Assembly (NCBI GenBank): GCA_022013085.1
Contig: JAKLQX010000016.1
Span: 1-43,016, forward strand
Reading direction: 5' to 3'
DNA length: 43,016 bases
From: Candidatus Omnitrophota bacterium
GTDB lineage: Bacteria > Omnitrophota > Gorgyraeia > Gygaellales > Profunditerraquicolaceae
Shown here: positions 1-43,016 of the stretch, piece after piece
Numbering within the stretch: the first letter of the stretch is position 1
Layout of the letters: every line of letters starts with the position of its first letter
The notes under the pieces: generated by a model
What the model saw: only the letters and a program-made list of their open reading frames with translations
Database searches by the model: none
What the model was told of the DNA's origin: nothing
Translations under genes and position numbers: made by a program

Positions 1-63
1 TGAAGCAATGTACCGGCTAATTTCTTCTCGCTCCATGAGCGTAATTCTTTGGTATTTAATCAT
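1..63 (-). CDS. N-terminal fragment of a probable IS30-family-like transposase (runs off the window edge)
   Basis: Reverse strand from 63 reads MIKYQRITLMEREEISRYIAS, with an upstream SD (GGAGAAAGGAGTTGCTAATG). The start resembles IS30 N-termini (xYxxLTxxERxxI). Only 21 codons are visible. Confidence 0.45.
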   Translation of the reverse strand, partial: MIKYQRITLMEREEISRYIAS

Positions 64-171
64 TAGCAACTCCTTTCTCCTGCTATTATAGCAGATTAAG
101 GTGTTGCATTAGTTCCTTGAACCGACAGACAGTGTACGTAATTGCTTATAGCGTAATGGTTTAGAAAACAA

Positions 172-1431
172 ATGCACGAATTTCTTTATAAGAATAATCA
201 GCTTTATTGTGAGAATATTTTAGTTGAAAGATTAGCTAAAACGTATGGCAGCCCGCTTTACGTTTATAGCTATGCAACACTTGTAGACCACTTTGTTAAG
301 CTGCGTAATGCCTTTGCTTCGCTTGATCCGCTTATTTGTTATTCAGTCAAAGCTAATTCTAACCTGGCGATTCTTAAAGCATTAGTGAATATTGGCGCGG
401 GATTAGATATTGTTTCCGGTGGGGAGCTTTCGCGAGCGTTAGAAGTTGGCTGCCCCGCGAAAAAAATTGTTTACGCGTCAGTAGGAAAGACTGACCAAGA
501 GATCGCTAAAGCTATAAATAAAGGAATTTTATTTTTTAATGTAGAATCTTTGCCGGAATTAGTTAATATTAATCGCATTGCAAGAGGTAAAAATAAAGTT
601 ATAAAAGTAGCTATCCGCATAAATCCTGATGTTGAGGTAAAAACTCATAAATTCATCACTACGGGAAAAATTACTAATAAATTTGGCATCGACTTAAACA
701 GCGCGTATAAAATATTATTAATGCGAAATAAATTTAAGAACGTTTGTATATGTGGTTTGCATATTCATATCGGTTCTCAGATTACGCAGGGGGCTCCTTT
801 TGTGGCGGCAATTAAAAAGGTTTCTAATTTTATTAACAAGATTAGCCTAAAAGGTATTGGGTTAGAATATTTGAATATCGGGGGAGGCATGGGGATTATT
901 TATGACAATGAAAATCCTCAGAGCGCGCAAATCTATGCTAATCAGATTACCCCCCTCTTAAAGAAGACGGGTTTAAAGATCATTATGGAGCCGGGTAGAT
1001 TTATTGTTGGCAACGCCGGTATTTTGATTACCAAGGTTCTTTATATTAAGAAAACTCCTAAGAAGAAATTTATTATTGTTGATGCGGGTATGAATGATTT
1101 GATCCGTCCGGCACTTTACGGGGCATATCATAACGTTGTCCCATTAAGAAAAATTTCTCAAACTGAAAAAGCAGATCTGGTGGGCCCGATCTGTGAAAGC
1201 GGCGATTTTTTAGCTAAGGCAAGAAACATTGCTAAAGTTAAAGTGGGAGATTATCTGGCGGTAATGAGCGCCGGGGCATACGGTTTTAGTATGTCTAGCA
1301 ACTACAATTCCCGCTTAAGGGCAGCTGAGGTTATGGTGGCTCGAGGCAAGATCTTTGTAATTAGGAAAAGAGAAGTAGCCCGAGATTTAATGCGTAATGA
1401 ATTAATTCCTGGTTTTTTATCAAAACCGTAG
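172..1431 (+). CDS. lysA: Diaminopimelate decarboxylase
   Basis: PLP-binding decarboxylase motifs: YSVKANSN, HIHIGSQI, EPGRFIVGNAG, GPICESGDFLA. Confidence 0.95.
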   Translation: MHEFLYKNNQLYCENILVERLAKTYGSPLYVYSYATLVDHFVKLRNAFASLDPLICYSVKANSNLAILKALVNIGAGLDIVSGGELSRALEVGCPAKKIVYASVGKTDQEIAKAINKGILFFNVESLPELVNINRIARGKNKVIKVAIRINPDVEVKTHKFITTGKITNKFGIDLNSAYKILLMRNKFKNVCICGLHIHIGSQITQGAPFVAAIKKVSNFINKISLKGIGLEYLNIGGGMGIIYDNENPQSAQIYANQITPLLKKTGLKIIMEPGRFIVGNAGILITKVLYIKKTPKKKFIIVDAGMNDLIRPALYGAYHNVVPLRKISQTEKADLVGPICESGDFLAKARNIAKVKVGDYLAVMSAGAYGFSMSSNYNSRLRAAEVMVARGKIFVIRKREVARDLMRNELIPGFLSKP

Positions 1432-1457
1432 GGGAGGTTTAAACCTCCCCTACGGTT
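1424..1457. repeat. 34-bp perfect palindrome overlapping the lysA stop
   Basis: AACCGTAGGGGAGGTTTAAACCTCCCCTACGGTT. Shares a 26-bp core with 35081-35114. Confidence 0.9.
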
Positions 1458-1468
1458 ACAAAGACTAA

Positions 1469-2245
1469 ATGAAAAAGATTATTTTTACTAAAATGGTTGC
1501 TTCAGGGAATGATTTTATTGTTATTGATAGGAAGCTAAGTGGCAACTTAGGTAGGTTAGCCAAGTTGCTATGCGATAGAAAATTTGGTATAGGTGCGGAT
1601 GGTTTGCTTCTACTTGATAACTCTAAGCATACTATGCGTATTTTTAATGCTGATGGCTCAGAGGCAGGAATGTGCGGTAATGGAGCGCGTTGTGCTGCTT
1701 TGCTTATCGGGAAAAAAAAGGATAAGATAAATACTTTGGCAGGAGTGGTTAAAACACAAGTATCCGGGGATCAAGCGAGAGTGCAGCTTACTAATCCTGA
1801 AGATATAAAATTAGATATTCCTCTAAATGTAAACGGCAGGTTGATTAAAGTAAATTTTATTAATACTGGTGTTCCGCATGTGGTTATTTTTGTGCAGGGA
1901 ATAGATAGTATTGATGTGAGAAATATTGGAAATAGTATTAGGCATCATACAAAGTTTGCTCCAGCAGGAACAAATGTTAATTTTGTAGAGGCAAAAGACA
2001 AAAATCTCATTCAGATTCGCACTTATGAAAGAGGGGTAGAGAATGAAACTTTAGCCTGTGGAACAGGAAGTGCGGCAAGTGCTGTAATTTTTGCTCTCAA
2101 GAAGGCAGTAGAAAATTTAGTAAAAGTTAAAACACAGAGCGGGGAAACGCTAAAAGTATTTTTTGAGAAAAATAATAACAAATTTCAAAATATTTGGTTA
2201 GAAGGCAGCGCAAAAATAGTTTACAAAGGAGAGTATTATGTTTAA
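1469..2245 (+). CDS. dapF: Diaminopimelate epimerase
   Basis: MVASGNDFIVID, FNADGSEAGMCGNGARC and ERGVENETLACGTGSAA motifs. Confidence 0.95.
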   Translation: MKKIIFTKMVASGNDFIVIDRKLSGNLGRLAKLLCDRKFGIGADGLLLLDNSKHTMRIFNADGSEAGMCGNGARCAALLIGKKKDKINTLAGVVKTQVSGDQARVQLTNPEDIKLDIPLNVNGRLIKVNFINTGVPHVVIFVQGIDSIDVRNIGNSIRHHTKFAPAGTNVNFVEAKDKNLIQIRTYERGVENETLACGTGSAASAVIFALKKAVENLVKVKTQSGETLKVFFEKNNNKFQNIWLEGSAKIVYKGEYYV

Positions 2246-3116
2246 GGGCTCGATTGTCGCCATAGTTACGCCTTTTCATAATGGAGGAGTTGATGAGAAG
2301 AAATTAAGGGAGCTGATTGATTTCCAGATTAAAAACGGAACTAGTGGTATCCTGCCTTGTGGCACAACCGGTGAATCTGCTACTTTAAATTTTGATGAGC
2401 ATGAAAAGGTAATTGAAGTCGTCATCGATCAGGTTAATAAAAGAGTTCCGGTTATTGCCGGGACAGGATCTAACTCTACTGAAGAAGCAATTAAACTTAC
2501 TCAACAGGCTGCTTGCGCCGGAGCCGATGCTTCTTTACAGGTTTCTCCGTATTACAATCGGCCTACGCAGCGAGGGTTGTATGAGCATTTTAAAGCTATC
2601 GCGCAAAGTGTAAAGATTCCGATCATTCTTTATAATATTGCCGGCCGCACTGGTGTAAATATCGAACCCGAGACAATCGCGAAATTAGCGCATGATTGCA
2701 AAAATATTGTCGCGGTAAAAGAAGCTTCCGGAAGCCTGGATCAGATGTCGCGTATCAGGCAGCTTTGTCCGAAAGAGTTTATTTTAATGTCTGGTGATGA
2801 TAGCTTGACTTTACCGGTATTAAGCATCGGTGGAACTGGGATAATATCCGTAGTTGCTAATATTGTGCCTGGCGATGTAGCAAATTTAGTTGATGCTTTT
2901 GCCAGAGGCGATCTTAAAGGAGCTCAAGCCTTGCATTTTAAATTACTGCCGTTAGTCAAGGCTGTATTTTTAGAGACAAATCCCATACCAATAAAGACGG
3001 CTATGGGGTTATTGGGTATGTGCGATGAAGATTTGCGTTTGCCTATGTGCAGTATGTCGGCGGATAATTTAGAAAAACTTAAAATAGCTTTGAGAGATTA
3101 CGGGTTGCTTAAGTAA
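2238..3116 (+). CDS. dapA: 4-hydroxy-tetrahydrodipicolinate synthase
   Basis: GTTGESATL, YNIAGRTGVN, VKEASGSLDQ, SGDDSLTLP. Confidence 0.95.
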   Translation: MFKGSIVAIVTPFHNGGVDEKKLRELIDFQIKNGTSGILPCGTTGESATLNFDEHEKVIEVVIDQVNKRVPVIAGTGSNSTEEAIKLTQQAACAGADASLQVSPYYNRPTQRGLYEHFKAIAQSVKIPIILYNIAGRTGVNIEPETIAKLAHDCKNIVAVKEASGSLDQMSRIRQLCPKEFILMSGDDSLTLPVLSIGGTGIISVVANIVPGDVANLVDAFARGDLKGAQALHFKLLPLVKAVFLETNPIPIKTAMGLLGMCDEDLRLPMCSMSADNLEKLKIALRDYGLLK

Positions 3117-3128
3117 AGGAGAACAAGG

Positions 3129-3851
3129 ATGATAAAGTTAGGGATTGCCGGAGCCTGTGGAAAAATGGGTAGGCGTATTTATGAACTTGCTGCACAAGAC
3201 AAGGAATTAGAAGTTGGGTTGGCTTTAGAGAAGAAAGGCACCCCTTTAATTGGCAAAGAATTAGGCAGGTTAAAAGTTTCCTCTAATCCAGATGGTTTAT
3301 TTCTGGTTGATGTTTTGGTAGATTTTACTCTACCAGAAGCCGTTGATGAACATTTAGACTACGTAGCTAAATATAAAAAGGCCTTGGTTTTAGGGACTAC
3401 CGGTTTAACTGATGCGCAAGTAAATAAGGTTAGCGAGGTATCCAGGGTTGTGCCAATTGTTTATTCTCCTAATATGTCTATAGGGGTTAATGTGTTATTT
3501 TCAGTATTACCGGAGATAGCTAAAAAACTAGGCCCAGATTATAGCGTGGAGATTGTTGAGGCGCATCATAAGGCTAAGAAAGATGCTCCCAGTGGCACGG
3601 CTAAAAAATTAGCTGAAATTATTAAAAATGTTACTAAAAAAGATCTCGCTATCCACTCTATTCGCTTAGGTGATATTTTTGGTGATCACACTGTGATTTT
3701 TTGCGGTAACTCTGAGCGTATTGAAGTTAAGCATCAGGCGCATTCGCGTGATTTATTTGCTGTGGGTGCTTTAAAAGCAGTTAAATGGATTGTTGGCAAG
3801 CCCGCTGGGCTATATTCGATGCAAGATGTTTTAAGTAACAGGTCATCCTGA
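3129..3851 (+). CDS. dapB: 4-hydroxy-tetrahydrodipicolinate reductase
   Basis: GACGKMGRRI, VLGTTGLT, YSPNMSIGVNVL, EAHHKAKKDAPSGTA. Confidence 0.95.
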   Translation: MIKLGIAGACGKMGRRIYELAAQDKELEVGLALEKKGTPLIGKELGRLKVSSNPDGLFLVDVLVDFTLPEAVDEHLDYVAKYKKALVLGTTGLTDAQVNKVSEVSRVVPIVYSPNMSIGVNVLFSVLPEIAKKLGPDYSVEIVEAHHKAKKDAPSGTAKKLAEIIKNVTKKDLAIHSIRLGDIFGDHTVIFCGNSERIEVKHQAHSRDLFAVGALKAVKWIVGKPAGLYSMQDVLSNRSS

Positions 3852-3918
3852 CCCCGCCTTGGCGGGGGAAGGATCTCGTTTTTAGATTCTTCGGTCGCTA
3901 TCGCTCCCTCAGAATGAC
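3842..3918. repeat. Dispersed-type palindromic repeat at the dapB 3' end
   Basis: GTCATCCTGA...CCCCGCCTTGGCGGGG...GGATCTCG...AGATTCTTCGG...TCAGAATGAC. The repeat supplies the dapB stop codon. Confidence 0.7.
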
Positions 3919-3940
3919 GCTTATTATTAAGGAGTGTTAA

Positions 3941-5101
3941 ATGTTTAAGGTTTCAAAGAAACTAAATTTACTTCCGCCTTATTTATTTCTAGAAATTGAT
4001 AAGGCTAAGCGTAAAGCACGCGCCGAAGGCAGGGATATCATTGATTTGGGGATAGGGGATCCAGATCAGCCTACGCCAGATTATGTGATTGATGCATTGA
4101 ATAAAGCCGTCGAGGACCCGGCAAATTATCGTTATGCTTTGGATCAAGGAATGCCGGTTTTGCGTTACGCGATTGCAGCCTGGTATAAGCGCAGGTTTAA
4201 TCTGGTTTTGAATCCAGATACAGAAATTCTTCCTCTCATCGGCTCAAAAGAAGGGATTGCGCATTTTCCTTTAGCTTTTATAAATCCAGGTGATTTTGCG
4301 CTTGTGCCTGATCCATGTTATCCTCCGTATAAAGGTGGAGTAATTCTTGCTGGCGGTAAAGTGCATCTTATGCCTTTGCTTGAAGCAAATAACTTCCTTC
4401 CGGATTTAAAAAGAATACCATTTTTAACGCGTAAGAAAGCAAAAATAATCTTTGTAAATTACCCCAATAATCCTACTAATGCTTGTGCCAGTGATGAGTT
4501 CTATGCTGAATTGATAGATTTTGCGAAAAAAAACAAAATTATTATAATTTCGGATGTTGCTTATTCAGAGATGGCTTATGATGGGTATAAACCGCGTAGC
4601 CTTCTGGAGTTTCCCGGAGCAAAAGACCTGGTTATTGAGTTTCATTCATTATCTAAGATCTATAATATGACTGGCTGGCGTGTAGGTTGGGCGTGTGGTA
4701 ATCCAACAATAGTCGCGGCTTTAGCTAAAGTGAAATCAAATATCGATTCTGGAATATTTTCGGCTGTACAATTAGCCGGAGTTGCTGCACTTAACGGGGA
4801 TCAGCATTTTGTGCAAGATATGTGCCAATTGTATCAGGAGAGACGAGATATTTTATGTTCTGGTTTAAATAGCTTAGGTTGGAAGTTAAATAAGCCAAAG
4901 GCAACTTTTTATTTATGGATTAACACTCCGGGCAAAGTTGATTCTATATCTTTTGCCGCACGGCTTTTAAAAGAAGCTGATATTGTGGCTACTCCGGGAG
5001 TAGGTTTTGGAAGATATGGCGAAGGATATATTCGTATGGCTTTAACTGTCAATAAAGAAAGAATAAAAGAAGCGTTGATCAGGCTTAAGAAAATAACCTA
5101 A
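3941..5101 (+). CDS. dapL: LL-diaminopimelate aminotransferase
   Basis: Class I/II aminotransferase (DLGIGDPDQPTP, SLSKIYNMTGWRVGWACGN), clustered with the dap genes. Confidence 0.88.
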   Translation: MFKVSKKLNLLPPYLFLEIDKAKRKARAEGRDIIDLGIGDPDQPTPDYVIDALNKAVEDPANYRYALDQGMPVLRYAIAAWYKRRFNLVLNPDTEILPLIGSKEGIAHFPLAFINPGDFALVPDPCYPPYKGGVILAGGKVHLMPLLEANNFLPDLKRIPFLTRKKAKIIFVNYPNNPTNACASDEFYAELIDFAKKNKIIIISDVAYSEMAYDGYKPRSLLEFPGAKDLVIEFHSLSKIYNMTGWRVGWACGNPTIVAALAKVKSNIDSGIFSAVQLAGVAALNGDQHFVQDMCQLYQERRDILCSGLNSLGWKLNKPKATFYLWINTPGKVDSISFAARLLKEADIVATPGVGFGRYGEGYIRMALTVNKERIKEALIRLKKIT

Positions 5102-5508
5102 TGGCGATTTGTTACCTTGGGCTCGGGTCGAATTTAGGCAATCGCAAAAGGAATATACAGTTGGCTGTTAAAAATATTAAATTGCTTAGAGATACTTGTA
5201 TACTTAAAAAATCTAAAATTGCCGCATCTTTTCCTGTTGGTGGCCCTTCCGGGCAGGGTAATTATTTAAATGCTGCTTTAAAAATCGAAACTAAGCTTAC
5301 TCCTATAAATTTACTGAAAAAACTTAAGAAAATTGAAATTATTTTAGGCCGCTTTAAGAGTGTGCGATTTGCTCCTAGGATTATTGATTTAGATATTCTA
5401 CTTTATGCAGATAAAGTTATAAATAGTAAAAAATTAACAATCCCGCATCCGCGAATGTTTGAGCGGGATTTTGTGATTAATCCTTTAAAAGAGGCGATAT
5501 GCAGGTAA
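5101..5508 (+). CDS. folK: 2-amino-4-hydroxy-6-hydroxymethyldihydropteridine pyrophosphokinase
   Basis: YLGLGSNLGNR, RFAPRIIDLDILLY, IPHPRMFERDFVINPL. Confidence 0.93.
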   Translation: MAICYLGLGSNLGNRKRNIQLAVKNIKLLRDTCILKKSKIAASFPVGGPSGQGNYLNAALKIETKLTPINLLKKLKKIEIILGRFKSVRFAPRIIDLDILLYADKVINSKKLTIPHPRMFERDFVINPLKEAICR

Positions 5509-6350
5509 TTCGCGATCCGCAAAAATTAATCTTAGCTCTTAAAAAGAGCAAGGCTGGTAAAAATAAAACAATTGGTTTTGTGCCGACAATGGGCGCAATG
5601 CATACTGGCCATTTAAATTTGATTAAACAAGCTGCTAAAGATAACCATATTGTTGCGGTAAGCATCTTTGTTAACCCTCAGCAATTCGGCCCAGGCGAAG
5701 ATTTAAAGTTTTATCCGCGCCCGCTTAAAAAAGATATTCAGCTTTGCCGCAAGCAAGGAGTGGATTTTATATTTCTTCCTGATAATAAAATTATGTATCC
5801 TGATGGTTATTCTACATTTATTAATGTTGGCCGGTTAAGTCATTTGCTTTGTGGAGCTAAACGGCCCGGGCATTTTCGCGGTGTAGCAACTGTAGTAGCT
5901 AAGCTGCTTAATATCGTCAAGCCAGACAACCTTTATTTAGGCCAAAAAGATGCTCAGCAGGCAATTATTATTTCCAGGATGATTAAAGATTTAAACTTCC
6001 CGGTTAAAGTAAATGTTTTGCCTATTGTACGTTTTAAAGATGGATTAGCCTTAAGTTCACGCAATACTTACTTAAACAAAAATGAAAGAACTAGTGCGGT
6101 AGTTCTATTTAAGGCCTTACGGCTTGCAGAAATTCTGGTTAGTAATGGCCAGCGTAATGCAAACAGAATAATAAGCAGAATGAGTCAACTTATTGAAAAA
6201 AATAAAAAAGCTAAAATTGATTATATAGCTATTGTTAATCAGGAACAACTTAAAGAGATGAAAAAAGTTAAAACAGGAAGTTTGATTGCTTTAGCGGTTA
6301 AGATCGGCAAGACTAGGCTTATTGATAACACAATTATTGGCTGCATCTAA
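5499..6350 (+). CDS. panC: Pantothenate synthetase
   Basis: GFVPTMGAMHTGHLNL, SIFVNPQQFGPGEDL, YLGQKDAQQ, LALSSRN. Confidence 0.95.
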   Translation: MQVIRDPQKLILALKKSKAGKNKTIGFVPTMGAMHTGHLNLIKQAAKDNHIVAVSIFVNPQQFGPGEDLKFYPRPLKKDIQLCRKQGVDFIFLPDNKIMYPDGYSTFINVGRLSHLLCGAKRPGHFRGVATVVAKLLNIVKPDNLYLGQKDAQQAIIISRMIKDLNFPVKVNVLPIVRFKDGLALSSRNTYLNKNERTSAVVLFKALRLAEILVSNGQRNANRIISRMSQLIEKNKKAKIDYIAIVNQEQLKEMKKVKTGSLIALAVKIGKTRLIDNTIIGCI

Positions 6351-6351
6351 T

Positions 6352-7179
6352 ATGAATCATCGACAGAGGCTTAAAATCGGTATCGTGGGTTGTGGGGCAA
6401 TTGGCAGCTCTTTAGCAAAGGAGATAGTCAAAGGTATGCGTAAGCATGCTTGCCTGGTAGCTCTTTTTGATATAAGGCCGGAAAAAGCTCAGTTGCTTTC
6501 TAGAAAGCTAACTCGGGATACAAAATTGTGTGTAGGCAATTTGAAAGCTTTAATTAAACGGTCGGATTTGGTAATTGAGGCATCTTCAGCAAAAGCATCA
6601 TGGGAAATCGTATGCCAATCTTTGTCCGGTGGATGTAAAGTTATGGTTATGAGCGTAGGTGGAATGGTCGGCCACTTAGATGAACTTTATGTTTTATCTA
6701 GAAAAAACAATGCGATGGTTTATTTTCCTAGCGGAGCTATTTCAGGGATCGATGCCATAAAAGCGGCAAATATAGGGAAAATACAAAAGGTGGTTTTGAC
6801 TACGCGCAAACACCCTGATGCATTTAGCGGTGTAGAATACGTGTCCAAGAACTTTAAGCTTAGTGGTTTAAAACACGATAAGCTGTTGTTTAAGGGCAGC
6901 GCGGCGATGGCAGTAAAATATTTCCCGCAAAATATTAATGTTGCGGCAGTTTTAGGTTTAGCCGGGATAGGCATGCGTAAAACTCTGGTGCGTATAATCG
7001 CTAGCCCCAAGGTAAAGAAGAATATTCATGAAATTGAAATTGAATCGAAGGCAGCTAAAATCTTCACGCGTACTGAGAATATTTTGCATCCACAGAATCC
7101 CAAGACTTCTTTTTTAGCGGTGCTTTCGGCAATTGCGACATTAAATGAGATTTTACAGCCGATAAAAATCGGCACTTAA
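6352..7179 (+). CDS. nadX: Aspartate dehydrogenase-like protein
   Basis: GIVGCGAIGSSLA Rossmann motif, IEASSAKA, VMSVGGM, FPSGAISGIDAIKAA, NINVAAVLGLAGIG. ORF track start is 6322; ATG 6352 is preferred. Confidence 0.8.
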   Translation: MNHRQRLKIGIVGCGAIGSSLAKEIVKGMRKHACLVALFDIRPEKAQLLSRKLTRDTKLCVGNLKALIKRSDLVIEASSAKASWEIVCQSLSGGCKVMVMSVGGMVGHLDELYVLSRKNNAMVYFPSGAISGIDAIKAANIGKIQKVVLTTRKHPDAFSGVEYVSKNFKLSGLKHDKLLFKGSAAMAVKYFPQNINVAAVLGLAGIGMRKTLVRIIASPKVKKNIHEIEIESKAAKIFTRTENILHPQNPKTSFLAVLSAIATLNEILQPIKIGT

Positions 7180-7212
7180 TTAAAAAACATACGAAAGGGG
7201 GTGAATCAAAAA

Positions 7213-7452
7213 ATGGCAGATAAAGTACTGAAGGTGGGAATAAAGAGGGAAAAAGGTTATCTCTATTATATTGACAAGCAGGGTGACGTATCTTGCGCCA
7301 AAATGGCAAGAGGTGCGAAAAAGGGAGGTAGCCCCAAGAAGGTAGAGAAATGCGGTATCAAGAGAAAAGTCGGATACCTTTATTTTCTCGATAAGAAAGG
7401 CGATGTCTCTTGCGCTAAGATGAAAAGAGGCGGAAAGAAGAAAAAGAAATAA
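7213..7452 (+). CDS. Small basic protein with a tandemly duplicated motif
   Basis: Two copies of GIKRx-GYLYxxDKxGDVSCAKMxRG. SD GAAAGGGGG lies upstream. The ORF track begins at GTG 7201. Confidence 0.7.
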   Translation: MADKVLKVGIKREKGYLYYIDKQGDVSCAKMARGAKKGGSPKKVEKCGIKRKVGYLYFLDKKGDVSCAKMKRGGKKKKK

Positions 7453-7476
7453 TTTTCCGGCTTCTGAAAAAGTATA

Positions 7477-7518
7477 GCCCCTGTATAAATAGATTTATTT
7501 TTCTAAATTTACAGGGGC
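7477..7518 (+). terminator. Candidate intrinsic terminator hairpin
   Basis: GCCCCTGTA ... TACAGGGGC followed shortly by a T-run (GTACTTTTT). Confidence 0.5.
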
Positions 7519-7543
7519 GTACTTTTTATGCTATAATCAGCCT

Positions 7544-8305
7544 ATGATTGAGAACAAAAAAGTTGTTGTAGTAATGCCTGCCTTTAATGCCGCCCGGACA
7601 TTGGAAAACGTTTATCAGGAGATTCCTAAAGGGATTGTTGACGAGGTATTGTTAGTTGATGACCAAAGCCAAGACGATACTGTGGCAATCGCCAAGAAAT
7701 TAGGGTTAAGGATATTTTTTCATGAGAGAAACTCTGGTTATGGAGCAAACCAAAAAATTTGCTACCGGGAAGCTTTGAAAATAGGGGCAGATATTGTTAT
7801 CATGTTGCATCCGGATTATCAATACCCGCCTAAATTAATAAATGCTTTTGCTGCGCTTATTTCTAGTAATATGTTTGACATTGTCTTAGGTTCGCGTATC
7901 TTAGGCGGTAGAGCATTATCTGGAGGTATGCCTCTTTATAAGTATGTATCAAATCGCGTACTTACCTTTATAGAAAATATTCTTCTTCGCCAGAAGTTAT
8001 CTGAGTATCATACGGGTTATCGGGCTTTTTCCCGCAAGGCGCTGCTCGAGCTGCCTTTATTAGAAAATTCAGATGATTTTATTTTTGATAACCAGATTAT
8101 TGCCCAAGGTGTTTATTTTGGTTATAGATTTGGAGAGATTACCGCGCCATCAGTTTATACTCATGAATCTTCAAGCATCACATTTAAACGTAGTATTATT
8201 TATGGTTTAGGGGTTATCCTTACTGCGATTAAATTTAAATTGCAAGTTTTACGTTTAGGAAACTTTAAAATATTTAACAAAGATGGCAAGAAAATTGTTA
8301 TTTAA
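7544..8305 (+). CDS. Family 2 glycosyltransferase (DPM1/undecaprenyl-phosphate sugar transferase-like)
   Basis: [50 protein letters not shown]. Confidence 0.9.
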
Positions 8306-8348
8306 TCCTTTCTTTTTTAAATAATGCTCATAAACAACTACTATTAAA

Positions 8349-11147
8349 ATGAAAAATGAGTTTATAGTTATTCGTGGTGCCAGGGAGCATAATCTTAAGA
8401 ATATCAACCTGGATTTACCGCGCAACAAACTGATTGTTATAACCGGTTTATCAGGATCCGGAAAATCCAGCCTTGCCTTTGATACGATTTATGCAGAAGG
8501 CCAACGCAGGTATGTTGAGAGCCTTTCCAGTTATGCTCGGCAGTTTCTTGAGCAGCTACAGAAACCAGATGTGGATTTTATCTCTGGTTTATCCCCAGCG
8601 ATTGCCATCCAACAACGTTCGGCAGGAGGCAATCCCCGCTCAACTGTTGCTACACAAACGGAGATATATGATTATCTAAGGCTATTATTTGCCAGGATAG
8701 GCAAGGTGCACTGTTATAAATGCGGCCTGTTGATTCAAAGTCAAAGTGCGCAGGAGATAGTTGAATCAATTATGAATTTTCAAGCGAATAATGATGTGCA
8801 GATTCTTGCTGGTTTAATCCAAGGGAAAAAAGGACAACATAAAGATATTTTTTCGCAGATTCAGAAATCCGGATTTGTGCGTGCCAGGGTAGACGGTAAA
8901 ATTTATGAATTACCCGCAAAAATAAAATTAGCTAGATATAAACTCCATAATATAGAAGTAGTGGTTGATCGCTTGCATGTTCAGCCGGATGTTTTAAAGC
9001 GGCTTACGGATTCTATTGAAACTGCTCTTAAAGTAGGCAAGGGCACGGTTATTATTGCTAAAACAGGCGCATCCCGGGACTTAATCTTTAGTGAACAATA
9101 TGCCTGCGCTAATTGCCAAATAAGCTACGCAGAGATTAATCCACGAAATTTTTCTTTTAATTCCCCTTATGGGGCATGTCCTGAATGTAATGGCTTAGGA
9201 ATTAAGCTTGAATTTGATCCGGATTTAATTATTCCAGATAAAAATAAGAGCATTAATGCCGGAGCCCTCCAACCGTGGAAGCGTGGCGGTAGAGGCTATA
9301 TCCTTTATTATCGTTGGTTGATACGGGAGTTAAGCCATCGCTTAAAGTTTTCCCTGGATGAGCCTTTTAAGAAATTACCCAAGTTTGCGCAGAAGGCAAT
9401 TCTTTATGGCACAGATGAGATAATCGGTAGTAAACCATTTGAGGGGGTTATCCATAATTTAGAAAGGCTATTTAATCAAACAGACAGCGATTATCTGAAA
9501 GAAGAAATTAGCAGGTTCATGTCCAGCCTCCCTTGCCCGGCATGTTTTGGCGCCAGGCTTAAGCCGGAAAGTTTATCAATAAGGATTAATCAAAAGAATA
9601 TTCGGGAGATCACCTGTATGTCTATAAAAGAGGCAATGAATTTTTTTTCTTGCCTAAAATTAACAGAAAAAGAAAAATTAGTCAGTTATCAGGCATTAAA
9701 AGAAATAACTCAAAAATTGAAATTTTGCGTTGATGTTGGCTTGGACTATTTAACTTTGGACCGTAAAAGTGCAACTTTATCCGGTGGAGAGGCGCAGAGA
9801 ATACGCTTAGCTACTCAGGTGGGTTCTGGGCTGGTAGGGGTTTTATATGTTTTGGATGAGCCGAGCATTGGTTTGCATCAACGGGACAATGAAAAACTAC
9901 TCTCTACTTTAAAGGCACTGCGGGATTTAGGCAATACCCTGGTAGTTGTTGAGCATGACCAAGCTACTATTTTAAGCGCGGATCATATTGTGGATTTAGG
10001 CCCCGGGGCAGGCAGGCATGGAGGTAAGGTTATTTTTTCGGGTAATAAAGAGGAGCTTTTAAAAAGTGAAGATTCCTTAACCGCAAAATATATCCGTAAG
10101 GAGCTTTCGATTCAGCCGCCTGTAAACAGACGCACCTGGCGGAATAAGAAATATATTGAGATAAAAGGGGTTTGCGAACATAACCTTAAAAATATTAATT
10201 TGCGTTTTCCTTTAGGCACGTTTATTTGTGTAACCGGAGTATCAGGATCTGGTAAATCTACTTTAATTAGTGATATACTTTATCCAGCCTTAGCTCAGAG
10301 GATATATCGATCTAAAGTTAAACCCGGGGCATTTAAGAGTATAAGCGGGACAGAACAAATTGACCAGGTAATTGTCGTTGATCAGCAGCCAATCGGCAGA
10401 ACTCCACGTTCAAACCCGGCAACTTATACCGGAGTATTTGCTCATATAAGAGATTTATTCGCCCAGCTTCCAGAAGCGCGTCAACGAGGCTATAAACCGG
10501 GCAGATTTTCATTTAATGTTAAAGGCGGCCGCTGTGAGTCTTGCGGAGGCGATGGGATAAAGAAGATTGAAATGCATTTTTTACCTGATGTATATGTAAA
10601 ATGCGAGCTGTGCAAGGGGTTAAGGTTTAATAACGCGACTTTAGAGGTAAAATATAAAGGCAAATCTATAGCAGATGTTTTAGAGATGACGGCTGAGGAG
10701 GCCTCGGGGTTGTTTAGTAATATCCCGAAAATAAAAAATACCTTTGAATATTTAAATGACGTGGGGTTAGGCTATATTCAATTGGGCCAAAGCGCTACTA
10801 CTCTTTCCGGAGGAGAGGCGCAAAGGATTAAGCTTTCTTCGGAATTATGTAAACGCTCAACCGGAAAAACTCTTTATCTTCTTGATGAGCCTACTACCGG
10901 TTTGCATTTTGCCGACGTAGCTAAGTTATTATCTGTGTTAGGAAAATTAGTTGAGCGTCATAATACTGTTGTAGTAGTTGAACATAATTTAGAGGTAATT
11001 AAATGCGCCGATTTTATTATTGACTTGGGGCCTGAGGGCGGGGATAAGGGTGGAGAGGTCGTCGCTTCCTGTAGCCCGGAAGAGTTGATAAAAATAGACA
11101 AATCTTATACTGCTAAGTTTCTTAGAGAGGTTTTAATAAAAAAATGA
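8349..11147 (+). CDS. uvrA: Excinuclease ABC subunit A
   Basis: Two ABC ATPase domains ([24 protein letters not shown]), zinc-finger CxxC pairs, [12 protein letters not shown]. Confidence 0.98.
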
Positions 11148-11148
11148 A

Positions 11149-11221
11149 CCCCGCACCTTCTAAATATTCAGCTATTAAAGTCGTAAGGTTTAAAGAATTG
11201 AATAAAAAAGAAGGTGCGGGG
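11149..11221. repeat. Palindromic element family P1, copy A
   Basis: Perfect 13-bp inverted arms CCCCGCACCTTCT ... AGAAGGTGCGGGG, with an inner ATTCAG/TTGAAT pair. Lies between the uvrA stop and the next start. Confidence 0.85.
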
Positions 11222-13692
11222 TGAAGATAAAAATTGTCGGTGTATTTATTTTGATATCATTTTTTATTTCTATGGCTATAGCTTATGATGATCCTAAGGA
11301 AGCAGAACTGCTTTTTATGGCTAAGAAAGCCTACGAGGACGGTTTTTATGAGGTTACTTTGGGGATGCTAGAAAGGTTCCAAAAAGGTTTTCCGGATTCT
11401 GAAAAAATAAACGAAGCGCGGCTACTAAAAGGGCAAAGTTATTTTCACCAGGGCCGTTACATGGAGACATTAAATACGCTTGAAGCTTTATTGGTTGATC
11501 CCGAAGCCGCCAGTCTTAAAGATGCCATTTATTTCTGGATGGCAGAGGTGCATTTTAAAGGCAATAATTTTGAAAAAGCTGTTGTTTTTTATCAGAAATT
11601 AATCAATGATTTTCCGCAGTCGTCTTATGTGCCGGCAGCATATTATTCATTAGGATGGTCATTTTCTCAAATGGGGAAATACGATCAAGCTTTACAAAAC
11701 TTAAAAAGCTTGCGGGAGAAGTTTCCTAATGAGCCACAAAGCAAAGACGCTGCCTTTAAATTGATTGAGTGTTTATATAACCTTAAAAATTATTCTGAAT
11801 TAGCAAGTAAGATTAAATTTGTGCTTAAGCTTTATGCTTTTGATACATTACGCTTGCCCTATTTATATTTTTACCTGGCGGAATCTGAATATTATCTGGG
11901 TAATCTTAATGAGGCAGCTAAGAATTATTTTAAATCAGCGCAAGCTTTTAAGGATGAAAAGGCCCAGGCTTTGGCAAAATTAGGTTTAAGCTGGTCTTAT
12001 CTTAAGCTCAAAAAATATGAGGAAGCTGAAGAGATTTTTGCTGATATCAGGCAAAGCAGCCTGGATAAGAAAAACCTGGATATCCTTATATTGGGCCAAG
12101 CAGCGTTAATGTCACAGTCTAACCGGATTTACGAAGCAAAAAAGCTCTATCAGCAACTTATTGACGTTAGCAACGATCCCTTGATACGCCTTCAGGGCTA
12201 TATAGGTAAAGCCGATGCGTTTTATAATTTAGCTGAGTATGCCCAAGCGGTTAAAGTATATGAAGAGGGCCTGGCGGATATAGCCAAAACGAATAATCAA
12301 GCCAATGGGACAAATGAACTGATTGATAAGTTACGTTACAATTTGGGCCTAGCTTATATAAAACAAGGGGCAGTTAAATCCGGGATAGCTGTATTTAAAG
12401 ATATCGCTGAGGAAAGCGTTGATTCGGTTGTAAAGATTGGGGCGCTTTGCCGAATAGGTGATACTTATCAGGATGCCGGCGAATACTTGAAAGCAGAAGA
12501 GGTTTACGCAAAGATTTTGAAACAATTCCCTGATTCATCTTTCGCGGATTATACGTTATATCAAATCGGGCTCTCGCAACTAAAGAGGCTGGATTACATA
12601 TCTGCGATTGCTTCATTTAAGCTCTTGATAAAGAATTATCCACAATCAAAATTTCTAGAGGATACAATTTATTCTTTAGGGGTTTCCTATTTTTATAAAC
12701 AAGATTATGGTTTAAGTTGCGAAATTTTAGCTAAGTTTAAAAATGAGTTTAAGGGTAGCCGATTGTCTGGGCAGGCCATTTTTACGTTGGGGCTAGCCTT
12801 TCTTAATTTGGGAAAAATTGATGAAGCGTTCAATATTTTTAATGATATCCTCAAGCAGTATCCTCAAGACACTGAATTAATGCAGAAGGCGGAATATGAG
12901 ATTGCAGATTGTTATTATAAACTGGGCCAGGAAAAAGAAGCAGTAAGGCGGTTTAAGTTCTTGCGTGCTAAATACCCCGATTCGAAGCTTATTCCGGAAA
13001 TTATGTGGTGGCTGGGCAAATATTATTACCGTTTGAATGATTTAAACCTAGCGCGCAGGTATTTTAGCTCTCTGGCAAATGACTTTCCGAGTAATAGTTT
13101 AGCTGGGGATGCATTATATGCTTTAGGTTTAGTTTTTAGGGATGAGTTTAAGCTTGGGCAGGCAGTTGATAGCTTTAAAATGGCGATTAAGTTTACAGGC
13201 GGAGAGTCAAAGGCGGAAGCTGCTTTAGCTATAGCTGATATTTATTTCCATCAGGAAAGATTTGAAGAGGCACTTAGTGAGTACAATCAGATTCTTAAAA
13301 CATACCCCAATCTAGGCTTTTTGGTTTTTCCCGGAATAGCTAGATGTTATTACAAACTGCTGGATTATGAACAAGCGAAATTATTTTATCAAAAAGCTTT
13401 AAAGTTGATTGATATTAAGGACGCAAGCGACATTCAATTTAGTTTAGCTGAGGTGTATGAGGCTAAGAATGAACTGGATGCTGCAATTACAATGTATCTT
13501 AAATTAGCGGATACTTATAATGATAATACGCAGTTATCAATTCGCGCGCTTTTACGCGCTGCAAAGATCTACGAAGACAAGGATGATTTTAAGAGCGCTT
13601 TAGGTATATACGAAAAAATCACGCAGAATAAGACCGAAGAATCAAAATTTGCTCAGGAGCGGATTGAGTGGATCAAGGCGAGTATCAAATAA
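11221..13692 (+). CDS. Secreted TPR-repeat protein (YbgF/BamD-like repeats)
   Basis: N-terminal signal segment and many TPR units (e.g. YSLGWSFSQMGKYDQALQNLKSLREKFP). GTG start. Confidence 0.85.
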   Translation: MKIKIVGVFILISFFISMAIAYDDPKEAELLFMAKKAYEDGFYEVTLGMLERFQKGFPDSEKINEARLLKGQSYFHQGRYMETLNTLEALLVDPEAASLKDAIYFWMAEVHFKGNNFEKAVVFYQKLINDFPQSSYVPAAYYSLGWSFSQMGKYDQALQNLKSLREKFPNEPQSKDAAFKLIECLYNLKNYSELASKIKFVLKLYAFDTLRLPYLYFYLAESEYYLGNLNEAAKNYFKSAQAFKDEKAQALAKLGLSWSYLKLKKYEEAEEIFADIRQSSLDKKNLDILILGQAALMSQSNRIYEAKKLYQQLIDVSNDPLIRLQGYIGKADAFYNLAEYAQAVKVYEEGLADIAKTNNQANGTNELIDKLRYNLGLAYIKQGAVKSGIAVFKDIAEESVDSVVKIGALCRIGDTYQDAGEYLKAEEVYAKILKQFPDSSFADYTLYQIGLSQLKRLDYISAIASFKLLIKNYPQSKFLEDTIYSLGVSYFYKQDYGLSCEILAKFKNEFKGSRLSGQAIFTLGLAFLNLGKIDEAFNIFNDILKQYPQDTELMQKAEYEIADCYYKLGQEKEAVRRFKFLRAKYPDSKLIPEIMWWLGKYYYRLNDLNLARRYFSSLANDFPSNSLAGDALYALGLVFRDEFKLGQAVDSFKMAIKFTGGESKAEAALAIADIYFHQERFEEALSEYNQILKTYPNLGFLVFPGIARCYYKLLDYEQAKLFYQKALKLIDIKDASDIQFSLAEVYEAKNELDAAITMYLKLADTYNDNTQLSIRALLRAAKIYEDKDDFKSALGIYEKITQNKTEESKFAQERIEWIKASIK

Positions 13693-13784
13693 AGTAGTTG
13701 ACTTATTTTGGTTTATTTATAAAATACATGCATAGCCTACCAGCCGGTAGAGATAAAGGAAGGAACACCCCGTGCTTAAAAGGT

Positions 13785-13860
13785 ACCCCGCGCTTATATG
13801 AATTGCGCGGGTGTTCGCCAGGTGGCGAAAATTGCGCGGGTGTGCCCTTATGGGCAAGGA
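13785..13860 (+). repeat. GC-rich hairpin leader family P2, copy 1
   Basis: ACCCCGCGCTTATATGAATTGCGCGGGTGTTCGCCAGGTGGCGAAAATTGCGCGGGTGTGCCCTTATGGGCAAGGA. A second copy is at 32131-32180. Confidence 0.75.
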
Positions 13861-13866
13861 GAGAAA

Positions 13867-14073
13867 ATGATAATTGAAATCGGGATCGTTGCAGGTGAAA
13901 TTTGGCATTACTTGGATCAGCACGGAGAGGTTGGTTTTTCTAACCTAGTTAAGGGGATTGAGCACACTCCTGATAATGTGTTGTTGAGTTTAGGTTGGCT
14001 TGCCCGTGAAGGCCATGTAATTTTAGTCAAAATTAATAATGGTTACCAGATTTCTTTAAGGAAAGATGCCTGA
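13867..14073 (+). CDS. Small winged-helix DNA-binding-like protein
   Basis: MIIEIGIVAGEIWHYLDQHGEVGFSNLVKGIEHTPDNVLLSLGWLAREGHVILVKINNGYQISL resembles a wHTH fold. Start refined from 13798 to ATG 13867 with SD AAGGAGAG. Confidence 0.65.
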   Translation: MIIEIGIVAGEIWHYLDQHGEVGFSNLVKGIEHTPDNVLLSLGWLAREGHVILVKINNGYQISLRKDA

Positions 14074-14443
14074 TAGCAATAGAAAAGGAGTGCTTCTTCT
14101 TATTGTTATAGGGACTATTCTTGTGGTCGTAACACTGAGTACTGTTATGCTTAGAATTATGCTTAGCCAATCACGTTTAACCCACCATCAAGTAAGTAGG
14201 ATTCAAGCCCAGTATGCTGCTAAAGCTGGAGTTATTTATGCCTTGGAAAAGCTACGCAGAAATGATGATGCATGCTGGAGTAGTGGTTCCTATACCAGGA
14301 TTATGCGGAAGTCTGGCGCAGCCGCATGTGTTGTTATTGAACCAAACCTGCCTAATTCAGTTTCGCAAGTTGATATTACTGTAGGTGCTCTTGTTTCTGG
14401 CTCGCGTAAAATAAGCGCCAAAGCTACCTATACCTATCTTTAA
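14066..14443 (+). CDS. PilX/GspK-like pilus-associated membrane protein
   Basis: GVLLLIVIGTILVVVTLSTVMLRIMLSQSRLTHHQVSRIQAQYAAKAGVIYALEKL: N-terminal TM segment followed by a helical region. Confidence 0.55.
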   Translation: MPDSNRKGVLLLIVIGTILVVVTLSTVMLRIMLSQSRLTHHQVSRIQAQYAAKAGVIYALEKLRRNDDACWSSGSYTRIMRKSGAAACVVIEPNLPNSVSQVDITVGALVSGSRKISAKATYTYL

Positions 14444-14578
14444 TTGAACCCACAATTCATCGCGTAAATCTATTATAATCTAAGTAAGTCTATAATAATC
14501 GTCCTGTTAACATCTATATTTTATGCTCGGAAAACTAACATTCTAAGTAAGTCCAGGTAAGTTTATATAAAAAAACAC

Positions 14579-14607
14579 TTGACAAGATATGTGTATTATG
14601 TTTTAAT
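14579..14607 (+). promoter_or_regulatory. Candidate sigma70-type promoter of the pilus operon
   Basis: TTGACA, 17 nt spacer, TTTAAT, just upstream of the HTH gene at 14647. Confidence 0.5.
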
Positions 14608-14646
14608 TAAGCCTATAGTAACTTATAGCTAAAGGAAGTAAAACTT

Positions 14647-14838
14647 ATGTCAAGGCTTATAGATATTGATGAGTTAGCAGAATACCTAAAATTAAAGAAG
14701 CAGACTATATATAATTGGCTTAATCAAGGCAAGATTTCTGGAATGAAGGTAGGGGGAGTTTGGAGGTTCGATCGCCGCGATATTGATACTTGGTTGAGGA
14801 GTAAAAAACGGACTTCTACTTCAGGAGAACAGTTATGA
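14647..14838 (+). CDS. HTH_17/excisionase-type DNA-binding protein
   Basis: LIDIDELAEYLKLKKQTIYNWLNQGKISGMKVGGVWRFDRRDIDTWL. Confidence 0.88.
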   Translation: MSRLIDIDELAEYLKLKKQTIYNWLNQGKISGMKVGGVWRFDRRDIDTWLRSKKRTSTSGEQL

Positions 14839-16394
14839 ATTCTCTAGGAATATATTTTGGGACCAATTCAATTGGCTTGGCAGAGGGAAATAATAAGAGG
14901 CTGGTGAATAGCGTAATTATCTCCCAGGCGAGTATATTTTCCGGTGATTTTGAGGAGAAGGTTCCCACGGACGTAAAAATTGTTGCGCTGATTAAGGATG
15001 CATTGCGTACCAATCATATGAATGTCGACCATGGGAGTATTTGTATTTCCGGACAGGATCTTATAATCCGCACTTTTGAAATTCCCAGGTTGCCGAGTAA
15101 TGAGCTGCAAAATGCAATTAATTTTGAAGCCAAGAAGTACATTCCTTTTAAACTGGAGGATTTAGTTTATAATTTTCAAGTTGAGCCAAATAAGAAAAAT
15201 AGGCTAAATACCATATTATTTGTTGGTATGAAGAAAGAGGTCCTGGAAAAATATGTTTCTATATCCAGGCAGTTAAATATTAAGATTAACGATGTTGAGT
15301 ATTCTGCTTTTAGCCTTTTGCGTTTTTTAAAGTTATGCGGAGCAAAAGACAGCGGAGTTATTGCCAGCTTTTGTTTTGACCTAGATAATGAGGATGAAAT
15401 AAATTTTGTGGTTTCTGAAAACGGATTCCCATTTTTTAGCCGGGATATAATACTTGCTTCTGCTATAAACGATTTGGATGGTTCTGTTGTTAATGATCGA
15501 GTAAAAAAGTATGATAAGTTAAAGAGCGAAATACGCGTTTTTCAGGATTATTACCGCCGTAAGTTTCCAGATAAGGGAATTAAAACCCTTTATGTACTTT
15601 CTGGCCAGGATATACGCGAGGACCTGAGAGATTTTTTTACTAGTTGTGGTATTTCAGCAAAATTTGTTGATACCAGTAAGGTTTTAGGTAAAGGCGTAAC
15701 TTATTCTTCAATTCTTGCCAAAAGCTTCGGGGCAGTTCTTTTTAGGGACATGCCTTTAAAAGTAAAGATCAATCTTTTTAACACACGGCTAAAGGCAGCT
15801 AGTGCTATAGGTGAAAAGGATATTTTTGCCTTTTTGGAAGGCATAAAGATAGATTTTAAAGTTATATTCCTGGGTATTTTCATATTCGCAGCTACTTTTG
15901 GTTATGGTATATACAGAACGCTACCAGTGCGTGAAGAATTAAACTCTATGAAAAATAATAGGTTGAAACTAGCCTCGGTTTCCGCAGGAGAAGATTTTAC
16001 GGTTTTAGTTGCCCGGGAAAAAAATCTTAAAAAGAAGCTGAATAATTTAGACAGTTTAATTAAAGACCAGCTTTATGCCACTTACTTTTTAGATATTATA
16101 CCAAAGGTTTTGCCGGAAGGCGCCTGGCTTACTAAGTTTATTTCTACGCGCAAAGAAGATGGCCGGCCTGAAGTTATTCTTGAGGGGGAGGCTTATTTAG
16201 GTGATAGTGATAAAGAATTTGAAGTAGTAAGTAAATTTTTATCCAATCTTAAGAGCAATCAGTTTTTTTCCAAGAACTTTAAAGAAATAACTATTACTTC
16301 TGTTGATCGTAGGGTAATCGGCGATGAGAGTGTGGCGATTTTTAGTATTGCTTGTAGAAATTATCCGGAGATAAAGCAAGATGGTAGCAATTGA
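14835..16394 (+). CDS. pilM: PilM-like actin-fold protein with a C-terminal PilN-like region
   Basis: GIYFGTNSIGLAE...INFEAKKYIPFKLEDLVYNFQV is PilM-like. A TM segment at ~aa 340-360 and a PilN-like periplasmic part follow. Confidence 0.78.
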   Translation: MNSLGIYFGTNSIGLAEGNNKRLVNSVIISQASIFSGDFEEKVPTDVKIVALIKDALRTNHMNVDHGSICISGQDLIIRTFEIPRLPSNELQNAINFEAKKYIPFKLEDLVYNFQVEPNKKNRLNTILFVGMKKEVLEKYVSISRQLNIKINDVEYSAFSLLRFLKLCGAKDSGVIASFCFDLDNEDEINFVVSENGFPFFSRDIILASAINDLDGSVVNDRVKKYDKLKSEIRVFQDYYRRKFPDKGIKTLYVLSGQDIREDLRDFFTSCGISAKFVDTSKVLGKGVTYSSILAKSFGAVLFRDMPLKVKINLFNTRLKAASAIGEKDIFAFLEGIKIDFKVIFLGIFIFAATFGYGIYRTLPVREELNSMKNNRLKLASVSAGEDFTVLVAREKNLKKKLNNLDSLIKDQLYATYFLDIIPKVLPEGAWLTKFISTRKEDGRPEVILEGEAYLGDSDKEFEVVSKFLSNLKSNQFFSKNFKEITITSVDRRVIGDESVAIFSIACRNYPEIKQDGSN

Positions 16395-16908
16395 TTTCTT
16401 CAGTAAGAATAAAAACAAAATTATAAATGCTGGAGTTATATTACTGTTAATATTTGTGACTTTTTATCTATATAACATACAAAGCAAGCAGCTTGCTTTG
16501 TTAGAGAAAAGTAAAAACGAGGAAATAAAAAAGAGTGAAGTAATCAAAAGTTTAATTCAGGTGGAGAAAGGGATCAACAACTATAAACAAATTTTTAATA
16601 GGAAAGACCTAGGTTCAGTTATTGACGCAATGACTGATATCGCAAAGGACACCAGAGTTAAGGTATCTTCAGTTAAACCCGGAGTGGAGCAGCAATATGC
16701 GGAGTATATAAAGACTCCATTTTTGATTGTGGTTAGAGTTGCGGATTATCATGCTTTGGGACAATTTATTAGCAAGGTCGAGAATTACAAAGATTTGTTT
16801 CTTGTGGAAGACATTAATATTACTACATCTAATAGCATGCAGAGTGATAAAGAGAAAGGGAAAGACTTGGATATTAGTTTAAAGATAAGCACAATAACTT
16901 GTCGATAA
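16381..16908 (+). CDS. PilO-like pilus assembly protein
   Basis: Single N-terminal TM, coiled coil, and position in the pilM-pilQ operon. Confidence 0.65.
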   Translation: MVAIDFFSKNKNKIINAGVILLLIFVTFYLYNIQSKQLALLEKSKNEEIKKSEVIKSLIQVEKGINNYKQIFNRKDLGSVIDAMTDIAKDTRVKVSSVKPGVEQQYAEYIKTPFLIVVRVADYHALGQFISKVENYKDLFLVEDINITTSNSMQSDKEKGKDLDISLKISTITCR

Positions 16909-16909
16909 T

Positions 16910-17368
16910 ATGAGAAGAGCGGATAAGTTGTTAAAGTTAATTTTTATCTTAACATTACTGATAAGTTCTGCGCATATAGTTTTCGCAGAAAATAATGACG
17001 ATGGGATAATTTTGCGTCCTGTAATTGTTTATAACTCCGGGGATTTACGTAACCCATTTAGCAACCTATTCCAGTTAAGCAAAGAAAAAGAGGAGCAAAG
17101 TATTCAGGCGCCAAAAGAAATTATTGAACCACAGGTGCCTATGCCTAGCTTGGAAAATTTTAAAGTGCAAGGTGCAATTTGGGGTGGTAAGTTTCCACAA
17201 GTAATTATTAACAACAAAATGTTAAAGGTTGGGGATTTAATTGATGATTTTGAAATAGTAAATATAGAGAAAAAAGGGATTACTTTGAGTTTTAACGGAA
17301 TGATTGCCAATCTAGATTTTACTGGCTATACCCCGGCTTTAGGGAAAGGGGATAAGGAGGAAAAATGA
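16910..17368 (+). CDS. PilP-like/GspC-like periplasmic protein
   Basis: Signal peptide; ...FKVQGAIWGGKFPQVIINNKMLKVGDLIDDFEIVNIEKKGITLSFNG (homology-region-like), just before the secretin. Confidence 0.65.
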   Translation: MRRADKLLKLIFILTLLISSAHIVFAENNDDGIILRPVIVYNSGDLRNPFSNLFQLSKEKEEQSIQAPKEIIEPQVPMPSLENFKVQGAIWGGKFPQVIINNKMLKVGDLIDDFEIVNIEKKGITLSFNGMIANLDFTGYTPALGKGDKEEK

Positions 17369-18912
17369 AAAAAACTTTTTTGATTTTTGTTTTTATTTTT
17401 TCAATTGCATGTGTGTTTTTTATCCCGCATTTAAATGCGCAGTCGCAGGAACCTCTCATAGGCTCTGAGCCGATCATTTCTATGGATTTTCAAGATGTTA
17501 GCATAAAAGATGTGCTTAAAATGCTTTCCATGCAGTCAGCAATGAATTTTATTGCCTCTGAGGCAGTGGCTGACAGAAAGATAACTCTTTATTTCGATAA
17601 GGTGCCTTTGAGCCAGGCTATGGATAAAATTTTTAGCGCAAACAACCTTTCTTATGAATTGGACAGCAAAGCCAATATTTTTGTAGTTAAGGATTGGGGA
17701 AAAATGACTGCTGAAACAATTACCAAAGTATTTTATTTAAAGCATGCCAGTGTTTCAACCTCTTCTTTAAAGCAAGAGGAGTCAAATAATATGAATCCTA
17801 GTTCTTCTACTGGGAGTACTTCTTCTAGCACTGCAAGTGCTACTACAAGTAATACTACAGGTGGCAAATGGAAGATAGAAGAAGAGGCTGGGATTACTTA
17901 TTCCATAAAGAAATTGCTTTCTCCTGATGGTTCATTGGTTGAAGATTTTCGTACCAATAGCCTGATTATCACGGATTCACCTGCGCGTATGAAAATAATT
18001 ACCCAGGTGGTTATTTCTCTTGATATTGAAATTCCCCAGATTATGCTGGAAGTTGAAATGCTTGATGTAAGTAAAAATTCGATTGATAAGTTGGGGGTTA
18101 AGTACGGTCAAACTCCTTTTACGGCATTAATTTATGGCGCTTCTGCAAGTATGGGATTTCCTTATGGAAGTTGGAGTAAAATTCTTAATCCCGGTAAAGG
18201 AAGCATGAGTATTAATCCTGGCTCAGTTGATCCTGTTACTGGCGTGGCCTCAGGTAATCCTTATGAAATTCAGTTGGACTTTTTGAAATCGCAATCTGAT
18301 ACTAAAGTTTTAGCCAGGCCAAGGATTATGACTTTGAATAATGAAACCGCAGAGATTAAGATTACTACTAATGAGGCGATTGGCCAAATTACTGATACTC
18401 AAGGCCAGGGCACGGCTTCATCAACAACTACTAGCGCTGAGAGAGTAGAGACCGGCGTGTCACTTAGAGTAACTCCGCAGATTAATTCTGATAACGGAGA
18501 GATTACCATGTTTATTTATCCTAGTGTCAAGGATGCTACTACCAGTACTTTTAACACTGCGTATAAAGACCCTGAAGAGCGTTCTACTAAGTCAACAGTA
18601 AGAATTAAAGATGGCGAGACAGTAGTTATCGGCGGCTTGATCCGTCACGATAGGTCTGAAACTGTGACTAAGTTGCCGATATTAGGGGATATTCCTTTAA
18701 TTGGCGCTATGTTTAGGCATAAGAATATGGATAAAAATAGAGAAAGAGAACTTTTGGTATTTATTACTCCTCATATCATTAAGAGCGGCCAAGCAAAGTT
18801 AAAGGAAATGCAAAGATTCAGCTTGCCTATCCGCGAGCAGAGTGCAGTTACCCACGTTAACCGTGATTATTTGGTTAATTCTAGTTTGAATAATTTAGAT
18901 AAAAAGCGATAA
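17365..18912 (+). CDS. Secretin (PilQ/GspD)
   Basis: ISMDFQDVSIKDVLKMLSMQSAMNFI; secretin signature VRIKDGETVVIGGLIRHDRSETVTKLPILGDIPLIGAMFRHKN. Confidence 0.93.
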   Translation: MKKTFLIFVFIFSIACVFFIPHLNAQSQEPLIGSEPIISMDFQDVSIKDVLKMLSMQSAMNFIASEAVADRKITLYFDKVPLSQAMDKIFSANNLSYELDSKANIFVVKDWGKMTAETITKVFYLKHASVSTSSLKQEESNNMNPSSSTGSTSSSTASATTSNTTGGKWKIEEEAGITYSIKKLLSPDGSLVEDFRTNSLIITDSPARMKIITQVVISLDIEIPQIMLEVEMLDVSKNSIDKLGVKYGQTPFTALIYGASASMGFPYGSWSKILNPGKGSMSINPGSVDPVTGVASGNPYEIQLDFLKSQSDTKVLARPRIMTLNNETAEIKITTNEAIGQITDTQGQGTASSTTTSAERVETGVSLRVTPQINSDNGEITMFIYPSVKDATTSTFNTAYKDPEERSTKSTVRIKDGETVVIGGLIRHDRSETVTKLPILGDIPLIGAMFRHKNMDKNRERELLVFITPHIIKSGQAKLKEMQRFSLPIREQSAVTHVNRDYLVNSSLNNLDKKR

Positions 18913-18914
18913 GA

Positions 18915-20630
18915 ATGCCAAGAGATAAGTATTTAAGACTAGGCGAACTTCTTATAAGTGAAGGTTTAATTACACCTAGCCAGTTAGAAAAGGCTATTAG
19001 TGTTCAAAGGCAGGAGTCTGGCCGGTTGGGTGAGGTATTAATCAAGTTAGAAATGATAAAAGAGGATCAGATTGTAGCTGCTTTGGGAAAGCAGTTAAAT
19101 GTTCCTTTTTTTACTCTTGGCACGGGCATGCTTAAACCAGTGGTTGATCAAGGGCTAGAGCATTTGATCTTGCAGGAGTTTGCGTTTAAGAATAATGTAT
19201 TGCCTTTGTCGCGTACACTCAGGTCGCTTACAGTGGCCATGTTCGATCCGTTGGATTTCATCTTAATAGATAATTTAAAAAAACTTACTGGTTGTGAGAT
19301 TAACCCAGTTATTGCCGCACGTTCGGATATTAAAAAGGCAATTGAAGAATTCTACGGAAAATCTGCGATGTTGCGAGATGCAGTTGAGTCTAGTTATGAT
19401 ATTAATACAGAAATCCTGGATGTAGGGGATGATTTAGGCCAAGAGTTAAGTTTGGATAAGCTAATTGCCCGTGCCGAAGAAGCGCCAGTAATCAAAATGG
19501 TAGATTTGATTATTCGACAGGCAATTGAAGAAGGTGCCTCAGACATACACATTGAGCCTTTTAAGGAAAAAACTTCTTTAAGATATCGGATTGACGGAAA
19601 ACTTTGTGAAATACCTCCGCCAGCAAAGCACCTACATCTGCCGCTTGTTTCACGCATAAAGATTTTAGCAAAAATGGATATTGCGGAGAAACGCCTTCCT
19701 CAGGACGGAGGAATTTTAGTGCGTATTAACGACCGGCCGATTGATATCCGCATTTCCACTATTCCAACTATCTATGGTGAAAAAGTAGTAATGAGAATAT
19801 TAGATCGTGGCAACAAAGTTCTGGATTTAAATTCCATCGGTTTTGACGCTAAGCAGTTGGAGCAATTGCGTAAAGCAATCAACCAGCCGTATGGCTTGGT
19901 TTTTATTACCGGCCCTACCGGCAGCGGAAAGTCAACTACTCTTTACGCGATTTTAAATGAGATTAAGACTCCTATGAAAAATATTGTTACCGTTGAAGAT
20001 CCGGTAGAGTATAAAATAGATGGAATTAATCAAGTTCAGGTTAAGCCCGAAGTTGGGCTTACATTTGCCGCAGCGTTACGTAGTTTTTTGCGTCAGGACC
20101 CGGATATTATGATGGTAGGCGAAGTGCGTGATTTGGAAACTGCTCAAATCTGTATGCGTTCGGCATTTACCGGGCATTTGGTTTTAACTACTTTACACAC
20201 TAATGATGCTCCTTCAGCGCCAAGCCGCCTTATGGATATTGGTGTTGAGCAATATATGTTGGCTCCTTCTTTGTTAGTAGTTGTTGCCCAAAGATTGATC
20301 AGAAAACTGTGTTTAGAATGCAAAGAGGCTTACGAACCTACTGCTGAGCAGTTGAAGGGTGCAAATATAAAAGCAGATTTGATCTACCGGCATAAAGGAT
20401 GTTCCAAATGCAATAATACAGGCTATAGAGGCAGGACTAATATTTGTGAAGTTATGCCTTGTACCGTAGAAATCCAGAATTTGATTAACCAAAGAGCGAC
20501 TTATCAAAAGATACGAGAGGCAGCTAGGGCTGCAGGTATGCTAACACTTTATGAGTCAGGGATTAAAAAGATTGAGAGCGGGATAACTTCTTTAGAGGAA
20601 ATTTTCGCCATTACATTGGGAGCAGAGTAA
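18915..20630 (+). CDS. Type IV pilus/T2SS assembly ATPase (PilB/GspE)
   Basis: GPTGSGKSTTLYAIL Walker A, DPDIMMVGEVRDLETAQ, tetracysteine CxxC...CxxC. Confidence 0.95.
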   Translation: MPRDKYLRLGELLISEGLITPSQLEKAISVQRQESGRLGEVLIKLEMIKEDQIVAALGKQLNVPFFTLGTGMLKPVVDQGLEHLILQEFAFKNNVLPLSRTLRSLTVAMFDPLDFILIDNLKKLTGCEINPVIAARSDIKKAIEEFYGKSAMLRDAVESSYDINTEILDVGDDLGQELSLDKLIARAEEAPVIKMVDLIIRQAIEEGASDIHIEPFKEKTSLRYRIDGKLCEIPPPAKHLHLPLVSRIKILAKMDIAEKRLPQDGGILVRINDRPIDIRISTIPTIYGEKVVMRILDRGNKVLDLNSIGFDAKQLEQLRKAINQPYGLVFITGPTGSGKSTTLYAILNEIKTPMKNIVTVEDPVEYKIDGINQVQVKPEVGLTFAAALRSFLRQDPDIMMVGEVRDLETAQICMRSAFTGHLVLTTLHTNDAPSAPSRLMDIGVEQYMLAPSLLVVVAQRLIRKLCLECKEAYEPTAEQLKGANIKADLIYRHKGCSKCNNTGYRGRTNICEVMPCTVEIQNLINQRATYQKIREAARAAGMLTLYESGIKKIESGITSLEEIFAITLGAE

Positions 20631-21868
20631 TGCTGAAATTTTATTATATCGCCAGAAATAACTTGGGAGTAAAAGAAACCGGGGTAGAGGAAGGTTTGAA
20701 CCAGGAAGAGGTAGTAAGTAAAATCCAATCCCGGGGATTAATTGTAATTAGTGTTATTTCTGAAGATGCTAATGCCAGTACTAGCGGATCAATTAGTGCG
20801 AGTGTCAAAATTAAATTTAAACAGAAGCGCGACCGGATTACCGGAGCTGACCTTACTCTTTTCTGCAGGCAGTTATCAACTTTGCTTGGAGCAGGGGTTA
20901 CTATTCTTAAGAGCCTGGATATAATCTCTAAACAAGTAGTCAGTAAAAAATTTTATGCCGTTATCCTAAGTTTACAAAAGAATATGGAAGCGGGATTAAG
21001 CTTTCATGAGGCAATGGCTAGGTATCCAAAAGTTTTTTCAGATCTTTGGGTTAATCTTGTAGAGAGTGGGGAGGCTAGCGGAAACTTGGCAGTAGTATTA
21101 AGCCGTTTGGCTGCATACCTGGAAAGGGCCGCAGAGTTTAAGAGTAAAATTATTTCGGCTTTAATTTATCCGGCTATTCTTTTAAGTGCAGGTTTAGGGG
21201 CGTTGTTTTTAATGGCGGTAAAAATAGTGCCTACCTTCGCAGAAGTATTTAAAGGCTTTAATATTACCCTTCCCTTACTTACTCGGATATTATTAATGGT
21301 GAGTGATTTCTTGAGATTTAATATGATTGCCATATTCCTGGTTATCGGCGGCGCAATTTTTGCTTTTAAAAAATACCTTAATACTAATATAGGTAGGAGG
21401 AATTTTGAGAGCCTTAAGTTTAAAATGCCTATATTTGGTGAGTTTTTTATGGCTTTAAATGTAGAAAGATTTTCTTCTGAAATGTCTACGCTTCTGGAAT
21501 CGGGGGTTCCCATCCTTTATTCCCTGGAGATATCAGAACGCAGTGTGGGGAATTTGATTATGGCGGATGTCATTCGTAAGATTAAAGATGATGTGCGCGA
21601 GGGTAAATCTTTACGTGAGCCTTTAGAAAAGAGTGCTTTTTTTGACCCTATGTTTATCCAAATGGTCAGTATCGGCGAAGAGATTGGGGAGCTTCCGCAG
21701 ATGTTTAAAAAGATCAATACTTTTTATGAAGAATACTGTGGAACGTTTCTTACGCGTTTTATCGCTATGTTTGAACCTTTTATTTTGCTTTTTATCGGAG
21801 GATTAATCGGCATTATGGTAATTGGAATTTTCTTACCCATATTCGAGATAGCCAAAATCGGGGGATAA
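20630..21868 (+). CDS. Type II secretion F family protein (PilC/GspF)
   Basis: LTLFCRQLSTLLGAGV, LIYPAILL, ESGVPILYSLEISE, FEPFILLFIGGLIGIMVIGIFLPIFEIAKIGG. Confidence 0.93.
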   Translation: MLKFYYIARNNLGVKETGVEEGLNQEEVVSKIQSRGLIVISVISEDANASTSGSISASVKIKFKQKRDRITGADLTLFCRQLSTLLGAGVTILKSLDIISKQVVSKKFYAVILSLQKNMEAGLSFHEAMARYPKVFSDLWVNLVESGEASGNLAVVLSRLAAYLERAAEFKSKIISALIYPAILLSAGLGALFLMAVKIVPTFAEVFKGFNITLPLLTRILLMVSDFLRFNMIAIFLVIGGAIFAFKKYLNTNIGRRNFESLKFKMPIFGEFFMALNVERFSSEMSTLLESGVPILYSLEISERSVGNLIMADVIRKIKDDVREGKSLREPLEKSAFFDPMFIQMVSIGEEIGELPQMFKKINTFYEEYCGTFLTRFIAMFEPFILLFIGGLIGIMVIGIFLPIFEIAKIGG

Positions 21869-21972
21869 ATCTTGACAATTTTGAAAAGTGGGTTTAAAAT
21901 AATTAACAAGAAATTAGACTCCAGCCTCAAGTTAAACGGCGGGATAAATTCGTGTATTAAAAAGGAGGAAAG

Positions 21973-22344
21973 ATGAGGAAAGGTTTTACGTTAATCGAGT
22001 TGATAGTTGTAATTATCATTATCGGTGTGCTTGCTAGTTTTGGCTTGCCGCAATACATTAAAGTTGCCGAAAAAGCGAGAAAGGCTGAAGGGGTAAGCTT
22101 GCTTAGTGTTATTCGTTCATCACAATTAAGGTATAAGGCTGAAACTGGGGCTTATGCCACAGTAATGACTGTTCTAGACTTAGACTACACAACTCCGAAG
22201 TATTTTACTGTTAACGCTCCCGCGGGTACTGCTGCACAGGTAGGCAGGGTTACTAGAAATGGTGTTGAGGGCGCTCAATATGTATATGTGTTGGGGATTA
22301 GCGACGCAGGGACTGTTACTTGCACTGGAGCGAGCTGTATTTAG
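21973..22344 (+). CDS. Type IV prepilin-like protein
   Basis: Canonical MRKGFTLIELIVVIIIIGVLASFGLPQYIK. Confidence 0.93.
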   Translation: MRKGFTLIELIVVIIIIGVLASFGLPQYIKVAEKARKAEGVSLLSVIRSSQLRYKAETGAYATVMTVLDLDYTTPKYFTVNAPAGTAAQVGRVTRNGVEGAQYVYVLGISDAGTVTCTGASCI

Positions 22345-22405
22345 ATCATCCCGCGTGCATAAGCTGTAAATTAATAGAAGTTAATACTTTACAGGGTGTT
22401 TAATT

Positions 22406-22849
22406 ATGAATAAAGGGTATGCCCAGTTAGAAAATAACATTGTTAAAGAGCATAATTTTCTAACTGGGTTTACTTTGATTGAATTAATTATCGTTGTGGT
22501 GATTGTCGGGATATTGGCTGCAATTAGTTTACCGAAGTTTGGAGTTACAAAGGAACGGGCGCTGGATAAGGAAGCTAAAGCTAACCTTGCGCTTATTCAG
22601 GCAGCAGAAAAGATTTATAGGATGGAAACAGGAATTTATTATCCTAACGATGGGAGTACTGCAAATGTTACCGGTATAAATACTAATTTAAGAGTTTCCC
22701 TGCCTACTAGTGCTTCATCCTGGTGGTATTACGCGTATGGTGATAAGACAACTGCTGTACGTAGCGACAGTAGCAGGACTTGGACTTTAACTTATACGGA
22801 TACCGGGGGTATTGCGACTTGCACAGGAACCGGATGCCCACCCTACTAA
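22406..22849 (+). CDS. Type IV prepilin-like protein with an extended leader
   Basis: MNKGYAQLENNIVKEHNFLT|GFTLIELIIVVVIVGILAAISLPKFG. Confidence 0.88.
   Translation: MNKGYAQLENNIVKEHNFLTGFTLIELIIVVVIVGILAAISLPKFGVTKERALDKEAKANLALIQAAEKIYRMETGIYYPNDGSTANVTGINTNLRVSLPTSASSWWYYAYGDKTTAVRSDSSRTWTLTYTDTGGIATCTGTGCPPY
22422..22468. repeat. Inverted-repeat element inside a prepilin leader
   Basis: CCCAGTTAGAAAAT (22422-22435) and ATTTTCTAACTGGG (22455-22468), a perfect 14-bp inverted repeat. Confidence 0.9.
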
Positions 22850-23214
22850 TTTACAATAAGCGTTCTACGTCATTGTTTGAAGTAGTTGTAGCAACAGTAA
22901 TATTTTCTCTGGTGATGGCAGGGATGGCCAGTGTTTTTGTCTCTGGTAAGCGGTATGTATTGCGTGCGCGTGACCGTATAACTAGTAGTGAAATGGGAAA
23001 ACTTTTTCTTGAGCCTCTTCAATTGGCTGTGCGTGCGGATTCCTGGGATAGCGGTTTTTTAGCATGTGGTGAATTGGGCTTAGGATCACATTCTTGTGGT
23101 GCAAGTAGTGTAAATACTATTCCTTATACAGTGCAATATCAGGTGGATAACATTCCTGGGGTTAGTTTACGCCGGGTAACTGCCAAGGTTAGTTGGACAG
23201 AACTCTCTCCTTAA
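22834..23214 (+). CDS. Minor pseudopilin (PilV/GspI-like)
   Basis: STSLFEVVVATVIFSLVMAGMASVFVSGKRYV. Start refined to ATG 22834 (MPTLLIYNK), overlapping the upstream prepilin; the ORF track starts at 22780. Confidence 0.7.
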   Translation: MPTLLIYNKRSTSLFEVVVATVIFSLVMAGMASVFVSGKRYVLRARDRITSSEMGKLFLEPLQLAVRADSWDSGFLACGELGLGSHSCGASSVNTIPYTVQYQVDNIPGVSLRRVTAKVSWTELSP

Positions 23215-23218
23215 GCTT

Positions 23219-23818
23219 ATGCCTAAAAAAGACCACGGAATTACTCTTATAGAATTAATTGTTTCTATGGCTTTAATGTCGTTGGTCGTTCTGAGTATCT
23301 ACAGCATTGAGTTATTTAGCAGGCATCATGTAATTAGTTCAGATAAACGGGCTAAGGTACAAAATGAAATTTCTTATGCTATTGAATATATGAGTAAATA
23401 TGTGCAGCAGAGCATAGGAGATTCGCAATTACCCGCGATAAGGAGATATCCTTCTGCGGGAACGCAAACAGGTTTCCAAATAGGCATTGATTTAAATAAT
23501 CCTCAGACTCCCAAAGATTTAAGCGATGATACCTGGGTCAATTTTTATTTAAGCGGGAACAGCCTAATAGCTCAGAAAGGTGCCTCTAGCGAAGTTTTAA
23601 CTGGAAGGATTAGTGGTGTTTTTGCGGCTAATACCGTAATGCCGAACTCTCCAGGCCAGGGGTTTTACGTTAATATTACTGATCCGGGCCCTAACCAGGG
23701 CATTGCAGTAGATATCGGTTTGGTAGGTAGATATAATCCTACTGTTGCGGCAAGTGCAGATAATCCCCAGGTTTCCATGAAAACACGTTTAGTCAGCCCC
23801 AGCTCATCCGCACAGTAA
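23219..23818 (+). CDS. Minor pseudopilin (PilW/GspJ-like)
   Basis: HGITLIELIVSMALMSLVVLSIYSIELFSRH prepilin motif. Confidence 0.8.
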   Translation: MPKKDHGITLIELIVSMALMSLVVLSIYSIELFSRHHVISSDKRAKVQNEISYAIEYMSKYVQQSIGDSQLPAIRRYPSAGTQTGFQIGIDLNNPQTPKDLSDDTWVNFYLSGNSLIAQKGASSEVLTGRISGVFAANTVMPNSPGQGFYVNITDPGPNQGIAVDIGLVGRYNPTVAASADNPQVSMKTRLVSPSSSAQ

Positions 23819-23870
23819 AGAACCTTTTAAATTGCTAACTTATATAAAATATGTTAAATTAAATCAGTTT

Positions 23871-23911
23871 GGGGCTGTAGCTCAGTTGGGAGAGCACCTC
23901 GTTCGCAAGGC
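23871..23911 (+). pseudogene. Truncated tRNA-Ala(CGC): 5' half only
   Basis: GGGGCTGTAGCTCAGTTGGGAGAGCACCTCGTTCGCAA has an acceptor 5' strand, D-arm, 5' anticodon stem and TTCGCAA loop. It then diverges, with no matching anticodon 3' stem, T-arm or acceptor 3' strand. Confidence 0.7.
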
Positions 23912-24492
23912 GTTCAAGCCAAGTTTCGCAACTCGTTTAAATTCAGCTAACTACAATGATTATCAAGGAGTTAGGTAAAGATTATCAGTGCGGTTGGTAT
24001 TTATAATTGACGGTTATTGACTATCAATATGGACACTATTTGGACATCAATCCCAAAAAATACCCCCCGGCGGTTTAGAGAACATTGTTAGTCGAGAAAA
24101 TTTTTATATTTTTCTAAAAGTTTTTTTAGTTTGCGTAGGATGTTGTGAACACAACATGACAAATTAATTTTTTCAGTATGAGTTGGTGGTTAATTTGTCT
24201 TAATGTTATGTTTAGATTGTAAAGGGCCACTGAGGGATCTTTGTATTCTTTTGGATATGAGTTGTATAGTTTTATATATTTTTTATCCTTAACGTTACAA
24301 GTCTTATATTTCAAAGCAAAAATTGATTTAACTTGACGTTTAATTAATTTGAAAGTATAATCCAACTATGGTATACTTATACCGCAAGGGAAGGACTAAA
24401 GATGAAAATAGTTTTTCCCTTTGTTTGTCGAAACGTGAAGGAGGGATAACATGTGTAGTAAGAATGAGAAGGAAAAGATATTAAAAAAAGAC

Positions 24493-24621
24493 ATGGGTCC
24501 CGTCGTAAGGGCATATAGGGCTGCAAGAATTTCGAAAGAATCCATATATCATATTTGCACAGCCAATACTATTTCTGAGGATATTAGCCTTAATAAAATA
24601 ATTAATGGCCCCAAGAAATAA
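24493..24621 (+). CDS. Short ORF overlapping the PIN gene start (possible antitoxin; start uncertain)
   Basis: ...MGPVVRAYRAARISKESIYHICTANTISEDISLNKIINGPKK*, ending 17 nt inside the PIN ORF. No recognised family. Confidence 0.3.
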   Translation: MGPVVRAYRAARISKESIYHICTANTISEDISLNKIINGPKK

Positions 24622-25279
24622 GTCGAAACATCTTCTTTTTGATACTCTCCCAGAAACAATAATATGCGATACAACCTTTCTGGTTTTCTCTCTCAATAAA
24701 ACAAAAAAGGATGTATATAAAAATTTAGTTTGCCGATATTTTCTTAAAAGACTTCTAGGTAGCTCTACTAAAATTTTTATGTCGTCTTTAGTCTTTCCAG
24801 AATTTTGGCATGCCAGTTTAAAAATAGCTATAGGCAGGTTGTATGATACTGAAGATGAAGTAAGAATAAATAAAATAATATCTACGCAAAAAAAGAAATG
24901 TATTCAAGAATGTTGTGATGAAGTCATTAGGCAGCAGAGGCAGTTTGATAAATTATTAAGTAAACTTAATGAAACTGAAAATAGAGTTTTTATAGTAGAA
25001 ACATCTAGAGAAATAATGATGGAAGCCGAAAAGCATTTAGTTAAATATAGATTATTAAGTTATGATGCCATACATTTAGCAACGATGACGATAAATAGTC
25101 CTTCTAAGTCAAAAATTAATGACATGGTTACATTGGATAAGGATATAATTTCAGATTGCAATATAGATTATAATATTTGGCACAAAGGCGCAGATTATAA
25201 TGCCATACTTGATTATGAAAAAAGATTGCCAATAGATGAATTGGAACCAGACTCACTATACAAGCCTCCTAGTAAATAA
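24605..25279 (+). CDS. PIN-domain protein (candidate toxin/RNase)
   Basis: IICDTTFLVF..., MSSLVFPEFWHASL, LLSYDAIHLATMTI, MVTLDKDI: acidic PIN-type positions. Confidence 0.7.
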   Translation: MAPRNKSKHLLFDTLPETIICDTTFLVFSLNKTKKDVYKNLVCRYFLKRLLGSSTKIFMSSLVFPEFWHASLKIAIGRLYDTEDEVRINKIISTQKKKCIQECCDEVIRQQRQFDKLLSKLNETENRVFIVETSREIMMEAEKHLVKYRLLSYDAIHLATMTINSPSKSKINDMVTLDKDIISDCNIDYNIWHKGADYNAILDYEKRLPIDELEPDSLYKPPSK

Positions 25280-25342
25280 GAAATTTAATGACATAACCTT
25301 TTAAAATTAGTATAATATATTTAGTATTGGAGGATATAGATT

Positions 25343-25648
25343 ATGAATAATGAAAGCAATCAGGAAAATCGTTTTAACCTTGAAGATTTCAGTAGAAAAT
25401 CGGATGCATTTTACAATCGCATTAAGGGGGAACTTGAATCCAAATTTAAAGGTAAATATGTAGCATTAGATTTTGAATCAGAGCGATATTGGATTGGTGA
25501 TACAACCACAGAAGCCCTTACTAAAGCTAAAAAAGAATTTCCAAGTAAATTATTTTATTTTCTGCAAATAGGCTCACCTGCAACTTTTAATATTCAATCC
25601 ATAATAAGCCGCTCATGTCTGAAGCCAAAATATGATTTTGCATGGTAG
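25343..25648 (+). CDS. DUF5678-like small protein
   Basis: GKYVALDFESERYWIGDTTTEALTKAKKEFPSKLFYFLQIGSPATF resembles DUF5678. Followed by an overlapping aspartic protease ORF. Confidence 0.6.
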   Translation: MNNESNQENRFNLEDFSRKSDAFYNRIKGELESKFKGKYVALDFESERYWIGDTTTEALTKAKKEFPSKLFYFLQIGSPATFNIQSIISRSCLKPKYDFAW

Positions 25649-26030
25649 CATTGATGATAAAAATCAACTTTGGGTATCAATTATAGTCGCTGGAGAGTAT
25701 GGACAACAGAAGATTTCCGCACTTTTAGATACCGGCTTTACAGGTGAATTACAATTACCCCTTCAGATTGCTGTACCCCTCGGTTTAAAACTTGTTGGCG
25801 TAGCTTCCTATCAATTAGCAGATGGCTCCATTTCTAAACAAATGCTTTTCTCAGCATCCATAAATTGGGGTACGAAGACGCGTTCAGTAACTGCAAGCGT
25901 TGTTATGGATGCAGAAGATGTTTTAATGGGAGTTAGTGTTTTACATGGTTATACTCTATTAGCCGATTTTCAACAAAAACAACTTGTTATTAAAGAACCC
26001 GGAACGGATGATCCTCAAATAGAGGCGTAA
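25632..26030 (+). CDS. Retropepsin-like (clan AA) aspartic protease
   Basis: SALLDTGFTGELQLP active-site motif, ...LMGVSVLHGYTLLADFQQKQLVI second conserved segment. Confidence 0.82.
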   Translation: MILHGSIDDKNQLWVSIIVAGEYGQQKISALLDTGFTGELQLPLQIAVPLGLKLVGVASYQLADGSISKQMLFSASINWGTKTRSVTASVVMDAEDVLMGVSVLHGYTLLADFQQKQLVIKEPGTDDPQIEA

Positions 26031-26059
26031 CACAACCTTCAGCCCCAGAATCTTAAATT

Positions 26060-26419
26060 ATGAATTTAAATTGGATAAAATGCGGTGGTAAGCAATGGTG
26101 TCGATTATTATATGTAAATTTGCTACACCATCATTTTAACGGACTTGAAGGAGTTTATATTATTTGGCATGGTCAGCCGGATCCTGCGGTTGTTTATGTG
26201 GGGCAAGGTAACATCAGAGAAAGATTAACACAGCATAAACAAGATCCTGATATCTTAGCTTATAAAGATCAGGAGTTATTGGTTACATGGGCAAAAGTAG
26301 ATTCTGCACACAGGGATGGCATAGAAAGATTTCTTGCTGAACATTGGAAGCCTAAAGCAGGGCAGAATTGTCCATTAGCTGATCCAATATCAGTCAATTC
26401 ACCCTGGGATAAAGCATAA
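26060..26419 (+). CDS. GIY-YIG-like nuclease-fold protein
   Basis: GVYIIWHGQPDPAVVYVGQGNIRERLTQHKQ...ERFLAEHWKP. Confidence 0.7.
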   Translation: MNLNWIKCGGKQWCRLLYVNLLHHHFNGLEGVYIIWHGQPDPAVVYVGQGNIRERLTQHKQDPDILAYKDQELLVTWAKVDSAHRDGIERFLAEHWKPKAGQNCPLADPISVNSPWDKA

Positions 26420-26450
26420 AAATGATAGGAAGTTTTAGGTACGCCTCTAA

Positions 26451-26654
26451 GACCAAGCCATCTCTGATTTCACAAAAGCTATAGAGATTAATCCTAATGA
26501 AGGCTTAGTTTACTACAACCGAGGTTTTGTCTATTTTGCAAAGAAGGATTATGATAAAAGCTGGGTGGATGTTCATAAGGCGGAAAAGCTAAGATATGCT
26601 GTAGAAGCTAAATTCCTTGATGATCTCAAGAAAGCAACAGGAAGGGATAAATAG
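26451..26654 (+). pseudogene. 5'-truncated TPR gene remnant
   Basis: Open frame without start: DQAISDFTKAIEINPNEGLVYYNRGFVYFAKKDYDKSWVDVHKAEKLRYAVEAKFLDDLKKATGRDK*. Confidence 0.7.
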
Positions 26655-26676
26655 GTTCAGACTTAAAAAAGGAGAG

Positions 26677-27417
26677 ATGAATATGAGAAAATATTGTTTT
26701 CTGCTATTAGTAGCAAGTGTTATTTTAAGCGGGTGTGGAACTTACGCAAAATTCACTTACCCATCAGATTACAACAAATTAATACAACTTTATGAGAAAC
26801 CGAAGTATCCAATTAATGTTGGAGTTTTGCCTTTGGATGATAAAAGACTTAATGAGAATAATTTCGGGGGTTATTTCCTTTATTTAATCCCCCTGATGCC
26901 CTTTGGTTCTGCTCAATATACTAGACCTGACTCTGCCACGATGTTTAATACCATTTCTAAATTTGATTTTAATGTATCAGAAGATTTAGCGAAAGCCATA
27001 GTAACAAGTTTGCGTAAAGCTAATCTTTTTGAGAATGTTTATTTCTCTTACGGAGGAGATTTACAATCCGATCTATTAATTAAGGGAAGTATTTTATCAA
27101 CAGATTACGAAGGGAAAATATATTCTTATGGTCTTTCTTTTGTTGGTCCTCTTTTATGGTATTTTGGTCTTCCCTGTGGATCTTCATATAATGAACTAAA
27201 GTTAGAAATAGTTCTCAATAAGGCAGATACCCAAGATGTATTATGGGATTATGCAATTAATAATCAAAAAAGAGTAGTTCAGGGCATGTATTATTCTTGG
27301 GGTCATGATGTTAAGGGGTATTCAGAGATATTGCAAGACTCAATGAACGAAGCAATAAAATCTTTGAATGAGAAGCTTCTAACGATTCCTATTGATAAAT
27401 TAAAAAGAAAAAGATAA
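26677..27417 (+). CDS. Predicted lipoprotein
   Basis: MNMRKYCFLLLVASVILSGCGTYAKF: signal peptide with lipobox LSGC. ORF track start is 26617; 26677 is preferred. Confidence 0.8.
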   Translation: MNMRKYCFLLLVASVILSGCGTYAKFTYPSDYNKLIQLYEKPKYPINVGVLPLDDKRLNENNFGGYFLYLIPLMPFGSAQYTRPDSATMFNTISKFDFNVSEDLAKAIVTSLRKANLFENVYFSYGGDLQSDLLIKGSILSTDYEGKIYSYGLSFVGPLLWYFGLPCGSSYNELKLEIVLNKADTQDVLWDYAINNQKRVVQGMYYSWGHDVKGYSEILQDSMNEAIKSLNEKLLTIPIDKLKRKR

Positions 27418-27426
27418 TACCGATTG

Positions 27427-27464
27427 CATCATCTGGGTGCTTAGGCCACTAAAGGAGAAATAAG
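27427..27464 (+). repeat. 38-nt start-proximal leader repeat, copy 1
   Basis: CATCATCTGGGTGCTTAGGCCACTAAAGGAGAAATAAG|ATG. Confidence 0.8.
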
Positions 27465-27914
27465 ATGAAGAGATATATTTTATGCTTATGCATCATCCTC
27501 TCAACTTACTCTACTGCTTTTGCTTCGTATGTAGTAAAGGGCAAAGGAATAACAAGTGTTATGTATATCGGTGGCAAAGCAGAAACAAGTAAATGTAATG
27601 ACGAGGTAGTATATGTTGTTGATTTAGAAAATAAGATAGTTACGAGGACAGGGGTATTTAACGCTGATATTAAAGAAGGTCCAGTAGCAGGATTACAAAC
27701 AGATAATACAGTATACCAGATTGTCTATGATGTTAAGGAAGATGCTATATTAAGAGATAAGGAGCGTAGCAAGCCCCAGCATATTATTAAAGCTATAGGT
27801 AAATGCGGATTTTTAGAAGGCTATGAGACCATAGTTATAGGAGATGATTTCATTTCAACCTCTAAATCGGCTTTTGATTATTTTATGCTCTATTATTATA
27901 AGAGAATACAATAA
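27465..27914 (+). CDS. Small secreted protein of unknown function
   Basis: MKRYILCLCIILSTYSTAFASYV signal peptide. Confidence 0.7.
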   Translation: MKRYILCLCIILSTYSTAFASYVVKGKGITSVMYIGGKAETSKCNDEVVYVVDLENKIVTRTGVFNADIKEGPVAGLQTDNTVYQIVYDVKEDAILRDKERSKPQHIIKAIGKCGFLEGYETIVIGDDFISTSKSAFDYFMLYYYKRIQ

Positions 27915-27924
27915 CAACTATTTT

Positions 27925-27962
27925 CATCATCTGGGCGGTTAGAACATTGAGGGAGAGACAAT
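27925..27962 (+). repeat. 38-nt start-proximal leader repeat, copy 2
   Basis: CATCATCTGGGCGGTTAGAACATTGAGGGAGAGACAAT|ATG. Confidence 0.8.
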
Positions 27963-28469
27963 ATGGAGAAATATATAATAGAAATAAACTGGGAAGGTTT
28001 TTTGAATATCGAAGAAGTTATAAGAGGCAAGAATAGTGCGGGGAGGGAGCCTGATTGGTTGGGAAGGGATTATGGGGTATATCAAATATATGGACATCAC
28101 ATTTTATGCGGTGATGATACATTACTTTACGTTGGACAAGTAGCCAAAGAAACGTTCTCTGAAAGATTCCGAGAGCATAAAGTTAATTTATTGAAAGACG
28201 ATAATTTAGACAAAATCAAAATTTATCTTGGTAGACTACAGAACACTCCAAAGTATAACCCAAAAGATGAGTGGGAAATGTATTATAGAGATGAGGATAT
28301 CGTAGAGTCCATTCTAATATATAAATATTTACCTCCTTATAATGGTAGCCGAAAAGGCGATTATCCCAATCTTTACCAATATACAGAAATTAAATTAGCA
28401 CATAAAGGAGATAAGGGGAGATTAGAGTTAGAAGATATCGCCCCCAGTGATTATTTAAAAGGAGAATAG
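27963..28469 (+). CDS. GIY-YIG-like nuclease-fold protein
   Basis: YGVYQIYGHHILCGDDTLLYVGQVAKETFSERFREHK...EDIVESILIYKYLPPYNGS. Confidence 0.7.
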   Translation: MEKYIIEINWEGFLNIEEVIRGKNSAGREPDWLGRDYGVYQIYGHHILCGDDTLLYVGQVAKETFSERFREHKVNLLKDDNLDKIKIYLGRLQNTPKYNPKDEWEMYYRDEDIVESILIYKYLPPYNGSRKGDYPNLYQYTEIKLAHKGDKGRLELEDIAPSDYLKGE

Positions 28470-28470
28470 A

Positions 28471-28662
28471 ATGAAAGAGTATAAAGTATTAACTCAGAGG
28501 GATAAGTTTTGGGGAGGACAATTTGACCCTGCAAAATTGGAAGCTGCTATGAATTCATTTGCTGCCGAAGGGTGGACTGTTATTTCAGTGGCTACAGCAA
28601 GCGTTATTGCGCTTGGCGGCGAGAGAGATGAAATAATAATAATTTTGGAGAGAGAAAAATAA
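28471..28662 (+). CDS. DUF4177-like protein
   Basis: EYKVLTQRDKFWGGQFDPAKLEAAMNSFAAEGWTVISVATASV...DEIIIILERE. Confidence 0.75.
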   Translation: MKEYKVLTQRDKFWGGQFDPAKLEAAMNSFAAEGWTVISVATASVIALGGERDEIIIILEREK

Positions 28663-28713
28663 TGGAAAAGACACTTTATTTAGAGGATGCTACGGTCTAT
28701 AGGATTCTAAGAA

Positions 28714-28932
28714 ATGAATAAAAAACAATTAATAATTGCTTGGGGAATGGGGATTGCAATAATTGCAGTAATAATAAAAGGCGGTTTTGCTCATTTGGGA
28801 GTTGGTAATTTTTATTTATTGACTGCAGGATGGCATTTCGTTAACGAACCAGAAATAAGAATAATTTCAAGTTTAATTATATTCGCAGTTTTATTAATCT
28901 ATACTTTAAGGGATAAGAAGAAAGGATTTTAG
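28714..28932 (+). CDS. Small membrane protein
   Basis: Two hydrophobic segments; 72 aa. Confidence 0.5.
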   Translation: MNKKQLIIAWGMGIAIIAVIIKGGFAHLGVGNFYLLTAGWHFVNEPEIRIISSLIIFAVLLIYTLRDKKKGF

Positions 28933-28933
28933 A

Positions 28934-29371
28934 TTGTTTAATCTATTGATTATACTCATTCTTATAATTGTAGTTGTAATCCTGGTAATTAGAAAAGTTT
29001 TAAAAAAAGACATCATCATAGAAGGAATTGTTATAGGTGTTGTAACAGGTATTTGTTTATCTTTTTCCATAGATGCTAATTATAGGGCGAGTTTAATAGG
29101 GCCTATAATTCAAATGGCAAAATTCATTAAGGTTTCGGTAAGGTACGTTAGTGTTGATTATAAGAATATTCAATTAGAAAAAGTTGGAGAAGGAGTTTTT
29201 AATGTAGATGCAACCAATATTGCTTCGGGAGTAGTAGTTAAATTTCGGGATTCTAATTTGTCCGATTTGCCTCCGGATTTAAGGTATGATGTTGCCACAA
29301 GTGATACAGTACAAGCGGTATTAACACCGAATAGCTTTAAGCTTGAAGAACTCGGTGGTAAGCCACAATAA
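28934..29371 (+). CDS. Membrane-anchored protein of unknown function
   Basis: Two N-terminal TM segments and a soluble C-terminal part; 145 aa. Confidence 0.5.
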   Translation: MFNLLIILILIIVVVILVIRKVLKKDIIIEGIVIGVVTGICLSFSIDANYRASLIGPIIQMAKFIKVSVRYVSVDYKNIQLEKVGEGVFNVDATNIASGVVVKFRDSNLSDLPPDLRYDVATSDTVQAVLTPNSFKLEELGGKPQ

Positions 29372-29390
29372 AGAGAATGACATGTGCAAT

Positions 29391-30674
29391 CTATATAAGT
29401 TTATCATCTGGACGGTAAGGACGCTGAGGGAGGGGGAAAATGATTAAGAAAATTATAACAACACTAGAAAGACATCCCGTATACTTAAGCTTAATAACCG
29501 GTACCGTCAGTGGCGTCGTAGGTGGTATCATAAGCGGAATTATAGTCGGTTTTATACTAAATAGATTTATAAAATAAAAAACAATTAAGGGATCGGTCAA
29601 TACATTGTTACCCCCTTGAGTTAAGGAATCGGCGTATTTAACAAGCATAGCATCTAAGTCAACAGGTGGAATCATTAAGAGCCGTTTATCTAAATCAGGT
29701 TTTTTCTCTTGGATTAATTGCCAAGGCGATTTATTCTCTTTGTAAGTATTAGGCCTCTCAAGATTGAAGAATAATTGATAGGTTGAAGCTTTACTCATAA
29801 ATTCCGCTCTGTCGCAAAATGTTTCTATTTCATAGAACTCTGTTTCCATAAGGCCGTGTATTGTTTCAACATCAGCCTGCATACGGTGAGCTCCCGGGAA
29901 GATGGTGCCATGGATTTGCCCAGGCAGGGATTCTATAGCACGAGTATATGCTGATGGTTCTTTGGCATTCCAGGAGCCGCAGTATTCTACGCCGTTATCA
30001 GTCTGACGGTATGCGCCGGAATCAGGCAGCGCTTTAGAGGCAATTAGGTATTGATTAATATATTCGGCGAACAGCGTGGCATTAATTAACGATAGTTCAT
30101 CGGAGAAGCCGAGGAACAAAGCTCCGCAGCTGACTTCTCTAAGAGTATATTGCACAGCAGGCAGGCGTGATCGTTTCATCTGTGGCCAGTATTCGGGGAT
30201 ATCGGTTAAATCTTTGGTGTCTTCGCAGGCTTGATGGAAGAAGGGGAATTGTTTTTTGACTTCGCGCAAGTTGCGTTTGGTGATGTATTTTTTTCTTCGC
30301 TTACCTCGCGCGACACCAGCTTCTTTCCATATCTTGCGGATGGTTTTTTCGGCTTGGGGAAGTTGTTCAAGGCATTTAACTTGTTTAGCGCCAAGGTTAC
30401 GATATTTATTCTTTTTGAGCCCGACGATATGGTCTTTGATGCTTTGGGCAGTGGCGCGCGGCGAGTAATGTGGTTTACGAGATAAATCAAGTAATCCCTC
30501 ATAGCCGTGTTCTTTGAATCGTTTTAGCCATTTGCGTACTACTGGCGGCGATGTATTAAATATTCGAGCCGCAGGCTTAATGCCGTGTTTAAGCGCGTAT
30601 TGAATCATTTGATATCGGTGTGCTCGTTTGTCTTTACAATTCCGCATGTTTTGGTAATATGATAATGGGCACAT
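29391..30674 (-). CDS. DDE (rve-type) transposase with N-terminal HTH; ORF reads beyond the IS end
   Basis: HTH: ALKHGIKPAARIFNTSPPVVRKWLKRFKEHGYEGLLDLSRKPH. DDE-like: DTKDLTD, QTDNGVEY, ADVETIHGLMETEF. Confidence 0.88.
   Translation of the reverse strand: MCPLSYYQNMRNCKDKRAHRYQMIQYALKHGIKPAARIFNTSPPVVRKWLKRFKEHGYEGLLDLSRKPHYSPRATAQSIKDHIVGLKKNKYRNLGAKQVKCLEQLPQAEKTIRKIWKEAGVARGKRRKKYITKRNLREVKKQFPFFHQACEDTKDLTDIPEYWPQMKRSRLPAVQYTLREVSCGALFLGFSDELSLINATLFAEYINQYLIASKALPDSGAYRQTDNGVEYCGSWNAKEPSAYTRAIESLPGQIHGTIFPGAHRMQADVETIHGLMETEFYEIETFCDRAEFMSKASTYQLFFNLERPNTYKENKSPWQLIQEKKPDLDKRLLMIPPVDLDAMLVKYADSLTQGGNNVLTDPLIVFYFINLFSIKPTIIPLMIPPTTPLTVPVIKLKYTGCLSSVVIIFLIIFPLPQRPYRPDDKLI
29402..29439 (+). 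repeat. 38-nt start-proximal leader repeat, copy 3
   Basis: TATCATCTGGACGGTAAGGACGCTGAGGGAGGGGGAAA|ATG. Confidence 0.8.
29440..29577 (+). CDS. 45-aa predicted single-TM small protein (below the ORF-track cutoff)
   Basis: MIKKIITTLERHPVYLSLITGTVSGVVGGIISGIIVGFILNRFIK*, preceded by a strong SD and leader copy 3. Confidence 0.6.
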   Translation: MIKKIITTLERHPVYLSLITGTVSGVVGGIISGIIVGFILNRFIK

Positions 30675-31092
30675 ACGAGAGTCCTCCTTTTGCGAGAAGC
30701 GGCTCTTAATTTACATCAGTATGTGCCTCTTTTCATTATATTTCTACTGAATAAGATTTAAGGTATCTCGGGTCTTCATAAGATTCTTGTTCTTTGAACC
30801 AGGCTTTTAAATTCCGCGCTCTCCAAAAAGAAGAGAAGCGGGTATTAAGAATATTTGAAGGCTCGTAGGAGCCGGTGTAATTATTATCTGGTTTAAGATC
30901 GCCGTTCCTAGGGTTCTCCAGAGGTTCTTTTTTAGAGACTTTTTGCCGTAAAGGCGTTTTCGGTTTAGGTGATGTTGGTTTCGGGCCTAAATCAAATTCA
31001 TCCAAAGCCGCCTTTAATTTCTTAAAAATTTCTCTACTTATACAAAGAACTTTTATTAATTTTCCCTCACAGGGGAGGGGGTAACGATGTAT
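29600..31092 (-). mobile_element. Insertion sequence with imperfect terminal inverted repeats (boundaries approximate)
   Basis: ATACATTGTTACCCCCT (29600-29616) pairs with AGGGGGTAACGATGTAT (31076-31092; one mismatch in 17). They flank a DDE transposase ORF. Confidence 0.75.
30736..31005 (-). CDS. 89-aa charged ORF inside the IS
   Basis: MDEFDLGPKPTSPKPKTPLRQKVSKKEP...; upstream in-frame stop 15 nt before the ATG; lies between the IRs. Confidence 0.45.
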   Translation of the reverse strand: MDEFDLGPKPTSPKPKTPLRQKVSKKEPLENPRNGDLKPDNNYTGSYEPSNILNTRFSSFWRARNLKAWFKEQESYEDPRYLKSYSVEI

Positions 31093-31237
31093 GGTATCAT
31101 TCCCACTTAGGTTGATATTTCCGCTTTACAAAATATTAATCTGCCGCTATAATAATTTTCTAGAGCAGCGCATTTAAATAAGAGAAACCCAGCCCTTCTA
31201 GGGGGTTGGTGTATAATTTAAGAGAAAGAAGGAGCGG

Positions 31238-32122
31238 GTGAAAGATAAAGTTTTAAAATTAGGTTTACCAAAAGGGAGCCTCCAGGAGTCTACCTTTAGG
31301 ATGCTTAAAAAAGCTGGTTTTAATGTGAATTTATCCAATTCGCGCTCATATTTTCCGTCGATAGATGACGATCAGATTCAGGCAGTTTTATTGCGTGCCC
31401 AAGAGATGTCGCGTTATGTTCAGGATGGCGCTCTTGATTGCGGGATTACTGGCAATGATTGGATTTTAGAAAATAAGTCCGATGTAATTAGAGTCACGGA
31501 TTTAGCTTATGCTAAGCAGAGTTTAAATAAAGTTAGGTGGGTTTTAGCTGTACCGCAGGATTCTGGAATTAAGAGGATTAAAGATTTAGATGGAAAGCGT
31601 GTGGCTACTGAGCTAGTGAATGTAAGCAAAGATTTTTTTCAGAAAAATAAAGTTAAAGTTAATATAGAGTTTAGTTGGGGGGCTACTGAGGTTAAAGTTT
31701 TAGGCGGCCTGGTTGATGCTATCGTCGAGCTAACTGAGACAGGCAGTTCGTTACGCGCCAATAAATTAGTTGAAATTGCTACTCTTTGTGAATCTACCAC
31801 TCAGTTTATTGCGAATAAAAAAGCTTATAAAGATAGCTGGAAGAAAGAAAAAATGGAGCAGGTTGCCCTGCTTTTAAAGGGCGCCATTACGGCAGAGGGA
31901 AAAGTTGGCTTAAAGATGAATGTAAGGAAAAAGGATCTCAAGGGAGTTTTGAATAAGTTGCCGGCATTAAAAAAACCCACTATTTCCGGTTTAAGCGATG
32001 ATGGGTGGTTTGCTATTGAAACAATCATTGATGAGAAAGTGGTTAGAGTGCTTATCCCGGCATTAAAGCAAGCAGGTGCTCAAGGGATTATCGAATACCC
32101 ATTGAATAAAGTGATATATTAG
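31238..32122 (+). CDS. hisG: ATP phosphoribosyltransferase (long form)
   Basis: LKLGLPKGSLQESTFRMLKKAGF, DCGITGNDWI, KRVATELVNVSKDFF, ADAIVELTETGSSLRAN-like region, C-terminal regulatory-type domain. GTG start. Confidence 0.9.
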   Translation: MKDKVLKLGLPKGSLQESTFRMLKKAGFNVNLSNSRSYFPSIDDDQIQAVLLRAQEMSRYVQDGALDCGITGNDWILENKSDVIRVTDLAYAKQSLNKVRWVLAVPQDSGIKRIKDLDGKRVATELVNVSKDFFQKNKVKVNIEFSWGATEVKVLGGLVDAIVELTETGSSLRANKLVEIATLCESTTQFIANKKAYKDSWKKEKMEQVALLLKGAITAEGKVGLKMNVRKKDLKGVLNKLPALKKPTISGLSDDGWFAIETIIDEKVVRVLIPALKQAGAQGIIEYPLNKVIY

Positions 32123-32130
32123 GAAGTAGC

Positions 32131-32180
32131 ACCCCGCGCTTATAAGGAATTGCGCGGGTGTGCCCTTGTGGGCTAGGAGA
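32131..32180 (+). repeat. GC-rich hairpin leader family P2, copy 2
   Basis: ACCCCGCGCTTATAAGGAATTGCGCGGGTGTGCCCTTGTGGGCTAGGAGA. Confidence 0.75.
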
Positions 32181-32187
32181 AGTAGTT

Positions 32188-32298
32188 ATGCCTTGTGGAA
32201 AAAAAAGAAAAAGACAAAAGATCAAGACTCATAAACGCAAGAAAATGCGTCGACGTCTTCGTCATTTGAAGAAAAGAGCCTGGGGTGGTAAGGGTTAA
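32188..32298 (+). CDS. AURKAIP1/COX24-domain-like very basic small protein (possible ribosome-associated)
   Basis: MPCGKKRKRQKIKTHKRKKMRRRLRHLKKRAWGGKG*, SD AGGAGA upstream. Missed by the ORF track because it is 36 aa. Confidence 0.7.
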   Translation: MPCGKKRKRQKIKTHKRKKMRRRLRHLKKRAWGGKG

Positions 32299-33343
32299 AT
32301 ATCGAAACCGTGTAGCACCCGGTCTTATCAGACAAACCGGTACGCGCTTCTGCGCAGTCTGTTTTTGCCTTACATTGGCCTTAGCTGTTTTACCCGCTCA
32401 GGCTTCAGATAAAGATAGATTAGAAAAGCATGGTTTGCCTTCCGGTAGCCAAAGCCAAGACGCCCAGGGTTTAAGCCACTATATTATGGGCCTTTATTGT
32501 GAAAACCTCGGTGATATAGATGGCTCTATTCAGGAGTACCTTAAGGCACTGGCAGTCGATCCCGGAAGTTCTTTATTACATTTAAATTTGGCCTCTAGTT
32601 TTATTAAGAAAAATGATGCGGCCAAAGCGATTGATCAACTAAAACAGGCATCAAATCTTGCTCCAGAAGCAGTGGAACCGCATCTGGTTTTGGCTTTAGT
32701 TTATGCAGCGGGAAATAATCCGGATTTAGCCACGAATGAATATGCGTTGGCTTTAAAAAACGCTACTAAACTTGACCCTAAAAATATTGAGCTTTACAAA
32801 AGTTTAGGTGTAATTTATCTGCAGCAAAACAAAAAAAAAGAAGCTGAAGGTATTTTTAAGTTGATTGTAGGCATGGCTCCGAATGATGCCCAAATACGTT
32901 TTTATCTGGGTAGTATTTATTATGATTCTAAAGATTATGCTGCTGCGGAAAAGGAACTTAAGGCCGCTTTAAAATTAAAACCTGATTATCATGAAGCCCT
33001 GAATTTTTTAGGTTATTCTTATTTAGAGCGGGACAAAGAGATAAACAGGGCAGGTGGCTTGATTAGAAAAGCATTAAGTTTTGAGCCGGAAAATGGCGCT
33101 TACATTGACAGTTTAGGATGGTATTATTTTAAAAAAGGTAAATTTAAAGAAGCAGCTGAGAAGTTAGAGAAGGCAGCATCTTGTTTGTCTGATCCGGTTA
33201 TATATGAGCATTTAGGTGACGTATATTTGAAGTTAGGCAACGAAGAAAACGCAAAATTAAATTGGGATAAATCCTTGAAATTAGATGTAAGCCAGGAAAA
33301 AGTGAAAGAAAAGCTGCAAAAGATTATCAACAATGGCAAATAA
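32285..33343 (+). CDS. Secreted TPR-repeat protein
   Basis: Signal peptide-like N-terminus (FCLTLALAVLPAQA) and TPR repeats. GTG start overlaps the upstream small ORF. Confidence 0.8.
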   Translation: MVRVKYRNRVAPGLIRQTGTRFCAVCFCLTLALAVLPAQASDKDRLEKHGLPSGSQSQDAQGLSHYIMGLYCENLGDIDGSIQEYLKALAVDPGSSLLHLNLASSFIKKNDAAKAIDQLKQASNLAPEAVEPHLVLALVYAAGNNPDLATNEYALALKNATKLDPKNIELYKSLGVIYLQQNKKKEAEGIFKLIVGMAPNDAQIRFYLGSIYYDSKDYAAAEKELKAALKLKPDYHEALNFLGYSYLERDKEINRAGGLIRKALSFEPENGAYIDSLGWYYFKKGKFKEAAEKLEKAASCLSDPVIYEHLGDVYLKLGNEENAKLNWDKSLKLDVSQEKVKEKLQKIINNGK

Positions 33344-34157
33344 AGAACTTTCTCTAAAAGAATTAGAGGCTAAGGCTAAAGAAATCCGAAGATTAATTAT
33401 CGAGATGTTAGCTAAGGCTGGTTCAGGGCATCCCGGGGGAAGCCTTTCTGCCGCAGATTTAGTTACCGCGCTATATTTTAATATCTTACGTTTTAATTCT
33501 CAAAATCCCGCATGGCCTGATCGAGACCGTTTTCATATGTCAAAGGGCCATTGCTGTCCGCTTTGGTATGCGGTATTAGCCCAGGTAGGTTATTTCCCAA
33601 AAGAAAAATTATTAACTTTACGTAAACTCGGCTCAATCTTGCAAGGGCATCCGGATCGTGTTACCCCTGGGATTGAATCAGCGTCTGGTTCACTTGGCCA
33701 GGGGCTTTCTATAGCCTTAGGGATGAGTTTAGCGGCAAAGATGGATAAGAAAGATTACCGGGTTTATTGTTTATTAGGAGACGGGGAAGTTCAGGAAGGT
33801 AATATTTGGGAAGCGGCTATGGCAGCAAGCCATTTTAAGAGTGATAATCTTTGTGCTATTTTAGATTTTAACGGTTGTCAGATCGACGGTAAATGTGAAG
33901 ATATAATGGGAATACAGCCTTTGTCGGCAAAGTGGCTCGCTTTTGGTTGGAATGTTATCGAAATTGATGGCCATAATATGCAACAGATTTTATCTGCCTA
34001 TAATCAAGCGAGAGCAGTTAAGGGTAAGCCGACGGTCATTATCGCGCATACAATAAAAGGTAAAGGCGTATCTTTTATGGAAGGGGTTGTGGGGTTTCAT
34101 GGCCGTGCTCCGACTCAAGAAGAGGCAAAACAGGCCCTAAAGGAATTAGCAGAATGA
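33333..34157 (+). CDS. Transketolase N-terminal subunit
   Basis: AKAGSGHPGGSLSAADL, GSLGQGLSIALG, GDGEVQEGNIWEAAM: TPP-binding. Confidence 0.95.
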   Translation: MANKELSLKELEAKAKEIRRLIIEMLAKAGSGHPGGSLSAADLVTALYFNILRFNSQNPAWPDRDRFHMSKGHCCPLWYAVLAQVGYFPKEKLLTLRKLGSILQGHPDRVTPGIESASGSLGQGLSIALGMSLAAKMDKKDYRVYCLLGDGEVQEGNIWEAAMAASHFKSDNLCAILDFNGCQIDGKCEDIMGIQPLSAKWLAFGWNVIEIDGHNMQQILSAYNQARAVKGKPTVIIAHTIKGKGVSFMEGVVGFHGRAPTQEEAKQALKELAE

Positions 34158-35083
34158 GCGAACAATTTTATCAAAGAGATGTATATGGCCAGACACTGGT
34201 TGAGTTAGGCGCAAGGGATAAGAATATTGTGGTTTTGGATGCGGATCTTTCAAGTTCTACGCGTACTAACCTTTTTGCCAAACAATTTCCAGATCGTTTT
34301 TTTAATTTTGGCGTAGCTGAACAGAACATGATGGCTACAGCCGCAGGAATTGCCAGTTGTGGCAAAACAGTTTTTGTTTCTACCTTTGCAGTATTTGCTT
34401 CTGGCCGCGCCTGGGATCAGGTAAGGGTCTCTATAAGCTATAATAATTTTAATGTTAAGATCGTAGCTACGCATGCCGGTATAACTGTTGGCCCGGATGG
34501 AGCAAGCCACCAGGCATTAGAAGATATTGCGCTTATGCGCGTGCTTCCCAATATGAATATTATTGTGCCTTGTGATGGCCCGCAAACCGCTTCGGCAATC
34601 ATGACTGCAGCAAATCATCCAGGCCCTTTTTATATTCGTTTGGGCCGTCCGAAAATACCTACTATCGAGAATAAAGGCGAATTTAAATTTGGGGAAGCCC
34701 AAACTATAACAGAAGGTAATGATGCTACTATTATTGCCTGCGGAGTGATGGTTTCTGAAGCTTTCCTGGCTGTAAAAAGTTTAGCTCAGAAAGGTTGTAA
34801 GGCGCGCTTGATTAATATGCATTGTATCCGGCCGTTAGATAACGCGGCTATTCTGAAAGCTGCTAAAGAAACTAAACTTATCGTTGTATGTGAAGAGCAT
34901 AATGTTATTGGTGGCTTGGCTTCTAGTATAGACGAGATAGTTGCTGAAAACTTTCCGGTAAAAGTAATGCGTATAGGCATACGTAATCGCTTTGGCCAAT
35001 CTGGCGAACCGGATGATCTGCTAAAAGAATATCATCTAAGTAGTTTGGATATAGAAAAAGCAGTTTTATCTAATATCTCTTAG
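34154..35083 (+). CDS. Transketolase C-terminal subunit
   Basis: VVLDADLSSSTRT, FFNFGVAEQNMMATAAG, THAGITVGPDGASHQ. Confidence 0.95.
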   Translation: MSEQFYQRDVYGQTLVELGARDKNIVVLDADLSSSTRTNLFAKQFPDRFFNFGVAEQNMMATAAGIASCGKTVFVSTFAVFASGRAWDQVRVSISYNNFNVKIVATHAGITVGPDGASHQALEDIALMRVLPNMNIIVPCDGPQTASAIMTAANHPGPFYIRLGRPKIPTIENKGEFKFGEAQTITEGNDATIIACGVMVSEAFLAVKSLAQKGCKARLINMHCIRPLDNAAILKAAKETKLIVVCEEHNVIGGLASSIDEIVAENFPVKVMRIGIRNRFGQSGEPDDLLKEYHLSSLDIEKAVLSNIS

Positions 35084-35114
35084 TGTAGGGGAGGTTTAAA
35101 CCTCCCCTACACTA
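35081..35114. repeat. 34-bp perfect palindrome overlapping the transketolase stop
   Basis: TAGTGTAGGGGAGGTTTAAACCTCCCCTACACTA. Same 26-bp core as 1424-1457. Confidence 0.9.
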
Positions 35115-35131
35115 GTTAAAAGCCTAAGTTC

Positions 35132-36103
35132 ATGAGGTACTCCTCTTTGCCGTTGACTATTAAATCCTTCGCCAAAATTAATCTATATTTACAGGTTTTA
35201 AATAAACGTAAAGATAATTTTCATAATCTTAAGACATTATTTGCGCGGATTAACTTAGCAGATACAATTATTCTTAAAAATGTACAAGGTAATGCGATCA
35301 AAATTAAATGTAATAATCGGGGAGTGCCGCAAGATAAAACAAACCTTTGTTGGCGTGCTGCAGCGTTATTAAAGCAAAGCCATAAGTCAAAGAACGGTTT
35401 AGAGATAGAAATAAAAAAATTTATTCCGATTGGCGCAGGCCTTGGAGGCGGATCATCTAATGCTGCCAGCGTGTTTTTAGGGTTAAATAAATATTGGAAT
35501 CTTGGTTTATCTAAAACAAAGCTGTTGGGTTTAGCTGTAAAGTTAGGCAGTGATGTTCCTTTTTTTATTCATGACGCAAAGTTTGCTTTAGGAAGCAATC
35601 GGGGCGATAAGATTAAGCCAGTAGTATTTTTAAAGCAGCTTAAGCTTTGGTTTATTCTAGTTTATCCGAATATTAAGGTTTCTACGCCTTTGATTTATCA
35701 GAAGTTTGATTCCTGCCTAGCGGCAGGCAAGGCTTTTTCTGGGTTGATCCCGCACCTTGTACAAATTCAGGATGGTAAAAAGCTGAATAAAAAACAAGGT
35801 GCGGGATTGACAACTCCTCAAGCTGATGTTAAAATACTAATTTCTGAGTTATCGCGCAAGGGTTTTCGGGCCGCTCGGGAGGGTCTTTTTAATAGCCTAG
35901 AGGCTGTTACTACCAGGCTTTATCCTGTAGTTAATCAGGTTAAAAACGCGCTTTATGGCATGGGTTTAGAGCGAGTAATGATGTCTGGAAGCGGTCCGGC
36001 GGTATTTGGGATCTGTAGTTCGCAAAAACAGGCTCAGGATTTAAGTGGGAAGTTGCGTAGAAAATATAAATCTTGGCAGATTTTTGTAACTTCTACAGTT
36101 TAG
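35132..36103 (+). CDS. ispE: 4-diphosphocytidyl-2-C-methyl-D-erythritol kinase
   Basis: KSFAKINLYLQVLNKR, PIGAGLGGGSSNAA, LGSDVPFF, MMSGSGPAVFGI. Confidence 0.93.
   Translation: MRYSSLPLTIKSFAKINLYLQVLNKRKDNFHNLKTLFARINLADTIILKNVQGNAIKIKCNNRGVPQDKTNLCWRAAALLKQSHKSKNGLEIEIKKFIPIGAGLGGGSSNAASVFLGLNKYWNLGLSKTKLLGLAVKLGSDVPFFIHDAKFALGSNRGDKIKPVVFLKQLKLWFILVYPNIKVSTPLIYQKFDSCLAAGKAFSGLIPHLVQIQDGKKLNKKQGAGLTTPQADVKILISELSRKGFRAAREGLFNSLEAVTTRLYPVVNQVKNALYGMGLERVMMSGSGPAVFGICSSQKQAQDLSGKLRRKYKSWQIFVTSTV
35712..35727. repeat. Short REP-like palindrome inside ispE
   Basis: CCTGCC-TAGC-GGCAGG. Confidence 0.6.
35747..35807. repeat. Palindromic element family P1, copy B (inside ispE)
   Basis: Perfect 14-bp arms ATCCCGCACCTTGT ... 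ACAAGGTGCGGGAT, inner ATTCAG/CTGAAT. Confidence 0.85.
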
Positions 36104-36131
36104 TTATCAACAGCAGTAGGAGAGGTTTACC

Positions 36132-36168
36132 TACCTGCCGCCTGCCTGACGGCAGTCAGGGTAGGCAG
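36132..36168. repeat. REP-like CCTGCC/GGCAGG palindromic repeat
   Basis: ACCTGCCGCCTGCCTGACGGCAGTCAGGGTAGGCAGG between ispE and spoVG. Boundaries approximate. Confidence 0.65.
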
Positions 36169-36197
36169 GAGTCTCCTCTAGTAATGGAAGGCAGGCA

Positions 36198-36608
36198 ATG
36201 GAGATAACTGAAGTTAGGGTAATTTTAAAAGATTCTCCGGATAAGAAATTAAAGGCATATGCTACAGTTACTTTTGATAATGTTTTTGTGGTAAGAAACA
36301 TTAAAGTAATTGAAGGTACCTCAGGTTTATTTATTGCCATGCCTTCTCGTAAAGTAAAACATCCTTGCCCGAAGTGTGGGTTTAAAAATGAATTGCGCAG
36401 CAAATATTGTAACCAATGCGCGCAAGCGTTGCCAGTTGAAATTAATACTCAAAGCGCGTATAGCGCGCGAAGCACACAAGATGCAGGCGCGAGCCAGGCT
36501 GAGCATAAGGATATTGCTCATCCTATAACGCAGGCGTTTAGAGAACATCTGCAGATTAGAGTTCTTGAGACATACGAGCAAGAGAAGAATAAAATTGAGC
36601 ACCCATAA
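36198..36608 (+). CDS. spoVG: SpoVG-family protein with an inserted zinc ribbon
   Basis: MEITEVRVILKD...LKAYATVTFDNVFVVRNIKVIEGTSGLFIAMPSRK + CPKCGFKNELRSKYCNQC + DIAHPITQAFREHLQ. Confidence 0.88.
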   Translation: MEITEVRVILKDSPDKKLKAYATVTFDNVFVVRNIKVIEGTSGLFIAMPSRKVKHPCPKCGFKNELRSKYCNQCAQALPVEINTQSAYSARSTQDAGASQAEHKDIAHPITQAFREHLQIRVLETYEQEKNKIEHP

Positions 36609-36663
36609 AAATTTAGCGAAATCCCGCCGCAGTTTGACGGGAGGTAGAACATATATTGATTTT

Positions 36664-36737
36664 TGCCCGGTAGTGTAATGGTAGCACTTCAGAATTTGGG
36701 TCTGACTGTCAAGGTCCGAATCCTTGCCGGGCAACCA
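36664..36737 (+). tRNA. tRNA-Gln(TTG)
   Basis: Acceptor TGCCCGG/CCGGGCA, anticodon stem TCAGA/TCTGA with loop ATTTGGG, T-loop GGTCCGAATCC, encoded CCA. Confidence 0.9.
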
Positions 36738-36747
36738 TAGTTAGGAT

Positions 36748-36853
36748 TTAGGGGACGTCCTCTGTGGGGACACCCTTGTAAGAGATAGATTTGATTTAAT
36801 TGGTAATATAATGGTTGCAATAATAGGGTGTCCCTTTTAAGGACGTCCCCCTA
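36748..36853. repeat. MITE/REP-like long imperfect inverted repeat
   Basis: TTAGGGGACGTCC tctgtg GGGACACCCT ... AGGGTGTCCC ttttaa GGACGTCCCCCTAA. Confidence 0.75.
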
Positions 36854-36862
36854 ATAACTAAT

Positions 36863-38113
36863 ATGAAAAACGAGATCGCGGTAATAATTTTAGCGGCAGG
36901 AAAAAGCACGCGCATGAAATCCGAAATTCCTAAGGTGCTGCATAAACTTTGCGGCAGGCCGATGCTGGGCTATGTTTTGGATTTAGTGGCTACGCTTAAA
37001 CCGAAGCAAGTGGTTGTGGTTTTAGGGTATAAACAGGAGCTCGTGCGTAAAATTCTACCTAAAGGAGTTAAAATTGTTATCCAAAATAAACTCCTGGGTA
37101 CTGCGGATGCAGTGAAAGTTGGTTTGTCTGCTCTAAGCGGTTTTAAAGGTACGGTACTTGTACTTTATGGAGACAATCCTCTTTTAAAGAAGGAGACGCT
37201 TGATAAATTACTAGATTATCATGTAGGAAATAATGTCGATGCTACGCTTTTAACTGCGAAATTAAAGAAACCTTTTGGTTATGGCAGGATTATACGCGAT
37301 AAATATTTTACTGTTTGCGGTATAGTTGAGGAGAAAGATGCTGATGAAGTCCAGAAGGATATTTTAGAGATTAATACCGGGATCATCGCGTTTAAAAAAG
37401 AAAGCCTTGCCAATAATTTAAAGTTTATTTCCCCCAATAACCGTAAAAAAGAATATTATCTTACTGATATCGTGGGTATTTTAGCTAAGAAGGATTATCT
37501 GGTTGATGCGGTAAAAGTCGAAGATGCTCGGGAGGCTTTGGGGATTAATACCCGTGTTGAATTAGCCAAAGCTAACTCCATTATGCAGAAAAGAATTAAT
37601 GATAAATTTATGCTTGATGGTATTACGATCATAGATCCGGCAACTACTTTTATTAATTTTGGCACTAAGATTGGCGCAGATACAGTGATTTATCCCTTTA
37701 CAGTAATAGAAAGGGATGTTAAAATTGGAAAACGTTGCCAAGTTGGCCCTTTTGCGCACCTGCGTGAAGCTGTCCAGCTTAAAGATGATGTCACAGCTGG
37801 CAACTTTATTGAAATGGTGCGTTCTTCGATCGGCGCCAAAACATTCGTTAAACATTTCTCTTACATCGGAGATACCTCGGTAGGCGATAACGTTAATATC
37901 GGGGCTGGGACAGTTACAGCTAACTTCGATGGTAAAAATAAAAATTACACGTTGATTAAAGATAATGTCAATATCGGTTCGGATACAGTGATTGTTGCTC
38001 CGGTAAAAATTGGTAAATTTGCGATTACCGGTGCCGGTTCAGTTGTGACGAGAAATATTCCGGATAAAGCAGTGGTGGTGGGGGTTCCGGCGAGAATTAT
38101 GAAGAAAAAGTGA
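36863..38113 (+). CDS. glmU: Bifunctional UDP-N-acetylglucosamine pyrophosphorylase/glucosamine-1-phosphate N-acetyltransferase
   Basis: ILAAGKSTRMKSEIPKVLHKLCGRPML; left-handed beta-helix hexapeptides; TANFDGKNK. Confidence 0.95.
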   Translation: MKNEIAVIILAAGKSTRMKSEIPKVLHKLCGRPMLGYVLDLVATLKPKQVVVVLGYKQELVRKILPKGVKIVIQNKLLGTADAVKVGLSALSGFKGTVLVLYGDNPLLKKETLDKLLDYHVGNNVDATLLTAKLKKPFGYGRIIRDKYFTVCGIVEEKDADEVQKDILEINTGIIAFKKESLANNLKFISPNNRKKEYYLTDIVGILAKKDYLVDAVKVEDAREALGINTRVELAKANSIMQKRINDKFMLDGITIIDPATTFINFGTKIGADTVIYPFTVIERDVKIGKRCQVGPFAHLREAVQLKDDVTAGNFIEMVRSSIGAKTFVKHFSYIGDTSVGDNVNIGAGTVTANFDGKNKNYTLIKDNVNIGSDTVIVAPVKIGKFAITGAGSVVTRNIPDKAVVVGVPARIMKKK

Positions 38114-38202
38114 CGCGCGAAGCGCGTCATCCCCGCGGAAGCGGGGAGCCAAAGACAAGGTGACAATCATTTTGTTCTCCAGATTCCCGCTTTCGCGGGA
38201 AT
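38112..38202. repeat. Three consecutive short hairpins (REP-type)
   Basis: GACGCGCGAAGCGCGTC (38112-38128), CCCCGCGGAAGCGGGG (38131-38146), ATTCCCGCTTTCGCGGGAAT (38183-38202). Confidence 0.8.
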
Positions 38203-38239
38203 GACAGTAAGAGTTTCTGGAATAATAGCGGGGTAAAAA

Positions 38240-39178
38240 ATGGATAAATTAGCAGTTTTTAGCGGTAATGCCAATATTGATTTAGCCAAAGATATCTGTA
38301 ATAACCTGAAGGTAAAACTGCAAGATGCTTTTGTAGGTAAATTTAGTGAAGGTGAGATCCGTGTAAAGATTAATGAAAATGTGCGCGGTAAAGATGTTTT
38401 TATAGTGCAGCCAACCTGTCCACCAACAAACGATAATCTTATGGAACTTTTAATTATGATGGATGCTTTGCGTCGGGCATCTGCTGCAAGAATCACTGCG
38501 GTTATCCCTTATTTTGGTTATGCCCGCCAAGATAGAAAAGACCAGCCGCGCGTTCCTATTACTGCAAAATTAGTGGCTAATCTTTTGACTGTCGCCGGAG
38601 CAAACAGGATTTTGACTATGGATTTGCATGCGGGGCAAATCCAGGGTTTTTTTGATATTCCCGTGGATCATCTTTTTTCTGTAGGGGTATTGGTAGATTA
38701 TTTTTCAAAAATGAATATTAAAGATCTGGTGGCTGTTTCTCCCGATGTTGGTTCCATTAAGATGGCTAGGGCTTATGCAAAACGAGTTTCCGCGGGGCTA
38801 GCTATAATTGATAAACGCCGGGTTTCACCTGAAAAAGCTGAGGCTGTGCATATTATGGGTGAGGTTGAAGGTAAAAATGTTATTATTGTGGATGATATGA
38901 TTGCTACGGGCAGTTCGTTGATTGAGGCTGTGGAGGCTTTAAAAAAAGCCAAGGCCAAGACTATTTATGCCGCGATTGCCCATGGTATTTTATCGGGCCC
39001 GGCAATCCAACATATTGATCAGTGCAAAGGACTAGAGAAGTTGCTTATTACTGATAGTGTACCTTTATCTGAAGATAAGAAACATCCTAAAATTGAGGTG
39101 CTTTCGGTGGCTAATCTTTTAGCTGAAGCGATAAAAAGAATACACAACGAAGAATCAGTTAGCTGTTTATTTGACTAG
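38240..39178 (+). CDS. prs: Ribose-phosphate pyrophosphokinase
   Basis: FSEGEIRVKINENVRGKDVFIVQP, YFGYARQDRK, VIIVDDMIATGSSL PRPP loop. Confidence 0.96.
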   Translation: MDKLAVFSGNANIDLAKDICNNLKVKLQDAFVGKFSEGEIRVKINENVRGKDVFIVQPTCPPTNDNLMELLIMMDALRRASAARITAVIPYFGYARQDRKDQPRVPITAKLVANLLTVAGANRILTMDLHAGQIQGFFDIPVDHLFSVGVLVDYFSKMNIKDLVAVSPDVGSIKMARAYAKRVSAGLAIIDKRRVSPEKAEAVHIMGEVEGKNVIIVDDMIATGSSLIEAVEALKKAKAKTIYAAIAHGILSGPAIQHIDQCKGLEKLLITDSVPLSEDKKHPKIEVLSVANLLAEAIKRIHNEESVSCLFD

Positions 39179-39195
39179 GAGAGAAAGGTAAAAAA

Positions 39196-39903
39196 ATGGA
39201 AGAGATCTTTTTAGAAGCAGAGCTAAGAGAGGGAAAAGGAAGAGCTAAGGCTAAGGATTTAAGGGATAGCGGATATTTGCCTTCGGTGGTTTATTCCCAT
39301 GGTAAAGATGCCTTATCAATAAAGTTTTCTAAGAGTGCGCTTTTAAAATTGGTGCATCAGCATCGCTTAGAGAGCAGTATTATTAATATAAAGATTAATG
39401 ATGAAAAAAAGGCAAAGGCAAGGCCCTGTTTGATTAAAGAGATTCAGTATGATCCGGTGCATGAGGATATTATCCATGTAGATTTTAATGAGATCTCTCT
39501 TACAGAAGCAATTAAAGTTAATGTTCCTGTTGAAACTAAGGGTGAGTCTGTAGGGGTAAAACAGGAAGGTGGTTCTTTAGAGCATTTACTTTGGGAGATA
39601 GAAGTAGAGTGTTTACCTACAAATATTCCTAAAAATATTGAAGTAGATATTACTGCTTTAAAGTTGGGTGAAGCTATTCATATTAAGGATATAGTTTTCC
39701 CGTCCGGCGTTAAACCTTTGAATGATCCTGCGGCAATTGTTTTACATGTTGCTGCTCCGATGAAGGAAGAGGCATCAGCTGAGGCAATTGAAGGAGAGGC
39801 CAAGCAGGAGCCCGAGGTAATCAAGGAAAAGAAAGAAGTGCCTACTGAAGGCGCTGCTGAAGAAGGCAAAGAAGCTAAAGAAGAGAAAAAAGAGAAGAAG
39901 TGA
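39196..39903 (+). CDS. rplY: 50S ribosomal protein L25 (CTC form)
   Basis: LEAELREGKGRAKAKDLRDSGYLPSVVYSHGKD; HVDFNEISLTEAI; acidic/lysine-rich C-terminal tail. Confidence 0.93.
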   Translation: MEEIFLEAELREGKGRAKAKDLRDSGYLPSVVYSHGKDALSIKFSKSALLKLVHQHRLESSIINIKINDEKKAKARPCLIKEIQYDPVHEDIIHVDFNEISLTEAIKVNVPVETKGESVGVKQEGGSLEHLLWEIEVECLPTNIPKNIEVDITALKLGEAIHIKDIVFPSGVKPLNDPAAIVLHVAAPMKEEASAEAIEGEAKQEPEVIKEKKEVPTEGAAEEGKEAKEEKKEKK

Positions 39904-39906
39904 TGA

Positions 39907-39967
39907 TTCGACAGGCTCAGCATGGTTTGAAGCATGGTGAGTGGAATCGAACCAAGCGAGTCGAAGG
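39907..39967. repeat. Widespread-type repeat TTCGACAGGCTCAGCATGGT...GAGTCGAAGG
   Basis: Palindromic ends TTCGAC/GTCGAA between rplY and pth. Boundaries approximate. Confidence 0.6.
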
Positions 39968-40603
39968 ATGAAATTAATTGTGGGTTTGGGTAATCCAGGT
40001 TTAATTTATGCGTTTACCCGGCATAATATAGGATTTCAAGTTGTAAAATCTTTAGCCCGTTCTTTAAAAATTGATCTTAAAAGAGATCGTTTAGTTTATT
40101 CCATCGCAGGTAAAAGTAAGTGCGCCTCTGGCAATATCATATTAGCTATGCCGCAGACCTTTATGAATTTAAGCGGTGTGGCAGTTAAGGCCTGTTTTAA
40201 GAAATTTAAAGTATCACCAGCTGATCTTTTGGTAATCTGCGATGACTTGGATTTGGAGTTGGGCAGAATAAAGATTCGTCCCGGTGGATCAAGTAATGGA
40301 CAGCGGGGGTTAGATTCGATTATTGAGCATATTGGTACGCAGGAGTTTAGCCGTTTGCGTATCGGTATTGGCCGTCCGAGTAAATCAACGGACGCCGCAA
40401 AATATGTGCTTACAAGTTTTTTAAGGAAAGAAAAAGCATTAGTTGAGCTGGCGAAAGAAAACTCTGCTAATTGCTGTCTTTCTTGGGTAGAAAAGGGAGT
40501 AGTTGAAACTATGAATATATTTAATCCCGCACCTTCGGTATATTTAGATAATAGAAGGAGTGAGGTAAAATTAATTAACAGAAAGAAGGTGCGGGATGAA
40601 TAA
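39968..40603 (+). CDS. pth: Peptidyl-tRNA hydrolase
   Basis: MKLIVGLGNPGLIYAFTRHNIGF, PQTFMNLSG, DDLDLELGRIKIRPGGSSNGQRGLDSI. ORF track start 39941 includes repeat-derived MESNQASRR. Confidence 0.95.
   Translation: MKLIVGLGNPGLIYAFTRHNIGFQVVKSLARSLKIDLKRDRLVYSIAGKSKCASGNIILAMPQTFMNLSGVAVKACFKKFKVSPADLLVICDDLDLELGRIKIRPGGSSNGQRGLDSIIEHIGTQEFSRLRIGIGRPSKSTDAAKYVLTSFLRKEKALVELAKENSANCCLSWVEKGVVETMNIFNPAPSVYLDNRRSEVKLINRKKVRDE
40525..40595. repeat. Palindromic element family P1, copy C (pth 3' end / rpsF start)
   Basis: ATCCCGCACCTTC ... GAAGGTGCGGGAT; the right arm abuts or overlaps the rpsF ATG. Approximate edges. Confidence 0.8.
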
Positions 40604-40883
40604 GTATGAAGTAATGGCAGTTGTTAAGCCGGATTTATCCGATGAAGAGAAAAAGGTGTTATTTAAACAGATTGATGACGCTGTAATTAAGTATAAAGGT
40701 GAGATCTCGCAATCCGGAGTCTGGGCTGAGAATCGCAAGCTTTGTTTTCCTATTTCAAAGTTTAACGAGGGGATCTATTATCTGGTTGCTTTTACTGCTC
40801 CGTCAGCGGCGATCAAAGAGATTCGTAGCACCTACAAGCTTAATGAGAATATTTTAAGGGTGTTAGTTACCCTTATGTCTTAA
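40596..40883 (+). CDS. rpsF: 30S ribosomal protein S6
   Basis: MNKYEVMAVVKPDLSDEE...KLCFPISKFNEGIYYLVAFTA; synteny with ssb-rpsR-rplI. Confidence 0.95.
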   Translation: MNKYEVMAVVKPDLSDEEKKVLFKQIDDAVIKYKGEISQSGVWAENRKLCFPISKFNEGIYYLVAFTAPSAAIKEIRSTYKLNENILRVLVTLMS

Positions 40884-40905
40884 ATGAAAAATAAGGAGCA
40901 TTTAT

Positions 40906-41349
40906 ATGGCTAGCTATAACAAGGTATTATTAATGGGTAATCTTACTAAGGATCCTGAGTTGCGCTATACTCCGCAAGGTATAGCCGTAGTTAATCTGCG
41001 TTTAGCAGTAAACCGTAAATATCGCACTAAAGATCAGGAATTAAAAGAAGAGGTTTGTTTTATTACAGCAGTGGTTTGGAGTAAGCAGGCAGAGACTTGT
41101 AATCAGTATTTGCATAAAGGAAGTAGTGTTTTTATTGAGGGAAGATTACAGTCGCGCTCTTGGGAGGATACAGCTGGAGCTAAGCGATCTGTAATTGAAG
41201 TCAGGGCAGAGCGCGTACAATTTATGGGTGCGCCAACTGCTAAGGTGCAAAGTCAAACTAGTGAGGTGCATACGGAGCCGCCGGTTGAGGGGCCTAGCAG
41301 TGAATTAACATGGTTAGCAGAAAGCGAGGACGAAGCGCATGAAAGTTAA
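40906..41349 (+). CDS. ssb: Single-stranded DNA-binding protein
   Basis: MASYNKVLLMGNLTKDPELRYTPQGIAVVNLRLAVNR OB fold. Confidence 0.96.
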   Translation: MASYNKVLLMGNLTKDPELRYTPQGIAVVNLRLAVNRKYRTKDQELKEEVCFITAVVWSKQAETCNQYLHKGSSVFIEGRLQSRSWEDTAGAKRSVIEVRAERVQFMGAPTAKVQSQTSEVHTEPPVEGPSSELTWLAESEDEAHES

Positions 41350-41614
41350 GACCAGGGGTTTTGGAAAAGATAAGAAAATTATTAAGAAAAAAAAGGATTT
41401 GCACGGGCCGGTAAGAAAAAGATTTTGCCGATTCTGCGCAGATAAATTAGGCAGTATTGATTACAAGGATATTAAGAGATTAGAGGTATTTATTACCGAG
41501 AAAGGTAAAATCAACTCTAGCCGTTTTTCTGGTAATTGCGCCAGGCATCAGCGCAGAATCAGGGAGTTGATTAATAAAGCCAGATTTCTTGCTCTTCTTC
41601 CTTATATCCGCTAA
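41339..41614 (+). CDS. rpsR: 30S ribosomal protein S18
   Basis: FCRFCADKLGSIDYKDIKRLEVFITEKGKINSSRFSGNCARHQRRIRELINKARFLALLPY. Confidence 0.96.
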   Translation: MKVKTRGFGKDKKIIKKKKDLHGPVRKRFCRFCADKLGSIDYKDIKRLEVFITEKGKINSSRFSGNCARHQRRIRELINKARFLALLPYIR

Positions 41615-41624
41615 TATAAAAGCT

Positions 41625-42068
41625 ATGGAAGTAATTTTAAAGAAGGATGTAGATAAAATTGGCAAGGCAGGAGCGGTAGTTAATGTTAAAGAAGGGTTTG
41701 CCAGGAATTTTTTATTCCCCCATGATTTAGCCCAGCCGGTTACAGATGCTATTCTTAAGAAATTGGAGCAAGATGCGTTAGTTAAGTCAGCGCAATCCGC
41801 TAAAATTAAAGAAGAGGCTGTTAAGCTTGAAGAACGGTTAAGTAAATTATCTCTGGCGATTAAAGTCCTAACTCAAGGCGAGGAGAAATTATACGGTAGT
41901 ATAAATGTTTTTGAGATTTCTCTTGCCTTAAAAGAAGAAGGTTTCGATATCGATAAAAATCTTATTGATCTGTCCGAACCAATAAAGGTTTTAGGGGTTT
42001 ATGAAGTTTTGATAAAGCTTCATGCGGAAGTAACCGCTAAAGTTAAATTATCAATAGTTAAGAAGTAA
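41625..42068 (+). CDS. rplI: 50S ribosomal protein L9
   Basis: MEVILKKDVDKIGKAGAVVNVKEGFARNFLFP. Start refined from 41589. Confidence 0.96.
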   Translation: MEVILKKDVDKIGKAGAVVNVKEGFARNFLFPHDLAQPVTDAILKKLEQDALVKSAQSAKIKEEAVKLEERLSKLSLAIKVLTQGEEKLYGSINVFEISLALKEEGFDIDKNLIDLSEPIKVLGVYEVLIKLHAEVTAKVKLSIVKK

Positions 42069-42081
42069 GGAATTTTTTTCT

Positions 42082-43016
42082 ATGCCACAAGATTTAATTC
42101 TAGATAAAATCCCTCCACAGAACTTAGAGGCTGAAATGGCTGTGCTAGGTTCAATGCTTTTGGATGAAGAAGCTGTATCTGTAGCTATTGAGAAGCTAGA
42201 TAGCGGATGTTTTTATAAAGATACCCATAGAAAGATCTTTCAAGCGATTTCTGACCTTTTTAATGCTAATAAAGCCATTGATTTAATCACTCTGATTGAT
42301 GCTTTAAAAAAAGACGGTACACTTGAAGAGGTAGGTGGCGCAAGCTATCTTACCAGCCTTGCCAATGCTGTGCCTACTGCTGCTAATATCAACCATTACG
42401 CCAATATTGTTCGTGAAAGGTATATATTAAGAACTTTAATTACTAATTCGACTAAGATTATCTCTGTTTGTCATGAGAGCCAAGGTAATATTGCTGAGAT
42501 TGTAGATACTGCTGAAAAGCTTATCTTTGAGGTTAGCGATAGAAGGAACCAGGGCACTTATCTGCATTTAAAAGAGATTGTCAAAGATAGCATTGAAACA
42601 ATTGATAGGCTTTATCAGAATAAGGCGCATGTTACTGGTATCCCTACAGGTTATGTAGATTTTGATATTAAAACTGCAGGTTTGCAGCCATCTGATTTAA
42701 TTATTATTGCTGGAAGGCCCTCCATGGGAAAGAGCGCTTTTGCTTTAGGTATTGCTGAATATGCCGGAGTAATTGAGAAGGTACCTACTGCGATTTTTAG
42801 TTTAGAGATGTCTAAAGAGCAATTGGGCCAAAGAATGCTTTGTTCACATGCGCGGGTAGATGCGCATAAAGTAAGAACAGGCTATCTTGCTACTAGCGAT
42901 TGGCCGCGTCTTACTGCCGCGGCAGGAAAACTTTCTGAAGCTCCAATTTACATTGATGATACGCCGGCTATCTCGGTAATGGAGTTACGCGCCAAAGCGC
43001 GCCGTTTAAAATCACA
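42082..43016 (+). CDS. dnaB: Replicative DNA helicase (partial, runs off the 3' edge)
   Basis: MPQDLILDKIPPQNLEAEMAVLGSMLLDEEA...GYVDFDIKTAGLQPSDLIIIAGRPSMGKSAFAL...SLEMSKEQLGQRM. Confidence 0.96.
   Translation, partial: MPQDLILDKIPPQNLEAEMAVLGSMLLDEEAVSVAIEKLDSGCFYKDTHRKIFQAISDLFNANKAIDLITLIDALKKDGTLEEVGGASYLTSLANAVPTAANINHYANIVRERYILRTLITNSTKIISVCHESQGNIAEIVDTAEKLIFEVSDRRNQGTYLHLKEIVKDSIETIDRLYQNKAHVTGIPTGYVDFDIKTAGLQPSDLIIIAGRPSMGKSAFALGIAEYAGVIEKVPTAIFSLEMSKEQLGQRMLCSHARVDAHKVRTGYLATSDWPRLTAAAGKLSEAPIYIDDTPAISVMELRAKARRLKS

Follow-up and report, generated by a model that had tools for sequence, protein, structure and literature searches.

The window analysed here, the whole stretch of 43,016 nucleotides from a Candidatus Omnitrophota bacterium, carries two neighbouring prepilin genes on the forward strand. 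The upstream gene (21973-22344 in the ORF list) encodes a protein that begins with MRKGFTLIE and is free of insertion. The downstream gene (22406-22849), assigned from the ORF list and NCBIfam models, encodes a GspG/PilA-like prepilin of 147 aa, and its translation from the ATG at 22406 begins with MNKGYAQLENNIVKEHNFLTG followed, across the predicted cleavage site, by FTLIELIIVV. This protein scores above the cut-off of the prepilin cleavage domain TIGR02532 (NCBIfam) with an alignment from residue 21, and since its alignments to prepilin models begin at residue 20-21, the leader comprises 21 residues. The leader is hydrophilic, ends in Gly-1 and is followed by a hydrophobic stretch with Glu5, as is characteristic of class III signal peptides. 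Prepilin leaders of 6-26 aa are known, a range that includes the one found here, and Gly-1 is the residue indispensable for prepilin processing (PMC4471445). The codons between 22406 and FTLIE contain no in-frame ATG, GTG or TTG, and therefore a translation start downstream of the insertion is not plausible; an earlier note on this DNA had raised the possibility of a start elsewhere.

The same note had described in this leader an in-frame insertion of 51 nt with a perfect 14-bp inverted repeat, and both are present as described. The arms CCCAGTTAGAAAAT (22422-22435) and ATTTTCTAACTGGG (22455-22468), given for the forward strand, are 19 nt apart, and the net insertion of 51 nt consists of a palindromic, MITE-like element of 47 bp (22422-22468; arms of 13-14 bp) and a 4-bp target-site duplication (TSD). 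Compared with the family consensus YCCCGTTAGARAN, the window copy has A/T instead of C/G at arm position 4 in both arms. The right TSD copy (22469-22472) is TTTA, which together with the next C forms the preferred target TTTAC of the family; the left copy (22418-22421) reads TATG and is probably a decayed TTTA, so that the window copy has no exact TSD. The GGG triplets noted at both junctions are present, but they are not the duplicated sequence, which is the tetramer TTTA. The left one (22415-22417), as judged from the sequence and the short leaders of orthologues, is the old Gly codon of the original MNKG/FTLIE leader (the slash marks the cleavage site), and the right one (22466-22468) constitutes the last three bases of the element and supplies, in the frame of the ATG at 22406, a new Gly-1 codon (codon 21) of G/FTLIE. 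Decay of the left TSD copy appears to have turned the duplicated GFT into GYA (GFTQLE to GYAQLE). RNA folding of the element region gave a z-score of -4.87, with none of 200 shuffles equally stable, and Rfam returned no credible match. The exact 14-mer of the arm has no second occurrence within the window.

The window contains further repeats. Palindromes of the form YCCCGCACCTTC...GAAGGTGCGGGR are found at 11149-11221, 35748-35806 and 40525-40599, with 4-bp duplications (TGAA and TTGA) at two of them and an imperfect one (TTAA/TGAA) at the third. The copy at 35748 is 59 bp long, frame-neutral and located inside the open ORF 35119-36100. These palindromes probably form a sister family whose mobility is of the same kind. 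At 1424-1457 and 35081-35114, each time directly after an ORF, there are two almost identical, perfect palindromes of 34 bp (GTAGGGGAGGTTTAAACCTCCCCTAC), and a similar one is present in locus L003; they look like terminators or another repeat family. An inverted repeat at 36746-36855 (GGGGACGTCC...GGGGACACCC / AGGGTGTCCC...GGACGTCCCC) has 31-nt arms spaced by 48 nt. The ORF at 29391-30674 on the reverse strand resembles, by eye, an integrase-core transposase (HTH and DDE-like parts), and the start of this ORF has an imperfect inverted repeat (30659-30736).

The prepilin search gave matches in all 39 genomes covered (the window's own and 38 relatives, including 22 from the genus), most of which align only from the GFTLIE motif onward. 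Where the starts are readable, the genus relatives have short leaders such as MHKGFTLVE, MKRGFTLTE and MLKKKGFTLIE that lack the 51 nt. Thus, the orthologue comparison proposed in the earlier note bears out its reading, and the 51 nt represent an insertion in the window's lineage. The window's own genome contains one more clean palindrome (contig C96, 3300-3342) and a degenerate one (contig C31), both without a matching 4-bp duplication.

A search with the arm, also proposed in the note, revealed that the arm sequence defines a dispersed family. The original observation was therefore correct, yet it understates the case, as the palindrome is one copy of this family. Among 285 genomes of the phylum, TTTACCCCGTTAGA occurs at 548 places in 84 genomes against five for the control (both are sums of per-genome counts), and a single genome has as many as 54 arm matches flanked by TTTA. 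The strict palindrome GTTAGAAA-N8..38-TTTCTAAC was found in 57 of the 285, far above its reversed-pattern control. The hosts among the matches listed include Omnitrophota, Phycisphaerae/Planctomycetota, Elusimicrobiota (Elusimicrobia), Patescibacteria, Deltaproteobacteria/Desulfobacterota-type MAGs and others. Most elements are 40-65 bp long (typically 47, 50, 53, 59, 62 or 65 bp), too short to encode a transposase. The arms are 13 bp, with 94-100% pairing at positions 1-13 and a sharp stop at position 14, beyond which no pairing exceeds chance. Arm positions covary, with observed and expected pairing of 0.94 and 0.67 at position 1, 0.99 and 0.80 at position 11, and 0.97 and 0.58 at position 13. 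A uniform 40-bp subfamily, CCCCGTTAGAAATAATGCCCCGCTGGAATTTCTAACGGGG, with the TSD TTTA is nearly unchanged in six loci (L145, L144, L146, L159, L203, L217) from Deltaproteobacteria-, Desulfobacterales-, Thermodesulfobacteriota- and Nitrospirae-labelled MAGs and may have been recently active.

Of 129 copies, 87 have identical flanking 4-mers, compared with a mean of 14 and a maximum of 25 after shuffling, and only one has identical flanking 5-mers; the duplication is therefore exactly 4 bp. The target words follow YNNR, with TTTA/TAAA (46 copies) ahead of TGAA/TTCA (13), CAAG/CTTG (7) and others. When the words are read as TAAA, 57% are preceded by G and 33% by A, which makes TTTAC or TTTAT the preferred target. 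With terminal inverted repeats, a TSD of fixed length and multiple dispersed copies without a transposase of their own, these palindromes appear, on sequence grounds, to be a MITE-like family that is dispersed in several bacterial phyla and undescribed; queries for GFTPLE, NPVRN/ISNGV and Omnitrophica MITE in the open-access PMC literature found no published description. Carriage by phages was rejected, because 2.9 million viral contigs gave only two family matches; the prepilin junction was absent from them.

Of 130 distinct elements, 95 have a combined length of element and TSD that is divisible by three; the frame is kept because the lengths are mostly 3n+2 and the TSD is 4 bp. Frame-neutral copies make up 53 of 59 inside long ORFs, a figure that is partly a consequence of requiring an open ORF, versus 31 of 70 outside. 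Two of the three reading frames pass through the arms without a stop (NPVRN...ISNGV and TPLE...FLTG), and the third contains TAG and TAA. Pfam assigns the in-ORF hosts to phosphoglycerate kinase (L166), a HypE-like protein (L142), amidohydrolase (L012), QPRTase (L030), DNA polymerase III delta' (L105), MurJ (L080) and diphthamide synthase (L092). Aligned with solved structures (PDB), the insert in the phosphoglycerate kinase shows up as a clean gap of 19 residues immediately ahead of the conserved NDAF strand, and that in the HypE-like protein splits the alignment between the two halves. The element is probably read through in translation within such enzymes. In the same kinase (ORF 3730-5112), a further extra segment, SLRGVPQSGTTKQSNNSTEIASPSARNDTEG, at approximately residues 112-146 resembles another dispersed repeat that is translated.

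Tandem and nested copies also occur, including two in one protein of genome G195 with a shared TAAA between them; a search for the empty site of this double insertion found no orthologue and gave only the element peptide at another place in G195. In loci L286 (15574-15684) and L115 (1364-1520 and 1994-2148), prepilin leaders contain nested elements, and there is a tandem pair whose members have the TAAA between them in common. Such arrangements suggest that existing copies receive new insertions, inside them or next to them.

The element recurs at prepilin genes. Their GFT motif (GGN TTT ACN) contains the preferred target TTTAC. Among 384 genomes of the phylum, 39 contain the junction between the right arm and GFTLxE, with 79 occurrences in total (control 1), 58 of these within the 285-genome set. 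From the 41 distinct junctions in the fetched loci, 26 have an in-frame left arm and 23 of these 26 an exact TTTA duplication. The leaders read ...KKRGFTPLE, then a variable part, then SLTG/FTLIE, and the elements (29-146 bp) differ between pilins in the sequence and length of their centres. The 23 with the exact duplication include three Planctomycetota loci (L175, L222, L226). Apart from its decayed left TTTA, the window copy is built in the same way. Approximately one-tenth of the TTTA-flanked copies are at the prepilin site, as estimated from 58 junctions and 548 arm matches, two patterns whose sets of counted copies are not quite identical. Prepilin GFT sites account for three of the 9076 TTTA words (0.03%) in 385 kb sampled from G195, and therefore the prepilin excess is of the order of hundredfold. 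Target choice, survival or a spread among paralogous pilins may lie behind it.

Searches with PF01609, PF13701 and PF13546 and for long-distance arm pairs in the fetched loci revealed no autonomous element with the family ends. No transposase of the IS4/IS5-type DDE group (PF01609) carries the arms, IS1380 (PF13701) is below the cut-off in the sole genome that matched, and IS701 (PF13546) is present in one of 24 genomes. Arm pairs 150-4500 bp apart with a matching TSD proved to be short elements that lie next to each other, and the best autonomous candidate (L252) is not a transposon but an rnf-like operon in which an element lies close to a gene start. Y1 transposases are present in 23 of the 24 genomes examined and are equally common in genomes without the element; no family arm was found near Y1 genes in the sampled flanks.

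Taken as a whole, the data are very probably best explained by a short non-autonomous MITE-like element, a copy of which entered the TTTA within the prepilin sequence GGG-TTT-ACT. It would be mobilised in trans by some transposase, and in ordinary genes its copies would survive where 15-20 extra residues are tolerated. In prepilins, the duplicated TTTA would rebuild F-T and the terminal GGG of the element the essential Gly-1, after which prepilin peptidase would remove everything that the element encodes. Copies would survive there especially well because F-T and Gly-1 are rebuilt and the encoded peptide is then cut off, and the high prepilin frequency would combine the TTTAC preference with this tolerance through leader removal. 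For the window protein, the claim that the insert lies within the part to be removed by prepilin peptidase is supported as a reading, with the cleavage itself predicted; the element-encoded leader peptide should be cut off and the mature pilin should be unchanged. The decay of the upstream GFT in the window copy would have been a later event. The centres of the copies differ widely, beyond the expectation for recent transposition of one master copy, which counts against this explanation, as do the inexact TSD (TATG/TTTA) of the window copy and the failure of the searches above to find an autonomous element with these ends.

Several other origins were considered. Ordinary drift toward a long non-canonical leader with a palindrome by chance could appeal to known leaders of up to 26 residues (PMC4471445), but it is refuted by an arm that defines a dispersed family with a TSD and a near-zero control, and by the short leaders of the genus relatives. 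The palindromic, dispersed nature of the family and the presence of Y1 transposases in nearly all genomes examined would fit a REP sequence moved by RAYT, the Y1 tyrosine transposase. This origin is largely refuted by the strict 4-bp TSD, which is not expected of the single-strand Y1 mechanism, as well as by Y1 genes being as common in element-free genomes and having no arm near any of those sampled. The GTAG/CGTC tag of the kind described for REP sequences (PMC3733652) is also absent. A true Rickettsia palindromic element (RPE) gained by transfer is highly improbable: in-frame palindromic insertion in many unrelated proteins is indeed what is known of RPEs (PMC10969869, PMC2229807), but these are about 105-150 bp rather than 40-65 bp, the hosts here belong to other phyla, and the window protein matches no RPE model (NCBIfam, E up to 1). 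The stable mRNA hairpin and the insertions inside conserved enzymes such as phosphoglycerate kinase could also suggest that the insertion is never translated, through ribosomal bypass or RNA removal as for the bypassing elements of yeast mitochondria. We consider this very unlikely because of the frame neutrality of 53 of the 59 long-ORF copies, in which the stop-bearing frame is unused; bypassed elements would not need an open, frame-neutral sequence.

Rather than repeated insertions, the prepilin copies might descend from a single old leader module, or from a few, that duplication and gene conversion distributed among pilin genes and that were perhaps kept for a useful long basic leader, an account that we regard as rather doubtful. 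In some genomes (L122, L115, L136) several adjacent pilins carry the element, and the peptides that elements encode in prepilins have a higher K+R content than same-frame ones elsewhere (0.166 vs 0.113, permutation p = 0.034; 24 vs 11 sequences), although this effect is small and the comparison was made after seeing the data. Against such modules, the centres vary among pilins in both sequence and length, and pilins of different kinds carry the element, as do unrelated genes with other TSDs. Returning to the MITE-like element, its ends encode the missing part of the prepilin-peptidase site and its target word lies within that site, so the host protease would erase each such insertion from the mature protein. 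On this reading, for which the case is close to balanced, the family would have in effect a protein-level excision route, with prepilin leaders as a standing safe haven and some modified leaders possibly adopted by the host.

So far, palindromic elements that insert in frame have been known chiefly in Rickettsia, and the family described here occurs in free-living lineages. Its many copies, defined target, exact ends and empty sites make the spread and tolerance of coding palindromes testable, and the prepilin case would join a transposon target word, its terminal codon and a host protease in one mechanism of tolerance. The family also accounts for annotation puzzles such as odd pilin leaders of the type GFTPLE...SLTGFTLIE and NPVRN...ISNGV insertions in enzymes of uncultured bacteria.

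The likeness to RPEs drawn in the earlier note holds for behaviour but probably not for membership. RPEs (Ogata et al. 2000, as reviewed) are about 105-150 bp long and known in Rickettsia (PMC10969869, PMC2229807), and their target-site duplication is listed as unknown (PMC2229807). Like RPEs, the present elements are palindromic and non-autonomous, lie in frame in many unrelated, probably functional protein genes and have no known mobilising enzyme. Unlike RPEs, they are 40-65 bp long, differ in their arms, show a clear TSD of 4 bp with a TTTAC target, occur in several phyla and favour a site in prepilin leaders at which insertion restores the cleavage site; this separation is drawn by size and description. 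With bacterial MITEs that have readable frames (ERIC, the 107-bp form of Correia, Yersinia YPAL and Coxiella QMITE1) they share terminal inverted repeats, a TSD, the lack of a transposase and occasional in-frame fusions (PMC2229807, PMC10969869), but they are much shorter, consisting almost entirely of arms around a centre that varies (about 14-40 nt), and their lengths are biased towards keeping the frame. GTAG/CGTC REP sequences of the REP/RAYT system are likewise short dispersed bacterial palindromes that are sometimes intragenic (PMC3733652), whereas the present family has no tag tetranucleotide or link to Y1 and carries a 4-bp TSD.

Follow-up and report, generated by a model that had tools for sequence, protein, structure and literature searches.

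The 38-nt sequence that recurs in front of three unrelated open reading frames (ORFs) in the window, which is the whole 43,016-nt stretch of Candidatus Omnitrophota DNA that was analysed, is best read as vestigial coding sequence. We put a probability of about 0.8 on the reading that it derives from genes of one small membrane protein family, here called A, whose bodies were lost independently while the 3' ends were retained as ribosome-binding sites (RBS). What looked like a puzzling repeated leader thereby becomes an instance of gene decay, with the remaining tail probably acting as the start signal of the neighbouring gene; the case spans several genera, with an intermediate inside one genome, and brings out an undescribed family of small membrane proteins prone to precede unrelated genes. 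The case is instructive as gene decay, a process already known in kind, and not as a new regulatory element; it also cautions that short repeats upstream of unrelated ORFs may turn out to be neither cassettes nor regulatory elements.

Three similar sequences in front of three unrelated ORFs

Ungapped 38-mers beginning at positions 27427, 27925 and 29402 are identical in 22 of 38 columns in all three copies, including ATCATCTGG, and end directly 5' of the ATG codons at 27465, 27963 and 29440, as the earlier note had described. When every ATG ORF in the window with 40 or more aa (101 in total) was compared by its upstream 38 nt, with no prior choice of copies, the three leader pairs were the top three of 5,050 upstream pairs (28, 28 and 24 matches; the next pair had 21). 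A degenerate 20-mer made from the copies gave 3 matches in the window against 0.04 expected, a circular figure because the pattern was derived from the same data. GGAG stands exactly 7 nt 5' of the ATG in 3 of 3 cases. As for copies elsewhere, which the earlier note had proposed to seek, relatives contain further copies before diverse ORFs, and no fourth close copy was found in the genome itself (1.39 Mb, 91% complete). The features of the region, with scores from the C-terminal profile of A described below, are as follows.

27425..27463, + strand: tail 1, putative 3' remnant of an A gene (...C I I W V L R P L K E K, then a stop); stop codon TAA at 27461-27463; GGAG 7 nt before the ATG at 27465; profile E 0.06, rank 3 of 2372
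27465..27914, + strand: 149-aa secreted protein with a signal-like N-terminus
27923..27957, + strand: tail 2 (F I I W A V R T L R E R), A stop codon lost; GGAG 7 nt before the ATG at 27963; profile E 1.4e-6, rank 1
27963..28469, + strand: 168-aa ORF without a Pfam match
28684..28713, + strand: possible fourth, degenerate tail (GTC TAT AGG ATT CTA AGA AAT GAA TAA region)
29400..29434, + strand: tail 3 (F I I W T V R T L R E G); GGAG 7 nt before the ATG at 29440; profile E 1.4e-4, rank 2
29440..29577, + strand: 45-aa membrane-type ORF downstream of tail 3

The name 'GIY-YIG-like' that had been given to the 168-aa ORF found no Pfam support; a weak GIY-YIG match (E 0.11) was obtained for a 119-aa ORF at 26060. 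The possible fourth tail, noticed by inspection and missed by the C-terminal profile of A on the six-frame peptides of the window, precedes the p72 ORF (MNKKQLI...), and ORF starts resembling that of p72 lie behind an intact A gene in genome G152 and behind a tail in G292. Small ORFs at window positions 28714-28932, at L093 10207-10434 and in L129, L131 and L132 have the near-identical start ATGAATAAAAAACAATTAATAATTGCTTGG (MNKKQLIIAW) and diverge strongly after it, so that their conserved gene start is the mirror image of the conserved gene end of A. Just 3' of the 45-aa ORF, at 29600-31092, lies an IS481-like insertion sequence with 17-nt terminal inverted repeats that are 94% complementary.

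Family A and the ancestry of the repeats

A DNA-consensus search of the family gave matches in three other genomes, and in two of these the match lay within the final part of an intact gene encoding a membrane protein of 94-99 aa. Read in the frame of A, the window copies give CIIWVLRPLKEK followed by a stop codon, FIIWAVRTLRER and FIIWTVRTLREG. The consensus of A, IAREGLILL...GYPxYLLIRFIIWAxKTLKEK and a stop, describes a membrane protein of ~70-105 aa with the N-terminal start KKIIAREGLILLG, a variable middle and the end GYPxYLLIRFIIWAxKTLKEK before the stop codon. Intact A genes are present in many Omnitrophota. A degenerate DNA pattern matched five Omnitrophota records plus, by chance, one in Ehrlichia, with 0 matches in viral contigs, and the named A records are all from Candidatus Omnitrophota bar one chance match. 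Comparison with Pfam (14 members) and NCBIfam (3 members) gave no match above the curated cut-off, and a literature search returned no report on family A or on retained 3' gene ends; A is an undescribed small membrane protein family of Candidatus Omnitrophota. A 157-aa protein near hisG in G091 also has an A-like C-terminus, but its gene is intact.

For a non-circular test of ancestry, a C-terminal profile of 11 columns was built from 25 intact A proteins of other genomes, with no window data. This profile ranked the three leaders 1, 2 and 3 among 2,372 six-frame peptides of the window (E 1.4e-6, 1.4e-4 and 0.06), and the copies match the A C-terminal pattern FI-x-W-x-x-K/R-x-L-K/R-E in the correct frame. 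Scores of single tails can be weak when they stand alone (tail 1, E 0.06; the first tail of G060, E 5.6; the G125 tail, E 0.13). On the genome itself the full-length A profile gave only two matches, both weak, one of them tail 3 (29379-29432, corresponding to profile positions 66-83 of 84; E 0.21), whose likeness runs slightly further 5' (29388-29402, Leu-Tyr-Lys-Phe vs Leu-Ile-Arg-Phe). No intact A gene, as judged by the N-terminal IAREGLILL part, was found in this genome by pattern and profile searches, and the window copies are therefore regarded as remnants and not as family members. Variation is highest at third codon positions both in intact A genes (0.28 vs 0.14 and 0.12) and in the tails (0.28 vs 0.21 and 0.14). 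On this comparison of sequences, the leaders almost certainly represent the last 11 codons, with the ribosome-binding site, of three different A members.

These data also bear on whether the copies form a dedicated cis-regulatory or translational leader, a structured RNA or a micro-ORF attenuator common to the three genes. Equal spacing to the ATG and the GGAG common to all copies would suit such an element, and tail 3 has an in-frame ATG at 29382 that could open a micro-ORF of 21 codons (MCNLYKFIIWTVRTLREGEND). Read upstream in frame, however, tails 1 and 2 reach a stop before any ATG, the copies fold no better than shuffled sequences and belong to no Rfam family (a scan of the island gave only sub-threshold snoRNA chance matches), and homology to the C-terminus of a protein family, with variation of the coding type, makes this explanation very improbable. 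The shared translational or cis-regulatory leader envisaged in the earlier note therefore survives in part: the copies are probably translation leaders, because GGAG lies 7 nt before each ATG, but they are 3' coding ends of one protein family and not a dedicated leader.

Two other repeated elements were seen in the window. A second recurrent leader, at 13780-13868 and 32129-32190, consists of CCGCGC...GCGCGG and GCCC...GGGC hairpins followed by AGGAG and ATG; it folds better than shuffled sequences (z -2.7 and -1.9), and a similar sequence precedes an ATG in G094 (L011 ~540-600). The perfect 26-nt palindrome GTAGGGGAGGTTTAAACCTCCCCTAC occurs twice, at 1428-1453 and 35085-35110, 33.7 kb apart.

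The mutual likeness of the window tails is no higher than their likeness to A genes of other genera. Over 33 nt, tail 1 shares 28 positions with the G036 tail, 27 with the A genes of G334 and G034, and 25 with tail 2; tail 2 shares 27-29 with several A ends elsewhere vs 26 with tail 3; and tail 3 is about equally close to tail 2 (26) and to the others (25). Together with the third-position variation, these identities indicate that the differences between the three copies most likely arose while they were still coding sequence, and not after recent copying of a single leader. That one gene with its leader was duplicated in tandem, and that the ORFs behind the copies then diverged, would explain why tails 1 and 2 are also alike in the first downstream codons (ATGAAGAGATATAT and ATGGAGAAATATAT), but it is hardly credible: both tails are nearer to A ends from other genera than to the neighbouring copy (28 and 27 against 25 for tail 1; 29 against 26 for tail 2), and the downstream ORFs each have relatives of their own elsewhere. 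Relatives of the 149-aa protein occur in six further Omnitrophota genomes (identity up to 51%) and the 168-aa ORF has a 49% identical relative in G288, in each case with no tail upstream; for this reason joint transfer of tail and ORF was discarded as an explanation. The island and the pilin cluster are absent from the region 5' of hisG in the genus, and no empty site was available for comparison.

Headless tails and the proposed loss of A bodies

Intact A genes show how their ends could come to serve a neighbour. An ATG ORF begins between -14 and +80 nt of the A stop in 21 of 30 A-type ORFs, with an ATGA overlap in 7 of those 21, and the proteins encoded downstream are of many kinds. In members with a terminal LKEK, the codons can read AAGGAGAAA, which is a ribosome-binding site for the next gene. 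GGAG was commoner in tails (7/10) than in intact A genes (11/31, scored by eye), a non-significant difference (p 0.075). Translationally coupled unidirectional gene pairs with short overlaps (-4/-1 nt), as treated in PMC10666635, resemble this arrangement in that intact A often ends with ATGA or a few nt before the next ATG, and in that GGAG falls within the last codons of some members. The window differs from such pairs in that the upstream gene is gone and its last codons alone remain, so that at tails 1 and 2 one would not expect classical termination-reinitiation.

Headless tails similar to those of the window were found in at least six other genomes, and A-less tails stand directly before an ATG in G036, G060, G412, G292 (= JAGVOB010000106.1) and G125. 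G060 has two, separated by ~490 nt; one precedes a lipoprotein, the other a 477-aa ORF. Weaker matches in G101 and G027 look like eroded tails and were left uncounted. In JAFGFD010000065.1 an in-frame stop lies just 5' of the A-type end, and this A-type gene may be a fresh pseudogene. The step from intact A to tail is shown inside one genome by G231, which carries two paralogs of a small cysteine-rich downstream ORF with 93 nt in common at 91% identity: the first overlaps an intact double A gene, and in front of the second stand CGCTTCATTATCTGGGCG and, after a gap of 13 nt relative to A, AGGAGAAATAATGG, the tail there keeping CGCTTCATTATCTGGGCG and AGGAGAAATA before the ATG with AGGAG retained. 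Across the order, matches to the A-start pattern comprised 15 intact genes, 2 truncated ones (5'-only fragments) and 1 unrelated sequence, and at least 5 of 15 matches to the A-end pattern were tails; 3' pieces thus appear to be kept more often than 5' pieces, although the numbers are small.

The history that we propose would begin with A as the first gene of short pairs, A-X, in which the start signal of X sat inside the 3' end of A, the L-K/R-E-K codons reading AAGGAGAAA or AGGGAGA. The A body would then have been deleted or replaced while the last 35-45 nt stayed, presumably because X needed them for translation, and the tail would supply the initiation region of the next ORF. The downstream genes are unrelated because A sits 5' of unrelated genes. 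That each tail now serves as the RBS region of its downstream ORF is predicted with reasonable confidence; we lean, somewhat less firmly, towards selection for the RBS, and not chance or a preferred joint, as the cause of its retention. As in vestigial genes of operons generally, the 5' part is missing and the frame has decayed (tail 2 has lost its stop codon), but here, across several genera, the same short 3' piece has repeatedly been kept directly in front of an ATG.

The 5' limits of the tails and the cassette alternative

Some features fit poorly with decay and selection for an RBS. The 5' limits of ten tails cluster, partly as judged by inspection, within ~12 nt around the Leu-Ile-Arg-Phe codons. 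This is tighter than random deletion with detection bias would give. Detection sets a minimum tail length only, so that the clustering needs either strong deletion pressure down to the ribosome footprint or a preferred joint. Moreover, ATCATCTGG, which lies outside the Shine-Dalgarno (SD) region, is kept as well as the SD part or better, and in G231 it was kept where 13 nt nearer the SD were lost. It is conceivable, though we consider it improbable, that in Omnitrophota unrelated genes are repeatedly attached, or A bodies repeatedly removed, at a preferred joint formed by the 3' end of A, around CGCTTCATCATCTGGGCG; if true, this would be an unrecognised cassette-building process acting on the end of a coding sequence.

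Cassette assembly, in which that end would be a preferred recombination joint and the island would have grown by stacked units of tail and ORF in the manner of an integron, is about equally unlikely, and is retained at this level because of the clustered limits and the conservation of ATCATCTGG. Tandem tails with unrelated ORFs between them (three in the window, two in G060), limits within ~12 nt, and the FIIWA block kept in G231 where the following 13 nt were lost would all agree with it. The cassette modules suggested in the earlier note are nevertheless not supported, on several counts. The tails do not fold (z -0.13, -0.12 and +1.49), unlike attC-type sites; inspection of the ORFs beside the window copies recognised no recombinase, the sole mobile-element gene recognised there being that of the IS481-like transposase; the copies are not recent mutual duplicates, their divergence from one another matching that from A genes in other genera; and two of the downstream ORFs have tail-free homologs elsewhere. 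Accretion also predicts intact A genes 5' of the tails, and none was found in the genome itself or in the stretches of G060 and G036 that were examined. Integron cassette arrays are similar in having a short repeat between unrelated ORFs on the same strand and differ in that here attC-like folding is absent, no integrase was recognised next to the copies and the repeat descends from coding sequence; identity with attC was dropped on the grounds of folding and coding origin.

Repeats among unrelated small genes were also observed in L043 (G036 contig 70), at 6700-14450 and 14549-15133. They comprise seven copies of the terminator-like repeat GGGCTGGACTTAACCGTTCAGCCCTTTTT and six of a longer repeat containing GAATAAACTAGGACG...AACTTCGC, and the array, which ends at a recombinase of the Phage_integrase family on the opposite strand, is possibly cassette-like.
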